Shown in pieces: positions 1 to 64,000 of a stretch of 64,000 bases of DNA. The notes beneath the pieces are model-generated. The model did not search any database, had not been told where the DNA came from, and was given only the letters and a program-made list of their open reading frames with translations. The first letter of the stretch is position 1; every line of letters starts with the position of its first letter. Made by a program: the position numbers and the translations under genes. Where the stretch lies: the NCBI RefSeq assembly GCF_013389455.1, contig NZ_CP058278.1:2356001-2420000 (forward strand). The letters are read 5' to 3'. The DNA comes from Flavobacterium inviolabile (GTDB lineage: Bacteria; Bacteroidota; Bacteroidia; Flavobacteriales; Flavobacteriaceae).

Positions 1-2
1 AA

Positions 3-170
3 TTTTACAATGAAACAAAAGGATTTGGATTCATAAAGGATGAAACAGGACAGGAAATTTTTGTTCATGTTTCCGGTTTAAAAGACAAGATCAAGGAAAA
101 TGACGCAGTAATATTTGAAGAGGCTGAAGGAAAGAAAGGAAAAAATGCCATTAATGTCCGTCTGGCTTAA
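3..170 (+). CDS. cold-shock domain protein, 5'-truncated by window edge
   Basis: The reading frame is open from base 3 to a TAA at 168-170 and gives about 55 residues, so only the first few residues lie outside the window. Visible are KGFGFI (RNP-1-like) and IFVHVSGL (RNP-2-like), the two RNA-binding motifs of the CspA family, followed by the usual acidic/basic tail ending NVRLA. Proteins of this family are single OB-fold RNA/single-stranded DNA chaperones of about 63-70 residues. It ends 260 bp before the next gene. Confidence 0.9.
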   Translation, partial: FYNETKGFGFIKDETGQEIFVHVSGLKDKIKENDAVIFEEAEGKKGKNAINVRLA

Positions 171-310
171 TGACTGCTTAAAAAAAATATAGTACTGATT
201 GAAAAGTAATAACCAATTAATTGGTACTATATAATCTGATTTTTCAGCTTTTCCGGTTTTAGAAAAGAGCATTATGCCCTTGCCGGACAAGTATGGTGAA
301 AAACATTTTG

Positions 311-318
311 TATATTTG
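311..318 (+). promoter_or_regulatory. putative -7 element of ABC-F gene promoter
   Basis: TATATTTG matches the Bacteroidota -7 consensus TAnnTTTG. A clear TTG at the usual 19-20 nt upstream is missing; the nearest lies 28 nt upstream. It would give a 5' leader of roughly 105 nt ahead of the ATG at 431. Confidence 0.4.
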
Positions 319-341
319 CAAACGAAATACGAACAGATAAA

Positions 342-430
342 ATGTAAAAAATAATTTCTTTTTAAGGCACTTACAAAACGGTAACCCGCAACGGTTCACC
401 GTATTCGCTACACTTTAAAAAAAAGAAATT
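342..430 (+). promoter_or_regulatory. structured leader of ABC-F gene with start-stop uORF
   Basis: Positions 342-347 read ATG TAA, a start codon followed at once by a stop. Downstream, 353-363 (AATTTCTTTTT) is perfectly complementary to 420-430 (AAAAAGAAATT), the 11 bases right before the ATG. A second hairpin nests inside: 379-386 (CGGTAACC) pairs with 393-401 (GGTTCACCG) with one bulged C. The outer pairing would hide the initiation region. Several antibiotic-resistance ABC-F genes in Firmicutes are controlled by leader attenuation, so a similar role is an inference here. Confidence 0.45.
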
Positions 431-2017
431 ATGATTGTTTTACAGCACATTGCATACGTGCATCCCAATAAAAATCTGTTGTTTTCAAACATCAGTCTTA
501 CCGTTAATCATCACGATAAAATAGCTTTAATTGGCAATAATGGAGTGGGGAAATCCACCCTGATGCAAATTATTGCAAAAGAATTGCCACTGGCCGAAGG
601 ACAGCTCAAAGTGGATTCCGAACCGTATTATATACCCCAGATTTTCGGGCAGTATAATCAGCTGACGATTGCTCAGGCATTGCGCATTGAGGCGAAGCTG
701 AATGCGCTGAAAGAAATAGTAAGCGGCACTGTTACCGAAGAAAACTACGCAGTGCTCGACGATGACTGGACCCTTGAAGAACGTTGTAATGACGCTTTAA
801 ACTACTGGCAGTTAACCGGATTGGATCTGACCCAGAAAATGGAAACGTTAAGCGGCGGACAAAAGACAAAAGTTTTCCTTGCCGGTATCGCAATCCACCA
901 ACCCGATATTGTTTTACTGGACGAGCCAAGCAACCATCTGGACGGTTCTGGCAGGCAGCTTTTGTATGACTTTATTACAACCACAACCAGTACCCTGATT
1001 GTCATAAGCCACGATCGGAAGCTATTGAATCTTTTAAGCACGGTTTGCGAGTTGAGCAAACGCGGCATAACCGTTTATGGCGGTAATTATGATTTTTATG
1101 CCGGACAAAAGCTGTTGGAAAACAAGGCGTTGAATCAGGACATTAACAGCAAGGAAAAAGCCTTGCGCAAAGCCAGGGAAAAAGAACGGGAAATGCAGGA
1201 AAGACAGCAGAAATTAGACTCCCGCGGTAAAAAGAAACAGGAAAAAGCCGGTGTTGCCCGGATAATGCTGAATACCTTAAAGAACAATGCTGAAAACAGC
1301 ACTTCAAAAATGAAAAGTGTCCATGCCGAAAAGATTGGCGGTATTTCGCAGGAACTACAGGAACTGCGTTCCGCTTTACCGGATAGCGACAAGATGAAAT
1401 TCGGACTTAACAGCGCTGCACTGCACAAAGGAAAAATACTGTTTACCGCTACCGGGATCAATTTTGCTTACCACAAGCAGCCTGTCTGGAATACAAACCT
1501 GAATGTTCAGATCACAAGCGGAGAGCGCATTGCGCTGAAAGGCGGGAACGGTTCCGGTAAAACAACACTGATAAAGCTCATTCTGGGTAAATTGACACCA
1601 CAAACGGGAACGGTTTACAGGGCAGCCAATACAACGGTATATATTGACCAGGATTATTCTATTTTGGACAATCAGCTGAAAATTTACGAGCAGGCGCAGC
1701 GATTCAATGTTTCGGCTTTGCCCGAACATGATATAAAAATGAGGCTCAGCCGCTTTTTGTTTGGCAAAGACGATTGGGACAAACCCGCCGGTATGCTGAG
1801 CGGCGGCGAAAAGATGCGTCTGATCCTTTGCTGTCTGACCATCAGTAATGAATCGCCGGACATGATTGTTCTGGATGAGCCAACCAACAACCTGGATATT
1901 CAGAATATTGAGATCCTGACGGCTGCCATTAACGAATACCAGGGTACCCTGATCGTTGTTTCACACGATGAATACTTTTTAGAACAGATACATATCGAGC
2001 GGACAATCCAGTTGTAA
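431..2017 (+). CDS. ABC-F family ATP-binding protein
   Basis: 528 residues with two ABC ATPase domains and no membrane segments, the ABC-F layout. The first domain has Walker A GNNGVGKS at about 35-42, signature LSGGQ near 140 and Walker B VLLDEP near 161. The second has GGNGSGKTT, signature LSGGE and VLDEPTNN. A charged, helical linker (about 230-300) joins them. Family members bind the ribosomal E site and either help translation or protect against ribosome-targeting antibiotics. The linker here cannot be assigned to a resistance subtype by eye. It stands alone with its own leader and no partner permease, as expected for ABC-F. Confidence 0.92.
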   Translation: MIVLQHIAYVHPNKNLLFSNISLTVNHHDKIALIGNNGVGKSTLMQIIAKELPLAEGQLKVDSEPYYIPQIFGQYNQLTIAQALRIEAKLNALKEIVSGTVTEENYAVLDDDWTLEERCNDALNYWQLTGLDLTQKMETLSGGQKTKVFLAGIAIHQPDIVLLDEPSNHLDGSGRQLLYDFITTTTSTLIVISHDRKLLNLLSTVCELSKRGITVYGGNYDFYAGQKLLENKALNQDINSKEKALRKAREKEREMQERQQKLDSRGKKKQEKAGVARIMLNTLKNNAENSTSKMKSVHAEKIGGISQELQELRSALPDSDKMKFGLNSAALHKGKILFTATGINFAYHKQPVWNTNLNVQITSGERIALKGGNGSGKTTLIKLILGKLTPQTGTVYRAANTTVYIDQDYSILDNQLKIYEQAQRFNVSALPEHDIKMRLSRFLFGKDDWDKPAGMLSGGEKMRLILCCLTISNESPDMIVLDEPTNNLDIQNIEILTAAINEYQGTLIVVSHDEYFLEQIHIERTIQL

Positions 2018-2023
2018 TGATTT

Positions 2024-2053
2024 TTGTTGTGATACGGCAAATACTTATATTTA
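2024..2053 (+). promoter_or_regulatory. putative promoter of VOC gene
   Basis: TTG at 2024-2026, a 19-nt spacer and TATATTTA at 2046-2053 resemble the Bacteroidota housekeeping promoter (TTG-N19-TAnnTTTG, with the last base A). The transcript would start about 55 nt before the ATG at 2115. Confidence 0.4.
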
Positions 2054-2114
2054 TAGCGGATATATAGCGGAGTTACAGTCAGGACTTTCGTTGTACCATA
2101 AAATAGAGAAACAC

Positions 2115-2498
2115 ATGAAAAATTTCGGATTTATTATATACGTTTCCGATCAGAATAAGAGTATGGAATTTTACCGGAATCTTTTGGACAAGGAACCGGT
2201 ACTGCATGTTCCCGGAATGACCGAATTTGCATTTTCCGAAACGTGTAAACTGGGCATTATGCCGGAAAGCGGAATTGCAAAAATCATTGAAGAAAAAACA
2301 CAACATCCGGCAAACGGAAACGGGATTCCCCGTTGTGAACTTTATCTTGAGGTTGCTGCAATCGAACCCTATTACAAAAGAGCAAAAGCATTAGATGCGG
2401 TATTGGTAAGTGATACTATGGATCGGGATTGGGGACACCGGGTTTGTTACTTTGCAGATCCTGACGGGCATATCGTTGCTTTCGCCGAAGAAATATAA
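2115..2498 (+). CDS. VOC (glyoxalase/bleomycin resistance/dioxygenase) family protein
   Basis: 127 residues from the ATG at 2115. An upstream in-frame TTG at 2091 is less likely because the VOC fold begins at once with FGFIIYVSDQNKSMEFYRNLL. Conserved features are the paired beta-alpha-beta modules, GIPRCELYLEV in the middle and the terminal HRVCYFADPDGHIVAFAEE, where the metal-ligand glutamate usually sits. The substrate is unknown. The family includes glyoxalases, fosfomycin- and bleomycin-resistance proteins and many uncharacterised small enzymes. It is convergent with the pseudouridine synthase gene, whose stop lies 15 bp away. Confidence 0.85.
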   Translation: MKNFGFIIYVSDQNKSMEFYRNLLDKEPVLHVPGMTEFAFSETCKLGIMPESGIAKIIEEKTQHPANGNGIPRCELYLEVAAIEPYYKRAKALDAVLVSDTMDRDWGHRVCYFADPDGHIVAFAEEI

Positions 2499-2513
2499 CG
2501 GGCTTCCGGCCGG

Positions 2514-4202
2514 TTAAAAAGCTTCGGCTGCTTCAAAGCAGAGTATTTCTTTGGTTCTGGGATGCACAAATTCAAGGTAAGCCGCATGAAGATGCAGCCT
2601 GTTGGAAGCCGTTCCGTATAAATCATCACCCACTATGGGCGCATTCAGTCCCAGTTCGTGTGCGGCATGCATACGCAGCTGGTGGGTACGCCCGGTAAGC
2701 GGCCAGAAATGGACTTTGGTTGTCGTTTCATTCCGTTGGATAACCTTCCATCGGGTATGCGCTTTTTTTCCGAATTCGAAACAAACCAGCTGGCTTGGCC
2801 GGTTGTCCAGATCACCCCGTAACGGTAATTTTATTTCGCCTTCTTCCCCGGAAATCACTTTGGAAAGCAGTGCCGTATACCGTTTGATAACCGTTCGTTT
2901 TAAAAACTGCCTTTGAATGTGTTTGTGGGCTTCTTTGGTTTTGGCCACCACCAGAAGTCCGGAAGTAGACATGTCCAGCCGATGAATGATGAGCGGTTCA
3001 ATGTTTCCGAAAGCCGCCTGAAGCCGGGTATAAACGGAATCCTGGATTTGGATTCCCGGAACAGAGAGCAGTTCGGCGGGTTTGTTAACCACGACAAGGC
3101 TGTCATCCTCATAAACAATGGTTAGTGTGGTTCCTTCACCTGAATTTTTTAAAAGCGGATTTTCATCCATAGGAACGCCTTCCAGCATGTGGCTCAGAAT
3201 GGGTTTGCATTTTCCGGTACAGGCCGGATAAAACTGCCTGTGTTTCCGGATTTCCGATTTTGGCGAAGCACCCCACCAGAATTCGGCCATAGCAATAGGT
3301 TTATAGCCGTTTAGAAAGGCATATTGTAACAATTTCGGTGTGGCACATTCTCCTGCGGCGGCCGGTGGTTTTCCAAAAACAGTCTCGCTGAAAATCGCCT
3401 GCAGGCTTTTTTCCTTTCCGTCCTGGTTCAGGAAGGCATATTGTTCAAAGAGCTGCTGCTGTAAGGCTGCCGATTTTTCTTTGCGTTCTTTCTTTAAGGC
3501 TTCAATGCTGTTTTCGAATAGGGTAATTTCAGATTGGGTCGCTTCCAAAAGCTGTTTCCACCTGTTCGATAAAACTGTCAGTTCCCATTTATCGCTTAAA
3601 CTCTGTTTGATCAGATCTGCTTCAAAATGAGTGTATTCCTGTTCGCTTAAGACCGGTTGCTGTGCTTCACGGTGTTTTTTCCGGTTTTCTTTATTGCTTT
3701 TTAATTGTTTTTTAAAAGCGGTCATCTCTAAGACAGATTGGGCGGTAAACTGCTCAAAATTACTTTTAAGGATGCTGTAATGTTCATCCGACTCGATGGC
3801 TTTGATCTGCTGGTTGATGCTGTTGAGGATTTCCTCTTCTTTTAAGAAAAAGCTGTTTTCAATCAGCATGTCAAAAACCGGCGGAACAAACTTCGGATGA
3901 TTGTTGGTGCCGGCCAGTTTTCCTGAAAAGGCAGCCAGATAACCCAGTTTCCCGTTGTTGTCCTGAACCACCAAAACGCCAAACATCTTACCGATAACAA
4001 GTCCCTGCTGGTCTGCTGTCAGTCCGAAATTATGATCCAGCTCCGTTTGGGTTTCCAGATAGTGCTGCAATTCGGCAGCGGCAATTTGGGTTAACGGGTG
4101 CGGCTCATAATAGAACGGAAACGTAAACCGTTCCGGTACGGTGATCCCGTTTAACGAGCTATCGGAAAAGTAAGTAATGCTATTTTGAGTTGTGTGCTGC
4201 AC
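2514..4202 (-). CDS. RluA-type RNA pseudouridine synthase with long N-terminal extension
   Basis: 562 residues. The C-terminal third is a classic RluA catalytic domain: VVNKPAELLSVPG, the active-site motif HRLDMSTSGLLVVAK with the catalytic Asp, KRYTALL, and LTGRTHQLRMHAAH. The N-terminal 330 residues are unusual for RluA itself. They contain a helical, probably coiled-coil stretch (about 145-270, rich in K, E and Q) and a Cys-containing segment with TGKCKPILSHML. Long RluA-like proteins of this architecture occur in Bacteroidota and gamma-proteobacteria. The enzyme isomerises uridine in rRNA or tRNA; the target cannot be read from sequence. It appears monocistronic. Confidence 0.88.
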   Translation of the reverse strand: MQHTTQNSITYFSDSSLNGITVPERFTFPFYYEPHPLTQIAAAELQHYLETQTELDHNFGLTADQQGLVIGKMFGVLVVQDNNGKLGYLAAFSGKLAGTNNHPKFVPPVFDMLIENSFFLKEEEILNSINQQIKAIESDEHYSILKSNFEQFTAQSVLEMTAFKKQLKSNKENRKKHREAQQPVLSEQEYTHFEADLIKQSLSDKWELTVLSNRWKQLLEATQSEITLFENSIEALKKERKEKSAALQQQLFEQYAFLNQDGKEKSLQAIFSETVFGKPPAAAGECATPKLLQYAFLNGYKPIAMAEFWWGASPKSEIRKHRQFYPACTGKCKPILSHMLEGVPMDENPLLKNSGEGTTLTIVYEDDSLVVVNKPAELLSVPGIQIQDSVYTRLQAAFGNIEPLIIHRLDMSTSGLLVVAKTKEAHKHIQRQFLKRTVIKRYTALLSKVISGEEGEIKLPLRGDLDNRPSQLVCFEFGKKAHTRWKVIQRNETTTKVHFWPLTGRTHQLRMHAAHELGLNAPIVGDDLYGTASNRLHLHAAYLEFVHPRTKEILCFEAAEAF

Positions 4203-4278
4203 GGTATTTTTTTGTAGCTGCGAAAATAAGCGTTATTCTCCGGAGATAAGGCTATGTAAAACAATTTTATTTAGCGTC

Positions 4279-4668
4279 TCACTCCGGAATGGACTCCACA
4301 AGGATTACTGTACCGGCTTTGTCATAATAGGTACAGGTCATTTTGTCCAGACACATTGCCCATTTCTCAATCCCTGATGCTGCACTGCTGTTGCAAAATG
4401 CGGGATAATCGGTTTTACCCTGCTGATGGGCTTTTAATATGGCTTTAAACCGGGCTGCATCAGCAATTGGGGCGATAGCAATAGTTTCATATTTAGCACC
4501 ACCTGAAGTTTTATAATCACCGGCTCCGTAATAGTCGGTATGACCGTCGGTTACATACACTTCATAAAAGGTAACGCCAAGCTGTTTTATTTCCCGGATA
4601 TATGCCGGAAAATCGGCACCGGATTTTACCTTGCTGTGTACTGCGTTGATTTGCGCTACTGTAAACAT
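4279..4668 (-). CDS. DUF1398 family protein
   Basis: 129 residues beginning MFTVAQINAVHSKVKSGADF, characteristic of DUF1398 proteins (once labelled phage envelope protein-like), followed by GVTFYEVYVTDGHTDYYG. No signal peptide or membrane segment. These small cytosolic proteins have no established biochemical function. It lies 76 bp upstream of the divergently oriented end of the pseudouridine synthase start and reads the same way, so co-transcription is possible but not shown. Confidence 0.8.
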   Translation of the reverse strand: MFTVAQINAVHSKVKSGADFPAYIREIKQLGVTFYEVYVTDGHTDYYGAGDYKTSGGAKYETIAIAPIADAARFKAILKAHQQGKTDYPAFCNSSAASGIEKWAMCLDKMTCTYYDKAGTVILVESIPE

Positions 4669-5015
4669 AGTTTGAGGATTTTAGGGTGATACATTTAATT
4701 TCCAGGAATAACAATTCTTTGCTGAATATTCGAATCGTCATTGTCATACAAATGTCGGATTATTGGAATTAGTTTTATTGTAAAAAGACATTTTTTCGAT
4801 ATCAATTCCTTAAATTTTTTTTGCAGAAGTTCCATACTTTCTTCCGCCATATTCCTGTTGTTACTCTTTGAACCGGATGAATTTTGCGTAAGCATCGTGT
4901 ATCATCAAGGCCATTTTTTACAGTGTAAAAGCTTTTTTTTATTACTCTTTATGCTTTTAAATGCTGATAACCAATGGTTTGTTTGTGTTTTTGGGTTAAT
5001 CTTTAAAATTATAAA
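4669..5015. other. intergenic region without a supported gene
   Basis: About 350 bp of AT-rich sequence between the DUF1398 start and the PadR operator. It has open frames on both strands, but none shows family motifs or Flavobacterium-like protein composition. The right end merges into the PadR promoter. Confidence 0.5.
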
Positions 5016-5056
5016 ACAAAGTACATTGTTATGCTATGTATTTTGTTTTATATTTG
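5016..5056 (+). promoter_or_regulatory. PadR operon promoter overlapped by inverted repeat operator
   Basis: TTG at 5026-5028, a 20-nt spacer and TATATTTG at 5049-5056 form a good Bacteroidota promoter. An inverted repeat overlaps it: 5016-5026 (ACAAAGTACAT) and 5036-5046 (ATGTATTTTGT) match in 10 of 11 positions around a 9-nt centre. PadR proteins commonly bind dyads with ACAT/ATGT halves and repress their own gene, so this is a likely autoregulatory operator. The ATG at 5061 sits only 4 nt after the -7 box, so the mRNA may be leaderless. Confidence 0.6.
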
Positions 5057-5060
5057 CCTT

Positions 5061-5393
5061 ATGAACGAAGATTTTACAACCAAATGGATATCACAGCTCA
5101 AGAAAGGCACTTTGTCTTTCCTGGTGCTGAGTATTTTGAAAGACGGCAAGGAATACTATGGGTATGACCTGATTAATGAGATCCGGAAAAAGACCAAAAT
5201 TGAAATTGCCGAAGGAACGCTTTATCCTTTGATGAACCGGCTGAAAAAGGAAAATTTAGTGGAGTCAAAATGGGTAGAACAGGACTCGGGTATTCCGAGG
5301 AAGTATTATAACATTACCCCATTGGGACAAAATACGACAAACGAAATGAAAGCCTATTGGGACAACCTCAATACAATAATAAACGCAATATGA
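5061..5393 (+). CDS. PadR family transcriptional regulator
   Basis: 110 residues from the ATG at 5061; an in-frame upstream ATG at 5031 lies inside the operator/promoter and is rejected. The winged-helix signature is clear: LKKGTLSFLVLSILKDGKEYYGYDL, EIAEGTLYPLMNRLKKENLVES and the wing SGIPRKYYNITPLG. PadR proteins are dimeric repressors, often released by small molecules or stress. The gene overlaps the next start by 4 bp (ATGA), so it is translationally coupled to the HAAS-like membrane protein, a common PadR partner. Confidence 0.92.
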   Translation: MNEDFTTKWISQLKKGTLSFLVLSILKDGKEYYGYDLINEIRKKTKIEIAEGTLYPLMNRLKKENLVESKWVEQDSGIPRKYYNITPLGQNTTNEMKAYWDNLNTIINAI

Positions 5394-5995
5394 AATTTAA
5401 AGAAATAGTATTCCGGGATCAGAATTCAAAAAGGATATATCTGGATTATATCGCAAGAATCCAGCAGGCTACAAAAGTGCTGGATAAGGAAAATCAGCAG
5501 GAGATTTTACTGGAAATCAACAGTCATATCTATGAAAGTCTGATGGATAATGCCGCCGGTGAAAAAGGGGAGGTTGAGAAATTACTGGATGTCGTGGAAA
5601 AACTGGGGCAGCCGGAAGTTTTCCTGAAACCTTTGGTTGCCGAAAAGAAATTAGAAGAAGCAACCAGAACGTTTAATCCGGTAAAAATAATAAAAGCCCT
5701 TGCACTGAATATTGGTAACGGTATTTCCTATGTGATTTTTGCCGTTTTGTATTTGCTGCTATTTGGTTTCCTGTTCGTAATTGTCGCTAAAATTGCCGAT
5801 CCTCAGAATGTCGGGCTTTTTTACCGGAAGGATGTGGTTTTTATTTTAGGATATTATAGAGAGAAGGGCGTTGATTATACCCAATATGAACAATTAGGCA
5901 GTTGGTTTATACCGCTTATGCTGCTGTTGGCAGTAATTTTCTATGTACTGATAACCCTGTTATTCCGCTTAAAAAGAACCTTAAATAAAAAATAG
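5390..5995 (+). CDS. HAAS/DUF1700-like membrane protein
   Basis: 201 residues from the ATG at 5390, which overlaps the padR stop. The N-terminal about 85 residues form an acidic helical domain (YLDYIARIQQATKVLDKENQQ ... LEINSHIYESL ... VVEKLGQPEVF), typical of HAAS domains encoded next to PadR regulators. Two hydrophobic segments follow (about 110-140 and 175-200), then a basic tail. Related proteins are thought to sense or relay envelope signals to PadR, but the mechanism is not established. The next ORF starts 1 bp after its stop. Confidence 0.8.
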   Translation: MKFKEIVFRDQNSKRIYLDYIARIQQATKVLDKENQQEILLEINSHIYESLMDNAAGEKGEVEKLLDVVEKLGQPEVFLKPLVAEKKLEEATRTFNPVKIIKALALNIGNGISYVIFAVLYLLLFGFLFVIVAKIADPQNVGLFYRKDVVFILGYYREKGVDYTQYEQLGSWFIPLMLLLAVIFYVLITLLFRLKRTLNKK

Positions 5996-5996
5996 T

Positions 5997-7316
5997 ATGA
6001 TTAAGAATTATTTGGCCTGTTTGTTTGGCTTTTTCGTTTCGTCATTTGTACTGGCACAAGAGATAGACACACGGAAACTGGATTTATATTTTAAATCATT
6101 GGAAGATAATAACAAATTTATGGGCAGTGTGGCGATTTCCCAAAATGGTAAAATAGTTTATACCAAAACGATTGGACTCGCTGCGGTTGAAAACAACCTC
6201 AAAGCAAACGAAAATTCAAAATACAGGATAGGTTCGATCTCAAAAACATTCACCGCTGTTTTGATTTTGAAAGCTGTTGAAAACAAAAAATTAGCTTTGG
6301 ATCAAACCATTGAAAAGTTTTTTCCAACCCTCGCAAATGCAAACAGGATCACGATTAAACAGCTGCTTGGCCACCGAAGCGGTGTACACGATTTTACCGA
6401 TGATGAGGATTATGAGACCTGGAATACCAAAGCCAGAACGGAAAAAGAAATGGTAGCAGTTATCACTAAGGGAGGAAGCGATTTTGAACCGGACACGGAA
6501 GCAGCATACAGTAATTCGAATTATGTACTGCTGACGTATATACTGGAAAAAACCTTTAAAAAACCGTATGCCGAACTGTTGACGAGCAATATAACCAAAC
6601 CGCTCGGACTGACCAATACCTATTTAGGTGGCAAGATAAACACGGCTAAGAATGAATGCAGATCATACCGTTTTGAAGCAGGCTGGCAGGCAGAACCGGA
6701 AACGGATATTTCCATTCCGCTGGGAGCGGGCGGAATTGTGTCTACACCTACCGACCTGGTAAAATTCAGCAATGCCCTTTTTGGCGGAAAGCTGCTGAAA
6801 GCGGAAAACCTTGAATTAATGAAAACGGTAAAAGACAACTACGGACTGGGATTGTTTAAAATACCGTTTTATGAAAACATAAGTTACGGACATAGAGGCG
6901 GAATAGATAAATTTACAGCTGTTTTTTCCCATTCTTCCGAAGGTAATATTGCTATCGCCCTGGTCTCAAACGGAAGCAATTATAACAATAATGAGATTCC
7001 TCTGGCTATTCTGAGTGCTGTTTACAACAAGCCTTTTGATCTTCCGGAGTTTAAAACGTATGCCGTTCGTTCGGAAGACTTGGACCAATACCTGGGAACG
7101 TATGCTTCCAGCCAGATTCCGGTTAAAATAACCATATCCAAAGATAACAAAACGCTTATCGCACAGCCCGGAGAGCAATCGCCGTATCCATTGGAAGCCA
7201 CGGAAAAAGACAAGTTTAAATATTATAAAACGGGTATTGCCCTGGAGTTTAATCCGGCGGAAAATACGGTGATCTTAAAACAGGGAGGAAAGGAGTTTGT
7301 ATTTACAAAAGCTTAA
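5997..7316 (+). CDS. serine hydrolase, class C beta-lactamase-like fold
   Basis: 439 residues with a signal peptide (about 1-20, ending VLAQ). Catalytic motifs of the beta-lactamase/PBP-like superfamily are visible: SxxK as S80-I-S-K83, YxN as Y171-S-N173, and HxG as H299-R-G301 in place of KTG. A C-terminal lipocalin-like region (about 350-439) is common in this family. Members are periplasmic esterases, D-aminopeptidases or beta-lactamase relatives; the substrate is unknown. As third gene of the PadR operon it is probably the envelope enzyme whose expression PadR controls. A strong terminator follows. Confidence 0.88.
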   Translation: MIKNYLACLFGFFVSSFVLAQEIDTRKLDLYFKSLEDNNKFMGSVAISQNGKIVYTKTIGLAAVENNLKANENSKYRIGSISKTFTAVLILKAVENKKLALDQTIEKFFPTLANANRITIKQLLGHRSGVHDFTDDEDYETWNTKARTEKEMVAVITKGGSDFEPDTEAAYSNSNYVLLTYILEKTFKKPYAELLTSNITKPLGLTNTYLGGKINTAKNECRSYRFEAGWQAEPETDISIPLGAGGIVSTPTDLVKFSNALFGGKLLKAENLELMKTVKDNYGLGLFKIPFYENISYGHRGGIDKFTAVFSHSSEGNIAIALVSNGSNYNNNEIPLAILSAVYNKPFDLPEFKTYAVRSEDLDQYLGTYASSQIPVKITISKDNKTLIAQPGEQSPYPLEATEKDKFKYYKTGIALEFNPAENTVILKQGGKEFVFTKA

Positions 7317-7390
7317 GAACGGCAAAGCTTTGTTCTCTGTTGGAACAATATAATTATCCTGAAAATTCCGTTTAAAACGGCTTGATCAAA

Positions 7391-7431
7391 AAAAGTGCAG
7401 CCCTGATATTGTAAAGGGCTGCACTTTTTTT
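7391..7431 (+). terminator. intrinsic terminator of PadR operon
   Basis: Perfect 11-bp stem 7394-7404 (AGTGCAGCCCT) with 7415-7425 (AGGGCTGCACT) and a 10-nt loop, followed by a run of T at 7426-7431. A preceding A run also makes it usable in the reverse direction. Confidence 0.88.
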
Positions 7432-7519
7432 GTGATATGTATGCATACCGGATTAATTGCCTTTTTAGTGTTTTATATTGCCTAAAATAGTAATATTGTA
7501 AACAAAAAAGAACAGGTTA

Positions 7520-8104
7520 ATGATTAAAATCGGAGAGAATATTAGTTACGAAATTTCAGATACACTTTTTGTTTTCGCATTGGATTCGGAAGCAGGAGAT
7601 GCTTTTGATGATAAAAACAAATTAATTACCGGTATCGGTAAAGTAAACGCAACTTTGGCATTGGTAAAGGAAATCCATAAAAGAAGACCCAAATTAATAG
7701 TAAATCTTGGCTCGGCAGGAAGCAATACCTTTGGTAAAGGGGAAGTGGTGTGCTGTACTAAATTTATTCAGAGGGACATGGATGTAAGAGGGCTTGGATA
7801 TGATCAATATGAAACCCCTTTCTCGGGTATCCCCACAGTATTAAATTATGGATTTAAAATTGACAGCCTGAAGGAAGGAGTTTGCGGAAGCGGCGATAGT
7901 TTTGAAATGAATCAGCAGGAACGTGAGTATAATATTGTCGATATGGAAGCCTATCCTTTAGCGCTGGTAGCCATGAAAGAAAACATCCCGTTTCTTTGCT
8001 TAAAGTATATTTCCGATGATGCCGGGAGTGATGCGGCAGAAGACTGGTCCATACAGGTACACTTAGCGGCAACAGCATTTAAAACAGTACTCTTTACAAA
8101 ATAA
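7520..8104 (+). CDS. MTA/SAH-nucleosidase-like nucleoside phosphorylase family protein
   Basis: 194 residues. PNP/UDP superfamily features are clear: an early acidic residue (E24), GIGKVNA (38-44), NLGSAG (62-67), the ribose-binding VDMEAYPLA (140-148, with E143) and YISDDAG (163-169) carrying the catalytic Asp region. This matches 5'-methylthioadenosine/S-adenosylhomocysteine nucleosidases, which hydrolyse adenine from MTA or SAH. It is shorter than E. coli Pfs (about 230) and several loops are reduced, so specificity may differ. It stands alone between two strong terminators. Confidence 0.82.
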   Translation: MIKIGENISYEISDTLFVFALDSEAGDAFDDKNKLITGIGKVNATLALVKEIHKRRPKLIVNLGSAGSNTFGKGEVVCCTKFIQRDMDVRGLGYDQYETPFSGIPTVLNYGFKIDSLKEGVCGSGDSFEMNQQEREYNIVDMEAYPLALVAMKENIPFLCLKYISDDAGSDAAEDWSIQVHLAATAFKTVLFTK

Positions 8105-8112
8105 GCTTACAG

Positions 8113-8139
8113 GGGGATATTTTAAATATCCCCTTTTTT
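8113..8139. terminator. bidirectional terminator between convergent genes
   Basis: GGGGATAT (8113-8120) pairs with ATATCCCC (8126-8133) across a short loop and is followed by T residues. The stem lies between the nucleosidase stop at 8104 and the last codons of the opposing methyltransferase gene, so it may end both transcripts. Confidence 0.75.
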
Positions 8140-8751
8140 ACATTTAATCAGAAAAAAAGGCTGACTTTCCTGAATTGCCGTTATCTCAGATAATCCGGCT
8201 TTGCCAAACTCGGATGCGATGGATTCCCGGTCATAAAAGAACATTTTGACACCGTCAAAGATCTCATAACGATCGGTACTGATACAGTTACCCTGCCCAT
8301 AGGTAGGCGCTTCTTTTGAAATGACCGTAAAGACCATATAGCCATTCTCCGATAGCTGATTATAGCAGTCACGAATCAGTTTTTCCCTTTCGCTGCTGTC
8401 TAATAAGTGAATCAGGGCATAACAGAATATCCCGTCATAGCGGTTTTTGTCAAAGGGCATATCCGTTACCGACCCGTGATGGATAACCATATCATTTCCG
8501 TAATGTTTTTCCGCCATGGCAATTGCCGTTTTGGAGATCTCAATTCCAGTAACGGTCATTCCGTTTTCTTTGAATATCTGCGCATTACGGCCGTAGCCAA
8601 TTCCGGGTATCAGGACGTTTTTTACCGATTCCCGGACAAAAAATTCCGTTGTCAATACAGCAGACTTTGCGGGTTCAAAGCCCCACATTTCCTGCTTTTC
8701 GCCAAAGGCTGCTTCCCAAAATTCCGGTTTTTCGGTTTCATTTGCCATCAT
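8122..8751 (-). CDS. class I SAM-dependent methyltransferase
   Basis: 209 residues. The Rossmann motif I is VLIPGIGYGRNAQIF, followed by motif II VTGIEISKTAIAMAEKHYG, an acidic strand-3 segment (HHGSVTDMPFD) and YDGIFCYALIHLL (motif IV). The N-terminal EFWEAAFGEKQEMWGFEPA resembles thiopurine/tellurite methyltransferase-like (TehB-like) proteins that act on small molecules. The acceptor is unknown. Two adjacent ATGs (8751 and 8748) cannot be separated. It is probably transcribed alone or with the protease gene 44 bp upstream. Confidence 0.85.
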   Translation of the reverse strand: MMANETEKPEFWEAAFGEKQEMWGFEPAKSAVLTTEFFVRESVKNVLIPGIGYGRNAQIFKENGMTVTGIEISKTAIAMAEKHYGNDMVIHHGSVTDMPFDKNRYDGIFCYALIHLLDSSEREKLIRDCYNQLSENGYMVFTVISKEAPTYGQGNCISTDRYEIFDGVKMFFYDRESIASEFGKAGLSEITAIQESQPFFLIKCKKGDI

Positions 8752-8794
8752 CTGTGCTCTTTATGTTATCGGTTATGCAATTTACAGGAAAATT

Positions 8795-9520
8795 TTAACG
8801 GTCTATAGCAACGGTTTTTGCCGGCTTTATTTTTTTGTTCCAGGTTAGCAGCAGTAACATAAACAATATAAAACAGATCAAGGCAACAATATTTGTCTGA
8901 ATGATAAAGGCGTGAATAGCAGCGGGAGCTATTATCGATTTTGTCCGTAAAACGGCAAACGTGAGTATAAAAGAAAAGACGATACAGAAAGCAAAGAAAA
9001 TCCAAAAACCTCCGTACTGATCGAAGTTGTTAAAAATCAAAAGATGCCAGACAGCCCAGAATGAACCCGAGAGAATGCTTTTCAGGACGAAGTTTATTTT
9101 TCCGAAACTTTCAATCAGATAGCCTCTCCAGGCATATTCTTCCATGATATTATACACAAAAGCAAAGGAACAGAATAGCAATGCCCATAAATGCTTATCT
9201 ACACCGTGACTGTTATTGATGCCATATATCGTATAGCAAACAAACAATATCGCCGGAAATAACAGGCTTTTGATTTTATGATTTCCCAATAAGGTGATTT
9301 CCTGTTTTACACCGCTGAATTTATAGAACAGGAGCGATGCTGCTATCGTCACGATGCCGTGATTATAATTAAAGGTAAAAGGGATGTCGGTTAATTTTAC
9401 TAAAATCAGGTTTAATAAATTGGGAAGCTTCCGGGCAAAATATGTCCCGGTTAGTACAATTCCGTAAAACAATACAATGCGTAACCAATTTACATTTTTG
9501 ATTTGTGCTGTTAAATTCAT
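8795..9520 (-). CDS. CPBP family intramembrane metalloprotease
   Basis: 241 residues with about seven hydrophobic segments. CAAX/Abi protease motifs are present: EExxxR as E127-E-Y-A-W-R132, FWAVWH ending at H159, and a third His (H203 in AAIHAFIIQ). These form the metal-binding glutamate/histidine core inside the membrane. Bacterial CPBP members take part in peptide maturation, bacteriocin self-immunity or stress responses. No peptide precursor is seen nearby. Confidence 0.85.
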   Translation of the reverse strand: MNLTAQIKNVNWLRIVLFYGIVLTGTYFARKLPNLLNLILVKLTDIPFTFNYNHGIVTIAASLLFYKFSGVKQEITLLGNHKIKSLLFPAILFVCYTIYGINNSHGVDKHLWALLFCSFAFVYNIMEEYAWRGYLIESFGKINFVLKSILSGSFWAVWHLLIFNNFDQYGGFWIFFAFCIVFSFILTFAVLRTKSIIAPAAIHAFIIQTNIVALICFILFMLLLLTWNKKIKPAKTVAIDR

Positions 9521-9710
9521 GCCGTTTTTTTGTTAGAAGGGTACAGTGTACTTTGTGTTATTGGATGTCGTTTTTGTTTGAAAAAAATCAAATGTAACGA
9601 ATTATTACTTACAAATTGCAGGTTTAATACTACTGAATTGGAATTGAATAAAGGACAATATCACAGTATAATGTACCCATCGTGAAATTTGCCGGAAAGG
9701 CTAACGGCTA

Positions 9711-9911
9711 TTATGCTCTTTGAATATTCCTGTAAACAAAGTTAGTAGCAAAATAAAAGGTTGAAATCAGGATAAAGACAATACCAACCATTCCAAAAAA
9801 CTCTGTAAACCGCATTAGCATACTGGGGTCTTTTGCATCACCGTCCATCAGGAACCCGATTGTCGTAATAATTGAAGATACCGCCAGGATATTTAAAATT
9901 TTTCTTTTCAT
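9711..9911 (-). CDS. small two-helix membrane protein
   Basis: 66 residues, MKRKILNILAV start, with two hydrophobic stretches (about 5-22 and 38-58) separated by a short polar loop containing DGDAKDPSM, and a basic C terminus. No family recognised. Support is the good start context, membrane-protein composition and lack of a competing frame. It could be a stand-alone small inner-membrane protein. Confidence 0.5.
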   Translation of the reverse strand: MKRKILNILAVSSIITTIGFLMDGDAKDPSMLMRFTEFFGMVGIVFILISTFYFATNFVYRNIQRA

Positions 9912-10025
9912 AAATATTAGATTTTTAGATTATGATGCTATAAACGCTTTTCGGTACCGTTTAGTATAGTAATCTTAACAGGTTCTTTCAGAAAATTCTT
10001 TAACGATTGAATGTTGTTTTCCCAT

Positions 10026-10553
10026 TTAGTTGCCTATTGGTATTTTAGATATTTTGTTAAGGATCTGATTCCTGCGGTTAGCTAAGGTTCCATGCACTTC
10101 AATTGTTTCGATATCAAAATCCCATATCCATTCATTCAGGATGTCATTTACGTTGTTCCTGAGCTTTGGAAAATCTGATTTTTCACAGGATATTACATCC
10201 GGTTCTTCGATGGGAACAAAAACAAGAAGGTCAATTTCTTCGATTATTTCCTGAGCGGTTGCAAAGAGCGATTGAATATTCCTGCTTCGGTCAATAGCGT
10301 GAATATAGGCTAAAAGATCAACCGGGCACCTGTCGAAGATTACCTTATCGTCATCTTCCGATATCTGCTCGACAGCATATTCAAATTGTGCTATAAAATC
10401 GTCAGCTTCGGGTATTTCCGAAAAGTCATATCCGGATTCTTCCAGTTCATGATACGGTTCTTTTTTAAGAACATAACCGGGAAGATGCTTTATGAGCTCT
10501 TCTGCCAATGTTGTTTTACCGACCCGATGGGCGCCTGCTATTGCTATTTTCAT
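10026..10553 (-). CDS. P-loop ATPase/kinase (AAA_28-like)
   Basis: 175 residues from the ATG at 10553, preceded by AGGAAA. A longer frame starts at 10670, but its extra 39 residues have no fold and the P-loop fold normally starts at MKIAIAGAHRVGKTTL. Walker A is GAHRVGKT, a DRC-containing strand (KVIFDRCPVDLLAYIHA) supplies Walker B, and LLVFVPIEEPD follows. The layout resembles small nucleoside-kinase-like or NadR kinase-like AAA_28 proteins. The substrate is unknown. Confidence 0.75.
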   Translation of the reverse strand: MKIAIAGAHRVGKTTLAEELIKHLPGYVLKKEPYHELEESGYDFSEIPEADDFIAQFEYAVEQISEDDDKVIFDRCPVDLLAYIHAIDRSRNIQSLFATAQEIIEEIDLLVFVPIEEPDVISCEKSDFPKLRNNVNDILNEWIWDFDIETIEVHGTLANRRNQILNKISKIPIGN

Positions 10554-10792
10554 TTTCCTGTTGTTTAGATTCTGATGACCTAAAAATAGCATAAAATAAT
10601 TTAAATAAACGCTGTTAATATCCGGACGTTTTTTTCGCTCAGGTTCTAATAGTGCGTAAAATAATTTCACTTTTCCTGTCCTGTAGAATACGTACCTTTA
10701 CAACGTTTTGGATAAAGTATAAGCAAGAGTAAGATCTGGTTTACGCTCAACCCGGAATGGTATAATTTTAATTGAATATAAGTTTTGAAAAT

Positions 10793-11320
10793 ATGGAAAA
10801 TATAACCGTTAAAAAGATAATGCCGGAGGATATCGGCCAGCTTCAGAAAGTTAGTAAACAAACTTTTTGGGAAACCTTTTCCGCCAGCAATTCTGAAGAG
10901 AATATGACCAATTATTTAGAGGAAAGCTTTTCTGTGGAGAAGCTAACCGATGAATTGAACAATGAACACTCCGATTTTTACTTTGCCCTGCTTGACGAAA
11001 AGGTAATCGGTTATTTAAAACTGAACTTCGGACAATCTCAAACAGAACTACAAGACAATAAAGCACTCGAAATTGAGCGTATTTATGTATTACAGGAATT
11101 TCACGGTAAAAAAGTAGGGCAGGTGCTGTATGAAAAAGCTTTGCAGATAGCCGGTCAGGTAAATGCCGATTATGTCTGGCTGGGAGTTTGGGAAGAAAAC
11201 CTGCGGGCAATCGGTTTTTATAAAAAGAACGGTTTTGTTGCGTTTGACAAACATATTTTCAAATTGGGAGGGGATGAACAGACCGATATAATGATGAAAA
11301 AAGTTTTAAAAGCCGATTGA
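10793..11320 (+). CDS. GNAT family N-acetyltransferase
   Basis: 175 residues from the ATG at 10793; the upstream in-frame TTG at 10772 is less likely. The acetyl-CoA-binding core is visible: EIERIYVLQEFHGKKVGQVLYEKAL (motif A, with a Q/R-x-x-G-like turn), then DYVWLGVWEENLRAIGFYKKNGFVAFDKHIF (motif B with the NxRAIxFYxKxGF signature of RimI/PhnO-like members). It probably acetylates a small amine or a protein N terminus. It is followed by the decayed dehydrogenase fragment and no terminator. Confidence 0.88.
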   Translation: MENITVKKIMPEDIGQLQKVSKQTFWETFSASNSEENMTNYLEESFSVEKLTDELNNEHSDFYFALLDEKVIGYLKLNFGQSQTELQDNKALEIERIYVLQEFHGKKVGQVLYEKALQIAGQVNADYVWLGVWEENLRAIGFYKKNGFVAFDKHIFKLGGDEQTDIMMKKVLKAD

Positions 11321-11382
11321 TAATATTGCCGGATAAATCTGAGGGATTGTTGTAAAATTAACCGAACCCTCATTCCGGCTAA

Positions 11383-11577
11383 TCATTCCCTTGTTTTGGC
11401 ACAGCAGCCAATTATTTTGCAGCAAAAGGTTGGAACGTCGTAGCAACCATTCGGGACACGAGCAAAAGCGAAGGCCTGACAAAATCGGAAAATATCTTCA
11501 TCATAAAATTAGATGTACAGGATCGCACATCTATTGTAACAGCCATTGGCTTACACAAAAGAACCCGATTGGAAAAA
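11383..11577 (+). pseudogene. remnant of a short-chain dehydrogenase/reductase gene
   Basis: The frame from about 11383 reads AANYFAAKGWNVVATIR, then KLDVQDRTSIVTAI. This is the beta2 and NxD/DVQD region of short-chain dehydrogenases, which normally follows a GxxxGxG nucleotide-binding loop. The loop and start are missing (a TAA lies at 11380-11382) and the remaining 150 or more residues of the enzyme are absent. It is a short relic truncated at both ends, at the border between housekeeping genes and the methylase island. Confidence 0.65.
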
Positions 11578-11790
11578 AATTATCTTAGGGATTCTGGTAA
11601 TTGGTTAGATTTAATCCATAATCATCGTTTTTTTTTAAATGACAGTCTTTAGGTTGGGTTAGATTGTTGTATTTATGAGTGATTAAAAAATAATTTTCTT
11701 CTATCCAAAGCTAATAATCAAGCTTTGGATTATTTAATTTGGCACACTAATTTTTTTTACGTTACAATTTTTTATATTCATGATTATTTG

Positions 11791-11798
11791 TAATTTTG
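11791..11798 (+). promoter_or_regulatory. putative -7 element for specificity-subunit operon
   Basis: TAATTTTG fits TAnnTTTG, 22 nt before the ATG at 11821. The -33 region is T-rich but lacks a clean TTG. A GGAG stands before the start codon and may serve as ribosome binding site. Confidence 0.45.
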
Positions 11799-11820
11799 TC
11801 TCCAAGTTAAATGGAGAAAT

Positions 11821-12393
11821 ATGCTAAAGTTGGAAAATTTATGCTCTATAAGATCAGGACAAACATTCAAACGCTCTTGGAACGATTATGACAAAGGCGA
11901 TATTATTGTATTACAGCCCAAAGATATAGCCGATGGTGAACCCAGTAAAGAGATATTAATGATAAGTGAATACGAAATTCCTTATTTGAATAAACACTTA
12001 CTTCAAAAAGGAGATATTGTTCTTGTAAACAGAGGTACACGTTTTAACTCTTGGATGTATAACGGAACTCCTGCAAAAATGGTAGTTACGACTGCATTCT
12101 ATGTCATTACACTTAATACAGATAAAATACTTCCTGAATTCTTTAACTGGTATTTAGGTCAACAAGAAGTGAAAGACTATTTTGACTTAAATGCTACCGG
12201 AACTACTATAAGGGGTATTAATAAAAAATCTCTGATGGAATTACCAGTTCCTAATATCCCGTTAAAACTACAAAAGCATATTGTAGAATTAGTAGAAAAG
12301 ACAAAAGAAGAGCAACGGTTGTTGAGCGAATTGAAGAAAATCAGAAAAACATATGTAGAAAACTATATATGGGAACAAATTAGAAATTATTGA
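11821..12393 (+). CDS. half-size type I restriction-modification specificity (S) subunit
   Basis: 190 residues, about half a normal HsdS (about 400). It has one target-recognition domain: the N terminus LENLCSIRSGQTFK is the typical TRD opening, followed by GDIVLVNRGTRF, TTAFYVITL, LPEFFNWYLGQQEVKDYF, TTIRGINKKSLMELPVPNIPL and a C-terminal coiled coil (QKHIVELVEKTKEEQRLLSELKK). Half-S proteins can homodimerise to rebuild a two-TRD reader. It is followed after 1 bp by the methylase gene, so the pair is an operon. No restriction subunit gene is present. Confidence 0.85.
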   Translation: MLKLENLCSIRSGQTFKRSWNDYDKGDIIVLQPKDIADGEPSKEILMISEYEIPYLNKHLLQKGDIVLVNRGTRFNSWMYNGTPAKMVVTTAFYVITLNTDKILPEFFNWYLGQQEVKDYFDLNATGTTIRGINKKSLMELPVPNIPLKLQKHIVELVEKTKEEQRLLSELKKIRKTYVENYIWEQIRNY

Positions 12394-12394
12394 T

Positions 12395-13786
12395 ATGCAG
12401 AACCGATTAGAAAAAACATTAGATGAAACTCGTAAAATTTACGTTTCCGGTAATGAAAGTTTTCGTGATTTTTGCGATTTTACCTTATCTATTATTACTT
12501 GGAATTTGTTGTCAGATGCTCGTATATCCCCCCCTAATTTTAAAAACACAACATCCGATAAATATAACTTTACGTCGGTATTGAAAACATTAAGTCACAA
12601 CGCAGTGAACATTCATTCTACTATTAATGAAGCACTACACTATTGGAACAATCTTCTGCAGAATCAACAGAAATATGGATTAGCACTCTTAAAATGGGAT
12701 GACGCTATAACAGAAAATCTTCCAGGAAACAGTTGGAAGCTAATCCTTCAGTTATGGGGGAAGTTTTTCAGTATATTTCCGTCCGATAACCGAGATATTC
12801 TTTGTGAATTCTGGGAATATATAGAAAGATATTTTGTAGCTGCTTACAATAATGAGAATGCTTATCTTACGCCAGTCGCACTTATTTCAACTATGACACA
12901 ATATTTAAGGGGTGAGGAAAAAAATATATCAATATATGATCCCTATGCACGTACAGGTAATTTACTAGCTGGAGCACAGCATATTGTGCCAGGAGTACAG
13001 GAAATAGTAGGTATGTCTTCTACACGGTTATCATGGAAATTGGCGACTATACGGTTATTGTTTACAGGTGTTCAGTCGAATATTCATTTAAGTAACTCGA
13101 GTAAGATAGATGTTAATAATGATACATTTGATATGATTCTCTCCAACCCTCCTTATGGTGATAGTCGGGACAGTATCAGTATATCTGTTAAGGATCAGCA
13201 TTTAGCCACAATAATCCAAAAAACCAAACGCTTAGAAGTTCTTTTTCTAAGTCATATGTTGGACAAGTTGTCCGATGACGGACGGGCAGCTATATTATTG
13301 CCTTCAGTATTTTTAACAGGTAGTTCTTCAGTTAAAAGTTTAATGGCATATATATTATATCGAAATATACTTGATGTTGTTGTTGAATTACCGCAAGGCT
13401 TGTTTGAGCGTACCGCCATTGCACCTGTATTGTTTTGTTTGAACAAAAAGCGAAAGAAAGATAAAAACATTATTTTAATTAATGCTACCAATGAAATGTT
13501 CAAATCAGGAAGACAATTATATCTTAACGAAAAGACATTGACGGCTTGGTTACAGCAAATCCAGGATGGAAGTATACCGAATGAAAAAAATATTATTAAG
13601 GTTGCTCCCCATGAAGTAGTTACAGCTGACTACAACTTCTATAAATTATTACATCTTCAGGAAAAAGAAGATAATGGGGAACGTAAACCTGTGGCACAAT
13701 TGTTAGTTGAAGGCGAACAAATTCAAAATAATTTAGTTTTGGTTCAGCGGGAAATAGCTGTATTAATACAAAACTACAATAACTGA
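12395..13786 (+). CDS. N6-adenine DNA methyltransferase, HsdM-like
   Basis: 463 residues. The SAM-binding motif I is DPYARTGNLL (182-191, with ARTG in place of the usual GTG pattern), and the catalytic motif IV is NPPY (251-254). The N-terminal about 150 residues are helical as in HsdM, and LPSVFLTGSS, ELPQGLFERTAIAPVLFCLNK and the C-terminal coiled coil match type I methylases. With the half-S subunit it should methylate adenine in a specific sequence. Since no HsdR is seen, it is either a solitary methylase or part of a variant system that uses the downstream membrane protein. Confidence 0.87.
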   Translation: MQNRLEKTLDETRKIYVSGNESFRDFCDFTLSIITWNLLSDARISPPNFKNTTSDKYNFTSVLKTLSHNAVNIHSTINEALHYWNNLLQNQQKYGLALLKWDDAITENLPGNSWKLILQLWGKFFSIFPSDNRDILCEFWEYIERYFVAAYNNENAYLTPVALISTMTQYLRGEEKNISIYDPYARTGNLLAGAQHIVPGVQEIVGMSSTRLSWKLATIRLLFTGVQSNIHLSNSSKIDVNNDTFDMILSNPPYGDSRDSISISVKDQHLATIIQKTKRLEVLFLSHMLDKLSDDGRAAILLPSVFLTGSSSVKSLMAYILYRNILDVVVELPQGLFERTAIAPVLFCLNKKRKKDKNIILINATNEMFKSGRQLYLNEKTLTAWLQQIQDGSIPNEKNIIKVAPHEVVTADYNFYKLLHLQEKEDNGERKPVAQLLVEGEQIQNNLVLVQREIAVLIQNYNN

Positions 13787-13811
13787 TTATGTATAGTTAA
13801 TAACCATTGTT

Positions 13812-14216
13812 ATGGCTAAAATGAAGATAAAAGATCTTGAAGGAAATCTGAAAGATATTGATGAACTTTTACAGAAACACAATTGTGATTTATCTAGCTA
13901 TATTGGTGCTCAGAAATCAGTACCTAAAAGTATTAAAACATGGTTATGGATAGCAGGTGTGTTGCATTTTGTATTAGCATGTATGCTTTTGTTAGATATA
14001 TTTCTTACTCCCATCAATAAAGTACTGATGCTCGGTTTAATTGTTTCCGCTATTATTATTGTCTTTTGTGTATATCTAGAGTTTAGAAATCTACAATTAG
14101 CAGTTTTATGTTTTATAGGAACGCTGCTAATTATCTTGATTACGTTGAATGTATATACGCCCGAGGAAGCTATGAAAAAAGTAGAAGAAACGGTGTTAAA
14201 GTACTATAAAGAATAA
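13812..14216 (+). CDS. three-helix membrane protein in methylase operon
   Basis: 134 residues, 25 bp after the methylase. The N-terminal about 40 residues are soluble (MKIKDLEGNLKDIDELLQ). Three hydrophobic helices follow (about 43-65, 72-91 and 95-113), then a short charged C-terminal helix (EEAMKKVEETVLKYYKE). No family recognised. Same strand and close spacing suggest co-transcription with the S and M genes. A small multi-pass protein paired with a sequence-specific methylase could be an effector or simply an unrelated passenger; the sequence does not decide. Confidence 0.65.
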   Translation: MAKMKIKDLEGNLKDIDELLQKHNCDLSSYIGAQKSVPKSIKTWLWIAGVLHFVLACMLLLDIFLTPINKVLMLGLIVSAIIIVFCVYLEFRNLQLAVLCFIGTLLIILITLNVYTPEEAMKKVEETVLKYYKE

Positions 14217-14952
14217 AGGCGAACAGTTTTAATAAGTTATTTTATTTGTCTTCATTCTAATTATTGAAACTAAAAAGACAACGTTCATACACAATTAAAA
14301 AGTGTTCAACTATCTTTTTCTCACTATAAAAAAATAAATTTCTAATTGTTTAATATATTAATGATTTTTTAAGAGATATTGTTTTTTTAGTTATCGCCCC
14401 TCGTAAAGCCTTTATTGATAATTGATTATAAATTTAGGTGTAAATTATTGATTTATAGTATTTTGTAGGTATATTGGGCTTCAATTGCAGAACATCAAGT
14501 CTAAAAAACTGGGTAATAAGATTATAACTAGCTTGAAAATGTTCTTACCAAATCTATTTCCATATTGTTGTCATTAAAAAAGACATTATATAAGAAATCT
14601 TGTACTTTTCTATTTTGCTACCAAAAAGGAGGTTAGTGATTAATTAATGGATTTACCTATAAGCAATTGGAGCATAATATGCCAATCTCTACCCCGACAA
14701 TCATATCGGTAGTCTAGTGCCTACACGGGGCAAAGCCCTACGTACTACAACCGAAACTTTATTTGTCTTCCTGTCCAGTGTCAAAGACTACAAAGCTTTA
14801 AAGTAGTGGCATTTGGTATCGGGAAGTGGAAATCAATAAAAGAGAATATTGCATTGGTATTTTAACATGAAAAAATATACAGAAGTAAATTGTATTTGAA
14901 AACTTTGAGTATTTTTATGACATAACTGATACAGCCAAGCAAACATCTAAAT
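14217..14952. other. 736-bp non-coding, probably decayed region
   Basis: Very AT-rich with no convincing intact gene. The frame from the ATG at 14647 runs to a stop at 14863-14865 with one internal TAG at 14710-14712 and could be a relic ORF, but its translation (for example FKVVAFGIGKWKSIKENIALVF in short segments) is not recognised. No terminator or TAnnTTTG promoter is clear before the gene at 14953. It marks a sharp shift to the more GC-rich, TCG/CGC-using genes downstream. Confidence 0.5.
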
Positions 14953-16392
14953 ATGGATTTTCAACAAGAACTTAACGAAATTTTTGAGATTATAAAAGAC
15001 ACGCTTCCCGCTGGCGTGGAATTTACTGCCTACAGCATTCCATCCTATTCCGGTCACGGTACTAGCGGTAAATCCTACTTTACCCTTGTCGATGGAAAAG
15101 CGAACAGAGATGCAATCCCTGAAGCATTGAAAGACGGCTCCGAATACCGCAGGATCGAGATAAACCGACGTATCAACGATGCCAAATTCGATATTACCGT
15201 TGCTCAGGAACCGGGACGATTTGTCATTTTCTCGGTTTCAAAAGAAAACGGATATACGTATAGAATCGCCACTCCGGAAGAATTGGTACAACTCACGAAA
15301 TTAGAACTAATAAAATTCGTTGATCCCGGAACGCGCAAGGAAATTTTTGCCGAAGTCGCCCCGGATAAGAAAACCGGTAAACCGGACGTCGTAGGAAGAC
15401 AGAAAATCTATTATGAAAACGGAGAAGTAAAGGAATATACGGGCGCACCGATTTCCGATTTCGCGAGAGCCGCTTTCCACGCGCTCGATGAAAAACTCAA
15501 ACTCGTTTATGCATTGGTTACTGAAACCGATGCCATCATCAAAACGTCTCCTGCAATTCCCGGAGTTACGGAATTATATGAATTCAACGAAGACTTGACG
15601 CTCGACGTATCCAAAATCGAGAATATTTACGAATTCCTGGAGTCTTTCAATGAAGCCAAAATCGAAAAAGGCATCGAAGCACTTGAAGCAAATCCGGAGT
15701 TTAAGGCAAAAGCCGAAAAACGCTATGGTCAATTGATCAAAACAAGAGTGGGTCAAGACGCAGGTATCGAAAGTTTCGAAAAAGCAGCATTGTCGCGCAA
15801 GGAAGTCGAACTGTTTAGCGACTGGCATTTTGCCGAAAATGTGATCTCGCTATCGCGTATGGATGAAGACGAATGCCGGACTGTTGTCGATTTTATCGGA
15901 AGTCTGGTGATGAGTTATCTGGACATCCACGAGTTTAAAGAACAAATGGAAGCTACCGAAAACGAAATGGAGTTGCGGGAGGTATATCATTCCGCCGCCC
16001 AAAAAGTCAAAACTGGAATTTTGGACGAAGCGAATGTTTATGGCGGCAGTTGGTTCGGAGAAATAAGCACACTGCTTGCGAATCATAAGGTCGAAAAACT
16101 CATGCTCGAAAAAACACATTTCAAACTCGAAAACAATGATGCGCTTAAGGCGTTTATGTTCTATCTGAATCTTAATAATGGAATCAGCATTTATTTCGAC
16201 ATCTACCAATCGTATCTCTACAACCTTACGGAATTCTTCTGGTTCTCACCAACTTTACCGAGAACGGCCTGGGGCGAAACCGACTTTGTATTACCGGAAT
16301 TCACCCTGAAATTCAGACGAAAAGCATTTTACCGAATCAACGATGACGGTGAATGGCTTCGAAAAAGCCCAAAACCCGCTGGCGTTGAATAA
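14953..16392 (+). CDS. unrecognised protein, first gene of seven-gene cluster
   Basis: 479 residues, cytosolic, acidic and mainly helical after residue 170, with no signal peptide or membrane helix. The N-terminal about 170 residues look alpha/beta (AGVEFTAYSIPSYSGHG; RFVIFSVSKENGYTYRIAT). The middle is helical (EKGIEALEANPEFKAKAEK) and the C terminus is aromatic-rich (LYNLTEFFWFSPTLPRTAWG). No catalytic motif seen. Codon use is richer in TCG, CGC and ACG than the methylase genes upstream, suggesting a different origin. Confidence 0.75.
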   Translation: MDFQQELNEIFEIIKDTLPAGVEFTAYSIPSYSGHGTSGKSYFTLVDGKANRDAIPEALKDGSEYRRIEINRRINDAKFDITVAQEPGRFVIFSVSKENGYTYRIATPEELVQLTKLELIKFVDPGTRKEIFAEVAPDKKTGKPDVVGRQKIYYENGEVKEYTGAPISDFARAAFHALDEKLKLVYALVTETDAIIKTSPAIPGVTELYEFNEDLTLDVSKIENIYEFLESFNEAKIEKGIEALEANPEFKAKAEKRYGQLIKTRVGQDAGIESFEKAALSRKEVELFSDWHFAENVISLSRMDEDECRTVVDFIGSLVMSYLDIHEFKEQMEATENEMELREVYHSAAQKVKTGILDEANVYGGSWFGEISTLLANHKVEKLMLEKTHFKLENNDALKAFMFYLNLNNGISIYFDIYQSYLYNLTEFFWFSPTLPRTAWGETDFVLPEFTLKFRRKAFYRINDDGEWLRKSPKPAGVE

Positions 16393-16452
16393 GCAATAAA
16401 CCAACCACATTTCCGAATTGTTTTCGGAGAACTTAAACAATCGAATTACCCT

Positions 16453-18039
16453 ATGGCTACACAAATGTACGAGGTACAGTGGAACGACGCTGTCCCGGAA
16501 AAACCGATATTGACCAAACAAGAAATAATCGCCTATTGCCGTCATTTTGGGCAGGCGACACCAGAACTTAATGAGTTTCTGACGCGTTTCGATTTTGACG
16601 AATGGAAATGCATGCGAATTGCTTTTGATTATGTTTACGGCAAACATTCCGACAAGGACGGTGCTGTGGGTAGTGATGCCGTAGCCTATCTCGGGCTTAT
16701 TGCAACAACCTTCCTTTCGCGCGAAAGTGAAGCGAAACTACAGGAATATGTCGGTAAGGAACGTTTTATGTACCCTGAAAACAATCGCACGTCATTCCAG
16801 GTTTTCGACGATTGTCCGCTTTGGATTATCCAGGTCGTGAAAAAGGAAAAACAATATGCAGACTGTTTGTTTTTTATGCCTGCCGTTTTCTGGAAAGACG
16901 CACAGATGCGTGACGATTCCTATGGATATGAGAAATACACTGTTGGTGAGCATCACAAATGGTATGGCGACTTTACAAAAAACCAGCGCCCGATTCAGTA
17001 CTGGCGCAAAAGGATCGGTTCGTATGCACCGAATTTTATCGAACGCGAAGGAACCAACATCGAATTTGAAAAGGCACTTCCTGTTTTCGACAAGTGGCAT
17101 AACCGCATTGTATATTACGATAACAGCGATTCTGAAACCATGTATTTCCACGATCTTGCCAATCCGGAAATCCGACACGAAGCAAAAGGCTATCTGGTTG
17201 ATTCGTATAATGGCTATTTTTTGATCACACCGGAGGAGTACCATTTCGGACAAAAAGGCAGCCTGGTGATCACCGACAAGCAATTCAACAAAATTTCGAA
17301 GACAAAAACCAACGTCTATAATTCGTTTGAAAACGATTACTGGAGTGTTTTTCTCGATACAAAAGGTATCGTGATGAACAGGAAAGAGACGAATGAAGAA
17401 AGACGCTTTAAATACAGCGAAGTCAACTTAAGCAATAATATTGGCGGGAACAACAGCACGGAACTTTCGATTTGGACGACAGACGATAACACCGTTTGTT
17501 TTTTCGAAAGTCGTAATTTTATTACTATCGACAAAGACTTCAATGCCACTACCATTTCACCGGGCAAACATTTCAAAAAAGAAATCCCGGCCTATTTTTA
17601 TGATTGTTACATTTGGAATAAATCACTCGAACTTTCCAAAAACAGACGGCTGTTCTTTACATACGAAGGTGTCCTGATGGTAAATGCCAACGGAACACTC
17701 GAATATTTTAATCCGAAGCTTACTGAAATTACAGGCGAAGCGATTTTTTACAATGGTATTAAAGACGAAGCGTTAGGCGGAATCTGGTTTGTCACAACGA
17801 ATGACCGACTTGTTTTTACGGATGAGAATTTCGAAAAAGGTTACGTGTTTAACTTTACCGAACAGTTTTCCGATCCGCATCGAAGCGATAATTATTATGC
17901 GCAACTCTATTTCGATAACGAACAAAATCTATGGACTTCGTTCTACCGCAATAAACTTTATAAAATCAACCGGGAGGAATTGGAAAACAAACTGAAAACA
18001 GCGGTTGCCTATTCTCCAAAACAACTTCAAACGCTCTAA
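16453..18039 (+). CDS. unrecognised protein, tandem paralogue A
   Basis: 528 residues beginning MATQMYEVQWND. It is clearly paralogous along its whole length to the next gene; shared blocks include FLTRFDFDEW, DCPLWIIQV and RLVFTDENFEKGYVFNFTE. The N-terminal half is mixed alpha/beta. The C-terminal half (about 250-520) alternates short beta-strands with GIWFVTTNDRLVF and NLWTSFYRNKLYKI, resembling beta-propeller blades of the two-component-regulator-propeller type. No signal peptide. Function unknown; the blade repeats point to a binding or scaffold role. Confidence 0.78.
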   Translation: MATQMYEVQWNDAVPEKPILTKQEIIAYCRHFGQATPELNEFLTRFDFDEWKCMRIAFDYVYGKHSDKDGAVGSDAVAYLGLIATTFLSRESEAKLQEYVGKERFMYPENNRTSFQVFDDCPLWIIQVVKKEKQYADCLFFMPAVFWKDAQMRDDSYGYEKYTVGEHHKWYGDFTKNQRPIQYWRKRIGSYAPNFIEREGTNIEFEKALPVFDKWHNRIVYYDNSDSETMYFHDLANPEIRHEAKGYLVDSYNGYFLITPEEYHFGQKGSLVITDKQFNKISKTKTNVYNSFENDYWSVFLDTKGIVMNRKETNEERRFKYSEVNLSNNIGGNNSTELSIWTTDDNTVCFFESRNFITIDKDFNATTISPGKHFKKEIPAYFYDCYIWNKSLELSKNRRLFFTYEGVLMVNANGTLEYFNPKLTEITGEAIFYNGIKDEALGGIWFVTTNDRLVFTDENFEKGYVFNFTEQFSDPHRSDNYYAQLYFDNEQNLWTSFYRNKLYKINREELENKLKTAVAYSPKQLQTL

Positions 18040-18045
18040 AAAGTT

Positions 18046-19629
18046 ATGGCTACACAAATTTTTGACGTTCAGTGGAACGATACACCTGCCGGAAAACCGA
18101 TACTTTCAAAACCGGAAATTGTTGATTATGCGCGACATTTCGGACAAGATACTAAAGAACTGCACGAATTCCTGACGCGTTTTGACTTTGACGAGTGGGT
18201 TTGCATGGAACTTTTTGTCGATTACGTCTACGGACGAGTGGATAAAAGCGGTCGAGTAGGAAGTGATGCGGTGGAATATCTAAACATCGTTTCGGGTACT
18301 TTTTTTACCGATGAAGCCGAACTCGCACTTCATAATTACGTCGGATTCAACAACAATAGATTTGAATACAACTACGAAGGATCGCCGCCATTCGCGCCTT
18401 TTCCGGATTGTCCGCTTTGGATTATCCAGGTTACAAGTCAGGAAAAATATGAGTCGAGTGCGATTTTCTTTATGCCTGCGATTTGGTGGAAAGATGCCCG
18501 TATGACAAGCGAATCGTATGCCTATAGTCATTTTACCGTAAATTCGAGATGGAACAAGTGGTATGGTGAACCTTTTGGGAAAAACCAGCATCAGAATATG
18601 TACTGGAGAAACCGGATCGGGAGTTATTCCCCAAATTTTATCGCGCGTGAAAACGGTTCGACGATTCCGTTCAATAGCTATAATATTCATTTCGATACCT
18701 TTAGAAATCGGGTGCTTATACAGGAATCGCGAGCTGAAGGCTTACGTTATTATGATTTATCCGATTTTAAAACCGAACATACAACGCAGAATTTTCTTAA
18801 AGATAGCGAGAACGGATTTATTGAAAGTTCGGCCGACGGTTATCGCTTTTATACCGAGAAAAAATTGTTGATCACCGATGCGAATTTCAATGTGATTTCG
18901 GAATCCACTTCTAAAATTGTCAATATTTTCGAAGACGATTTCTGGAAAGTGGTGCTTGATAACAAAGGTGTTTTGATGACGAAAAAGGAATCGGGAGACG
19001 AAAAACGCTTTAAATATAGCGAACTTAAACTGACGACTTCGGCATATTCGAACAATCCGGACAGTTTGAAAATTTATGTAAATGCGAACCGTTCGGTGAT
19101 TTTTTACGGAAACCGAAACCAGCTTTCGATTGTTGATGTTTCGTTTAACGTGACGAACATGAATTTGGAGCGTCTGTTTAAAAAAGAAATCGCACCGCAT
19201 TATTACGGAAACTACCAAACAAAGGCGCTTGTTATGCTTTCTGCGGAAAGACAATTACTACTGACCGAAAATGGGGTTTTCGAACTTGGAAAAGACGAAA
19301 AACCAAAAATAATCAACGAAAAACTTAAGGAAATCACCGGGGAAGCCTTGTTTTATAATGCTGTAAAAGACGAAGCTTTAAACGGAATCTGGTTTATCGC
19401 CGGTATGGATCGTTTGGTTTTTACCGATGAAAATTTTGAGAAAGGTTATGTGTTTAATTTTACCGAGCAGGATCTTTCGAGTGAGTACCTGAATATGTAC
19501 CGTTGGTGTAATCTCTTTTTTGATCAGGATGGGAATTTGTGGTATTCACTTTTCGGACGAACACTTAACAAAATCGCTAGAAAGGAACTCGAATCGAAAT
19601 TAAAAACAGCAATCGCTTTCGGAAAATAA
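18046..19629 (+). CDS. unrecognised protein, tandem paralogue B
   Basis: 527 residues, starting 6 bp after paralogue A and beginning MATQIFDVQWND. Shared blocks with A run from N to C terminus, while surface stretches differ markedly (for example residues 90-120 and 220-330). This pattern suggests duplication followed by divergence of exposed surfaces. As in A, the C-terminal half looks propeller-like (GIWFIAGMDRLVF; NLWYSLFGRTLNKI). Cytosolic and of unknown function; co-transcribed with both neighbours. Confidence 0.78.
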   Translation: MATQIFDVQWNDTPAGKPILSKPEIVDYARHFGQDTKELHEFLTRFDFDEWVCMELFVDYVYGRVDKSGRVGSDAVEYLNIVSGTFFTDEAELALHNYVGFNNNRFEYNYEGSPPFAPFPDCPLWIIQVTSQEKYESSAIFFMPAIWWKDARMTSESYAYSHFTVNSRWNKWYGEPFGKNQHQNMYWRNRIGSYSPNFIARENGSTIPFNSYNIHFDTFRNRVLIQESRAEGLRYYDLSDFKTEHTTQNFLKDSENGFIESSADGYRFYTEKKLLITDANFNVISESTSKIVNIFEDDFWKVVLDNKGVLMTKKESGDEKRFKYSELKLTTSAYSNNPDSLKIYVNANRSVIFYGNRNQLSIVDVSFNVTNMNLERLFKKEIAPHYYGNYQTKALVMLSAERQLLLTENGVFELGKDEKPKIINEKLKEITGEALFYNAVKDEALNGIWFIAGMDRLVFTDENFEKGYVFNFTEQDLSSEYLNMYRWCNLFFDQDGNLWYSLFGRTLNKIARKELESKLKTAIAFGK

Positions 19630-19634
19630 AAGTT

Positions 19635-20393
19635 ATGGAAACACAGGAATTATTGCGAACTTTTATAGTTGAGGAAGAAAAGGAACTGAATAAGGAACTG
19701 GCGAACCGCTCGGGCGAACAAGGCCACAACTTCCTAAGTGAAAATTATTCGGCGCTGGTCAAAGCATTTCCGAAGGCTGTAAAACTACTGGAACCGCAGA
19801 AATTGGAGCCGTTTTATTTCCATTATATACGAAGGGGTTTACTTCCGTTAAAAGGAATCGAAAAAACCTATGCGCTTTGGGAAACGGCCTACCGAAAGCA
19901 ATCCATTTTCCTCGACAAGAAAAAATACGATACTTTTTTTTCCTATTGGACCTCGATCAAAGGTTTGTTTGTTTTTGGATTTGATCATCAATTCGAACTG
20001 GATCGAAATAACGGTTATGACGATTATGTCCGATACCGTACCGTTTTCGAAAAGATCAATTCGTATTCGAGCATACCCGGAATGTTATCAAAAGTGAACT
20101 TATTTTCGGAATTCGCCCGTGATCAGGACGTCGTAAACCGGATTTCAAAAACCGTTTTGACGCTCGAATTTGTTCAGGATCATTATTGGGACAGAAATCC
20201 TGAGCAACAGTACCACTATCTGAATCTGGAGTTTTGGGGACTGATTTTCGTATTGGTTTCCAGTGATTCTGAAGTTGCCAAAGAAACAATTTCAGCATTT
20301 AAAAAAGCAGATTTTTTGCCGAAATTTGAGGATCAGATGGAAATTTTGACCCGTTTCGAAACCGCAGCAAGTCAATTCAAAAACAAAAAATAA
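19635..20393 (+). CDS. unrecognised helical protein
   Basis: 252 residues, 5 bp after paralogue B. Largely alpha-helical and rich in aromatic residues (FYFHYIRRGLLPLKG; TFFSYWTSIKGLFVFGFDHQFELD), with neither signal peptide nor transmembrane segment. No motif recognised. The tight spacing makes it part of the same transcription unit as the two paralogues. Confidence 0.7.
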   Translation: METQELLRTFIVEEEKELNKELANRSGEQGHNFLSENYSALVKAFPKAVKLLEPQKLEPFYFHYIRRGLLPLKGIEKTYALWETAYRKQSIFLDKKKYDTFFSYWTSIKGLFVFGFDHQFELDRNNGYDDYVRYRTVFEKINSYSSIPGMLSKVNLFSEFARDQDVVNRISKTVLTLEFVQDHYWDRNPEQQYHYLNLEFWGLIFVLVSSDSEVAKETISAFKKADFLPKFEDQMEILTRFETAASQFKNKK

Positions 20394-20518
20394 AGCACGC
20401 TTCCTTGATAAAAATTTGCGGATTTAAAGATCCCCATGAAATTGGAAATTTTATAAATGGATTTTGCTGATAGTAGTACTAAACTTTATACAATCCGACC
20501 AACCAAAAATAAAATACT

Positions 20519-22963
20519 ATGGAAAAAATGACGCTTGAAAACGCCAGATCCATTCTTAAAAAACACAATCTCGAAGCCGACGGAAAACACCTTTTTGATG
20601 CTTTTGGAAATATTGAAGTATTCGAATCACTTCTGGCCGCCGGCGCAGATGCGAATCACTTTAATACCTATTTTAATGTTCCTATTCTTTCGTTAGCTTA
20701 TAGTCGGAAAGAATATACGAACTTTAAATTGCTTCTGGAATATGGTGCGAATCCGGATATACCTTCGAGTGTGTTTGAGAATCGTGAACCAATTATTTTC
20801 GAGATCGCTTCTCCGCAAAAAGGAGTTTACAGCTACCTTCGACCGATGATCAAAGCCGGAATCGATTTGAATCAATGGCATCCGGAATCGGGATATACAT
20901 TGTTACAACACGCTGCAAGCCGCTATTATGTGTCGCTTGAAAATCTTGAATTCCTGATCGAAAACGGTGCAGATCCGAACCTGCCAAACCAGGATGGAGT
21001 AACGCTTTACGACCTGATCGACAGCGAAAAAATAAAACTTCGGAAACCGATGGTACTCGCTTTGAAGAAACATCAAACGGGTTATGTTGAGCGTCCAATC
21101 GAATTACAAATAATTCCGCCGCCACAAATACCAAAACTGGATACACATTTTTATCATTCGCCCGGTTCGTTCCGTGGGATAAAAGTGCTTGACAAGACCA
21201 ACGATACGCTTACCGTAAGAATGTACCGAACCAAACAGTACGACCTCGATTTTCCGCGAACGCATACCAATTCGCTAAACATCATTTTTTCGCTTCTGGA
21301 GCATTCGGAAACAGCATCTGCCTGGAAAGATGCGGCTACCATATTCGATTTCTGGAAAGATCACGTTGCCGTAGCACGTCACTATATCAAATCGCATATT
21401 GTTTCGGATTTCGAATTAACTTTTCATGCCGATCTTTGGGAAGAAAGTGGATTTATGGCTTTCGATGAGATATCTGAAGAAAGGCGCGGAAAATTGCAAC
21501 AGGCTACGATGACAATCACCGTAAACGAACCGGAAATGCTCAAAACGATCGAAGTTGGGAGTAGGGCTAAAATCCCGGAGTTTAACGTTGCACCGCTGTG
21601 GTATCTCGAAAATAAGGCAACTGCTCAGTATTACTTTTTTTATATGAGCGACGGTGGCAGATGGATGGCAAAAGAAGGTACAATCGGTACGGAAGCAAAA
21701 GGAAAAGTTATTGGAGGTATTAGCAAAGGTTACTACAAAGAACAGAACAATAGGGCGGAAGCGTTTGTCTTTAAAAAATTAGAGGAAGGTTTTGCGTTAG
21801 TCTACAAAAATTTTGATACGGCTTATAACCTCGAAGAAGGAATTGAGGAAGCCGCGCGGGAAGTCAAAATCAACGAAAACAAAAATCAGGATTATAGTGA
21901 AGATGCCATTAAAGCGATTAAAAGCAAAGACGTGGCCAGGCTTGCGGAAATTCTGAAAAAAGGTGTTCATCCGGATACGCTGAAAGAAGAATATGGAAAA
22001 CTCGCGCTCGAACGCATCGCTAACGAGTATATTCCGCAGCAAGCCCATCTTGACATGCTCAAACTGATGCTCGAAAACGGAGCCGATCCGAATCATGAGT
22101 TGTATGAACACGAACCCTTGTTGCAGAAAGTGTGCCGACATGCAAAAAATGAATTAGCGGATGAAATGGTACGTGTATTACTTGATGCCGGAGCGGATAT
22201 TTCGACCGTCGGGTCTGAAATGTACCAATATACTTCAAACCTGCAAGCCGCTTGCCAGGGTGGTATGTTGTGGTACATTGAACACCTTCTGGAAAAAGGT
22301 GCCGATGTGCATTACAAAGATGTGAACGGCCTTTCTGCCTTGAATTATGCCGTGAGAGCGGAACGCAATGCGGTTGAAACCATCGATTTGCTGCTTAAGA
22401 ACGGAGCAGACAAAAACGATCTGAATACGTTTTACTATTCCGAAAATATGTTTGAATATGCCGAAACTCCTGAAGTTGTGTATAAGCTTGTCGATTTAGG
22501 ATTTGACATCAACATGCCGACGCATCACAGTGATTATCCGGCTATTCTGACCATTGCAAAAAGAGGTTCCGTAAAAATGTTTGACACCTTCCTGAAATTA
22601 GGAGGAATGGACGAAATGCACCGTGTTCTGGATCGTCTTTATGAACCGCTGGACAGAAACAGTCAATCCACGATCGAGGAACAAATCGAAAAGATGCGAT
22701 TGTTGCATAAACTGGGATATTCGTTGATTTCGATTACGGATGGCAATCCAATTGAGCGGCTTGTTGACAAAAATCTTAAAAAGCGCAAGAAAATTACCAA
22801 ATGGGAAGAAAAAGCCCTGCTTGATCTTTGGGAAATGGATTGCGCACCAAGACGTCTGGATCAGCTCAACAAACTATACGAATACGTCACAAAAGTAGAT
22901 TGTAAGCCGATGATCGAAAAATGCGGACAGTATATTACCGACATTCAAGCCGCATTGAACTAA
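20519..22963 (+). CDS. ankyrin-repeat protein with central WGR-like domain
   Basis: 814 residues. Ankyrin-type repeats occur at about 25-165 (LLAAGADANHFNTY; LLEYGANPDIPS; LIENGADPNLPNQDG) and again at about 480-700 (MLENGADPNHE; LLDAGADIST; LLEKGADVHYKDVNGLSALNYAV; LLKNGADKNDL). Between them (about 360-440) is a segment GTIGTEAKGKVIGG with a following AEAFVFKKLEEGF that resembles a WGR domain, a nucleic-acid/PARP-regulating fold. The C-terminal about 100 residues are helical. It is a probable cytosolic protein-binding scaffold. The next gene starts 3 bp downstream. Confidence 0.82.
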   Translation: MEKMTLENARSILKKHNLEADGKHLFDAFGNIEVFESLLAAGADANHFNTYFNVPILSLAYSRKEYTNFKLLLEYGANPDIPSSVFENREPIIFEIASPQKGVYSYLRPMIKAGIDLNQWHPESGYTLLQHAASRYYVSLENLEFLIENGADPNLPNQDGVTLYDLIDSEKIKLRKPMVLALKKHQTGYVERPIELQIIPPPQIPKLDTHFYHSPGSFRGIKVLDKTNDTLTVRMYRTKQYDLDFPRTHTNSLNIIFSLLEHSETASAWKDAATIFDFWKDHVAVARHYIKSHIVSDFELTFHADLWEESGFMAFDEISEERRGKLQQATMTITVNEPEMLKTIEVGSRAKIPEFNVAPLWYLENKATAQYYFFYMSDGGRWMAKEGTIGTEAKGKVIGGISKGYYKEQNNRAEAFVFKKLEEGFALVYKNFDTAYNLEEGIEEAAREVKINENKNQDYSEDAIKAIKSKDVARLAEILKKGVHPDTLKEEYGKLALERIANEYIPQQAHLDMLKLMLENGADPNHELYEHEPLLQKVCRHAKNELADEMVRVLLDAGADISTVGSEMYQYTSNLQAACQGGMLWYIEHLLEKGADVHYKDVNGLSALNYAVRAERNAVETIDLLLKNGADKNDLNTFYYSENMFEYAETPEVVYKLVDLGFDINMPTHHSDYPAILTIAKRGSVKMFDTFLKLGGMDEMHRVLDRLYEPLDRNSQSTIEEQIEKMRLLHKLGYSLISITDGNPIERLVDKNLKKRKKITKWEEKALLDLWEMDCAPRRLDQLNKLYEYVTKVDCKPMIEKCGQYITDIQAALN

Positions 22964-22966
22964 CCT

Positions 22967-24514
22967 ATGAAAATGATTCAAATGGAAAACTATTACGCCA
23001 AAGCCGTCGACTTATCCGGAATGCAATTTGACATTCCGGTAACCGAAGACGGAACGGTTCAGATATCGAGCGTGCTCAAAATAAAATCGCTCGAAACAAA
23101 TGCACGCAAGGTTTTTTGCCGCAATAATGAACTTCAGACGCTTATTGCGCCAAACGCGGTTTCGGTTGGATGTAACAAAAACAAACTCACGTCGCTGCAT
23201 CTCGAAAATGCCGAAAACGTGCATTGCGGTGAGAACAAACTCACGGAATTATATGCGCCAAAAGCTACTGTTGTGAAATGTTATATCAACCAATTGACCG
23301 AATTGCGGCTTGACAGCGCAGTCGAAATCGAATGTTACGGAAACGACGATTTGAAGGTGATCTATGCTCCGAATTTACATAAGATCGATAGGTTTGAAAA
23401 TCTTGTGCAAACGGAGAATTTTGCTTCGCGCAAAGAAATCGAAATCACAATCAAAAATCATTTTGATCGCAGAAATCCGGAAGGCTACACAACCGAAACG
23501 TTTGATCTTGAAATTGCGCTGGATCTGGACAAACCCAGAACAGTCGATAATGTTGCGTTCGCGATATCGATTTACGATCCGGCAGTGATGTTCGAGGTTT
23601 GCCTTATGGAACGCAACGATCAATTCGGTCAGCAGGCCAGTATCGCAGCGCAAATCGAACTTCCTTTTGTGGCAGACAAACCGATGCGTTTTGCTGTATC
23701 CGTTCCTATCCGATCATACGTAACCGGTACGAAAAACCTGCTCGACATCATTCGGGAAGCACCCGAAAGCGAACGGGTGTACGAACGGGAGTTTCACATT
23801 GACGTGACGTGTTATCTGGAATCCCAAAACACGCAGGACAAGAGTTTTACCAAAACGTTTGCGATCGGCAATCCGTTTGCTGGACGTTATCAATGGGATA
23901 TGGATACGTTTACGGAACCCGCTACAATGGAACAGGACGAGAAATTCCTGCCGGAAGCACTTGCAAAAGTTTCGGATGATCTTGAAGACGCTTTACTGGA
24001 GCTTTTCGAATTACACAAAGACGAAATTGCGGAAATAGCCGGTTCTGTGGATGGCATTTCATACGATATCCTACCACACGAACGCTATGCGGCCATTTCA
24101 TTCCGGACTACCGAAGACGAGGAAAGATACAGTCCGGCCGATTGGGAAAACTACAGTTTGTTAGAGTACAGCAATTGTAAGTCGGAGAAATTTAAGGTGT
24201 TTTCGAAAAGGTTGTTTCAATTGTTTTTTGAAATCCAGGCGAGTTCGGATGATTTTGAAGACATAGAAACACGCATCAATGATTTGTTGTTCACGGCAAT
24301 TACCAAAGCCGTGCTGCGTTCGCCGGTTGCCGAAAAACTGAGAGTTTGCGGGATTTCGAAAGCACCGATACTTACGGACACTTTCGACAAAACGGTGGAA
24401 TACATTGTTTCTGCTTCCGAATACGGTGAAGATCCGTTCAATTACTGTGAATCGGTGATTTCGGATACAGAAACAAAACCTACAGACGAACGCATCCGTC
24501 TTGATAAATTCTGA
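22967..24514 (+). CDS. leucine-rich-repeat-like protein
   Basis: 515 residues. The N-terminal about 130 residues hold about five short LRR-like repeats of roughly 20 residues (CRNNELQTLIAPNA; CNKNKLTSLHLENA; CGENKLTELYAPKA; CYINQLTELRLDSA) with a conserved Cys/Gly-Asn turn. A beta-rich region (about 165-330) and an acidic helical tail follow. No signal peptide, so unlike many bacterial LRR proteins it is probably cytosolic. Function unknown. It sits 3 bp after the ankyrin gene and 3 bp before the last gene of the cluster. Confidence 0.75.
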   Translation: MKMIQMENYYAKAVDLSGMQFDIPVTEDGTVQISSVLKIKSLETNARKVFCRNNELQTLIAPNAVSVGCNKNKLTSLHLENAENVHCGENKLTELYAPKATVVKCYINQLTELRLDSAVEIECYGNDDLKVIYAPNLHKIDRFENLVQTENFASRKEIEITIKNHFDRRNPEGYTTETFDLEIALDLDKPRTVDNVAFAISIYDPAVMFEVCLMERNDQFGQQASIAAQIELPFVADKPMRFAVSVPIRSYVTGTKNLLDIIREAPESERVYEREFHIDVTCYLESQNTQDKSFTKTFAIGNPFAGRYQWDMDTFTEPATMEQDEKFLPEALAKVSDDLEDALLELFELHKDEIAEIAGSVDGISYDILPHERYAAISFRTTEDEERYSPADWENYSLLEYSNCKSEKFKVFSKRLFQLFFEIQASSDDFEDIETRINDLLFTAITKAVLRSPVAEKLRVCGISKAPILTDTFDKTVEYIVSASEYGEDPFNYCESVISDTETKPTDERIRLDKF

Positions 24515-24517
24515 TAT

Positions 24518-24907
24518 ATGAAACAGCTAAAAACCCGCGAATTGCTTTATGACGGAACAGAAGGCGAATCGCTTTATGGCGAAAGCCATTACTTTTTCGG
24601 GAACAGTTTTGAGATAAAAGACATTTTGCGATACGAATTTGCCAGACTCAAAAGAAAAATTGAAAACGAAGCCTACGAGAAAATTATTTCGGATGCCGGA
24701 TTTACAAGTGTAAGCTCGTTTTTTAAGCATTTGGAAGAAACCGGGGAAGTACAGTATCGTTCCCAAAACGGATTGCCTTTGTATTATGTGACGTACCTGC
24801 ATATGCTATTTGTTTTTTCATTTGGCGAAACCCAACCGGCACGTTACCAGCTGTATTGTGAAGGCGTTTGGGAAATGTATGTGAATCGTTGGGAAGACAC
24901 ACCGTAA
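24518..24907 (+). CDS. unrecognised small protein, last gene of cluster
   Basis: 129 residues, starting 3 bp after the LRR gene. Predicted mixed alpha/beta (SHYFFGNSFEIKDILRYEFARLKRK; GLPLYYVTYLHMLFVFSFG), with no signal peptide or recognised domain. A strong terminator 14 bp downstream ends the cluster, supporting this as the last gene of the transcription unit. Confidence 0.65.
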   Translation: MKQLKTRELLYDGTEGESLYGESHYFFGNSFEIKDILRYEFARLKRKIENEAYEKIISDAGFTSVSSFFKHLEETGEVQYRSQNGLPLYYVTYLHMLFVFSFGETQPARYQLYCEGVWEMYVNRWEDTP

Positions 24908-24921
24908 GCTATGGATAAAGA

Positions 24922-24950
24922 AAAAGCCTGTAATACTATTACAGGCTTTT
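24922..24950. terminator. bidirectional intrinsic terminator
   Basis: A 13-bp perfect stem: 24922-24934 (AAAAGCCTGTAAT) pairs with 24938-24950 (ATTACAGGCTTTT) around a 3-nt loop. T and A runs on the two sides let it stop both the seven-gene cluster and the convergent T9SS-cargo operon. Confidence 0.9.
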
Positions 24951-24973
24951 ATTCGACTTCATTTTTCGGGTTG

Positions 24974-25741
24974 TTAGCTTTTAATCATTTTCTTAGTAAA
25001 AGAATGACCATCAGGAGTGGTTATTTTTAAAACGTAAGTTCCGGCAGCTAAATCAGCAATATTTAATTGATGGCTGTCGCCGGATGTTTTGATAAGTCTT
25101 CCGTTCAGATCCAATACCGTTACTTGTGTTATTTCTTTATTGAAATGTACAGTTGAAGTAGCCGGGTTAGGGTAGAAGTAGAAATTAGAAACCGTTGGAT
25201 CATTAACACTTAAAGTGTTTTCCACACTAACGACATTCCTGAAAGTAGATCCCCAAAGTCCCTGGTTATCTTTTAAGCGAATGTTAAAAACGTGCAGTCC
25301 GATTACATTTGGAACAGGAATTCCATTAGCCAGCAATTTTTCGTAGGCACTATTAAAATTACCGTCGGCAGCCAGTATAGGCGTTCCGTTGCCATAGCCC
25401 GGATCGGTGTCCCAAAAATATTCCGCCTGTACAATTCTAACAGGTTCTGATGTTACTGTAGCTTCTACATTAACAATACTTGTAAAAGTGGATCCCCATA
25501 GGTTCTGGTTGTCTTTAAAACGGATGTTGAATTTATGCAAACCAACACCCGGCAGATTGATGCCTGAAGCGGCAATTTTTTCGAAAGCACTGCTAAAGCT
25601 GCCATCGGCGGCTGCAATTGCGATACCATTGCCATAGCCCGGATCGGTATCCCAAAAATATTCGGCTTGCGTTATGGATACTTGTCCCTGAACAAAGCTT
25701 GCCATAAATAAAGCGACCAATATATAAAGTTGTTTTTTCAT
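24974..25741 (-). CDS. secreted protein with T9SS type A sorting domain
   Basis: 255 residues from the ATG at 25741 (MKKQLYILVALF, signal peptide ending FVQGQ); the frame extends upstream to 25789 but this start gives a proper signal peptide. Two tandem repeats of about 80 residues follow, each with QAEYFWDTDPGYGNG at its start and LWGSTF near its end. The last about 75 residues are a type IX secretion C-terminal domain (FYFYPNPATSTVHF; LDLNGRLIKT; AAGTYVLKITT; KKMIKS). It should be exported and surface-anchored or released by T9SS. Function of the repeat is unknown. Confidence 0.9.
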   Translation of the reverse strand: MKKQLYILVALFMASFVQGQVSITQAEYFWDTDPGYGNGIAIAAADGSFSSAFEKIAASGINLPGVGLHKFNIRFKDNQNLWGSTFTSIVNVEATVTSEPVRIVQAEYFWDTDPGYGNGTPILAADGNFNSAYEKLLANGIPVPNVIGLHVFNIRLKDNQGLWGSTFRNVVSVENTLSVNDPTVSNFYFYPNPATSTVHFNKEITQVTVLDLNGRLIKTSGDSHQLNIADLAAGTYVLKITTPDGHSFTKKMIKS

Positions 25742-25760
25742 CTCTTTGTTTCGATATAAA

Positions 25761-26927
25761 TTATTTGGAAAAACCAGAACCTGAAACATTTAATGTTGCA
25801 CCGGTTGTAATTCTTCGGGGTACGTTTAAATAATTTATTTGCGCTCTGTTGCCTCCGTCAGCCGGCCAATAATTGCTCCAGCTGTTCGAACCGCCTCCGT
25901 TTCCGGCATCATTTCTTGTCAAATCCAGATCGGTGTATTCCACTGCCGGAGAACCTGCGTTTACATTGGCACCGCTAACACTTTGATTGTTGGCGTTGAT
26001 GGTAAAATTTCCCGAGGTATTCGATCCCTGATTGGCAACATTATTCAAAACAAAAGAAGTTTGTGACATGTTGTAGAAAGCCGAAACCGTTGCATTGGAG
26101 TTGTAATTGTAGATCAGAAAATCACCTCCAAGCGCCAATACATTATTGTATATCGAAATCGTTCCGGTATTTCCGGTGGTTAGATTGATGGTGATACATT
26201 CGCCATACTGACCGCCGCCATTGGTTCGTGTGTCGGCTACATTATTGGTGATTTCATTTGTACTTCCGTTTTTTACACCCCAAATGCTGATTGAACTTTG
26301 CGGAAGGAAGTTGTTTAATATTTTAAACGTATAGTTTCTTTGATAATTGGTAATACCGTAATTAACACTATTGGCGATGATTTCTACGTCATCTGTAGCT
26401 AAACTGGTATCTTCGGTATGCGTTACAAACAGCGATCCCAAAAAATTACCGGTACATTTTCCATGCGCTATAATCGTTTCACTATCTATAGTACATCCGG
26501 AGAGATTGGCAGTTGCATTTATTTGACCGGCATCAAAAAAGCCTATTAAAGAATTGAAGACGTTTAAAGTGGTTCTGCCACCGGTTGTTGCACCGGAAAT
26601 AGTAACACTGCCTGCATTTGCATTGTGAATGGTAATCACTCTTCCTGCAAGTGGTGTTACGACCACGGTTCCCTGCAATTTGTATTTTTGATAATTAGTT
26701 TCAGAGACAAAAGTCAAAGACTTGTTGATCGTCAGGTTTTCAATATAAGCGGCTCCTGCATTTTTTGGCTTGATAATGATCCGGTCTCCGTTTGTTGCTG
26801 CCGTAATGGCGGCACTCACGGTTGCATAAGCGCCATTGGCTCCATTTTCTCTAACATATAAATCGGCTGCTGAAGCCATTGAAGTAAACAGACCTGCGAT
26901 GGCAATAAAAAGTAGTCTTTTTTTCAT
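25761..26927 (-). CDS. secreted parallel beta-helix-like protein
   Basis: 388 residues with a signal peptide (MKKRLLFIAIAGLFTSMASA). The rest is Asn/Thr/Gly-rich with short hydrophobic strands (VTISGATTGGRTTLNV; EIANSVNYGITNYQRNYTF), as in right-handed beta-helix proteins such as pectate-lyase-like carbohydrate or surface proteins. No T9SS sorting domain is evident at the C terminus (SGSGFSK). It lies 19 bp upstream of the T9SS-sorted gene, so the two form an operon and may work together at the cell surface. Confidence 0.75.
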   Translation of the reverse strand: MKKRLLFIAIAGLFTSMASAADLYVRENGANGAYATVSAAITAATNGDRIIIKPKNAGAAYIENLTINKSLTFVSETNYQKYKLQGTVVVTPLAGRVITIHNANAGSVTISGATTGGRTTLNVFNSLIGFFDAGQINATANLSGCTIDSETIIAHGKCTGNFLGSLFVTHTEDTSLATDDVEIIANSVNYGITNYQRNYTFKILNNFLPQSSISIWGVKNGSTNEITNNVADTRTNGGGQYGECITINLTTGNTGTISIYNNVLALGGDFLIYNYNSNATVSAFYNMSQTSFVLNNVANQGSNTSGNFTINANNQSVSGANVNAGSPAVEYTDLDLTRNDAGNGGGSNSWSNYWPADGGNRAQINYLNVPRRITTGATLNVSGSGFSK

Positions 26928-27050
26928 TGTTTTTTTTTAAATTGATTGAATTCGGATTGAAAGATGATAGGTTTTTTTAAAAAAATTACCATTATCTTTT
27001 TCACAACAAGCATTAAAAAGTGAAAAAAATAATGGTAAAGAATAGCGCTG

Positions 27051-28196
27051 TTATTTCTCCAGTTTCATCCAGAAATAGTCATTCCAGCCTTCTATTAGTC
27101 TTGTCGGATCGGTATTTTTAGTTCTGTCCTGCTCCGGAATCTGTACGATTCTTTTATCTTTTACAGAAAAGCTGTATTTTCTCGGTTTTGCTTCTCCTTC
27201 AATGGTCAGTTCCACTTTGTAAGCTCCGTCCGTAAGGTTGGCAAATTTGAATTCTCCCGGTTTGTCTACTAATTTTAAAGCACATCGGTATTCATTCCAT
27301 TTGGCTTGTTCTACCTGAGCCACATTCGGAGCACCTGTTCCGTATTGTTGTGCAAATGGCTTGTTGTCTTTTAGCACTTTCACGCTCCATTTTACACTTT
27401 TATTGGTTTTTCTGTTATTGGCCGGATTCGGTTGGAATTCTTCATGGTTAAGATAATATCCGAAAACCAGGTTACCGGACTCATCATAATTCATATAAGC
27501 ATAATTATTCCACGGACCGCGTGTTACATACATTTCGTTCATAGCAGCGTAGGCGTCGGTGTTTGTTAGCTTCTGAATTTCGAAATTAAACGAATAGAAC
27601 ATTTTATCCCCCGCGATAAAGTCAAGTCGGTATTCGCCGGTACCCCATTTTTTTACATCAATTTCAGTTCCGCCAACCCATTCGCCATCACGTTTGTATC
27701 GGCTGGTTGGTGTATTGTATTTTATTTTTTTCCCGTCGTCAAATTGTTGGAATCCGTCATATTCGAAGTAAGTGATGTATTGGTCCCCTTTATACACTTT
27801 AATTTTTAGAAATTCGGCCTGGTCATGAACGGTGTTTACGGTAGCACCAGCAGCAGTTTTGTTTGGAACAAAAGTTGCGGTGTAACCTGTAAACTGAGTT
27901 AGTCCACCAGTTCCTATATTAGTCGCATACAATAAGGAATTAAAAGTAACTGCCGGTGTTTGTTTGTACATATTCCAGTCCAGTTTTAAGGAAGATGTTC
28001 CGCTGGAAGCACCACCTTTATTTTTTACCTTTTTGGCAACTTTTTCACCTGTATTAACAACTTCTTCGGCTGTTTTTACGGTTTCAACGGCATTATTAGC
28101 CTGATTTGCAGTTTTTTGAATCTTGTTTAAAAGCTGCGCATTGGAGTTGGTATACGCGCATAACATCAGCCCGATGATTACTAATTTTTGTTTCAT
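27051..28196 (-). CDS. secreted protein of unknown function
   Basis: 381 residues from the ATG at 28196 (MKQKLVIIGLMLCAYTNSNAQ signal peptide); a longer frame to 28250 adds residues with no signal character. After a short A/K-rich helix (about 22-60) the protein is beta-rich, with YITYFEYDGFQQFDDGKK and a repeat-like second half (WSVKVLKDNKPFAQQYG; YKVELTIEGEAKPRKYSF). Family not recognised. Probably periplasmic or surface-exposed. Confidence 0.7.
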   Translation of the reverse strand: MKQKLVIIGLMLCAYTNSNAQLLNKIQKTANQANNAVETVKTAEEVVNTGEKVAKKVKNKGGASSGTSSLKLDWNMYKQTPAVTFNSLLYATNIGTGGLTQFTGYTATFVPNKTAAGATVNTVHDQAEFLKIKVYKGDQYITYFEYDGFQQFDDGKKIKYNTPTSRYKRDGEWVGGTEIDVKKWGTGEYRLDFIAGDKMFYSFNFEIQKLTNTDAYAAMNEMYVTRGPWNNYAYMNYDESGNLVFGYYLNHEEFQPNPANNRKTNKSVKWSVKVLKDNKPFAQQYGTGAPNVAQVEQAKWNEYRCALKLVDKPGEFKFANLTDGAYKVELTIEGEAKPRKYSFSVKDKRIVQIPEQDRTKNTDPTRLIEGWNDYFWMKLEK

Positions 28197-28349
28197 TTTT
28201 TTTCTGTTTATTGGTTGAATGCAAAACCATTTTCCGGAATTACAATGCAATAATAAATCAAAGAAAAATGCGAATTTTTACGAATGTATATCCGTTTGCT
28301 TTGGGAAGATATTCGTTGGAATTGGAGAGATATTCGTTTTTAGTAAAAT

Positions 28350-29105
28350 TTATACATGAAGGTTTTCAAGTAAAACCAGGAACTCTTCTTTTTTTCGCAC
28401 AGAAAGCGGAATGGTCGTTTTGTTTTTCATGACAACCGTATTACCGCCATCCGATTTAATGAAATGGTCGAAATAAGCCATATTGATCAGGTGCGATTGG
28501 TGCGTTCTAAAGAAATTGTGAGGCGCCAGCATCGTTTCATATTCTTTAAGATTGGTGGAAACAATGAGTTTTGGCGCATTTATAAAATTAAAGGTAGTAT
28601 AATTTTTATCGGATTCGCAGTGCACGATATCCTGAATATTGACCGAATAAATTCTATCGGCAGTTTTAAGCACCAGCTTTTGCAAATTTTTTGGCCTTTC
28701 AAGATTGCTAAACAAATTATTGAGCTTCATGTCAAAAATTTCACTGCTTAGCGACACTTCCGCCTTTTTAACGGCTTCTACCAAATCGACCGAATCCAAA
28801 GGTTTCAGCAGGTAATCTATGGCCGAAAAACGAAAAGCCCTGATGGCAAAGTCTTCATAACCCGTAATGAAAATTACTTTAAAATTAATTGGTTGTAGCT
28901 TTTGAAGCAAATCAAAACCGGTTCCGTCGGGCATTTCTACGTCGAGAAAAACAAGATCCGGCGATACCTGCCTGATCAGATTTATTCCGGATGTTACCGA
29001 ATCTGCCTGGCCAATAATGGCAATATTAGGGCAGTTTGATTTTATGGTGGTAATATTCTTCTTTCGGATTGTTTCAATATCGTCAATGACAACAGCTCTT
29101 AACAT
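28350..29105 (-). CDS. LytTR-type response regulator
   Basis: 251 residues. The receiver domain has the acidic pocket VIDDIE and the phospho-acceptor D55 in FLDVEMPDGTG, plus conserved T/K positions (FITGYED; YLLKPLD). The C-terminal LytTR DNA-binding domain spans about 145-245 (VNIQDIVHCESDKNYTTF; FFRTHQSHLINM; LSVRKKEEF). It is 6 bp downstream of the cognate TPR histidine kinase and should be co-transcribed with it. LytTR regulators bind direct repeats upstream of targets; none could be mapped here. Confidence 0.92.
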   Translation of the reverse strand: MLRAVVIDDIETIRKKNITTIKSNCPNIAIIGQADSVTSGINLIRQVSPDLVFLDVEMPDGTGFDLLQKLQPINFKVIFITGYEDFAIRAFRFSAIDYLLKPLDSVDLVEAVKKAEVSLSSEIFDMKLNNLFSNLERPKNLQKLVLKTADRIYSVNIQDIVHCESDKNYTTFNFINAPKLIVSTNLKEYETMLAPHNFFRTHQSHLINMAYFDHFIKSDGGNTVVMKNKTTIPLSVRKKEEFLVLLENLHV

Positions 29106-29111
29106 AGGTAA

Positions 29112-31259
29112 TTAATTTTCGTAAATGTAAGGGATTTCAAAAATAACTTTGGCTCCGACAATATTGGTATGCTGATCCAGGATATTATCGGTTTGTACCA
29201 GGAAATCCTGGTTTTTGGTATAGCTGATCAGGCGTTCTTTGGTAATTGTCATTGCCAGTGATTTGTGGTTGGTTAATTTTTTGTCGGTTTCAAATCCTTT
29301 TCCGTTATCAGTGACTTCAAAGAATAATTTAGCTTCCTTAAGATAAAAATGAATGGCAATCATACCATTTTCGGACTTGTTGCTTAAACCGTGCTTGATG
29401 GCATTTTCGATGAAAGGCTGCGTTAGCATTGGCGGTAAAAAGATGGTTTCGGCATCAATAGCATCTTCGATAGAAATGGAAAAACTGAATTTATTGTTGT
29501 ATAAAAGTTGCTGGATCGCTAAATAATTCTGAGTCATTTCAACTTCTTCCGACAGCGAAATATAATTTTCGTTGGAGTTTTCAAGAATCTGGCGCGTCAG
29601 TTTTGAAAATTTACTCAGGTAATCTACCGCTTCCTTGTCTTGTTTATCCTGGATCAATCCCTGAATGTTATCGATAGAGTTAAAAATAAAATGCGGATTC
29701 ATCTGTGTAACCAACAGTTTCTGTTTGATCTGGTCTTTTTCGAGCAGCGTAATTGCTTGTTTTTGTTTGGTATTTCGGTAATAAAAATAGCCGCCCAAGA
29801 GAAACAATAAAAGTACTCCCGAAAGTCCGATAAGCCAGTTGTTTTTAACTGCCGTTTTCTTTTCGCCCTCTAATTTGATTGCCGCTACTTTTTTGCCCTG
29901 AATTAATTTTTGGTTGAGCGCTTTTTTCTCAAAATTATATTGGAGCTGTTGTTGCGCCAATTTATTCCGGGATGTTTCCAGCGCCGATTTCTTTTCATTT
30001 TCCAGCTTGATGGCTGATAATTTATTTTGCTGTTCTAATTTAACTTCCGTCAATTTCTTTTGCTGCATTATTTTTTGCTGCAGTTCTTTTCTCTCGAAAT
30101 CATATTTGAGCTGTTGTTGCGCCAGCTGGTTTTTTGAAGCTTCAACATTGCTCGAATCTTTTATAATGACCGAAGCTTCGTGCATTTTAAGGGCTTTGTC
30201 ATATTGTCCGCTTTCTTTGTAGATTTTATACAATAAGCTGCTCATGCCCGTTCTGGAGTTCAGATTTTTTAACTTTACTGCTAAGGCATAACACAATTCG
30301 CCATATTCTGCCGCTTTTTCATAATTTTTTGATTTGTAATAGATTCGGGCAGCATTGCCATATACGCCCTGTCTGGAAACGTCATCTTTACACAAAGCCA
30401 GTGCTTTCTCCAGAAAAGTTTGTGATTCTGCACTATTTCCCAAATCATTACTGGAACTGGCCAGCTGTACCAGCACTAAGGATTCTCCCTGCGGATCTTT
30501 GTTAGGCTTTATAGCGTCATAAGCTTTGAGGTAGCTTTTATGTGCTTCAGGAAACCTTTTAAGCCGTGTGTAGGCAACTCCTAAATTATTATTGGTGACA
30601 GCAATTTCATGCCGGTCGCCTATACTCAATTTTGAGGCAGGGACCTCATAATAAATCAGGGATTTTTTTAAGTAAACAATTGCTTTTTCCCAATCGTGTT
30701 GCGCTAAGCAGGTTGTTCCGATCTCCATGTTCACATATGATATACCCATTTCGCTTTTGATGCTTTCATAATATTTAAGCGCTTCAAAAAAGTTTTCAAA
30801 TGTTTTGGGCCAATCGGCCATCTTTCGATAGTAGGTACCTTTGCCAGTCATGGCCATGGCCATTTCTTTATGATTTTTGGATTCTTTCCAGTATTTTATG
30901 GCCTGATCAAAATGTTCCGGTGCTTTATCATTGCCGTCAATGATTTCTTTTTTGGCGGTATTGTAGTAATAAACTCCGGCAGCATTCAAATATTGTTGCT
31001 TTACCTTCTTATTAAGATTGCTTGATTTAAGTCCTTTCGAAAAAACAGGAAGCAATTGGTTGTAAAAAGCAATGTGCTGTTTGCTCCAGCCAACAGAATT
31101 ATCCATTGCCGTAAGAATAGTGTTTATTCGTACCGTATCGCTGATTTTAGGATTGGCGAGAATGGTTTTTAAGGAATCAATAGTCTTATCCTGAGAATAA
31201 CAAGCTGAAGAAATAAATAAAAATACAATTACGGTGGCCAGCCAAGTAGTTTTAAACAT
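29112..31259 (-). CDS. LytS-like histidine kinase with TPR sensor
   Basis: 715 residues. A signal peptide (ending CYSQ), then TPR repeats (about 40-380) and a long coiled coil (about 385-470) with an internally duplicated block (NQLAQQQLKYDF / NKLAQQQLQYNF). A single transmembrane helix follows (about 475-498). The kinase domain has QMNPHFIFNSIDNIQGL (H-box), FIENAIKHG (N-box) and VTDNGKGF (G-box), all intact. It autophosphorylates and passes phosphate to the LytTR regulator encoded next. The periplasmic TPR domain probably senses a partner protein or envelope state. Confidence 0.9.
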   Translation of the reverse strand: MFKTTWLATVIVFLFISSACYSQDKTIDSLKTILANPKISDTVRINTILTAMDNSVGWSKQHIAFYNQLLPVFSKGLKSSNLNKKVKQQYLNAAGVYYYNTAKKEIIDGNDKAPEHFDQAIKYWKESKNHKEMAMAMTGKGTYYRKMADWPKTFENFFEALKYYESIKSEMGISYVNMEIGTTCLAQHDWEKAIVYLKKSLIYYEVPASKLSIGDRHEIAVTNNNLGVAYTRLKRFPEAHKSYLKAYDAIKPNKDPQGESLVLVQLASSSNDLGNSAESQTFLEKALALCKDDVSRQGVYGNAARIYYKSKNYEKAAEYGELCYALAVKLKNLNSRTGMSSLLYKIYKESGQYDKALKMHEASVIIKDSSNVEASKNQLAQQQLKYDFERKELQQKIMQQKKLTEVKLEQQNKLSAIKLENEKKSALETSRNKLAQQQLQYNFEKKALNQKLIQGKKVAAIKLEGEKKTAVKNNWLIGLSGVLLLFLLGGYFYYRNTKQKQAITLLEKDQIKQKLLVTQMNPHFIFNSIDNIQGLIQDKQDKEAVDYLSKFSKLTRQILENSNENYISLSEEVEMTQNYLAIQQLLYNNKFSFSISIEDAIDAETIFLPPMLTQPFIENAIKHGLSNKSENGMIAIHFYLKEAKLFFEVTDNGKGFETDKKLTNHKSLAMTITKERLISYTKNQDFLVQTDNILDQHTNIVGAKVIFEIPYIYEN

Positions 31260-31738
31260 AACAGAATTTTGGAGGTTATAAATTCGAGGCTAAATGTAAG
31301 TAATAAAAAAATAACTTTTTTAGAAATATACTGACAAATTCAATGTTTTAAAGTTAAGTTTTTTGGTATAAAATTTAAAGTAATACCGTTTCTTCCACTG
31401 TATAAATTCAATGGAGGTAAAAAATAAAATTACTGTTTGTGTGAAGTTTTGGAAAAGAGGAGTGAGGATATCCATTTAGCACATTATGTGCAGTATGAGG
31501 CAATGATAATGGCTAATATGGGTGTGCTCATGTCATGTAATTATTTAACGGCAGTTATTCCGGTTTTTTATTGTTTGCTACTGTAAAAATATTTTTGGCG
31601 CTACGAACTTTCATTATGATGTTACTAAATTGTTTCAAACAGCTACAAATATTCATTTATCCTTAGAATTGTGGGATTAAATTTTATCTTTAGCTCAAAT
31701 AATAATAAAAATCTTATCTATTTAACATATCTACTGTA
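31260..31738. other. intergenic region, no supported gene
   Basis: 479 bp between the divergent kinase gene and the frameshifted gene at 31739. AT-rich with no long conserved frame. TAAATGTA at 31291-31298 (TACATTTA on the minus strand) may be a weak -7 element for the kinase operon. No hairpin of note. The right part is the presumed promoter region of the accessory island. Confidence 0.4.
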
Positions 31739-33168
31739 ATGGACGCTAAAAAACAGGAACTAAAGAATACCATAGGCGAAGCCTATAGTCCCTACCTTGA
31801 AACCGGTAAAATTTATCATAAAGATGTGATCAAGAGTACTTATGGTTCTCAAAGTAGCGGCATATTTTATACAAAAAATGGTATAAAATATAATCATAAC
31901 ACAAATCTCCCTGCAAAAGAAAGGAACTAAATAAAGAGCTACGCGAATTAAGCAATAATATAAATGAGCTGCGCGGCATTGCCGACCTTGGAGAGCTTTA
32001 TAACGACCTGCCTGGAAATACACAGGTACGGTTTACTTTTATTAAAGATGAGCCTGTAGCCATGCAGGTGTATGGCGTGCCTGAGCTTATTTCGGGGCTA
32101 AAGGAAGAACTCCTTGAAAATTGCATACAGGTTACGGATCAGGGCGCTTTTAAGAAAGCTGTGGGCATGGGTGCTTTTGTAAAGCAGGCAAACAAGATCA
32201 ATATAGCGGGCGATTACAGTCTTGAATTTGAAAACAAAACGTTTTCGCTTAATTCTTTTTACGGGTTAGGAATGGACCTGCTGAACACCGCGTTAGACGA
32301 GCAGCTGCAACGCATCTGGTTCCGCCTGGAGCAAGATAAGCTTACCGTACAAACCGAACCGGCATTTCCCGAGCATGGGCTGCACCCTATTGAGGATGCC
32401 TCAGTAAACCTTGATCCGGCTTATGCCAAAAGGAAAGAAGCGATTACCGAAGCCATACGCCTGCGTCATGAGTTTTTCAGGTCGGTGGGTACATTGCATG
32501 ACGAAATACTGTACCTGAACATTGGTGGTTTCCGTGACCACAACTGGCCGGGATATACTTCGGGAACAATTGCGGCAAAATTCCGTGTCATTTATACCGA
32601 AAATACAACCATTGTAATCACCGACGGTCTTTCGGATATTTATGCCAAAGAGCAACAGGATAAGGAATTGGTTTACAATGGAACAGGGGCGGAATACTAT
32701 ATTGAATTTGACAGCATAGTGCCATTCCGTAAAGTAAAAGACCATTACATGCTGGCTTTGCTGAACAGTGTAACACAGGTGGCTTTGGGGCACGGTGAAT
32801 TTAAAGGGCTGATAGAAAAATTTGAGTCGCTCACACTGCAGTTCAACAGCGACAATGTGGAGACGTGGGTGATAAAGGATAATGATTCGAATGATGAGGC
32901 GTCTACATTTTTTAACAGCTCGCAGTATGATGCCAATGAGCCATTTGGGACGTTGTTAACAATGGGGTCGAAAAACCTGCCTAAAAGCATTGGACTGAAC
33001 ATTGAAAATATAGTACTGGTAAGCGTGAAGCCATTCGGGAAAGAGTGGTTTAGCAGCGATAAGCTTTCCCATCCTGATGAAGCTGTAAAAACAGCTGCCC
33101 GTATGGCTATGATAAAAGGCTTTGAGGAGGACGGGTCGTTTAATACCATACCGGTTTCCTACCGATAA
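31739..33168 (+). pseudogene. frameshifted gene with SUFU-like C-terminal domain
   Basis: Frame from the ATG at 31739 gives 63 residues to a TAA at 31928-31930. A second frame is open from about 31900 to 33168 but has no good start until an internal ATG at 32062. Switching by -1 near 31913-31927 joins the two: NLPAKER runs into KELNKELRELSNNINEL, a continuous coiled coil, for about 476 residues total. The C-terminal part (VIYTENTTIVITDGLSDIY; HYMLALLNSVTQVALG) resembles suppressor-of-fused (SUFU) domains, a fold used by some immunity proteins. If not frameshifted, the product from 32062 is a 368-residue N-terminally truncated protein. Confidence 0.6.
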
Positions 33169-33206
33169 CAATCTTAAGTATTTAAAACTATAAAAAATAA
33201 CCAAAC

Positions 33207-33614
33207 ATGAAAAAATTAGTAGTACTTCTTGCCGTACTTGGCGGCACAGCATTTTTACAGGCACAAACCATAGAATCCGGCAGCCGCAGCACGGCAGGTT
33301 ATATTAAAAGTGATGGGACAATAGAGAACAGCAGCCATTCAACGGTGGGTTATATCAAGAGCAGCGGTACCATTGAAGACAAGAGCCACAACACGATAGG
33401 CTACATCAAAAGTGATGGCACCATTGAAAATAAAAGCCACTCTACCGTGGGCTATGTAAAAAAAGACGGTACAGTAGAGAACAGCAGCCATGGCACTATA
33501 GGCTATGTGAAGGACGACGGTACCGTGGAGAACTCCAGCCATGGCACTATTGGTCGTGCAAGCGGCGTAAAAAAAGAATGGGCAGCCGTAGCATTCTTCT
33601 TTTTTAAACTTTAG
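33207..33614 (+). CDS. secreted 17-residue-repeat (beta-flower-like) protein
   Basis: 135 residues: a signal peptide (MKKLVVLLAVLGGTAFLQAQ), then five near-identical 17-residue repeats of the form GYIKSDGTIENKSHSTV (about 32-116), preceded by a partial copy, and a hydrophobic basic tail. The 51-bp DNA repeats span roughly 33298-33552. The spacing fits small five-bladed 'beta-flower' proteins reported in Bacteroidota. Function unknown. The copies differ mostly at synonymous or conservative sites, so selection maintains the repeat. Confidence 0.8.
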   Translation: MKKLVVLLAVLGGTAFLQAQTIESGSRSTAGYIKSDGTIENSSHSTVGYIKSSGTIEDKSHNTIGYIKSDGTIENKSHSTVGYVKKDGTVENSSHGTIGYVKDDGTVENSSHGTIGRASGVKKEWAAVAFFFFKL

Positions 33615-33627
33615 TTATCGGTAAAAC

Positions 33628-34539
33628 ATGAGTAAAGCAAAAATATGGGCTGAATCGTATTTTCAGCGTCTGGATAGTATAATTGAGGAACTAAAAAAAC
33701 ACCCTTTAATTGACCATCTAAGTTATATCCGTTTCAAAGGGATTTCGGATGAGGAGATAACAGCTATTGAGGCCGGACTTTCGGAGGAGGTGTATTCCAA
33801 TATGGATCAGGGTAGTGAAGTACCGTCATTTAAGTTCGATGCTTATATGAAGGCTTTTTATAACATCAGTAACGGACTGAACATTGCATGGGATTCGCAC
33901 ATCGTGCAGTCGTCCCTGGATGATAGCAGGGTAATTACCGACGCAGATCAGGATGATTTTGCAGTGGCTAATAATGACCTGTTGCAGGCGGAAGGATTCC
34001 TGTCATTGCTGCCCCTGAAAAACCTCATATCTTATGCTGATCTGGACATCTACGGAGACCCGCGGGAAACGAGACTTGGAAGAGAAATGAGCAACAGCGG
34101 CAGGCACTTTACCTATCTTGACTTTTATAATTTCTATTACGATACCTGTATCGCTCTTGATCCTAAGGGGAATACGCAAAACAATTTTCTTTATTCGGGT
34201 GAAGACCATAGCGCCTGTTACAACGACTATAAGGTTTCTGACTTTGTAATTTATATGGAAAACCTGCTGGCCAACTATTTTTCTGTGTTTTTGCGAAGCA
34301 ATGCTTTCTACGATACAGATGCTGTTGCGGCCTTCCGGGATAATGATTATGAAGATATCGCGAAAAAAATAGCTTCGGAAAACCAATATGCATCCATTGA
34401 CGATGTACTAAAATATCATGTACAGGACGAGGAACTTCTTGAAAAATTTGGTGACCTTGACTTCCTGCAGGAAAAATCGGAAGCTATTTATGAAAAGATA
34501 AAAGAACTGCTGGATGTAACGCTGGAAGACGAATTATAG
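33628..34539 (+). CDS. SMI1/KNR4 (SUKH)-like protein
   Basis: 303 residues, 13 bp after the previous gene. The N-terminal part carries ISDEEITAIEAGL and FDAYMKAFYNISNGLNIAWD, matching the SUKH fold's opening helix and the following FYxxSNG strand. SUKH proteins are widespread immunity proteins of polymorphic-toxin systems and also act as binding domains in eukaryotes. The C-terminal about 110 residues are acidic and helical. Cytosolic. No toxin gene is adjacent. Confidence 0.65.
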   Translation: MSKAKIWAESYFQRLDSIIEELKKHPLIDHLSYIRFKGISDEEITAIEAGLSEEVYSNMDQGSEVPSFKFDAYMKAFYNISNGLNIAWDSHIVQSSLDDSRVITDADQDDFAVANNDLLQAEGFLSLLPLKNLISYADLDIYGDPRETRLGREMSNSGRHFTYLDFYNFYYDTCIALDPKGNTQNNFLYSGEDHSACYNDYKVSDFVIYMENLLANYFSVFLRSNAFYDTDAVAAFRDNDYEDIAKKIASENQYASIDDVLKYHVQDEELLEKFGDLDFLQEKSEAIYEKIKELLDVTLEDEL

Positions 34540-34615
34540 CAACAGTACCTGATTTTGAATTTAACGGAAGGTATTCAAAGTAACCGTTCCCTTAAGAAAT
34601 GCAATCAGATAATTG

Positions 34616-34644
34616 AAGGCCCGGATCTATATGTTCCGGGCCTT
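34616..34644 (+). terminator. hairpin between SUKH-like gene and next gene
   Basis: 10-bp perfect stem 34616-34625 (AAGGCCCGGA) with 34635-34644 (TCCGGGCCTT), 9-nt loop. It lacks a long T tract, so it may be a weak terminator or an mRNA-processing/stability element inside the operon. Confidence 0.55.
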
Positions 34645-34675
34645 AAAATTGTCACAATGATAAAAAAGATACCCA

Positions 34676-35899
34676 ATGGAAACTACAGAAAAACCCTTTG
34701 AAATACGTTTTTATAAAGAGGCATTGTTCGACGAGGAACAGCTATTCATGGAAGTAAGCGCAGGCTGTTTGGGTGATGAGGTGAGTTGCCACGTTACACT
34801 GGATAACTATCCTGCCGAACAAACCGATAAGACCTCTGGAACGCCTTCCCTTAGCTGGGACATTCCCATAGGTTCTTCATTTTATGAAGTGATGAAAGAG
34901 GCTTTAACCGGATCTCCCGGCGAAGAACAGGAGTATTTAAAGTTTCACCTCACTATTCAATTCAGGACAGCCGGTACCCCGAAAAGAATGTTGGAGGAAA
35001 AGCATACTGTCTGTATCAAAAACCCGCTGTCAGGAGTAAAAAGAGAAGCATGGCCGGAGTGGAATGAACCGCAGTTTGACCTGCCTGAAATGCTGGATAA
35101 AGTGCCGCAACAGGATGATTTCGTTATCAGCGTTTCCCCGCAATATACCGGGGGCGATAGTTGGGATTTCCTTGATGGTACGGGACATTTTGTAATAATG
35201 ATCCTGACCGGCATAGCACTTAAAAAGTGTGACGTCACCGCGCAATTGATGCAGGAATGGCAAAAAGAAAAATTGACGGTAGCAGTAAACCCCATGGACA
35301 AAGCCCATGAGATTACGGTAAACCTTTCTGCCAATCTACTCGACCAGGTAAAGGATCTGGGTACCTTCAGCCATGGCGAAAACGAAAAATTTGATTACTT
35401 CTTTGAACTGGAAATAACCGACGCAGCGGATAAAAAACACAGGCGAAAGGTATCGGTACAATTGCCAAACCCGTATTATGAAGGGATACAATCCGAAAAA
35501 CAGATTGCACGCGAAGCACTGGCTGAGGTATTTCAAAGAAAATACGGTGAAGACATTGCCGAGCTGAAAATAGAAGGGCAGTCGGGCTGGTGGGCCTGGA
35601 GGAAAGACGATGCACGCTTTCAATATGGCTGGAAAGATGAGGTCATTGTATTGTACCGCTACTTTGGAGCCGTAGATTATGATGCTGACGAGGATAAGGT
35701 ATGGGAAGCGATGTGCGAACTTACGGAATTTGCCGATGGTGCCGGGGATTTTGTGTATGTAGACAATTACTTCGTACTAAAATATGAATTCAGCCCCGAG
35801 TGGATGGACGCGGACGACCTTGAAAAGAAGCTTGACGAGTTTGAGGAATTCGCCGGTTCGGAAGAGCTAACGAAGTTTCTCGCTGCGTATGCGGAATAA
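34676..35899 (+). CDS. unrecognised acidic protein
   Basis: 407 residues, cytosolic. The N-terminal two-thirds appear beta-rich with repeated strands (FEIRFYKEALFDEEQLF; EYLKFHLTIQF; FDYFFELEITDAADKKHR). The C-terminal about 130 residues are alpha/beta (REALAEVFQRKYGEDIAELKIE; VDYDADEDKVWEAM). No catalytic motif. It lies between the SUKH-like and the small acidic gene on the same strand. Confidence 0.7.
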   Translation: METTEKPFEIRFYKEALFDEEQLFMEVSAGCLGDEVSCHVTLDNYPAEQTDKTSGTPSLSWDIPIGSSFYEVMKEALTGSPGEEQEYLKFHLTIQFRTAGTPKRMLEEKHTVCIKNPLSGVKREAWPEWNEPQFDLPEMLDKVPQQDDFVISVSPQYTGGDSWDFLDGTGHFVIMILTGIALKKCDVTAQLMQEWQKEKLTVAVNPMDKAHEITVNLSANLLDQVKDLGTFSHGENEKFDYFFELEITDAADKKHRRKVSVQLPNPYYEGIQSEKQIAREALAEVFQRKYGEDIAELKIEGQSGWWAWRKDDARFQYGWKDEVIVLYRYFGAVDYDADEDKVWEAMCELTEFADGAGDFVYVDNYFVLKYEFSPEWMDADDLEKKLDEFEEFAGSEELTKFLAAYAE

Positions 35900-35926
35900 C
35901 GTTAAATTATATTGCAAACAGAGATT

Positions 35927-36289
35927 ATGAAAAATATACAACTTGCAAAGCTCGATAAATATAAGGACAATCCAAATTATGAGCTTATTGACGGCAACAT
36001 ATACAAAGATATTGAAGAAGATCATTACGTTTTTGCCCTTAGCTACGAGCTTGAAGGCGAAGAAGACTCACAATACCCGCTGGAAGACATACTGGATAAA
36101 TTCCTGCTGCATGTGTCCAATTTTATCGACGAGGACAGTTACTATACTAACAGGGAAGTTACCCTTGAACTGGGCGGTGACCTCGATGATATCAAAGAGA
36201 CTATCGATTCGATCATCGGAAAGCGCGTATACAATGAAGAATATGATGATAATGATGGCGTTACCCGTGTGAAACTGGTGATAGCATAA
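35927..36289 (+). CDS. small acidic protein of unknown function
   Basis: 120 residues from the ATG at 35927; an in-frame TTG at 35912 is a less likely start. Very acidic (ELEGEEDSQYPLEDILDKF; EEYDDNDGVTRVKLVIA), with no signal peptide. Acidity is common in toxin-neutralising and DNA-mimic proteins, but nothing else supports such a role. Confidence 0.6.
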   Translation: MKNIQLAKLDKYKDNPNYELIDGNIYKDIEEDHYVFALSYELEGEEDSQYPLEDILDKFLLHVSNFIDEDSYYTNREVTLELGGDLDDIKETIDSIIGKRVYNEEYDDNDGVTRVKLVIA

Positions 36290-36320
36290 ATACGATAGAC
36301 TTACAGCTAAAAAATAAAAC

Positions 36321-36947
36321 ATGAGTTATAACGACGAACAATACATTGCGCATTACAACCTGAAACAGCAGGCAATTGAAAATATTCTGGGACCTTCGGC
36401 AGAAGTGATCGGTCATGCCACTATTCCCTTCAGGGTCATTGCAGGCATGACACTGGGATCTGTGGGCATGCACTATTTCCCCAATCATCTGGAAGGAACC
36501 GGATTTACCACAATGGAACTTATCCGGACAGATGGTACCGGTCCAGTGCCCAATAAAAACGGAACCTATGAATTGATAGCTTTTACAAAGCAGCCGTTCA
36601 ATGACATTGACCAGGATCCGCCAACTCCATTCAACATAATGGAAAGACACATTTGCGAAAACTTTACACAAATCGCAGCTGCGGCACAGGAAAAGGCTTT
36701 TAATCCGTATGAGATATGCCAGATATCCGGAAACGACGGCAAGCCAAGATATATTATGTTTGATGTGTATGCGGAATTTGAGGTAGAAGACCACAAGCAC
36801 CACTTGCTGCTTTGTATGGAGATATTCGAAGAAGAGCTGGCTACCGTAGCAAACTTTGGACATAAAGGATTTCTCGAAATGCTGAAAATGATAAAAATTT
36901 ACCCTTACAGCGACCTGGACAGGAACTGGGTGGGCATTAAAAAATAA
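36321..36947 (+). CDS. suppressor of fused (SUFU)-like protein
   Basis: 208 residues. The N terminus (HYNLKQQAIENILG) and the ending HHLLLCMEIFEEELATVANFGHKGFLEML, closed by YPYSDLDRNW, follow the pattern of bacterial SUFU-domain proteins with a hydrophobic strand LLLCMEIFEEE and a late DLDR. Bacterial SUFU proteins are one of the immunity-protein families of polymorphic-toxin loci. Cytosolic; 31 bp after the acidic protein gene. Confidence 0.55.
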   Translation: MSYNDEQYIAHYNLKQQAIENILGPSAEVIGHATIPFRVIAGMTLGSVGMHYFPNHLEGTGFTTMELIRTDGTGPVPNKNGTYELIAFTKQPFNDIDQDPPTPFNIMERHICENFTQIAAAAQEKAFNPYEICQISGNDGKPRYIMFDVYAEFEVEDHKHHLLLCMEIFEEELATVANFGHKGFLEMLKMIKIYPYSDLDRNWVGIKK

Positions 36948-36966
36948 TTCCTCTGAATTTTAAAAG

Positions 36967-38475
36967 ATGAAAGAACTTATACTATCGCCATCAAAAAAGA
37001 AATCTAAAATAGAAGGTTTTCCCAGTCTAAAAAGCTGTATGACCGATATAAAGGGTTTTAACAAAGTGCTGCTGCCTATTGTAAGGCTCGACGGCGGTGT
37101 GGTTAACGAAAAATGGGAAGGCATTCCGTTTACCTTTATTGTCCAGAATGTGGATGTAAGCCGTATGGATTTCCAGCTGGTAGCCGGCAAATACCAGCTA
37201 CTGGCTCCGCTTAAGCTGAGGAAACTGGAAGCATATGACGAATCGGATGTAAAACGCGAGTACCTGCAGACTACGGTAGACAAGATCGAAGAGATTAGTT
37301 ACAGGCAGGTAGACCAATATAGTAACGACGGAGTGCTGCTGCAATCCGGGTCGTTTAGTTATAATCCCAACAAGCGTCTGGTATATGATTATGCTGAAAT
37401 TAACGGGACGTCTATGCCGGTTACCAAGACGATACAGTATTATCTGGGCAATGGCGAGTGGCTGGACTCGGAACTATATACGTACCATTATGATGCTGCT
37501 GGCTTTTTGGAAAAAATTACCATGCACCAACCGGCACGGGAAATAAAGATGACTGAAAAAATACGGTATAAAAAGACCCGTAAGGGTTTCACGGCATACA
37601 AGGAACTGGCACCACACCTTCTTCCGGCAACAGATGAGAAACTTGGCGTTACCTACACAAAGGTACCTTTCTCCGCTGTCTTTAAAGAGGATGAAACCGA
37701 TTGGAATGTTAACTTTAGTACAAATGGCTGGTATATTGGTGGTAAAAAAGACGAGAATTACAGTACCGATCAGGGAAGACTCATACACCTGCATGCATTT
37801 AACCATTTCTATGATCTGAATTCCGGATTCCTTGAATATACCTGTAATATTGAAAATCAAAAAGATATAGCTGTAAAAGTCAATGAAATCGATGGGTTTC
37901 CGGATACCATTGAATATACCTTCAGTTGCCCTGAGGCAAGCGACGAAGAGGTGTTGCAATATCCCGAAAAAAGCGATACAAAAGTTGTGATGCAATTGCA
38001 ATGGGCGGGCAAATATACGTTTGAGCATCTGGGCCATGAGATACAGGTAACCAAAGAAAATCAGTATGGCACTGTACGTTTTACGCTTTCAGGACAATAT
38101 ACATTGCAACAAGTTGTAATGATGATACGGCTTCAAAGCTATTTGTGGTGGTATGATTTTGAACAGGATAAGATTTTCGACATGCTTATGAGTATGAACT
38201 GTGCTATTCCTATGGAGTTCAATTTTATATATACTAAAGTCGAAAATGGTATAGAGCGTGTTTTACAGGAGGTAGAAATTAAGGAAAACAGGACCGAAGG
38301 AAAGCTGAGATTGGGCAAGCCGTACTGGCAACAGAGCAATGAAACCCCACGCGACCCCGACGGGCAAAAGATGGCATTTGTAGCGCAGCTGGACCACAGT
38401 AACATGTTCGGGACGCTGTACCTGTTTTATTCAGAAAAACACCAGCTTGTATCGCAGGTATTCCAGTGTACATAA
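36967..38475 (+). CDS. unrecognised protein, last of plus-strand run
   Basis: 502 residues, no signal peptide. The middle is repetitive with short YxYxxGxL strands (SYNPNKRLVYDYAE; YYLGNGEWLDSELYTYHYDAAGFLEKI) like YD/RHS-type or MORN-like repeats, though no RHS core is present. The C-terminal 150 residues are beta-rich (GQYTLQQVVMMIRLQSYLWWYDF; LDHSNMFGTLYLFYSEKHQLV). The long hairpin at 38484 follows its stop. Confidence 0.68.
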   Translation: MKELILSPSKKKSKIEGFPSLKSCMTDIKGFNKVLLPIVRLDGGVVNEKWEGIPFTFIVQNVDVSRMDFQLVAGKYQLLAPLKLRKLEAYDESDVKREYLQTTVDKIEEISYRQVDQYSNDGVLLQSGSFSYNPNKRLVYDYAEINGTSMPVTKTIQYYLGNGEWLDSELYTYHYDAAGFLEKITMHQPAREIKMTEKIRYKKTRKGFTAYKELAPHLLPATDEKLGVTYTKVPFSAVFKEDETDWNVNFSTNGWYIGGKKDENYSTDQGRLIHLHAFNHFYDLNSGFLEYTCNIENQKDIAVKVNEIDGFPDTIEYTFSCPEASDEEVLQYPEKSDTKVVMQLQWAGKYTFEHLGHEIQVTKENQYGTVRFTLSGQYTLQQVVMMIRLQSYLWWYDFEQDKIFDMLMSMNCAIPMEFNFIYTKVENGIERVLQEVEIKENRTEGKLRLGKPYWQQSNETPRDPDGQKMAFVAQLDHSNMFGTLYLFYSEKHQLVSQVFQCT

Positions 38476-38483
38476 TGAATAAA

Positions 38484-38526
38484 AAACAATTCCTGTACAG
38501 CTCCTGGAGCTGTACAGGAATTGTTT
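38484..38526. terminator. perfect 21-bp inverted repeat terminator
   Basis: Two 21-bp arms (38484-38504 and 38506-38526) around a single central T. The core reads CCTGTACAGCTCC and its complement. The arms end in TTT on the plus strand and AAA on the other. The tail is short, but the perfect stem after the last gene of the run makes a terminator the simplest reading. Confidence 0.75.
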
Positions 38527-38635
38527 ACCTGGAGCCCGGAATTGCAATGCAGAGAAGTTCCGGGAAACACCGCAATACATTTTAGCCTGTAGCGGTTATT
38601 AACGGAAAAACCTTTGTTGATTTTGATTTTATAAA

Positions 38636-38664
38636 AAAACGCCCGTTAAATACGGGCGTTTCTA
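38636..38664. terminator. bidirectional terminator
   Basis: 10-bp stem 38637-38646 (AAACGCCCGT) pairs with 38652-38661 (ACGGGCGTTT) around 5 nt, with A and T on the outer sides. It stands just before the stop of the minus-strand Spo0M-like gene. Confidence 0.85.
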
Positions 38665-38673
38665 TTGGTAGTT

Positions 38674-39603
38674 TTAATTTTGCTTTAGCAGGGCAATATC
38701 CTTGATGTGAAAAAGGCTTTCGTACTTAGAAGCTTCATGTCCCCATTCGTTCGGTCTGGAGAAGGTAAAAGAAATAGCATCAATGGAGATGTTGGTCCAA
38801 TTGTCCGGACTGCTGAAGTCAAGATCCCTGTGTCCGTTAATGTGATTGATTGTGAATACACCCACTTTTGTCTGGCCAAAAATGTCATCCGTCATACGCA
38901 CTACTTTTTTATGCATTTGACCCAGACTGTATAGGGCAAGCACCTCCATACCTTCCAGCTCAAACTCCACCTCGTGGTCATCCGAAAGGATTAGTTTCCG
39001 TTGCTCTGGTGTAAAGCTGATTTCGTCATCTTCGCCTTCTAATGCTATGCTGTCATTATAAATGCTCGGGTTGTTTTCCTCTTCGTATTCCGGTTCCTGT
39101 CTGCGTTCATTGTGGTACACTTCTATTTCCTGTGTAAGGGTAGGGTCGAACAAGTCTAATGTTTCCTTCACATCCACTTCTCCTTCAAGGAAAAAGGTGA
39201 TACCATTTGCTTTCGCACTGGCAGGCGTTTCGCCACCCCATTCGGCCAATGCGGCAGGAACGTCCATATCCATAATGAAAAAGCCGAAAGAAACCTCGCC
39301 GTCGCCTTGCAGCGCACATGGAAATTCTTTTACGAACTCACCGTTGCGTTCTGTACGGCCACATTTTTCTACGTTACTGATGTCAGTTCCCAATACGATC
39401 TTCTCTTCTACATTGTTTACGGTACGCTTGGCATAAAAAGTACCTTTCGTGCCCAGGATGGTCACGGCATCTTTACCGGCTTTCACATTTATAGTGGCCT
39501 TAATCATCGGGTCGAAGTACGGCCATGGATTCTCAATCCATGTATATTCCAGTTTCACACCGGTGACACCCACCATGCTTTTAATCTTGTCAAAAAGTCC
39601 CAT
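38674..39603 (-). CDS. Spo0M/arrestin-like protein
   Basis: 309 residues beginning MGLFDKIKSMVGVTGVKLEYTW, as in the sporulation-control protein Spo0M family, whose N-terminal domain has an arrestin-like beta-sandwich (ATINVKAGKDAVTILGTKGTFYAKRTV; FPCALQGDGEVSFGFFIMDMDVP). These proteins are not limited to spore formers. The acidic C-terminal half (EYEEENNPSIYNDS ... ISFTPEQRKLILSDDHEVEFELEG) carries unrecognised sequence. It is 2 bp downstream of the small secreted gene, suggesting an operon. Confidence 0.7.
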   Translation of the reverse strand: MGLFDKIKSMVGVTGVKLEYTWIENPWPYFDPMIKATINVKAGKDAVTILGTKGTFYAKRTVNNVEEKIVLGTDISNVEKCGRTERNGEFVKEFPCALQGDGEVSFGFFIMDMDVPAALAEWGGETPASAKANGITFFLEGEVDVKETLDLFDPTLTQEIEVYHNERRQEPEYEEENNPSIYNDSIALEGEDDEISFTPEQRKLILSDDHEVEFELEGMEVLALYSLGQMHKKVVRMTDDIFGQTKVGVFTINHINGHRDLDFSSPDNWTNISIDAISFTFSRPNEWGHEASKYESLFHIKDIALLKQN

Positions 39604-39605
39604 AA

Positions 39606-39923
39606 TTATTTACAAAGTTTAATTTCTTTTCCGCTATCTGAATCTTCAAATTTTTTGTACAACTTACCGTCCACATATACTTCATATCCAGCCTTTACAG
39701 GTGCTTTTATTTTTTCACCTGCTTTGTATTTTGATGTTGAGGAAGAGCCCTCCGCACGCACGCGCACCTCGATCTCTTTCGTGCAGTTGTTTACCAGATA
39801 CACGTCGAAGTAGCCGCCAACAGTTTCTATGACCACCGAGGTTTCTCTGGTCGCGGCAGTTACCGCCTGTGATACCATTACGGCCAGCAGTACTGTGGCT
39901 GAAATTTTTTTAAATGTGTTCAT
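39606..39923 (-). CDS. small secreted protein
   Basis: 105 residues with a signal peptide (MNTFKKISATVLLAVMVSQAVTA). The mature part is beta-rich and Lys-rich (VVIETVGGYFDVYLVNNCTKEIEVRV; YEVYVDGKLYKKFEDS). Family not recognised. It precedes the Spo0M-like gene by 2 bp, the pair forming an operon. Confidence 0.65.
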   Translation of the reverse strand: MNTFKKISATVLLAVMVSQAVTAATRETSVVIETVGGYFDVYLVNNCTKEIEVRVRAEGSSSTSKYKAGEKIKAPVKAGYEVYVDGKLYKKFEDSDSGKEIKLCK

Positions 39924-40294
39924 ATTGCTTTGTTTTTTAAGGTTATAGACGGGGTTGTTTAAGTCAAAGGAACTAAAGTAATAATAAAAACTATTCCTAC
40001 AACACCGCTACAAAAACTTATTCATTATTTCTTAATTTATTAAAAAGAATCATATCCCGTATGCTATGGCTCTTGATGTAAAGATACTGTGCAAACAACG
40101 GCATGTTACCCTTTCAATAATTTCCTGCTCAGGAATGTCAGCAGTCAGGTTCTTCATTGCCGGATAGTTGCTGTAATCCTAATAGCTGGATATTCTGACA
40201 GCAAATTACCACTTAATGTGCAGCTTATATTTGTAAATGATTATTCGTTGGCGTTTATTGAAAGTTCGTAGTTAATTGTAATAAAATCGTCATG
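39924..40294. other. 371-bp intergenic region with an orphan promoter-like box
   Basis: No convincing gene. TATATTTG at 40228-40235 on the plus strand (in GCTTATATTTGTAAATG) fits TAnnTTTG, but only a 12-codon frame follows and the next genes read leftward. It could drive a short RNA antisense to the end of the kinase at 40295 or be chance in AT-rich DNA. Confidence 0.35.
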
Positions 40295-42067
40295 TTAGTC
40301 ATCGGTAATGTAGTGTATTTCCAACTGTGTCCTTACACCGGTAGTACCCTCTTCGAGGATGACATTTTTTACCGTTACAGGTGCCGCAAGTCTTTCGGCG
40401 GTTATGTTTATAGCCCACGATTCCAAAATATGTTGTTGCTCACCCGGCTTTAATGGTCCGCCGGAGTCGCTTACCCCAATCAGTAGCTTGTTGTTTTTGA
40501 GCAGCAATTGTACGGTAACAGAATGTTGGCTGGTACCGGCCAATACTCTATTTACGGCATTGGCAAGCAATGGCTGCGTGAGCATAGGGGGGATGTAAAT
40601 GGCTTCGGTATCCATGCCATCGTCGTCAACGGTAAAGCTAAAGCCACCTGGATGGAGCAGCTGCTGAACCGTGAGGTAGTTGGTTATCATGGCGATCTCT
40701 TCATCCAGCGAAATATAGTCGCTTGTACTGCTTTCCAGTATCTGGCGGGTCAGACGGGTGAATTTGGAAAGATAGGTAGCAGCAACCTCCGGCTTGTCTT
40801 CCCTGATGAGGTTTTGTATGCTTTCGATGGATGATGTTATAAAATGGGGACTCATTTGCGTGAGCAGCAATTGCTGGCGTAGCGTGGTGCTCTTTTTGGA
40901 TAGCAGCAGGTTTTTCTTTTTGTTGAATCGGTACAGTACCAGTGTAATTGTAACCAGAAAAAGGGCTACAGCTACCGAAACGCCTATTTTTACGTTATTG
41001 CGGAAACTCACCTGTTCCTGTTTTACCCGTTGTAGTTCGCGCTGTTGTTTAAGGAGCTTGTTTTGCGTTTCTACCCTTCCGGTTTTAAAGTTAAAGGCCA
41101 TCATATCTGCCGTGCTTTTTTTCTGCGCGGTATTGTACTGTTCTTCGAGCGCTTCGTGTTCCTTCAGGTAATGGTAAGCCGTTTGAAAATTGTTCCTGGC
41201 AAAGTACATCTCACTAAGGCAAAAGGCGGCAACCGACAGCTGATCGTTGTTATTGGTGGCAGCGGCATCGTGGTACACTAGCTTTAACTGATGTTCTGCT
41301 TCTTTGTACTTTTTGTTGACGATACACATTTTGCCATACTGTATGCGGCTATCGTTCACTTCCTTTTTGTCATACTTTAGCGCAGCCTGCAAAGCCATCT
41401 GGAAATAACGTTCAGCAATGGCAGCGTCATATACTGTCGTATAAGGCTCGATATAGCATTGCCCCAGCGAATTGTAAATGTTATCCAGGTTGTGTAGCTC
41501 GGGTATTCTTTGTGCCAGAACCAGCGCCTCTTTGAGCATGGGTATCGCCAGTAAGGTATTTATTTTCCGGTATACTTCTCCTTGTCGCCAAAGGGCCAGT
41601 TCCAAGAGTGTATCTTTTTTTAAAGGTCTTAAAGCCTTCACGGCACTGTCGGCATAGATCATGACGTTGATTACTATTCCACGCTTCCGCCAGCATGTTT
41701 CAAGGTTCATCAGGCCTTTGGCAATGGTTTCCTTATCGTCGTGTTTTTGGAGTACTTCCACACATTCTTCGCCAAGTTTTATCGCGGTTTCATAATTGGC
41801 GGTTTCGGTATACAGTGACGAAAGGTTGTAGAGGCTCTGACCTAGTTTTTTGTCGAGCCTGTGCATCCGGCAAAGGGCTATGGCTTTCTGGAACAGCGAT
41901 TCGGCCTGTTCAAAATTCCCTTTTTCATGGTAGGTCGCACCCAAACGATTCAGGATGTCGATCTGCGCTTCAGGCGAAGTTTTTCCGTGATTATGCTGCG
42001 CAATCACTGCCTGCGGCAAAAGCAACAGGAAACAGGTAACGAAGTATAAGATACAGAATTGCTTCAT
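40295..42067 (-). CDS. LytS-like TPR kinase with degenerate catalytic core
   Basis: 590 residues: signal peptide, TPR repeats (about 30-310), transmembrane helix (about 345-367) and a His-kinase-type domain. The equivalent of the H-box is QMSPHFITSSIES (canonical MNPHFIFNS), the N-box is LLANAVNRVLAG (canonical FIENAVKHGI) and the G-box is VSDSGGP (canonical VTDNGKG). The N-box Glu and the G-box glycines needed for ATP binding are replaced, so it is probably a pseudokinase. It overlaps the kinase upstream by 4 bp and may form a heteromer with it. No response regulator is adjacent. Confidence 0.85.
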   Translation of the reverse strand: MKQFCILYFVTCFLLLLPQAVIAQHNHGKTSPEAQIDILNRLGATYHEKGNFEQAESLFQKAIALCRMHRLDKKLGQSLYNLSSLYTETANYETAIKLGEECVEVLQKHDDKETIAKGLMNLETCWRKRGIVINVMIYADSAVKALRPLKKDTLLELALWRQGEVYRKINTLLAIPMLKEALVLAQRIPELHNLDNIYNSLGQCYIEPYTTVYDAAIAERYFQMALQAALKYDKKEVNDSRIQYGKMCIVNKKYKEAEHQLKLVYHDAAATNNNDQLSVAAFCLSEMYFARNNFQTAYHYLKEHEALEEQYNTAQKKSTADMMAFNFKTGRVETQNKLLKQQRELQRVKQEQVSFRNNVKIGVSVAVALFLVTITLVLYRFNKKKNLLLSKKSTTLRQQLLLTQMSPHFITSSIESIQNLIREDKPEVAATYLSKFTRLTRQILESSTSDYISLDEEIAMITNYLTVQQLLHPGGFSFTVDDDGMDTEAIYIPPMLTQPLLANAVNRVLAGTSQHSVTVQLLLKNNKLLIGVSDSGGPLKPGEQQHILESWAINITAERLAAPVTVKNVILEEGTTGVRTQLEIHYITDD

Positions 42068-43833
42068 GCAAGGTTATTTTTTATTTTGTACGGAATCGGG
42101 AAACGGCTTACAGTGCCTTTTACAATGCCGTTATCGACTATGTTGGCTATTTCAATGGTTCCCTGCATGGCATTGAGCCTTTCGGATGTAATTTTTGTAG
42201 CCATAGACCGATGTCCTTCTCGTGTTTTTCCGGTAAGCCCTTTTCCGTTATCTGTTACCTCAAAGTAAAGTTTGTTGCGCTTTTTGTAGAATCGGACCTG
42301 TATCCAGCCATCTGATTTTTTTCCGGCGATTCCGTGCTTTACAGCGTTTTCGATAAATGGCTGGGTGAGCATCGGGGGAATGAAGGTTGTTTCGGTGTCA
42401 ATCCCATCTTCTGCGACGATTTCATAATTGAAATTATTATAGAGCAGTTGCTGTATAGCGAGGTAGTTGACCGTCATGTTGAATTCTTCTCTGAGACTGA
42501 TGTATTGCAGCGAAGAGTTCTCCAGTATCTGGAGGGTAAGCTGTGAGAGTTTCGAAAGGTAATTGACAGCTTCGTCATTTTTATCTTCGTAAATAAGGTT
42601 TTGTATGGTATCTACGGAGTTGAAGATAAAGTGCGGGTTCATTTGTGTAAGCAGTAATTGCTGCTTCAGTTCGTTGTTTCTGTTGGCTGTGATGGCTCTT
42701 TTCTGTCTGAAGTAAAAATGGAGGAATACCAGAAGAGTGACCAACACGATAATGGTAAATATAAAACCGAGCAGGAATACGTTTTTCTTTACGTTCGCCT
42801 GTTGTGCTTCGACTTTTTGTATTTCGGCGGTAGCCTGGAGGAGGCTGTTTTGCAGTGTCAGCTGTTCGGTATCGAATTTTACCGAACGGGCTTCGGTATT
42901 GGTGAGCATTGCCTCGTTCATTAGTCCCATTTTGGCTTGTACGGCTTCTATTCTATAAGTATATGCCTGTTCATAGTTGCCCAGTTTCCCATATAATTCT
43001 GCCAGCAGCCGGTTAGCCAGAACATAATTTTCGCTTTCCTCGTTTAATGGCTTTAGGGCAATGCATTGTTCCAAAAAGGACTTCGCTTTTGGAATGTCGT
43101 TACAGGAAAGGTAAAGTTCCCCCAAATGTTTTAAAATACTCATCCGGATGTCCACATACCGATTTGTTTTTTCATGAGCCATTGCCTCGCGGTAATACCG
43201 TTCTGCTTGCCGGGGATTGCCAAGCATGGCATGGCAAAAACCTAGCTTGTCCTTTATGTAGGCCTTTGTATTATAAAAGCCTTTGCCGGATGTTACGGCA
43301 AGGGCTTCGGATAGTGGTTTTAATGCTGCGGCATATTTCTTTTGACGGATAAAAAAGTCGGCATAAAGTACCTTGGCCGTAGCAGTGTTTTCTTTTTGAG
43401 GTGCGTTTCTTTTGAGAATATTCAGCGCTTTATGGTGGTAATCGGCAGCTTTGGTGTAATCTTTTTTAAATCCGAAGAGCTGACCCATTACGCTATAGCA
43501 ATATGCAATGCCAATGGAATCGTTAGACTGGCACATTCCTTCAAATGCTCTGGTGATATGATAAAAGGCTTCGTCATATTGCCGGGATCTTACATAGGCT
43601 TGTGCGGTGCGGTATGCCGACCTGTCCCGAAGCGGCCTGTTGGCGATCATAAAGGCGACATCCACATCAATTTGGGCCACGGCGGCCTTGTAGTTCTGTC
43701 CGGCTCTGCTGTAGGCATCGGCTACGTATTGTAACGAGTCGATGTGTTTATAATCCTGAGCATGAAGCAGGCTGCCCGCACCGAAAAGGCTGCAGTAAAA
43801 CAGATATAGCCACTTGATTTTAAGGCTTTTCAT
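42064..43833 (-). CDS. LytS-like histidine kinase with TPR sensor (orphan)
   Basis: 589 residues: signal peptide (ending LHAQ), TPR repeats (about 30-310), coiled coil, transmembrane helix (about 350-370), then a His_kinase domain with intact QMNPHFIFNSVDTIQNL, FIENAVKHGI and VTDNGKGL motifs. It is paralogous to the kinase at 29112. No LytTR regulator lies nearby, so the target regulator must be encoded elsewhere, possibly the one at 28350. Overlaps the downstream pseudokinase-like gene by 4 bp. Confidence 0.88.
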   Translation of the reverse strand: MKSLKIKWLYLFYCSLFGAGSLLHAQDYKHIDSLQYVADAYSRAGQNYKAAVAQIDVDVAFMIANRPLRDRSAYRTAQAYVRSRQYDEAFYHITRAFEGMCQSNDSIGIAYCYSVMGQLFGFKKDYTKAADYHHKALNILKRNAPQKENTATAKVLYADFFIRQKKYAAALKPLSEALAVTSGKGFYNTKAYIKDKLGFCHAMLGNPRQAERYYREAMAHEKTNRYVDIRMSILKHLGELYLSCNDIPKAKSFLEQCIALKPLNEESENYVLANRLLAELYGKLGNYEQAYTYRIEAVQAKMGLMNEAMLTNTEARSVKFDTEQLTLQNSLLQATAEIQKVEAQQANVKKNVFLLGFIFTIIVLVTLLVFLHFYFRQKRAITANRNNELKQQLLLTQMNPHFIFNSVDTIQNLIYEDKNDEAVNYLSKLSQLTLQILENSSLQYISLREEFNMTVNYLAIQQLLYNNFNYEIVAEDGIDTETTFIPPMLTQPFIENAVKHGIAGKKSDGWIQVRFYKKRNKLYFEVTDNGKGLTGKTREGHRSMATKITSERLNAMQGTIEIANIVDNGIVKGTVSRFPIPYKIKNNLA

Positions 43834-43837
43834 TATT

Positions 43838-43951
43838 TCAGGCGTTCCTTGGCTTTTTTACGGCCCTGGCAATTACGGACACACCCAGACAGTACTGTTT
43901 CATGGCAACAATGTTTTTATCAACATCGGCTATAACAATGGCTTGCGGCAT
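43838..43951 (-). CDS. possible 37-residue ORF upstream of the kinase pair
   Basis: ATG at 43951, stop at 43838, ending 4 bp before the kinase start. The sequence starts MPQAIVIADVDKNIVAMKQ and ends in a basic AVKKPRNA. It fills the 127-bp gap between the ankyrin gene and the kinase, which supports translational coupling, but it could be the relic of a longer reading frame. No family recognised. Confidence 0.3.
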   Translation of the reverse strand: MPQAIVIADVDKNIVAMKQYCLGVSVIARAVKKPRNA

Positions 43952-43960
43952 ATTGTAGTT

Positions 43961-44638
43961 TTACGGTTCCAATGAATAACCTCTTTCCTGAAGTTCTTCA
44001 ACTTCTGCGTCGGTCATTGTGGCTCCTTTCTCTTTCAGTTGGGCAAAGAAGTCTTTATTGTTGTAATAGGCCATTCCCAGTATGCTTCTTTTGTTCAGAC
44101 CTATAAAATCGTCACTCTCAACAACAAGGTTCAGGTCTGATCCGGCATCAATGAGCTTTTGGATAATAGTGGGGGATACCCCGTGTTTGTTTATTGTATA
44201 CGCAAGTGCGCTCCATCCCAGGCTGTCTGTTTTATTAGCATCCGCACCACCATTAAGCAGCGATTCAACGATTCGTGCATAGATAGCTGTAGCGTTATGG
44301 CAGGCTTCCGCAATTACGGTAAGTGGTGTCTTGCCGTCTTTCGTTTCATTAAGGTCTACCAATCCGTTATTTGCCATAATGTCTACTATCCTGTCATAGC
44401 CCTTTTCGGGAAACCATGAATCTTCAAAATTAAGCGCCAGATAAATTGAGGGTGCATTATCCTTAGTAACCGCATTCATCAGTTCCTTTATTTCATTAAA
44501 ATTCCGGTCGTCTATCGCTGATGTTAACTCATTATGCATTTGCTCACGCGATATAACAGCTGGAGGATTTCCGGTAGTAATTTTTTCTGCTGCCTGGTCG
44601 GTTGGTTTATTTTTTTTGAAAAAATTAAATAAGCTCAT
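43961..44638 (-). CDS. ankyrin-repeat protein
   Basis: 225 residues. Three to four ankyrin repeats (about 55-190): IVDIMANNGLVDLNETKDGKTPLTVIAEACHN in pieces, then LLNGGADANKTDSLGWSALAY and LIDAGSDLNLVVESDDF. The N-terminal about 40 residues are polar and the C-terminal helix is MTDAEVEELQERGYSLEP. No signal peptide. A probable protein-binding module; 16 bp after the WGR gene and likely co-transcribed. Confidence 0.82.
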   Translation of the reverse strand: MSLFNFFKKNKPTDQAAEKITTGNPPAVISREQMHNELTSAIDDRNFNEIKELMNAVTKDNAPSIYLALNFEDSWFPEKGYDRIVDIMANNGLVDLNETKDGKTPLTVIAEACHNATAIYARIVESLLNGGADANKTDSLGWSALAYTINKHGVSPTIIQKLIDAGSDLNLVVESDDFIGLNKRSILGMAYYNNKDFFAQLKEKGATMTDAEVEELQERGYSLEP

Positions 44639-44654
44639 AATTGTAAATTTTGAA

Positions 44655-45473
44655 TTAGTTTGTTCTTGTATATCCTTTACCCAGTTTTTCGTTTATCAGT
44701 TTGTCGCGCTCTTTTTCGGCTTTTTGTACGGAATCCAATTCTTTTATATTTTTCTGTCCGGCAGTTCCTGTTTTTCCGTAGGTAATATTTAATGAGGCAC
44801 CATCCTGTACAACCTGCCAGAACTTATCGCTTTTAGCATCTTTATAGTGTAGTAATACCGCTTCGCCTTGTGCAACGTTTATTTCAGGCTTATAATATGA
44901 GGAAAGGTTCCATGCTGCCGACTCATAGATCATCTTTTCCCGAAGGTGGTGCAGGTATTCCACATCGGCAACTTCAAACTCCAGGGTGTACCGGTTCTTT
45001 TCAAGCTTCCTCTTGATAGGTTTTGATAGGATTACTTTGTTGGCAGCATCGATTACTTTCAAGGGTTCATTATCAAAGTGAACATAATACTGCCCATCCG
45101 ACATTCCGCTGCTTGAAACTTTCCTGCCATATTGCAACGCAAGTTCCTCGTTGTGTTTTTGCCAATAGTCACGGTCATTTCTTTTTTTTCCTTCTTCAGG
45201 GGTGATTTCAAGCTTCACACCGTTATTATACTGATGCATTAAATCATATTCCTCCTTTCGCGGATGTTCCGTAACCAGTTTTTTCCATTCCTCTTTAGGA
45301 ATCGGAAGTTTATTGAAATAAGGTCTTTCAATGTCCCCTGTTTCAAGCAGTATTTGCAAAGCAAAGTCTTTGGAACCGATATTGCTCCCCGCATCGGGGT
45401 GGTCTACGCGAACTTCGGCTATTACTTTGGTATCTTTTATGCTCTTTATTGTGATCGTGTATAGTGTTGCCAT
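44655..45473 (-). CDS. WGR-domain protein
   Basis: 272 residues. The C-terminal about 75 residues are a WGR domain: AVLLHYKDAKSDKFWQVV, GASLNITYGKTGTAGQ with the G-x-x-G turn, and a terminal helix KAEKERDKLINEKLGKGY. The N-terminal about 190 residues are alpha/beta and unrecognised (ITIKSIKDTKVIAEVRVDHPDAG; RYTLEFEVADVEYLHHLREKMI). WGR domains bind DNA breaks in PARPs and occur in bacterial stress and defence proteins. Cytosolic; first of a leftward run with the ankyrin gene. Confidence 0.85.
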   Translation of the reverse strand: MATLYTITIKSIKDTKVIAEVRVDHPDAGSNIGSKDFALQILLETGDIERPYFNKLPIPKEEWKKLVTEHPRKEEYDLMHQYNNGVKLEITPEEGKKRNDRDYWQKHNEELALQYGRKVSSSGMSDGQYYVHFDNEPLKVIDAANKVILSKPIKRKLEKNRYTLEFEVADVEYLHHLREKMIYESAAWNLSSYYKPEINVAQGEAVLLHYKDAKSDKFWQVVQDGASLNITYGKTGTAGQKNIKELDSVQKAEKERDKLINEKLGKGYTRTN

Positions 45474-45571
45474 TTTGTAATTATTTATATTGCTAAGGTA
45501 TAAAAAGAACCTGTCCTACAGTTTCTTAATGAAAGTTCGGCGGGAGTAAATGTATATTCGATTTTAAAAAA

Positions 45572-46225
45572 TTACATTTCGTCCATACGGCGTAAAAACG
45601 CCTCACGCTGTTCGTTTTCCAGTTTTTCGTAGGTATCGGCTTTCGCTTCGTCCTGCGGTACACCCTCACCATAGCGATACATCAGGCCAAGGGTTTCTGT
45701 AGCCCGTACATTTCCAAGCTGCGAAGCTTTATCGTACCAGTTTACCGCTTTTTCCATATCCTGTGGCATATTGTTTCCTGTGGCATAAAAAGTACCCATA
45801 TTGTAGCATGCCCTGTCGCTGCCAGCATTGGCCGCTTTCAGGTTCCAGTCTGTAGCTGTTTCTGAATCTATTTCGGTCCCGATGCCGGTGGCGTAATATA
45901 CGTACAGTTCAAACATAGCATCGGCGTTGCCCGATGCAGCGGCTTTTTGGTGGTAGTCCAGGGATAATGCATAATCCGAAGGCAGCCAGAATTCGCCATT
46001 GTAATACAGCAATCCCAGTTCGTACAGCGCAGGACTATAGCCTTTTTCGCCAAGTTTTTTATAAATGTCGACATATATCCCGAGGGTTTCCTCCCCAAAG
46101 AAAGGTGCCGATTTCATCGACTCAAAATAGTATTTTGTATCGCTAAATAGTTGTTCGCTGGTGTATTTGTCAAAAGCATCATTGCTGATTACCGCTTTCA
46201 GTTCGTCGTGATCAATACGTTCCAT
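45572..46225 (-). CDS. Sel1-repeat protein
   Basis: 217 residues from the ATG at 46225 (MERIDHDELKAVIS); an in-frame start at 46258 adds 11 residues without support. Sel1 (TPR-like) repeats of about 36 residues are evident: ALYELGLLYYNGEFWLPSDY, AMFELYVYYATGIGTEIDSE, ACYNMGTFYATGNNMPQDME, ATETLGLMYRYGEGVPQDEA. They form a superhelical protein-binding surface. No signal peptide. Often scaffolds in stress and envelope signalling. Confidence 0.88.
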   Translation of the reverse strand: MERIDHDELKAVISNDAFDKYTSEQLFSDTKYYFESMKSAPFFGEETLGIYVDIYKKLGEKGYSPALYELGLLYYNGEFWLPSDYALSLDYHQKAAASGNADAMFELYVYYATGIGTEIDSETATDWNLKAANAGSDRACYNMGTFYATGNNMPQDMEKAVNWYDKASQLGNVRATETLGLMYRYGEGVPQDEAKADTYEKLENEQREAFLRRMDEM

Positions 46226-46344
46226 GTTTTTTGATTTAGGTACTAATGTTATAAACATACAATTTTTTTCTCCATAGCGCTGCCTGATAATCGCCCGGGA
46301 AGGATAAGGCTTTGACTAATGATAGAACAGGAGATAATAAATGT

Positions 46345-46380
46345 AAAAAGCCCGGCAGGTAACCACCTTACGGGCTTTTT
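46345..46380. terminator. bidirectional terminator
   Basis: AAAAAGCCCG (46345-46354) pairs with CGGGCTTTTT (46371-46380); AGGT/ACCT inside the loop can extend the stem. Placed just after the stop of the minus-strand TPR gene at 46399, serving it in that direction. Confidence 0.85.
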
Positions 46381-46398
46381 AATTTTCTGTAAAAACGA

Positions 46399-47256
46399 TT
46401 ACTTTAACGCTTCGAAATTTTTCTGCAGTTTGTTGTATTCTTTTCTGTCCGATGGGGAAGCTACCAGTGCTTCAACCTTCGGAAGCTGTACTTCAGCATC
46501 TGCTTTACGCTTGTGGTAAACCAGGAAGTCACCGTAGTTCCAGTTGTTAAGGAAATAGGATTTAATAGCAATGCTTTCTTTGTAATTGGCGTCAGCATTG
46601 GTCAGGTCTTTATTCATAAGGTAGCATGAAGCCAGCTGGTCATGCAGGAACGCTTTGTCGGTATCATCCCATTGCTCGTTAAGTGCATTCTTATACACAT
46701 CGATAGCGTCTTGGTATTTGCCTTTCATAATAAGCTTTCCGGCATTATTGATATAAGGTGTTGTTCTGCTGCTGGTTTCAGGAAATGACGAATTGTCTGA
46801 AGAAGCAGAATCAGCCACGCCAATCTCTCCGTTAAAAACAGAATTCTTCAGGTAGTTAACCAGTTTTTGGTCAGAGTCGGTTTCATCAAAGAAATTCTGT
46901 AGCGGCTTGTAGTTCCCTTCGTTAAGCGGCACACTAACAAGAGTTGAATTGCTAAGCTTGTCATAAAGCGGATCGATAAGCTTATTGCCAGAAATATTCA
47001 TTTCGGCAAATATTTTTCTCAACAAATCCAGTACCGCGATAAGGTGGGCTTTTTGCTCGGCATTTACCTGATCGTTAAAGGGAATTACAAATGCTTCTCC
47101 CAAAGTCCTTAAGGCAGCATTGATTTCGCCCGCATCAAGTTTTTCCTTTGCTTCAATCAGTTTTTCCGGTGCTTTCTTCATGTTCTTTTTTGCAGAAAAT
47201 AGCGAATAAATAATGAAGAGTGCGACGGCACCTCCTCCGATGTAAAAATAATTCAT
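46399..47256 (-). CDS. membrane-anchored TPR protein
   Basis: 285 residues with one N-terminal transmembrane helix (MNYFYIGGGAVALFIIYSLF) followed by a basic stretch, implying a cytosolic C-terminal domain. Helical repeats of TPR type appear at about 30-60 and 190-265 (AGKLIMKGKYQDAIDVYKNAL; LASCYLMNKDLTNADANYKESIAI). A Ser/Thr-rich linker lies between. Its own housekeeping promoter is visible at 47329-47358. Confidence 0.8.
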   Translation of the reverse strand: MNYFYIGGGAVALFIIYSLFSAKKNMKKAPEKLIEAKEKLDAGEINAALRTLGEAFVIPFNDQVNAEQKAHLIAVLDLLRKIFAEMNISGNKLIDPLYDKLSNSTLVSVPLNEGNYKPLQNFFDETDSDQKLVNYLKNSVFNGEIGVADSASSDNSSFPETSSRTTPYINNAGKLIMKGKYQDAIDVYKNALNEQWDDTDKAFLHDQLASCYLMNKDLTNADANYKESIAIKSYFLNNWNYGDFLVYHKRKADAEVQLPKVEALVASPSDRKEYNKLQKNFEALK

Positions 47257-47328
47257 AATTTTTGGATTTAAGTCAGATGGTTAATTAGATGGTTCTTAAA
47301 CGTCATCAGGTTAAAACGATGAACCTCA

Positions 47329-47358
47329 CAAAAATAGAATTATTATTTATATAACCAA
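47329..47358 (-). promoter_or_regulatory. promoter of the TPR gene
   Basis: On the minus strand TTG (47358-47356), a 19-nt spacer and TATTTTTG (47336-47329) match TTG-N19-TAnnTTTG exactly. The leader would be about 65 nt to the ATG at 47256. Confidence 0.7.
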
Positions 47359-47369
47359 ATGCTTACAAA

Positions 47370-48042
47370 AAAAATCATAAAAATTTCACATTAAGGAAAG
47401 GTTTAAAGAAACAGGCAGGAAAAAAGCCTTCACCGGGTTCTTTGGGTGTACTTTCGGGATAAGCGGTGCCAAAGGAAAATACCCGACCAGCAGAAAACGC
47501 ACGTTAGTCTTGTATATCAGCTAGTTTACGTTTTGTAAAACAAATTTTACCTGACAAAGAGATTAAAGAGTCTTTGCCATATCAAAATAACGATCTAAAA
47601 AATAAACCGAAAAAGGCGGTATTAAACTAAACCGGATTGAATCGATTATTTCATACCAATACCTGGATACAACGAAACCAAAAACGGATATATCCGCTGG
47701 ATTGGTTTCTGGATTTGCTGCGGTTATAGTTAGAACCGATTTGCTCACAGCGGGGTACCAAAAAAAGCTTCTCTTTTTCTTCTTCTTTTTTCTTTTGTCG
47801 TCTTATACTTGTGTGCACATAAAACCAGAAAAGCTGTGTATAAATCAAATATTAATGGAGTATCCAATAGAGAGGAAAAAAATAAAAATGAGGTTTGTAT
47901 AGGTTAATATGAAAAGTCATTATATTATTCCAGTGGGATCAGACTAACAGACCCTCTAAACGTATAAAACCCTGCAATCGCAAGATTAGCAGGGTTTTTG
48001 TTTTAGGGAATTACCAAAATTCGTGCGTCTGATTTTTTAATT
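47370..48042. other. intergenic region, probably decayed
   Basis: About 670 bp between the TPR promoter and the DUF5694-like gene. Frames are short and share no motif with known families. The only clear element is the hairpin at 47967-47997. The stretch near 47420-47600 has mixed composition unlike its neighbours and may be relic mobile DNA. Confidence 0.4.
47967..47999. terminator. intrinsic terminator
   Basis: 9-bp stem 47967-47975 (AAACCCTGC) with 47989-47997 (GCAGGGTTT), 13-nt loop, followed by TT and TTTTAGGG; the A run on the other side makes it usable for the minus-strand gene ending at 48043. Confidence 0.75.
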
Positions 48043-48891
48043 TCAATTCAGGATTTTTGTTAAATCAACGAACTCAAAGTTTTTATCAACCTCAAAGAAA
48101 TTTCTAAATATGGCAGCGTGTCCACTACCAACCAAAATAAAAATACTTTTTGTATCAGGCTTTATTTGATTTTGAATATTGGAATACATAATTAAATTTC
48201 GTTTATACCAATCGGTAACAAGATTTGAACCGAAATAATCTTTATCTATCATTATTTTGTTAGCAAATGAAATATAGAAGCCAATATTATTATCCAATTT
48301 TGATTTTTCATTTATACATAGAAAAATATTGCTCAAATTATTTTTTTTCAAGCAATCATCAGATAAAGACATTTTTATTTCATTAAATTTCTTTTCTAAG
48401 CCAGGATTGGCATTTACTTCTTTTAACAAAATGTCAAATCTCATTTCTATTAAACTATCAATAGGATACAATTCCTGATGTTTTAATTTTTTTGCTAACC
48501 GAAATCCTAATTGAAAAGTTTCGCCTTCAGTATAAAATCTTTTCAATCGTTCTTTTTTTATGGTATCTGTAAACTTATTAAATTGATTTTTTAGGTACAA
48601 TTGGTAATTTGAATTCAGTTCTTTCTTCTTATTGAAATTGCTTTCTACAAATATTTGATCAGGTTTATAAACGGATCCATTAATTTTGTTAACTATTTCA
48701 TCTAAATCTTTTTGATTTTCTTTAGATAAGATATTTCTGTCCTCTGATTTAATCATATCATTTCCAGGATTATTAAAATGATAAGTTCCTAATAAAATAA
48801 CCTTTACTTTTTCTTGAGCCGAAGTAAATGAAATTTGAAAAAGGAATAGAAAGAAGGCCAGGGTAATTTTACTAAAGTTCTGTTTTTTCAT
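48043..48891 (-). CDS. DUF5694-like secreted protein (TraB/Tiki-like)
   Basis: 282 residues with a signal peptide (ending SFTSAQ). KVILLGTYHFNNPGNDM near the N terminus and FILVGSGHAAIFRNFF at the C terminus match DUF5694, a family distantly related to TraB/PrgY/Tiki-type proteins with an early GxxHxxN-like and a late G-S-G-H pattern. Probably periplasmic or surface-located. Biochemical activity not established. No partner gene is near. Confidence 0.8.
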   Translation of the reverse strand: MKKQNFSKITLAFFLFLFQISFTSAQEKVKVILLGTYHFNNPGNDMIKSEDRNILSKENQKDLDEIVNKINGSVYKPDQIFVESNFNKKKELNSNYQLYLKNQFNKFTDTIKKERLKRFYTEGETFQLGFRLAKKLKHQELYPIDSLIEMRFDILLKEVNANPGLEKKFNEIKMSLSDDCLKKNNLSNIFLCINEKSKLDNNIGFYISFANKIMIDKDYFGSNLVTDWYKRNLIMYSNIQNQIKPDTKSIFILVGSGHAAIFRNFFEVDKNFEFVDLTKILN

Positions 48892-48920
48892 ACGTTTAAT
48901 TTGAGTTCACTAATAATTTG

Positions 48921-48928
48921 CAAAACTA
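48921..48928 (-). promoter_or_regulatory. putative -7 element for DUF5694-like gene
   Basis: On the minus strand TAGTTTTG fits TAnnTTTG, 30 nt before the ATG at 48891. No clear TTG at -33. Confidence 0.45.
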
Positions 48929-48982
48929 TGTAATCGTTTGTTATTTTATTAAAAAATAACTTACTTTTTCAAAAGTAAACAG

Positions 48983-49085
48983 TTAAATAGAAATAACGAT
49001 TTTACCAACCATGTCCCTTTTTTCTATCCTTTTATATGCTTCTCTTACCTCATCTATTCACAAGCTAAAGTTTACGATGATTGTG
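48983..49085 (-). pseudogene. C-terminal remnant of a zinc-type dehydrogenase/quinone oxidoreductase
   Basis: On the minus strand the last about 30 codons read VNFSL, a TGA stop, then IDEVREAYKRIEKRDMVGKIV and a final stop at 48983. This is the conserved C terminus of medium-chain alcohol dehydrogenase/quinone oxidoreductases (SLDEVxEAYxxLExRxxxGKIVI). The in-frame stop and missing upstream coding sequence show it is a relic. Confidence 0.6.
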
Positions 49086-49190
49086 GTAACAGTCAAATAA
49101 TAAATATTGATAAGGTAAAAGCTAAATTATGGCGAATTTACCATAATTAAAAAAGTCATATCGGCTAAATGTTGGCTGGATTTTTTATAA

Positions 49191-49231
49191 AAAAACGCAA
49201 CCCCTATATTATATAAGGATTGCGCTTTTTT
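49191..49231. terminator. imperfect hairpin terminator
   Basis: GCAA and CCTATAT (49197-49209) pair with ATATAAGG and TTGC (49211-49223) with bulges, flanked by A and T runs. Confidence 0.55.
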
Positions 49232-49300
49232 GATGTGGACTTGATGGGATTACAATCGAACACCTAATTCCTATATTAATGTTCATAGATAAGCTTGAAA

Positions 49301-49333
49301 AAAAGCCTTGAATTCCTTTAAATAAAGGCTTTT
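49301..49333. terminator. bidirectional hairpin terminator
   Basis: 9-bp stem 49301-49309 (AAAAGCCTT) pairs with 49325-49333 (AAGGCTTTT). Confidence 0.65.
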
Positions 49334-49878
49334 GTAATTTTGATCTTTTATAAAAGTCTTAGTTATCTTTTTCGGTTTTTACTTTTTTTTCAAAATACTT
49401 ACTTTTTTTTGTTTAAAAATGCACAAATGATCGGATCAAGGTGTTCGACAGTTGAACACAAGGTAGAAAGTAATAATTTTCAAATGTTACCTATTAAATA
49501 CAATTGTTACAATATATTATTTAAGCAAGGGTCACCTAATAGGTTAGAAACTTTTCTAAACTCTGTTAAGTGTTTTTAATTTGCGAAGTTGATTTCCGAG
49601 CTCTTACACAACTAGTGTATCTCCTTAAATGTTAATTTTTTTTGTACTTATCTGTAAAACAGGTGTTTATACTGTTTTTTTGTTTTTATTAAAAACGTTA
49701 CTTTATTGCTTTCAAGCAAGTTAACTTAATAAGAACATATGCAGGCTTTTGATTAGCCTTACATTTTATTGCTTAATACAAATCTTTTTTATTTCAAACG
49801 AATTAAATTAAAAAGATTTTCTCATAAGTTGTGTAAAAAAACTAATTAATAACATTAGATTAATTTAAACAGACTCTC

Positions 49879-50679
49879 ATGAAAATTTCCCTCTCCATCT
49901 CGCTTCTTGTGCTATCGGGCCAATTTGCCTTTGGTCAAACCGTGGCTTTCAACAAAAGCGCATATTCAACAGGCGAAAACATTAAGGCCTTAGTAACTGG
50001 TGACCTTTTAGGGATAGAAAGCGACATCAAAAAAAGCTCATATTCTGCAAGTGCCGGTAATCTTGATCTTGGTAGCAGCCAAACCCCGGGCTTTAGCCGG
50101 GTGGACTTTAAGTTTAAGAACAACATTACAAAAAGTTATCTTTTAGGTATCCTGCCACCAGCAACTCCTGCAACAGAATCTTATGTGCTAGAAGTTACAA
50201 ATCCCGCGGCATCGATCCAAGGAAATACAATCACAAAAATGTTTGACTACTTCCACATCGAGAAAAACAACCTTTTAGATGTAAGCCAGCGATCTGTCAA
50301 AAAATTTGGGACCGAAAACGCAGTAGGACTAATCCTTAACGCTAGCTTCTGTATCACAACTGTATCAGGACAGCCAGCAGTCTTTGTAATATGCAGATCG
50401 CTTTCAGTATCAAACCTTAAAAAACTTGGACTTGAAATGATGAAAGGATATCTTGTTGACATGAAAGACAAGCAATATCTCTCAGAAAAAGAGTATAATA
50501 TCTTAATTGCTGCATTTGCACTGGGCCAGATCGGCGCCATCGTTAACAACAACTGTAGTCTCTTATTCAAATCACTAAAGGCACTTTCAGAAAGCCCCGA
50601 TCTTAAGATTGCCATCGGATATTTCGAGCAGCTGTGCAAGACAACAGTGGTAATTTTGGAAAAGGTCAAAATCCCATAA
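49879..50679 (+). CDS. secreted protein, first of three-gene operon
   Basis: 266 residues with a signal peptide (MKISLSISLLVLSGQFAFGQ). An N-terminal beta-sandwich-like domain (about 22-120: AFNKSAYSTGENIKALV; SYLLGILPPATPATESYVLEVTN) precedes a helical domain (about 125-266: VGLILNASFCITTVSG; AFALGQIGAIVNNNCSLLFKSLKAL). No family recognised. Helices are amphipathic/hydrophobic, so membrane interaction is possible. The gene ends 64 bp before the large protein gene. Confidence 0.7.
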   Translation: MKISLSISLLVLSGQFAFGQTVAFNKSAYSTGENIKALVTGDLLGIESDIKKSSYSASAGNLDLGSSQTPGFSRVDFKFKNNITKSYLLGILPPATPATESYVLEVTNPAASIQGNTITKMFDYFHIEKNNLLDVSQRSVKKFGTENAVGLILNASFCITTVSGQPAVFVICRSLSVSNLKKLGLEMMKGYLVDMKDKQYLSEKEYNILIAAFALGQIGAIVNNNCSLLFKSLKALSESPDLKIAIGYFEQLCKTTVVILEKVKIP

Positions 50680-50743
50680 TCACATTCTGGCGTTCCTAAC
50701 ATCGCAAAATAAATGATTGTTTTTTCAAAAAACTTAAAGGACA

Positions 50744-53700
50744 ATGATAAAGAACTTAAAACTTATGATCGCATTTTTAATGCTATCATCTCAGCTCATG
50801 GCACAGATTGCCAAAACCGGAAGACTGGAAAACGGATTGATTTTTTATTCTCCAATGGACGACAGTAGCTCGCCCACAGTAACGCTAAAAAGAATAGTCT
50901 TTTCACAGGATGAAAAAAAGCCACCGATATTCTCAAGCGGAAATCTAAACTACCCCAGTGACAAGGGACTGATAGTCGGAAGTGAAGCGCAATCATTTAT
51001 CAACCTGCTTGATTTTGCAGAAGAGCAGGAGAAACGGAATCTCGTGTTCTGGTTCAAGATTGATGAGACCAAACCAGACTCGACCAAAATAAATGAAAAA
51101 TTCAGAAATCTAGAATGTTATTTCTCATTAGATAAATCTCTCGCCATCCATACAGCAGAAACCAATGGAAAGCTGTCCTTGATAATGGAAAAACGAATTG
51201 ACTCTGCCAAGGTAGAAAGAACAAACTTGGCAGCTTTAGAAACCGGTAGATGGTATATGCTCTCCTTGCCATTGAGCTATGTCGATAAAAACTACCAGAT
51301 CAAGATGTTTTCATTCAAAGATGCAAACTTTTCAGAAGATGCACTTAAGAATGTAAATGCTTTTTCCACTTTGCTTAAAGCCCTGCCAAGCATCCCACAG
51401 CTTTTTTTAAACTTGAGCGCTGCCAAAGGCTCTTCTATCTCCATCAACGACCTAAGATTCTATGATCGCATCCTAGAAGAAATTGACTATCGACGCTTGG
51501 CCAGTTATACTACGGACAATTACTTAGAGATAGCCAAATACGAACTGGCTTATACGTATAAAAAACTAGCGGATGAATACTTTATCGCTAATAACCTGGA
51601 GCAGGCTAAAATCAATTATGGAAAAGCCTGGGAAATGTTCGACGGGAAGCCATTGAAAACAATCATTCTGGAAAATCTTCAAGAAATCAATCCAATATAT
51701 GAAACCTATTATAAACTCTTAGAGAAGGATATTCAGTATAGGCAGTCGCTTATCCAACAAGGATACTCTTTCTGGGGGCAGGATTTTTCAAGCAAACCTT
51801 TATTCCCTGTCAATGAACTTAGGGACTTCAAAAAGACATTTGAAAATTTTCAGAAGACGTACAGCAGTATAGAAACATCTCTAGATAAGATATACGGACT
51901 GAATGAGCAGCAAATGAAGGAAAATATCTCAAAACTTACCAAGACCTATGAGGCAGATATCGCCACGACACAAGCACTTGAGAAAAATTATAAAATAGAT
52001 TTTTATCAGGATCAGGAAAAATCCATAACCGGCAGGATGTCAGCAATCAGCTTCCGGAACAAACAGATAGAAAATGAGGTAAAGAGCAAAAATAAGGAAC
52101 TTGATGCCAATGAGTCTAAAATAACCAGTGCAGTAACCTCAATGATTACTCAATCTGTAACTGGGGTTCCCATTGATCCCAGTAATAGTGTTGGCAACAA
52201 CCTAAAAGTACTAGGGACTACATTAATCAGCGCTAATCCCGAGCTGAGGAATTCTCTTTTGGGGAGCCAAAACGACCTTGTAAATCTGACAAACGTGTCC
52301 ATAGACTATTACAATAAGTCCAAACAGGCAATTAAGGCTGTACAAGATGCGGTAAAAGGAGACCTTTCTACTGACAACTTGCTCTCTATTGGTAATACAA
52401 TGGCTGATCTGGAAATCATTCCACAAAGCGACTGGAAAAATTTGCAGGATAAATATCAGAAGGTGAAAGGCAATATAGCGCAGGTCAAAAACCTTGAAAA
52501 CGATGCCAAGAAACTAATCCAACTTGCAAATTTTGAAAAAAAACCAAATTTGAACAACATCTCGCAGTTCATGGAATGGGCTTCAAACACAGACTATTTT
52601 CCCGAAGGAAGAAGGTATAGCGGATTGTATACACAGGTCAGCGAGAATCTGAGAAGAAAAAAATACGAATCATTTTTTGATCTTGGCGGAAGCCTTCTGC
52701 TCAAATCTGAGGCCGCATCTGAATTCAAAGCTAACATCAGTAACATGAAAACGAAATACGATAAGATGAAGCCTATTGTCTCGATTATAGAGCAAATAGA
52801 AAAAGATTCCTTAAAGGTCATTACCTCATCTCTGGCAGACGTACTGCTAAATAAGGATTTCTGGCCAGAGATCAAAGACTTTAAGATCCAGCGGTTTTTA
52901 ATGACAGCAATCAGTAACTGCCTTGCCGTTTCAGAGGATATGGAAATCAGGAGAAAGCTAATGGATGCACTCCTGAAAAAGACGCCGGATATCTGCCTCA
53001 ATTTCATTCCACCAAAAGCCAAGGAAGATATCAAACTGCTCCACGATATCCGTGATGATACTGCTCTTATAGCAGAGCTCAAGCAGGCATCTATCACAGT
53101 AGATGCCGAGCAAAAATTTATGAGTATCAGGTCTGGAGCAGTAGAGATCTTCAGTATCAGAAGAGATTCGATTCTGGTAGGTGATAAAACTTTTGTTTTT
53201 GTTTTTAACGGTCTAGAGACACGAAGCTTTGATCATTTAACGGTCCTAAATAACCTCTTGAGCGAGAAATCGTTAAGAGAGGGTATTTTTAAAAGCTTGG
53301 GCACAGCAGAATGGTACAACTTTCTTGGTCCCAAGAATATTTCCAATCCGGAGCTCATTTATGATCGTGTCCTTAAAAATCTCGAAGGTAGAAAGGCAAA
53401 GCCAACGATAATCGCAATAAAAGAAGATGGATTCCAGGCTTACCTCGGCGCCAATGTATTCCAGTCTTACCAAGAAGATAAAACAATCCACAAAGATATA
53501 CCTCCGCTTGATCCTGTAGAGTTCTACAGTGCAGAAAATACTAGTGATGCCAGCGGGGCAGCTGCAAGGGCGGCGGCGGCGAGCGCTATCGATATGGCTT
53601 TCCCGGGATACGGAACAGTAGCAAACAAAGCATTAGAGATTGCCGGTAACATTCTAGATAGCTATGACTTGATCGATCAGCTCAAAGAACTCTATAATGA

Positions 53701-54964
53701 ACAGAAGGTGCTCAACCAAGAACTCCTCGAGCAACTGGAGAAACTAAAAGCCAACAGCTTCAACCAAAAACTTGCCTACTTTGAAAAAGATATAGCAGAG
53801 CTAAACCTTCAACTGGCAAAAAGACAAAAAGAAGAATTTTCCAAAATGCAATTCGAGATGATTGCCGACAAACAAATTGAAAAACGTAATAAACTGGCCT
53901 ATCAGCTTCCAATATTTTATTATTACGCGGAACGCCTTCGATACTATTATAACAGGCTGTTCCGGGCAAGCACATTTTGGTACGGAGAAAAAAACACACT
54001 GGCAGATATCATAGAAGCAGATCAATCGAACATCCGTCTGGCACTTGACCAATCCATCAACCTATACAAATGGATCAGACAACCAGATATTTCCAGCATG
54101 AGACAGGACGTGGATAAGATTGAGAGTTACTGGGATACCCAGTACACCTTAATAACCGATCCAGAGACTGAGGAAAAGATAAAATATGGTAGCCTAGAAA
54201 TCCTCTCCCATAGTTTTACATTAGACAAAAACAGCTCTCCACTGACTGCAAATTGGAATAAGTTCCTTTTATGGCGGCAACGAGTAAAAGACAAAAACGA
54301 ATCAAAGGATTTTGAGTTTGATTTAGACATGGAAAGTTATATGCAGGAAAATGTTAAAGATTACGATAAAACAGATATGGATCCGAAAGTTATAGATGTT
54401 GCCATCGCAGGTATAAATAACAAAAGTGGGCTTGTAAATTCTCCCGTACCAAATTTTGAGGTATTCCATCCTGGAATAACCGTAAAAAAAGACGGAAGTA
54501 TAGTTGTTTTAGAAGAGCGAAAAAGCAATAGTACCGCCATAAAGCTCGAACTGAAAACTGATCAGACAATAATCATATCTGAAGTTACCAAAAGTCTACA
54601 CGAACGATGGGAACCAACCAATTATAGACCGAAGACATTTGAAGGCTATGACCTTAACAGCAAGTGGAAAATAAAGGTAAAACCAAACCCAGCCGCAGTA
54701 GATATTGAAAACATCATTCTACAAATATCCTACCAGTATCGCGACCGTGATCCTAGGGACAAGACAAATCCCCTTTCTTCCTACCGCGTACAGATCGAAC
54801 ATAACAATGGTCTAAAACAGGATTTTCGCATGGATCTTAGCCAAGAGAAATATGTCTCGATGATGGAGAGCCTGAAAAGGGCTATTGATACAAAAAAAAT
54901 AACCAAAGGAAAAATTGAACTGATATTTAACCTTAACCATACTAAAGATGTACTCATCAATTAG
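50744..54964 (+). CDS. very large secreted coiled-coil protein with LamG-like N terminus
   Basis: 1406 residues with a signal peptide (ending SSQLMAQ). A LamG/concanavalin-like domain covers about 25-250 (LIFYSPMDDSSSPTV; LVFWFKIDETKP; SINDLRFYDRILEEIDYRRL, the usual LamG ending). The middle (about 290-720) is coiled coil and alpha-helix. Around 945-985 an Ala/Gly-rich hydrophobic stretch (GAAARAAAASAIDMAFPGYG) is followed by a long coiled coil (about 990-1050), as in alpha-helical pore-forming proteins. The tail is beta-rich. No catalytic motif. The next gene overlaps its end by 17 bp. Confidence 0.75.
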   Translation: MIKNLKLMIAFLMLSSQLMAQIAKTGRLENGLIFYSPMDDSSSPTVTLKRIVFSQDEKKPPIFSSGNLNYPSDKGLIVGSEAQSFINLLDFAEEQEKRNLVFWFKIDETKPDSTKINEKFRNLECYFSLDKSLAIHTAETNGKLSLIMEKRIDSAKVERTNLAALETGRWYMLSLPLSYVDKNYQIKMFSFKDANFSEDALKNVNAFSTLLKALPSIPQLFLNLSAAKGSSISINDLRFYDRILEEIDYRRLASYTTDNYLEIAKYELAYTYKKLADEYFIANNLEQAKINYGKAWEMFDGKPLKTIILENLQEINPIYETYYKLLEKDIQYRQSLIQQGYSFWGQDFSSKPLFPVNELRDFKKTFENFQKTYSSIETSLDKIYGLNEQQMKENISKLTKTYEADIATTQALEKNYKIDFYQDQEKSITGRMSAISFRNKQIENEVKSKNKELDANESKITSAVTSMITQSVTGVPIDPSNSVGNNLKVLGTTLISANPELRNSLLGSQNDLVNLTNVSIDYYNKSKQAIKAVQDAVKGDLSTDNLLSIGNTMADLEIIPQSDWKNLQDKYQKVKGNIAQVKNLENDAKKLIQLANFEKKPNLNNISQFMEWASNTDYFPEGRRYSGLYTQVSENLRRKKYESFFDLGGSLLLKSEAASEFKANISNMKTKYDKMKPIVSIIEQIEKDSLKVITSSLADVLLNKDFWPEIKDFKIQRFLMTAISNCLAVSEDMEIRRKLMDALLKKTPDICLNFIPPKAKEDIKLLHDIRDDTALIAELKQASITVDAEQKFMSIRSGAVEIFSIRRDSILVGDKTFVFVFNGLETRSFDHLTVLNNLLSEKSLREGIFKSLGTAEWYNFLGPKNISNPELIYDRVLKNLEGRKAKPTIIAIKEDGFQAYLGANVFQSYQEDKTIHKDIPPLDPVEFYSAENTSDASGAAARAAAASAIDMAFPGYGTVANKALEIAGNILDSYDLIDQLKELYNEQKVLNQELLEQLEKLKANSFNQKLAYFEKDIAELNLQLAKRQKEEFSKMQFEMIADKQIEKRNKLAYQLPIFYYYAERLRYYYNRLFRASTFWYGEKNTLADIIEADQSNIRLALDQSINLYKWIRQPDISSMRQDVDKIESYWDTQYTLITDPETEEKIKYGSLEILSHSFTLDKNSSPLTANWNKFLLWRQRVKDKNESKDFEFDLDMESYMQENVKDYDKTDMDPKVIDVAIAGINNKSGLVNSPVPNFEVFHPGITVKKDGSIVVLEERKSNSTAIKLELKTDQTIIISEVTKSLHERWEPTNYRPKTFEGYDLNSKWKIKVKPNPAAVDIENIILQISYQYRDRDPRDKTNPLSSYRVQIEHNNGLKQDFRMDLSQEKYVSMMESLKRAIDTKKITKGKIELIFNLNHTKDVLIN

Positions 54965-56045
54965 GCTACTTATACTAGCCATCACCCTACCAACAATCTC
55001 ATTCTGCCAGACACAGGAGGGTATCGTAAATTATATGGCATCCAGTCCAGCTCCCGTATTGCTTACGGGTTCTTTTAAACCTGGTATAACTCTTGGCGAT
55101 GTGGTAACAATCAAATTGTCAGGAACAGTAAACCTAAGGCCTTATGAAGTAGAAAAGAAAAAAGGTGGTTTCCTGGGAATCGGCAGTAAAAGATATAAAG
55201 AACGGCACGACAATGAACAGAGTGCCGATAAATTTACAACAGTAGTTTCGCTTCCGGGAACGAGGCTGACAAGTAGCAATGGACTGCAGCGAACATTTAT
55301 TTTCGACGACAGCCAATTAAACCCTGGAACTGAAGAACTACTTGAAATAAAAAAAGAGTTTGCAATAGCCGCATTCATTAATGAGGCAGGAAAAAACCCT
55401 TATCTAGGCTGGTCTCAGCTGAAACTGACTGTAGACATTGAGACCAAAGGACGGATAGATTATCTTATCAAACTTCTAAGGAAGGAAAAACCCCAATCTT
55501 TCGCCACTATCTTGCCTCATCTAGAACTGGGAAACGTACTTCGCCAACATCCCAATGAACTGGCTACCGCATTGGTAAACTTTTACAAGAATGACCAGCC
55601 AGAAATCCTCTCTAAAATTAGTCAGGACCTTTATGAATACTTATTAATCAAGTCACCCAATAACACAGCAATCCGCTCATCACTAGCACTAACTTATGTA
55701 GAAAGTGGGCAGTTCCGTATAGCGATCACAGAGGCCAAAAAAGTAATCGCTCAACTTCAAGACAAACCAGAAGAACAGCTTGATAAATCTGACATGGCGG
55801 CACTAGCTACCTCCTATCAGGTACTTGCCCAGGTAGCGACCGAAGAACAACTCAGTGCCCAAAGCGGTGCCCAACTATTAGCAGCACGTTATTACGGTAT
55901 TTCAGCAGGATACCTTCAGAAAATATCAGATAAAAATGGCTACATTATCATCAGGCTAAAGCAGGTTAAATGTCTTCAGGCAGTAAGCTCCCAAGAAGCT
56001 TTGCAAGAAGCGGCAGAAATACTGGAAAGTTATTTGGGTTCGTAA
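54948..56045 (+). CDS. secreted protein with TPR-like C-terminal half
   Basis: 365 residues with a signal peptide (ending TISFCQ). The N-terminal half is beta-rich (APVLLTGSFKPGITLGDVVTIKLSG; LQRTFIFDDSQLNPG). The C-terminal half (about 170-365) is TPR-like helical (IRSSLALTYVESGQFRIAITEAKKVI; LAQVATEEQLSAQSGAQLLAARYY). It starts within the last codons of the 1406-residue gene in another frame, so translation is coupled. Likely a periplasmic partner of the large protein. Confidence 0.7.
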   Translation: MYSSIRLLILAITLPTISFCQTQEGIVNYMASSPAPVLLTGSFKPGITLGDVVTIKLSGTVNLRPYEVEKKKGGFLGIGSKRYKERHDNEQSADKFTTVVSLPGTRLTSSNGLQRTFIFDDSQLNPGTEELLEIKKEFAIAAFINEAGKNPYLGWSQLKLTVDIETKGRIDYLIKLLRKEKPQSFATILPHLELGNVLRQHPNELATALVNFYKNDQPEILSKISQDLYEYLLIKSPNNTAIRSSLALTYVESGQFRIAITEAKKVIAQLQDKPEEQLDKSDMAALATSYQVLAQVATEEQLSAQSGAQLLAARYYGISAGYLQKISDKNGYIIIRLKQVKCLQAVSSQEALQEAAEILESYLGS

Positions 56046-56538
56046 TCTATGACAAACCAGAACGTAAATAGGATAGATAATGACCGAAAATCTCTTGCTG
56101 GGATTGCCCTGTCGAATGGGTAGTCCCAATAAAGCTTGACGTTTTAAAGAAACTCTAGTCAGTTTTAGAGTCTGGAAGAAACTCGTCCTCAAAAAAACAA
56201 CGCGATAAGATTAGGACTAGTAGGATACTAAACATAGTTAATTTGATATTATCTGTTTTAAAAGGTTATTAAAATTTCAGGAGCATCTCACACCTTGACT
56301 GTATTGAAATATAGCATTTTTTAAAAAGTTTTATGGCTCTCTAAGCGGGGCACCATTAAAGTAAGATTATAATTTTTATAACAGTAAATGACACATGCCA
56401 ATGTTTACATTCTATTCTTTAACAAAAAAGGCACATTTAATTTTTCAATTTTATACATGACTAAAGGATCTGCCCATAATGTTAAAGTACTTCCTTAATT
56501 TTTGCGGCAAATTTGAAAGAAACCGTAGTTTAACTTTA
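56046..56538. other. intergenic region, no supported gene
   Basis: 493 bp between convergent units. No gene; a weak hairpin at 56100-56127 (GGGATTGCCC with GGGTAGTCCC) lacks a T tract. AT content rises toward the defence island at the right. Confidence 0.4.
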
Positions 56539-57369
56539 TTAAATTTTTTGATCTACTTCGAAGCCGATAGTTTTTGCATATGCATTTAAGTCGATCGCTG
56601 CAACCGTTCCAATTGATTGCTGTAAGTACCTTGTAAGCTGAAGGAAAAATGTAACTAATGAATTTTCTTTGTCACTAAATGTAATACTCTCAAATTTTCT
56701 GGTCAAATAGTAATCATTGATTCTTTTATCAAAATCTTTACTGCTTGTATCTTCGGAGCCAGTATAATTAACATAGAAACTGCCATAATCAACGGCGCAG
56801 CCCATTTCAATTGTTTGCAATTTTTCTAAATTTTTCAGATGATTTTCAATCGTATTGTTATTCGCATGAGTAAACGAATTTGTGCTTGTCAGTATTCCAC
56901 CAACAATTTTTGTTAATGGACGAGCGGGCACTTCAACTCCGGCATTAATAATTTTGACAGATGTTCTTTTTAAACTTCTGACACTCTCAATTTTTTTACC
57001 TGCATATTCAAAAAAATTATCATCCCCTACTTTTCCCTGTAAGTCAGGCTTTACTTCAAAAACAGCGTATACTCCTTCTGCGGGAATATAATGAATTCCA
57101 TTCTGGGTAAAAACAAAAGGAGTGTACTGCTGATCATAAATAACTAAATCTAATTGATGACTTAAACTTCCTGTACTGTCAATTACTATTGCTTTATCAA
57201 CACAATATCTATTAGGGAGGTATTTTCTAAGCCATTCTATCCAAACATTTTCTAATGAATCTCCTTTTGATCCTGGATGTAAAATAAATTCTCTGTTGGT
57301 ATTTAATTGGGCAACCATTTGTTTTTGCAACCCACTAAATAAATCTCCTATATTAATTTTATTATTCAT
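56539..57369 (-). CDS. DUF6602-type PD-(D/E)XK nuclease, candidate CBASS effector
   Basis: 276 residues from the ATG at 57369 (MNNKINIGDLFSG), which overlaps the last codons of the Cap3 gene by 8 bp; an in-frame start 13 codons earlier is less likely. Nuclease-fold residues are visible: E40 in GDSLENVWIEWL, D74 in HQLDLVIYD, and E105-V-K107 in YAVFEVKPDL. This is the E...D...ExK arrangement of restriction-endonuclease-like nucleases, as in DUF6602 proteins. As the last gene of a CBASS operon that lacks any other obvious effector, it is the best candidate to degrade DNA after cyclic-nucleotide signalling. That role is an inference. Confidence 0.7.
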   Translation of the reverse strand: MNNKINIGDLFSGLQKQMVAQLNTNREFILHPGSKGDSLENVWIEWLRKYLPNRYCVDKAIVIDSTGSLSHQLDLVIYDQQYTPFVFTQNGIHYIPAEGVYAVFEVKPDLQGKVGDDNFFEYAGKKIESVRSLKRTSVKIINAGVEVPARPLTKIVGGILTSTNSFTHANNNTIENHLKNLEKLQTIEMGCAVDYGSFYVNYTGSEDTSSKDFDKRINDYYLTRKFESITFSDKENSLVTFFLQLTRYLQQSIGTVAAIDLNAYAKTIGFEVDQKI

Positions 57370-57826
57370 ATCTATAAATTTTATTTTTAAAGTGAACATA
57401 GAAACCAAGTTCTATTTTATTATTAGCGTAACCTATAATCAGCAATGCAGGGTTTTTGATTGATACTTCAGGATCAGCCGCAATTGACTTAACAGCTTTT
57501 ATATCTACAGCACTGGGAATTGCTAAATTATTTGGATGAGTATGCCACTCTCCGACATAATATTTTTTGGGATCTTCAGTGTAGAACTGCTTTAATTTAC
57601 TCTCAACGCCTATTGCATCTCTCTCAAACATATAGGGAGTGCCTTTGTATTTATTTGGTAAAATTGTATCTGTTATTCTAAGATGATTTTGACTTTCTGA
57701 ATAATAACCAATTAAAAAACCTCCAATTTCATTTGGATAATGTTTTTTTCCAATATCTACTAAATTGCTTATTAAATCGTCATCAATATCCAGCATTAAA
57801 CCTAATTCTTTAATTCTATACATCAA
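57362..57826 (-). CDS. cap3: CBASS Cap3, JAMM/Mov34 deconjugating protease
   Basis: 154 residues. The JAMM zinc motif is complete: E33 in NEIGGFLIG, H95-T-H97 in GEWHTHP, S105 and D108 in SAVDIKA (HxHx7Sx2D). Cap3 proteins remove the CD-NTase or other ubiquitin-like conjugates made by Cap2. The gene overlaps the end of the upstream E1/E2 gene by 4 bp (57823-57826), the typical Cap2-Cap3 coupling of type II CBASS. Confidence 0.9.
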   Translation of the reverse strand: MMYRIKELGLMLDIDDDLISNLVDIGKKHYPNEIGGFLIGYYSESQNHLRITDTILPNKYKGTPYMFERDAIGVESKLKQFYTEDPKKYYVGEWHTHPNNLAIPSAVDIKAVKSIAADPEVSIKNPALLIIGYANNKIELGFYVHFKNKIYRYE

Positions 57827-59484
57827 AATTCTTCCAATTTTATTGAAAACGCGTCATTTTCATTAGTTTGTAAAACAAAATTCCTCAGCTCCTTTCCCTG
57901 TCCCATCTTTACATTAATATTTTTTAAAGCATACTGCACTAAAACCGCAATATCGTTATAAGAAGCTTTAAATGTTGGACTCCAGCATCCCGTTGGATTA
58001 TAAACATCCTCAATGTCATTATGCAGAACATTTTCATATTGATTCATTACCCATGAATAGTGGTTGGGTTCAGTACCGCATACTAATTCCTGTGCATTAT
58101 TTGTAATTGACAACGTTATCAATTGGCGAAGGATCAGCTGGCTTAATATATGCATTAAGTCATTATCAGTAGAACAATCGAAAATTAAATCATATTCATC
58201 CAGTGCTTTCTCCAGACCCTTTAAATGATGTGGGCGGTTAAAAACCTTAGTACGCACATGAAAAAATTGATTATCCATAATCTGTACTTCTACAAATGGA
58301 GAAATTGAAGTGAGAATTTCGTTCAGCTCGTTCACTTTATTTGTTATCCCATTGGAGAAAGCATACTCCGAACGGCATACATTTTCAGGCTCTTTAACGT
58401 CATGATCAATTAGGTGAATATTTTTGCATCCTCCCCTTATCAGCGTTGTTGCGACCATACTGCCGATTGCTCCGGTTCCAATTATCAATATTTTGGCATT
58501 TGCTATCTCATCAGTGAATTTCCCTCTTCCAAAAAAATATTCGTAGGAGCTATTCCTCGTCATCATCCAATCAATTTTCTGATCTATAAAAAAACCTCCC
58601 CACATCTGATTTATTTTTTCATACCCGATTGGGAATCTGCCAAATTCAAGCATTGCTGCCTGCCAATGTATTTCAGTCCCAGAAATTTTATATCCAATAA
58701 TTAATGGAATTGGCGCACCAATTGCCTTTTGATTATTTCGCTCCAATCCGTGAAGAAATGTAAAAAATCCTGCAGGAACTTTATCTTGCAGATCCTTCCA
58801 GTTATTTATGATAAAACGGGTTTGAACCACGGGAGGCTTTTCCATAAATACGTATACACCAAATTGGGTATTAGCTGAAGGTAAATTAGCATAAGTTGAA
58901 CTCCACTTTGAAGATGCTATTATTTTGCTGTACTTGTCCTTAAAATTCAGGATGATATGGTTATTAATTTTTGTATCGTAAAATAATCCTGAATGAATTT
59001 GAGCAAAATCAAAAAAACCAAAATCACCATCTTGGAATTTATGCTCTGTATCAGTAAAGATAAATGAGTGATGCTCATCTTTATATTTTACAGGCTGCAT
59101 AATTATATGCTCATAATGCTCATCATGCTCTTTATTCACAAAATACCGCTGAATCCATCTCTTCAGTGAGGAAAAGTCTATTTCGAGTTTCTTTTTTACA
59201 TCAAAACTATGTGCGGTGTGGATGCAGATTGAACCATCCCCCATAACATGACCATATTCTATTAATTCTTTATTATAAAAAGTAATAGCTTCTGCGTTTA
59301 ATCTTTTCAGAGGATATTCAGGAAGAACTTTTACAGCAAAGCTCAAAGCATCTCCAATTTCATTGTAAATAACTTTGACCTTTCCAATAGCATTTAAATC
59401 CTGGTCAACAACAAAAGGCTCTTCAATAAGAACCTGATCGAGACTGCTAATAATGCTCTGAACTTTCTTCAACTTATCTTCCAT
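57823..59484 (-). CDS. cap2: CBASS Cap2, fused E2-E1 ubiquitin-transfer enzyme
   Basis: 553 residues. The N-terminal E2-like domain has the catalytic Cys87 in GDGSICIHTA. A linker leads to a ThiF/E1 adenylation domain with ILIIGTGAIGSMVATTLIRGG (ATP-binding loop) and the aspartate-rich LIDHDVKEPENVCRSEYAF. The E1 catalytic Cys is probably C500 in PTGCWSPTF. In type II CBASS, Cap2 conjugates the C terminus of the CD-NTase to targets and primes it for activity. It is 2 bp downstream of the CD-NTase gene. Confidence 0.92.
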   Translation of the reverse strand: MEDKLKKVQSIISSLDQVLIEEPFVVDQDLNAIGKVKVIYNEIGDALSFAVKVLPEYPLKRLNAEAITFYNKELIEYGHVMGDGSICIHTAHSFDVKKKLEIDFSSLKRWIQRYFVNKEHDEHYEHIIMQPVKYKDEHHSFIFTDTEHKFQDGDFGFFDFAQIHSGLFYDTKINNHIILNFKDKYSKIIASSKWSSTYANLPSANTQFGVYVFMEKPPVVQTRFIINNWKDLQDKVPAGFFTFLHGLERNNQKAIGAPIPLIIGYKISGTEIHWQAAMLEFGRFPIGYEKINQMWGGFFIDQKIDWMMTRNSSYEYFFGRGKFTDEIANAKILIIGTGAIGSMVATTLIRGGCKNIHLIDHDVKEPENVCRSEYAFSNGITNKVNELNEILTSISPFVEVQIMDNQFFHVRTKVFNRPHHLKGLEKALDEYDLIFDCSTDNDLMHILSQLILRQLITLSITNNAQELVCGTEPNHYSWVMNQYENVLHNDIEDVYNPTGCWSPTFKASYNDIAVLVQYALKNINVKMGQGKELRNFVLQTNENDAFSIKLEEF

Positions 59485-59486
59485 AA

Positions 59487-60467
59487 TTATCCAAAACGTT
59501 CAGTTTTAGGAGGAGTAGAATAAAACCCGTTTCCTTTGTTTTCATATTTGTTATCACTTTCTTCTTCCTCAATAAATTTTGGGTTTTCTGGGAAGTAAGT
59601 TTTGATATTTTCATCGTTATCTTCAATTCTTTCAAGCATATTCTTCATATCATTAGAGAGAGTGTGTCTCTCAGAAACAGTCAGAGTATCAATTAAATCA
59701 TTAGAGCTGTTTCCAGGATCCTTCAATGAAAAACTTTCGCCGGTAACTTCGTCACGGATATATTCTAATACTGTTTCTAATTTACTCCACAAATTCCCAG
59801 ATACATCCTTATTATCAAAAGCTTTAATAGTAATCAATTCTAAAAAGAAAGATTTCGTAGGATAATTGTATTTGGTATTTTTCCAAACTTTTAGCAGACG
59901 AATAATTTTCCTAATGGAATCTTTTTCTTTAGTTGCTCTATCTTTAATGTTTTTGATTTGAGCCTCCACATTGGTTTTAATTCTCTCACTTCCCTGATCA
60001 AAATTTCCATATTTGTAATAAACGTACAGATTAAGATTTTCATCATCTTTGTATTTATCCTGGCTTAGTTCACGTCCAGGCACAACATCAATCTTTACAA
60101 CATCACCGTCTTCATCTGCAAAAAACTCAATACCAATGGAAACTTTTTGTTTTCTGACACTTGCTTCATCCTTATATTTATCATATAAAAAATCAAAGAC
60201 GTCTTCGTACATCTCCTTTAATGTGCCATTTGAACCAAATGCATTTCTCTTGAAAGGACAAACCATATCAAAATCAAACTTGATATTCACTGCCGTATTT
60301 TTTGCATAGGAACCCGAATTAAAAGGTGAATAAATACTCTCTTCGTATTTCTTTTCCAAAGCTTCCTTAACTTCTTTATTTTTTTCTTTATGCTTTTTTA
60401 AAAGCTGTTCTTCTTTGGTAATTTGATGTGTTTTAATTACCGAATCTAAATGTAAACTCTTATCCAT
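59487..60467 (-). CDS. CBASS CD-NTase (cGAS/DncV-like nucleotidyltransferase)
   Basis: 326 residues. Polymerase-beta-like nucleotidyltransferase motifs are present: G52-S53 in NSGSYAKNTAV, the metal-binding pair D65 and D67 in KFDFDMVCPF, and the third Asp D127 in VVKIDVVPGR. The C terminus ends in KTERFG with a terminal glycine, as needed for Cap2-mediated conjugation. It should make a cyclic di- or trinucleotide when phage infection is sensed; the product and clade cannot be read by eye. Co-transcribed with cap2 and cap3. Confidence 0.92.
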   Translation of the reverse strand: MDKSLHLDSVIKTHQITKEEQLLKKHKEKNKEVKEALEKKYEESIYSPFNSGSYAKNTAVNIKFDFDMVCPFKRNAFGSNGTLKEMYEDVFDFLYDKYKDEASVRKQKVSIGIEFFADEDGDVVKIDVVPGRELSQDKYKDDENLNLYVYYKYGNFDQGSERIKTNVEAQIKNIKDRATKEKDSIRKIIRLLKVWKNTKYNYPTKSFFLELITIKAFDNKDVSGNLWSKLETVLEYIRDEVTGESFSLKDPGNSSNDLIDTLTVSERHTLSNDMKNMLERIEDNDENIKTYFPENPKFIEEEESDNKYENKGNGFYSTPPKTERFG

Positions 60468-60474
60468 AATATTT

Positions 60475-60789
60475 TTATTTTATTGCTTTCATTGATATTA
60501 AATTATCCAAATTATCTTTTGGTGTAGCATTTGCTTCACTTCTTAAATATTCTTTTCCTATTCCTTTTATATATGTTACTCTTGATCTAATAGACCAACC
60601 TGGATAATTCCAAACTACAGTTCTAATAATGTATCCCTTTTTCAATAATTCAATTGTATTGGCTTCAGTATTTTTTTCACCCATATTCCATGAATCACCA
60701 TCATTTACTGGATGTAACATTACGTGCGTAATATTATCTTTTGAATCTTTCCAAACACCAGATATTACATAATTTGCTGATTTACTCAT
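60475..60789 (-). CDS. DUF3892 protein, first gene of CBASS operon
   Basis: 104 residues from the ATG at 60789 (MSKSANYVISGVWKDSKDN); a longer frame to 60822 would run through the conserved intergenic motif and is rejected. YVISGVWKDSKDNITHVMLH matches DUF3892 (a small beta-rich domain); RSRVTYIKGIGKEYLRSEAN follows. It lies 7 bp before the CD-NTase gene. DUF3892 proteins have no established function. Its place inside the operon suggests a sensor, regulator or CD-NTase partner role, by inference only. Confidence 0.75.
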   Translation of the reverse strand: MSKSANYVISGVWKDSKDNITHVMLHPVNDGDSWNMGEKNTEANTIELLKKGYIIRTVVWNYPGWSIRSRVTYIKGIGKEYLRSEANATPKDNLDNLISMKAIK

Positions 60790-60814
60790 AATATATATTT
60801 TAGTTAAAACGTTC

Positions 60815-60896
60815 TTATACATTGTAATGCTACATAAATTTCATAAATTGCCACTGATATGGAAATTTTTAAAAAATTTTAAGCATTACAGTATAA
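60815..60896. promoter_or_regulatory. divergent shared promoter/operator of CBASS and regulatory operon
   Basis: On the minus strand (60831-60815) the motif reads AGCATTACA AT GTATAA; on the plus strand (60882-60896) it reads AGCATTACA GTATAA. Each is preceded by AAATTT. Thus the same element points outward toward both operons: 26 bp before the DUF3892 start and directly before the ATG at 60897. TAnnTTTG boxes are absent in both directions, so a dedicated activator or sigma-like protein probably reads this element. Confidence 0.65.
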
Positions 60897-61499
60897 ATGA
60901 AGTCAGATAATAGAATTGTTGCATCATTTGATGAGAAATGCAAAGCAATTCAGGAGATTTACACTCCTGAATTTTATGCTGATCTTTTCAAGCACGCTAT
61001 AATAAGACTTAAAACTGTTTTTGGAATCAAGTACAACCATGATAAGGGATTTAGAGGCATTATGGTTGAGGATATGATCAATGATACTATTGAAGCCTTC
61101 TTTAAAGATGGTGGCAGAAATTGGTATCCAGAGAAATTCCCTGATTTCCGAATGCAGATAATAAGTGCCTTAGATAGTGTAATTTCAAATACATTAAATG
61201 CTGAGCTTGACAAGGCGAACGAAACATTTGAAATTTTAGAGAATGATATTGAAATGTCTTTTGACGATTCCGACTATCAATCATTACTATCTATATGCCA
61301 CGATGAATTAACCGCTATGGGTGCAACAGATTACGAAATATTACTGTTCGAACCATACATAATCAATGGCATGAAAAGAAATGATTTGTCTGAACTCTTC
61401 GGAATCAGCAACGAAGAACTGACAAATATAAAAAAGCGGCTTGATCGCAAATTACCATATATAAAAGAAAAACTGAAAGTGTTGAATTATGAAAAATAA
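60897..61499 (+). CDS. sigma-factor-like transcription regulator of CBASS locus
   Basis: 200 residues. The C-terminal about 50 residues are a sigma-70 region 4-like helix-turn-helix (ELTAMGATDYEILLFEPYI, then NDLSELFGISNEELTNIKKRLDRKL). The N-terminal about 120 residues are helical (FRGIMVEDMINDTIEAFFKDGGRNWYPEK), with the DxINDTIEAFF pattern like region 2. It lies divergent to the CBASS operon and overlaps the next gene by 11 bp. It may direct transcription from the shared motif at 60815-60896; that is inference from position and fold. Confidence 0.7.
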   Translation: MKSDNRIVASFDEKCKAIQEIYTPEFYADLFKHAIIRLKTVFGIKYNHDKGFRGIMVEDMINDTIEAFFKDGGRNWYPEKFPDFRMQIISALDSVISNTLNAELDKANETFEILENDIEMSFDDSDYQSLLSICHDELTAMGATDYEILLFEPYIINGMKRNDLSELFGISNEELTNIKKRLDRKLPYIKEKLKVLNYEK

Positions 61500-61893
61500 C
61501 TTCATCAAAAAGATAGACAAGGCAATTATCTCCCAAATTATTGAAGGTGATTCTAGTACTTATGATGAAATCCTTAAAGAGGAAGGTTTTGACATAAAAG
61601 AGATTGAAACTTATGCTCTAAAGAATTTTCGCAAGCACTCATTTCTGTTAAAAGCACATATAAATAAACAGAGAGATACTGATTTATTAGAAAAAGCTTC
61701 TGCATTATTGCAAAATGCAATCTCGAAAAATATTGATAAGCCGATTAGTTATTTAAAATCTTTAATTGCAAATAATCAGTTTCAGGTTCAATATAGAAAT
61801 TTAGACAGCTTGGGAATTGATGAGATTAAAGAAATAATTAAAGACCAGAATTTATTAGAACTTCTGGAGCAATTGGAAAATGATCAAAAATAG
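61489..61893 (+). CDS. small helical protein overlapping sigma-like and protease genes
   Basis: 134 residues, entirely predicted helical (KKIDKAIISQIIEGDSSTYDEILKEEGF; LLEKASALLQNAISKN). It overlaps the sigma-like gene by 11 bp and the protease gene by 14 bp. Between a sigma-like factor and an ImmA/IrrE protease, a natural role is that of an inhibitor (anti-sigma) removed by cleavage. Sequence alone does not prove it. No known family recognised. Confidence 0.65.
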   Translation: MKNNFIKKIDKAIISQIIEGDSSTYDEILKEEGFDIKEIETYALKNFRKHSFLLKAHINKQRDTDLLEKASALLQNAISKNIDKPISYLKSLIANNQFQVQYRNLDSLGIDEIKEIIKDQNLLELLEQLENDQK

Positions 61894-62689
61894 ACGCGGT
61901 TCCAATAGAGCTAAAGCTCTTCTGGAAGAAATTGGTTTCGATGAGATTACTGATATTCCTATGGATATTTTTGCTGCCGGTCTTGGAGCAACTTTAATAG
62001 AAGAAAAATTACCAAACTCGGACGGTAAAATCATTAGAGGCAATTCTAAAACATTGATTAAAGTGAACTCGGATATTGAGTTCGAAGAAAGAAAGCGTTT
62101 TACAGCTGCGCATGAAATTGGACATTATCTGCTTCATGACAAACTAGATTTGGAAGTTCATAATGAAACATCCAATACCCTGAATTGGTTTAATACTGCT
62201 GAGAACCAAGCGAAAAAAGGAATTCAAGAATGGGAAGCCAATGATTTTGCATCAGAACTCTTAATGCCTGAAGCTGTAATAAGAAAAGCAGTATATAGAA
62301 AAAAATTCTCACCTGATTTAGTGAAGGAACTATCCGTAAGATTTAAAACCAGTTTAACCTCCATTATTTATAGATTACTATCATTAAATATCTATCCTCT
62401 GTTTGTAGTTTTTATTAATAATGGACAAGTTAGATATTGGAGTAAATCAGATGGTTATTGGATAAAAATTAAAGAAATTACGAAATTACCTCCGCCTGAA
62501 GATTCAGTTGCCCAGGAATACATTGATGGTAAATATGAGTTTTTGTATTCGGGAAAAGAAAAGGCCCAATCCATCTATAAATCAACATGGTTTGAATTAA
62601 GGGACGATGAAGATGATTGTGATTTCTTCGAATACTGCATTCCATACAAACAGCTGAAAACAATAATAAGTGTCGTTTGGGAAGAATAA
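61880..62689 (+). CDS. ImmA/IrrE-family metallopeptidase (CapP-like)
   Basis: 269 residues. The zinc motif is H78-E-I-G-H82 in FTAAHEIGHYLLHD, with the third ligand probably E119 in QEWEANDFASELLMP. This is the COG2856/ImmA/IrrE layout, in which proteases such as ImmA and CapP cleave a cognate repressor. A C-terminal alpha/beta domain (about 165-269) may sense a signal, as the GAF-like domain does in IrrE. In CBASS, CapP usually pairs with the HTH repressor CapH; here a sigma-like protein and a small protein take that place. Confidence 0.85.
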   Translation: MIKNRRGSNRAKALLEEIGFDEITDIPMDIFAAGLGATLIEEKLPNSDGKIIRGNSKTLIKVNSDIEFEERKRFTAAHEIGHYLLHDKLDLEVHNETSNTLNWFNTAENQAKKGIQEWEANDFASELLMPEAVIRKAVYRKKFSPDLVKELSVRFKTSLTSIIYRLLSLNIYPLFVVFINNGQVRYWSKSDGYWIKIKEITKLPPPEDSVAQEYIDGKYEFLYSGKEKAQSIYKSTWFELRDDEDDCDFFEYCIPYKQLKTIISVVWEE

Positions 62690-62742
62690 TTGCATTGACT
62701 ATCTACGTTTTATTGTAAAATTTAAAATATTAAATCCTAAAA

Positions 62743-63486
62743 ATGACTATCTGCGAAAATGAACCAAAAACATGGAAAGATTTACAAAACAAAGCTGCGG
62801 AGATTTTAACAGTCTGCGGCTATCTTTGTGAAACAGAAAAAGAGATAATTACAGTAAGGGAAAAAGTTAATGTAGATGTATATGCAGAAATGAACAGCCA
62901 GATATCTAGAAGCATAATCATCTGTGAATGTAAATTCTGGAAAAAAAAAGTTCCAAAACATGTTGTACACTCTTTCCGTACAGTAGTAAACGACTACGGA
63001 GCCAATTACGGACTTATAATTTCAAAGATGGGTTTTCAGAGCGGGGCATTTGACGCAATTAAAAGCACCAACATTCAATTAGTTAATTGGCCTGAGTTTG
63101 AAAATACCTTTAGGGCGGAATGGATCAGAAAAAAATTAATTGCCATTTCTAAGACAACAAAACCTTTATACGATTATGTAAGTGTTGGTTTTATGGTATT
63201 TTTTAAAGAACAGCTTTCTAAACTTTCTCAAGATGAACTTGAAAAATATCACTACTTGACGGCAAAATATTTTAATCCAGTTTTTGCCTCAGCAAATATT
63301 GATTACAAAAATGAAGAAACAAAAGAATTTGACATTGAAATGTTTGATAATTTTCTACCTCATTATATTAGAGAATTAAATATTAATTGTACTTCATATG
63401 AAAGCTATTTTCTTAATTTAGAAAAAATTTGTGCCGAAGGATTGATTGATTTTGACATCTTATTTAAAGAACAATTGCGTCGATAA
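62743..63486 (+). CDS. Mrr-like PD-(D/E)XK restriction endonuclease
   Basis: 247 residues. The N-terminal about 125 residues are a restriction-endonuclease-like domain: E20 in KAAEILTVCGY, D45 in VNVDVYAE, E62-C-K64 in IIICECKFW, then VVHSFRTVVNDYGANYGLIISKMGFQSGA, the Mrr-cat pattern. The C-terminal half is helical and unrecognised. It starts 54 bp after the protease gene with its own A-rich leader, so it may be co-transcribed. It may be a separate Mrr-like defence protein or an additional nuclease of the same regulon. Confidence 0.8.
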   Translation: MTICENEPKTWKDLQNKAAEILTVCGYLCETEKEIITVREKVNVDVYAEMNSQISRSIIICECKFWKKKVPKHVVHSFRTVVNDYGANYGLIISKMGFQSGAFDAIKSTNIQLVNWPEFENTFRAEWIRKKLIAISKTTKPLYDYVSVGFMVFFKEQLSKLSQDELEKYHYLTAKYFNPVFASANIDYKNEETKEFDIEMFDNFLPHYIRELNINCTSYESYFLNLEKICAEGLIDFDILFKEQLRR

Positions 63487-64000
63487 TTATTAAGACTCCT
63501 TAAAATCAGCATAGTTGTAAGTTTTTTTTAAAACACATTTTTGGTAGTAAGCAATGGGTTATATAATAGTGGATTACCTTTTAAATTTTCCACAATCATG
63601 TCATAAACTCTACAGTTCTTTTCTATCTAATTTTTGACTAGAATTAGTTTCGGAGAAAGAGCCTTTGTAACACCTATATTTTTTTTATTAAAAAAGGGTT
63701 TTGTAAATATGTTTAAGTGTTGTTTATTAAGTTGTGTAAATATGTTTAAGTGTTGTTTATTAATAGGTTATATTGTTAAGTATTTGTAATGGATTAAAGA
63801 TTGTAAAACGGATTATACTGCCTTCCAAAATGAATATTTGTAAGATGCTTTCTCAAAGCCAGTGAATTTGTAAAATTTAAATTAATAATTACTATTGTTT
63901 AGGATATCGAATGTTAATTTTGAAAAAGGTCTTTTGTAGAAACTGTTATGGCTGAAATTTGTTCCGTAAAGAACCGCTCTTAACTGGCTATGTTTGGGGG
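63487..64000. other. intergenic region at window end with direct repeats
   Basis: 514 bp without a supported gene. Two exact 29-bp direct repeats (63702-63730 and 63735-63763) are separated by 4 bp (period 33). The rest is AT-rich. The gene to the right is outside the window. Confidence 0.5.
63702..63763. repeat. pair of 29-bp direct repeats
   Basis: Both copies begin TGTAAATATGTTTAAG and end GTTGTTTATTAA, spaced by GTTG. Only two copies; not a CRISPR pattern. Could be a regulator-binding iteron or a local tandem duplication. Confidence 0.75.

Follow-up and report, generated by a model that had tools for sequence, protein, structure and literature searches.

A type II CBASS operon of Flavobacterium inviolabile faces, across a short intergenic region, three overlapping genes on the opposite strand. 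What do these genes encode, and how could they control the operon beside them? The window analyzed comprises 64,000 nucleotides of contig NZ_CP058278.1, part of a 3.9-Mb genome that consists of a single contig. A preliminary description had read the three genes as a cassette of a sigma-like protein, a small protein and an ImmA/IrrE protease beside CBASS, and the overlapping reading frames and their domain matches confirmed this observation. Gene order, the fold class of the sigma-like protein, the conservation of the trio and a pair of promoter-like elements could be established by computation. We consider it likely that the trio is a protease-gated sigma switch, in which CapP cuts an anti-sigma factor and the freed local sigma factor transcribes the immune operon and its own genes.

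Gene content of the locus and its relatives

According to the list of open reading frames, the trio spans positions 60897-62689 of the plus strand, each gene overlapping the next. The first gene (60897-61499) encodes a sigma-70/ECF-like protein of 200 residues with regions 2 and 4 (TIGR02937, AF2 model and PDB matches), the second (61489-61893) a helical protein of 134 residues (AF2; Pfam without HTH), the proposed anti-sigma factor and CapP substrate, and the third (61880-62689) a CapP-like ImmA/IrrE zinc protease. The latter matched PADLOC capP (1e-60), Pfam Peptidase_M78 (1e-18) and PDB entry 7t5t (8e-10) and carries the CapP-type HExxH sequence as HEIGH from residue 78, just as had been claimed for it earlier. 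Searched at E ≤ 1, Pfam and PADLOC showed in it neither Lon nor SAVED, the domains expected of a CalpL-type protease.

The divergent operon on the minus strand was assigned to type II CBASS, as PADLOC found CD-NTase, Cap2, Cap3 and effector genes together. Its first gene encodes a DUF3892 protein (60475-60789; Pfam DUF3892, 1e-9), followed by the CD-NTase, i.e., the CBASS cyclase (59487-60467; PADLOC Cyclase, 1e-81), Cap2 (57823-59484; PADLOC E1-E2, 2e-210), the Cap3 JAB isopeptidase (57362-57826; PADLOC JAB, 7e-51) and a NucC-type effector nuclease (56539-57408; PADLOC NucC effector, 4e-95; Pfam DUF6602, 2e-29). Judging by gene spacing, the CBASS genes are probably transcribed as one unit. 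The position of the CBASS-side promoter-like element described below suggests that the DUF3892 protein starts at 60789 instead of 60822; in relatives, it has 104 (loci L004-L006, L010) or 115 residues (L002, L003). The DUF3892 protein is the first gene product of different trio-facing operons (NucC CBASS, patatin CBASS, and one with a 419-residue protein) and hence may be part of the control and not of CBASS. Directly after CapP lies a Mrr-type restriction endonuclease gene (62743-63486), also present in L002-L006 and L010; none was seen at this position in distant trios. It may represent an extra effector of the trio operon.

In public genome records the three genes occurred in identical order at 13/13 related loci, with CapP running off the contig in L007. 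With the window's own genome included, the sigma-like protein was detected in 15/398 genomes of the genus, 3/397 of the family and 4/395 of the phylum. At loci L015-L033, CapP was next but one after the sigma gene in 19/19; within L016-L033, 8 of 18 loci have a sigma-like protein that repeats one of the named set. The small protein of these loci gave a BLAST match to that of the window in 17/19, the remaining two (L018, L019) having ORFs of 142 and 140 residues at this place.

The trio is constant and the facing operons vary. A NucC CBASS faces it in the window, L002-L006, L010 and L038, a CBASS with a patatin phospholipase in L007 (the phospholipase of L008 is 89% identical), and a CBASS with a 2TM effector in L041 (97% identical in L042 and L043). 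Other partners are a Pycsar-like pair in L039 (PycTM at 1e-10, plus a cyclase match slightly above its cut-off), multiubiquitin/E2 and E1 genes in L036, an MBL-like protein with an E1-E2-JAB fusion in L037, and an uncharacterized family of 416-426 residues in L009, L011 and L035 (23-34% identical).

Copies of the 416-426-residue family lie at L009:7950-9209, L011:8462-9742, L035:7849-9099 and L039:13198-14448 and are 21-61% identical. The L009 copy matched nothing in PADLOC and nothing in Pfam above cut-off, and the family is a candidate new defence gene. Just across the promoter region of several trios, of different sigma subfamilies, we observed a basic protein of 57 residues (MA.N.P..., ending in GVRKEK; 66-95% identical) at L009:9357-9530, where it follows DUF3892, L011:9723-9896, L012:9730-9990, L035:9357-9530 and L077:8898-9071. 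A second CD-NTase-like gene, 30-34% identical to the window's cyclase, follows NucC at L004:4585-5640, L010:4585-5640 and L038:14773-15828; the L004 copy had no Pfam match at 0.01. Two cyclase-like genes are present also in L042 and L043.

A survey of Bacteroidota was entered through PADLOC capP at E ≤ 1e-20, independently of sigma. CapP was detected in 44/395 Bacteroidota genomes and 0/14 control genomes, at no fewer than 30 loci, and those listed were analyzed. In 26 of the 30 listed loci (partial L064, L066 and L073 counted), a candidate gene precedes the small protein or CapP; we chose these candidates from ORF lists and took CapP positions from search coordinates. TIGR02937 matched 24/26 of these candidates at E ≤ 0.05 (best 2e-19). 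Loci without an upstream sigma candidate were L053, which has an XRE protein, L054, L062 and L067, which lies at a contig end.

Flanks were wide enough in 22 of the 26 sigma-type loci (19/20 extracted stretches plus L051, L057 and L060; not L064, L066, L072 and L073). In 14/22 the trio is divergent from immune genes, namely CBASS (L051, L077, L080, L081, L084, L086, L089), ubiquitin-like genes (L078, L079, L082, L083, L087, L090; in L082 and L083 the call is based on weak matches to ThiF and JAB, with a ubiquitin-like match added in L082) or MBL/E1-E2-JAB (L060). One more, L095, has Cas6 downstream of the trio. At the remaining seven of the 22 (L057, L088, L091-L094, L096) nothing was recognized among those neighbors that were scanned. 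Thus a trio found mostly away from defence loci, which would have refuted the original proposal, was not what we saw.

The small protein and its relation to CapH

The AF2 model of the window's small protein consists of helices plus a loop (residues 96-109) with the sequence QYRNLD at residues 101-106. In this protein no HTH was matched in Pfam at E ≤ 1, and HTH-named Pfam families matched 0/23 small proteins of the Bacteroidota CapP sample at E ≤ 0.05 (L053, L054, L062, L064, L067, L069 and L071 are not among the 23). Thirteen Pfam families were matched by one of the 23 each, the best being a phage terminase small-subunit family (0.0016). The XRE helix-turn-helix of CapH was likewise not detected by Pfam, and the small-protein family profile missed 7t5u, whose 69-residue HTH chain we take to be CapH; 7t5u was found in the search with the XRE protein of L053. 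These results are in agreement with the earlier idea that a sigma-like and a small helical protein replace the HTH repressor. Structure matches of the AF2 model gave no fold support for an anti-sigma factor.

The trio could also be an ordinary CapH and CapP derepression circuit, with the small protein as a DNA-binding repressor that CapP removes and the sigma-like gene as an accessory activator. The PADLOC capH model matched the window's small protein at 7e-6 over residues 7-130, the tail of the protein is weakly similar to XRE CapH tails, and in L053 the protein directly before CapP is indeed of the XRE type and resembles phage repressors, 7t5u and DdrO. However, the capH model (PDLC04142), seen on 61489-61893, L044, L045, L050 and L053, matched the XRE protein (1e-24) and small proteins without an HTH match (down to 2e-13) alike, so that capH calls in Bacteroidota can mislead, naming proteins without an HTH. 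Moreover, L053 has no sigma-like ORF upstream, and HTH and sigma therefore look like alternatives, albeit from one example. Taken with the absence of HTH-named families from the 23 small proteins and an AF2 model of no recognized DNA-binding fold, which by itself excludes nothing, this makes derepression by the small protein unlikely.

The likeness of the tails was assessed with a profile built from the tails of 29 XRE proteins related to that of L053 (putative "XRE CapH") and run on 808 ORFs. Small proteins came near the top at the QYRNLD-type motif with weak E values of 0.02 to 16 (window 16). After grouping into 680 clusters, small-protein clusters, recognized by a rule that missed the small proteins of L059 and L067, made up 3 of the top 10 (P = 0.001) and 5 of the top 30 (P = 0.0004), and P ranged from 0.005 to 0.0004 across five cut-offs, all uncorrected; at least one of the five counted clusters, L033, matched outside the motif. 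According to PMC10904395, the cleavage loop of DdrO comprises residues 116-121, begins with E-L-R-G and requires Arg118. The small-protein motif resembles both CapH tails and this loop by a weak test, single-protein E being 0.02 at best, and its Arg is kept in most trio small proteins and replaced in L035, L048 and L061. From such sequence likeness, the small protein may be a CapP-cut CapH tail kept on a different, sigma-binding front part. Identity correlations were 0.67 for sigma and small protein, 0.63 for sigma and CapP, and highest, 0.75, for small protein and CapP; in L035, identity was 24% for sigma and 42% for the small protein. The sigma/small-protein value is hardly above that of sigma/CapP, and these figures count against the sigma switch.

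The sigma-like protein and the paired promoter-like elements

The case for a protease-gated sigma switch is strongest in the identity of the sigma-like protein and in the promoter pair. TIGR02937 (sigma70-ECF) matched residues 9-186 of the window's protein at 7e-5, under the curated cut-off. Its AF2 model shows two helical domains (helices 11-114 and 124-195), and over residues 10-197 it is of the sigma type, with sigma factors as its PDB matches; the family profile gave weak matches to sigma-H (0.004) and SigA (0.7). Regions 2 and 4 thus lie within one short protein, as in ECF factors, at a TIGR02937 score below the curated cut-off, and the sigma region 2/4-like segments reported for this protein correspond to both sigma domains. 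In L065, L068 and L071, the counterparts preceding CapP exceed the curated ECF cut-off.

The intergenic region (60790-60896), put forward previously for a reporter assay, was found to contain the promoter-like element TGG-N19-AGC twice, in divergent orientation. The trio-side copy (60860-60889, plus strand; TGGAAATTT ... AGCATTAC) ends 7 bases ahead of the sigma-gene ATG, which suggests a nearly leaderless trio mRNA in this sigma subfamily; in other subfamilies the distance to the start is larger. The CBASS-side copy (60824-60853, minus strand; TGGCAATTT ... AGCATTAC) stands head to head with it, 6 bases separating the two TGG.

Among 36 intergenic regions extracted ahead of sigma genes, with all four first triplets allowed on both sides, the head-to-head pair was present in 25 (about 16 non-duplicate), and in 20/36 with TGG only. 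L036 has a single copy, and 10/36 regions, nearly all of other sigma subfamilies, have none. From these we picked 16 representatives after the motif had been seen, leaving out 9 near-duplicates with the pair and 11 regions without it, and relaxed the first triplet post hoc to AGG/CGG on the plus side and AGG/CGG/TGA on the minus side. In this set all 16 regions have the pair at gap 19, and none has one at gaps 14-18 or 20-24; first-order resampling under the identical relaxed rule, with 2000 resamples for each region, put the chance of a pair at 6e-5 per region. The two copies lie 1 to 9 bases apart, with the inner spacing constant at 19, the pattern expected of two sigma promoters. For core polymerase binding and transcription by the sigma-like protein, the paired elements provide indirect support.

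Genome-wide, ATGCTN{13,15}AAWTKCCA had three exact matches, two at this locus and one with another spacing, so among exact matches the consensus at 19-base spacing occurs in this genome only here. A backwards control pattern had 2 matches vs. 3; the pattern alone is therefore not rare, and the spacing and pairing are. If as many as 3 mismatches are allowed, the window has no excess of matches over chance (11 vs. 9), the only two perfect ones being this pair.

That the sigma-like protein has ceased to work with RNA polymerase and instead occupies the paired elements as a two-domain DNA-binding repressor (or activator) appears quite improbable. The weak sigma-model match of the window's protein, the head-to-head arrangement, in which both elements could be occupied, and the end of the trio-side element 7 bases before the start codon would suit such a role. 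Against it are the retention of both sigma domains, the counterparts above the curated ECF cut-off, and an inner spacing fixed at 19 around a varying center. Lastly, it is very improbable that the elements, an inverted repeat as a region, form the two halves of an operator bound by some dimeric regulator, with the trio acting elsewhere, as one dimer is expected to show the opposite of halves 1 to 9 bases apart with a constant 19-base spacing.

A proposed switch and its comparison with known systems

The protease-gated sigma switch would operate as follows. In the unstressed cell, the small protein would bind the ECF-type sigma factor and block it. Upon phage attack or DNA damage, CapP would become active, most likely through ssDNA, a stimulus reported for both CapP and PprI, and would cut the small protein within the QYRNLD-holding loop. 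The freed sigma factor would join RNA polymerase and initiate at the two back-to-back TGG-N19-AGC promoters, one directed to the CBASS operon and the other to the trio, and the trio's self-transcription would provide positive feedback and fresh inhibitor for a reset. We infer the sigma activity, the anti-sigma binding, the cleavage and the trigger; the anti-sigma role, the cleavage and the trigger are motivated but unproven. The economical model of the preliminary description has the protease remove the small protein and the freed sigma transcribe CBASS and itself. The computational results agree with it and support it as the best model, short of proof.

For Bacteroidota as a whole we lean towards the view that the usual partner of CapP is a sigma/anti-sigma pair and not a repressor. 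The result would be a widespread, mobile, damage-triggered switch serving diverse immune operons (CBASS, Pycsar, ubiquitin-like, MBL, perhaps CRISPR) via private head-to-head promoters, its anti-sigmas having kept only the CapH cleavage tail. Such a compact sigma switch, if true, could account for the turning on of many immune operons in Bacteroidota. Known CapP circuits lift repression, and the trio would add activation that feeds back positively and a polymerase specificity of its own. The common TGG-N19-AGC element offers a sequence handle for more genes under such control.

The controller formed by CapH and CapP is reportedly that of Lau et al. 2022; PMC13373217 also describes it. With it the trio shares an IrrE protease of the CapP type encoded right after a small protein, a place beside CBASS and ubiquitin-like (Bub) operons, and a small-protein tail weakly like XRE CapH tails. 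It differs in the extra sigma factor gene, in a small protein without a recognized HTH, and in a predicted output of activation by freed sigma instead of derepression. The titles and abstract openings listed in searches of open-licence papers contained no sigma factor paired with CapP, a scope that does not establish its absence from print. PprI/IrrE, per PMC10904395, is stimulated by ssDNA and cuts a DdrO loop needing an Arg. The trio has an IrrE-type protease and a regulator loop with Arg as well, its cleavage being only predicted, whereas DdrO is an HTH repressor and no sigma factor takes part. CapK and CapS, as described in PMC13373217, are a kinase and a STAS-wHTH repressor that respond to DNA damage beside varied immune operons. 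They are likewise a controller module adjoining such operons, with DNA-damage responsiveness putative for the trio, yet their parts, though resembling anti-sigma parts, act on a repressor and not via a sigma factor. The CalpL/CalpT/CalpS system of type III CRISPR is, according to PMC11417357, a protease - anti-sigma - ECF sigma cascade in which CalpL, a cA4-activated Lon protease with a SAVED domain, cuts CalpT. The trio shares the proposed order of this cascade in antiviral defence, but has an IrrE/CapP metalloprotease, a different small protein and a position beside the immune operon that it putatively controls. On the best reading, the trio stands between CapH and CapP on one side and CalpL/CalpT/CalpS on the other.
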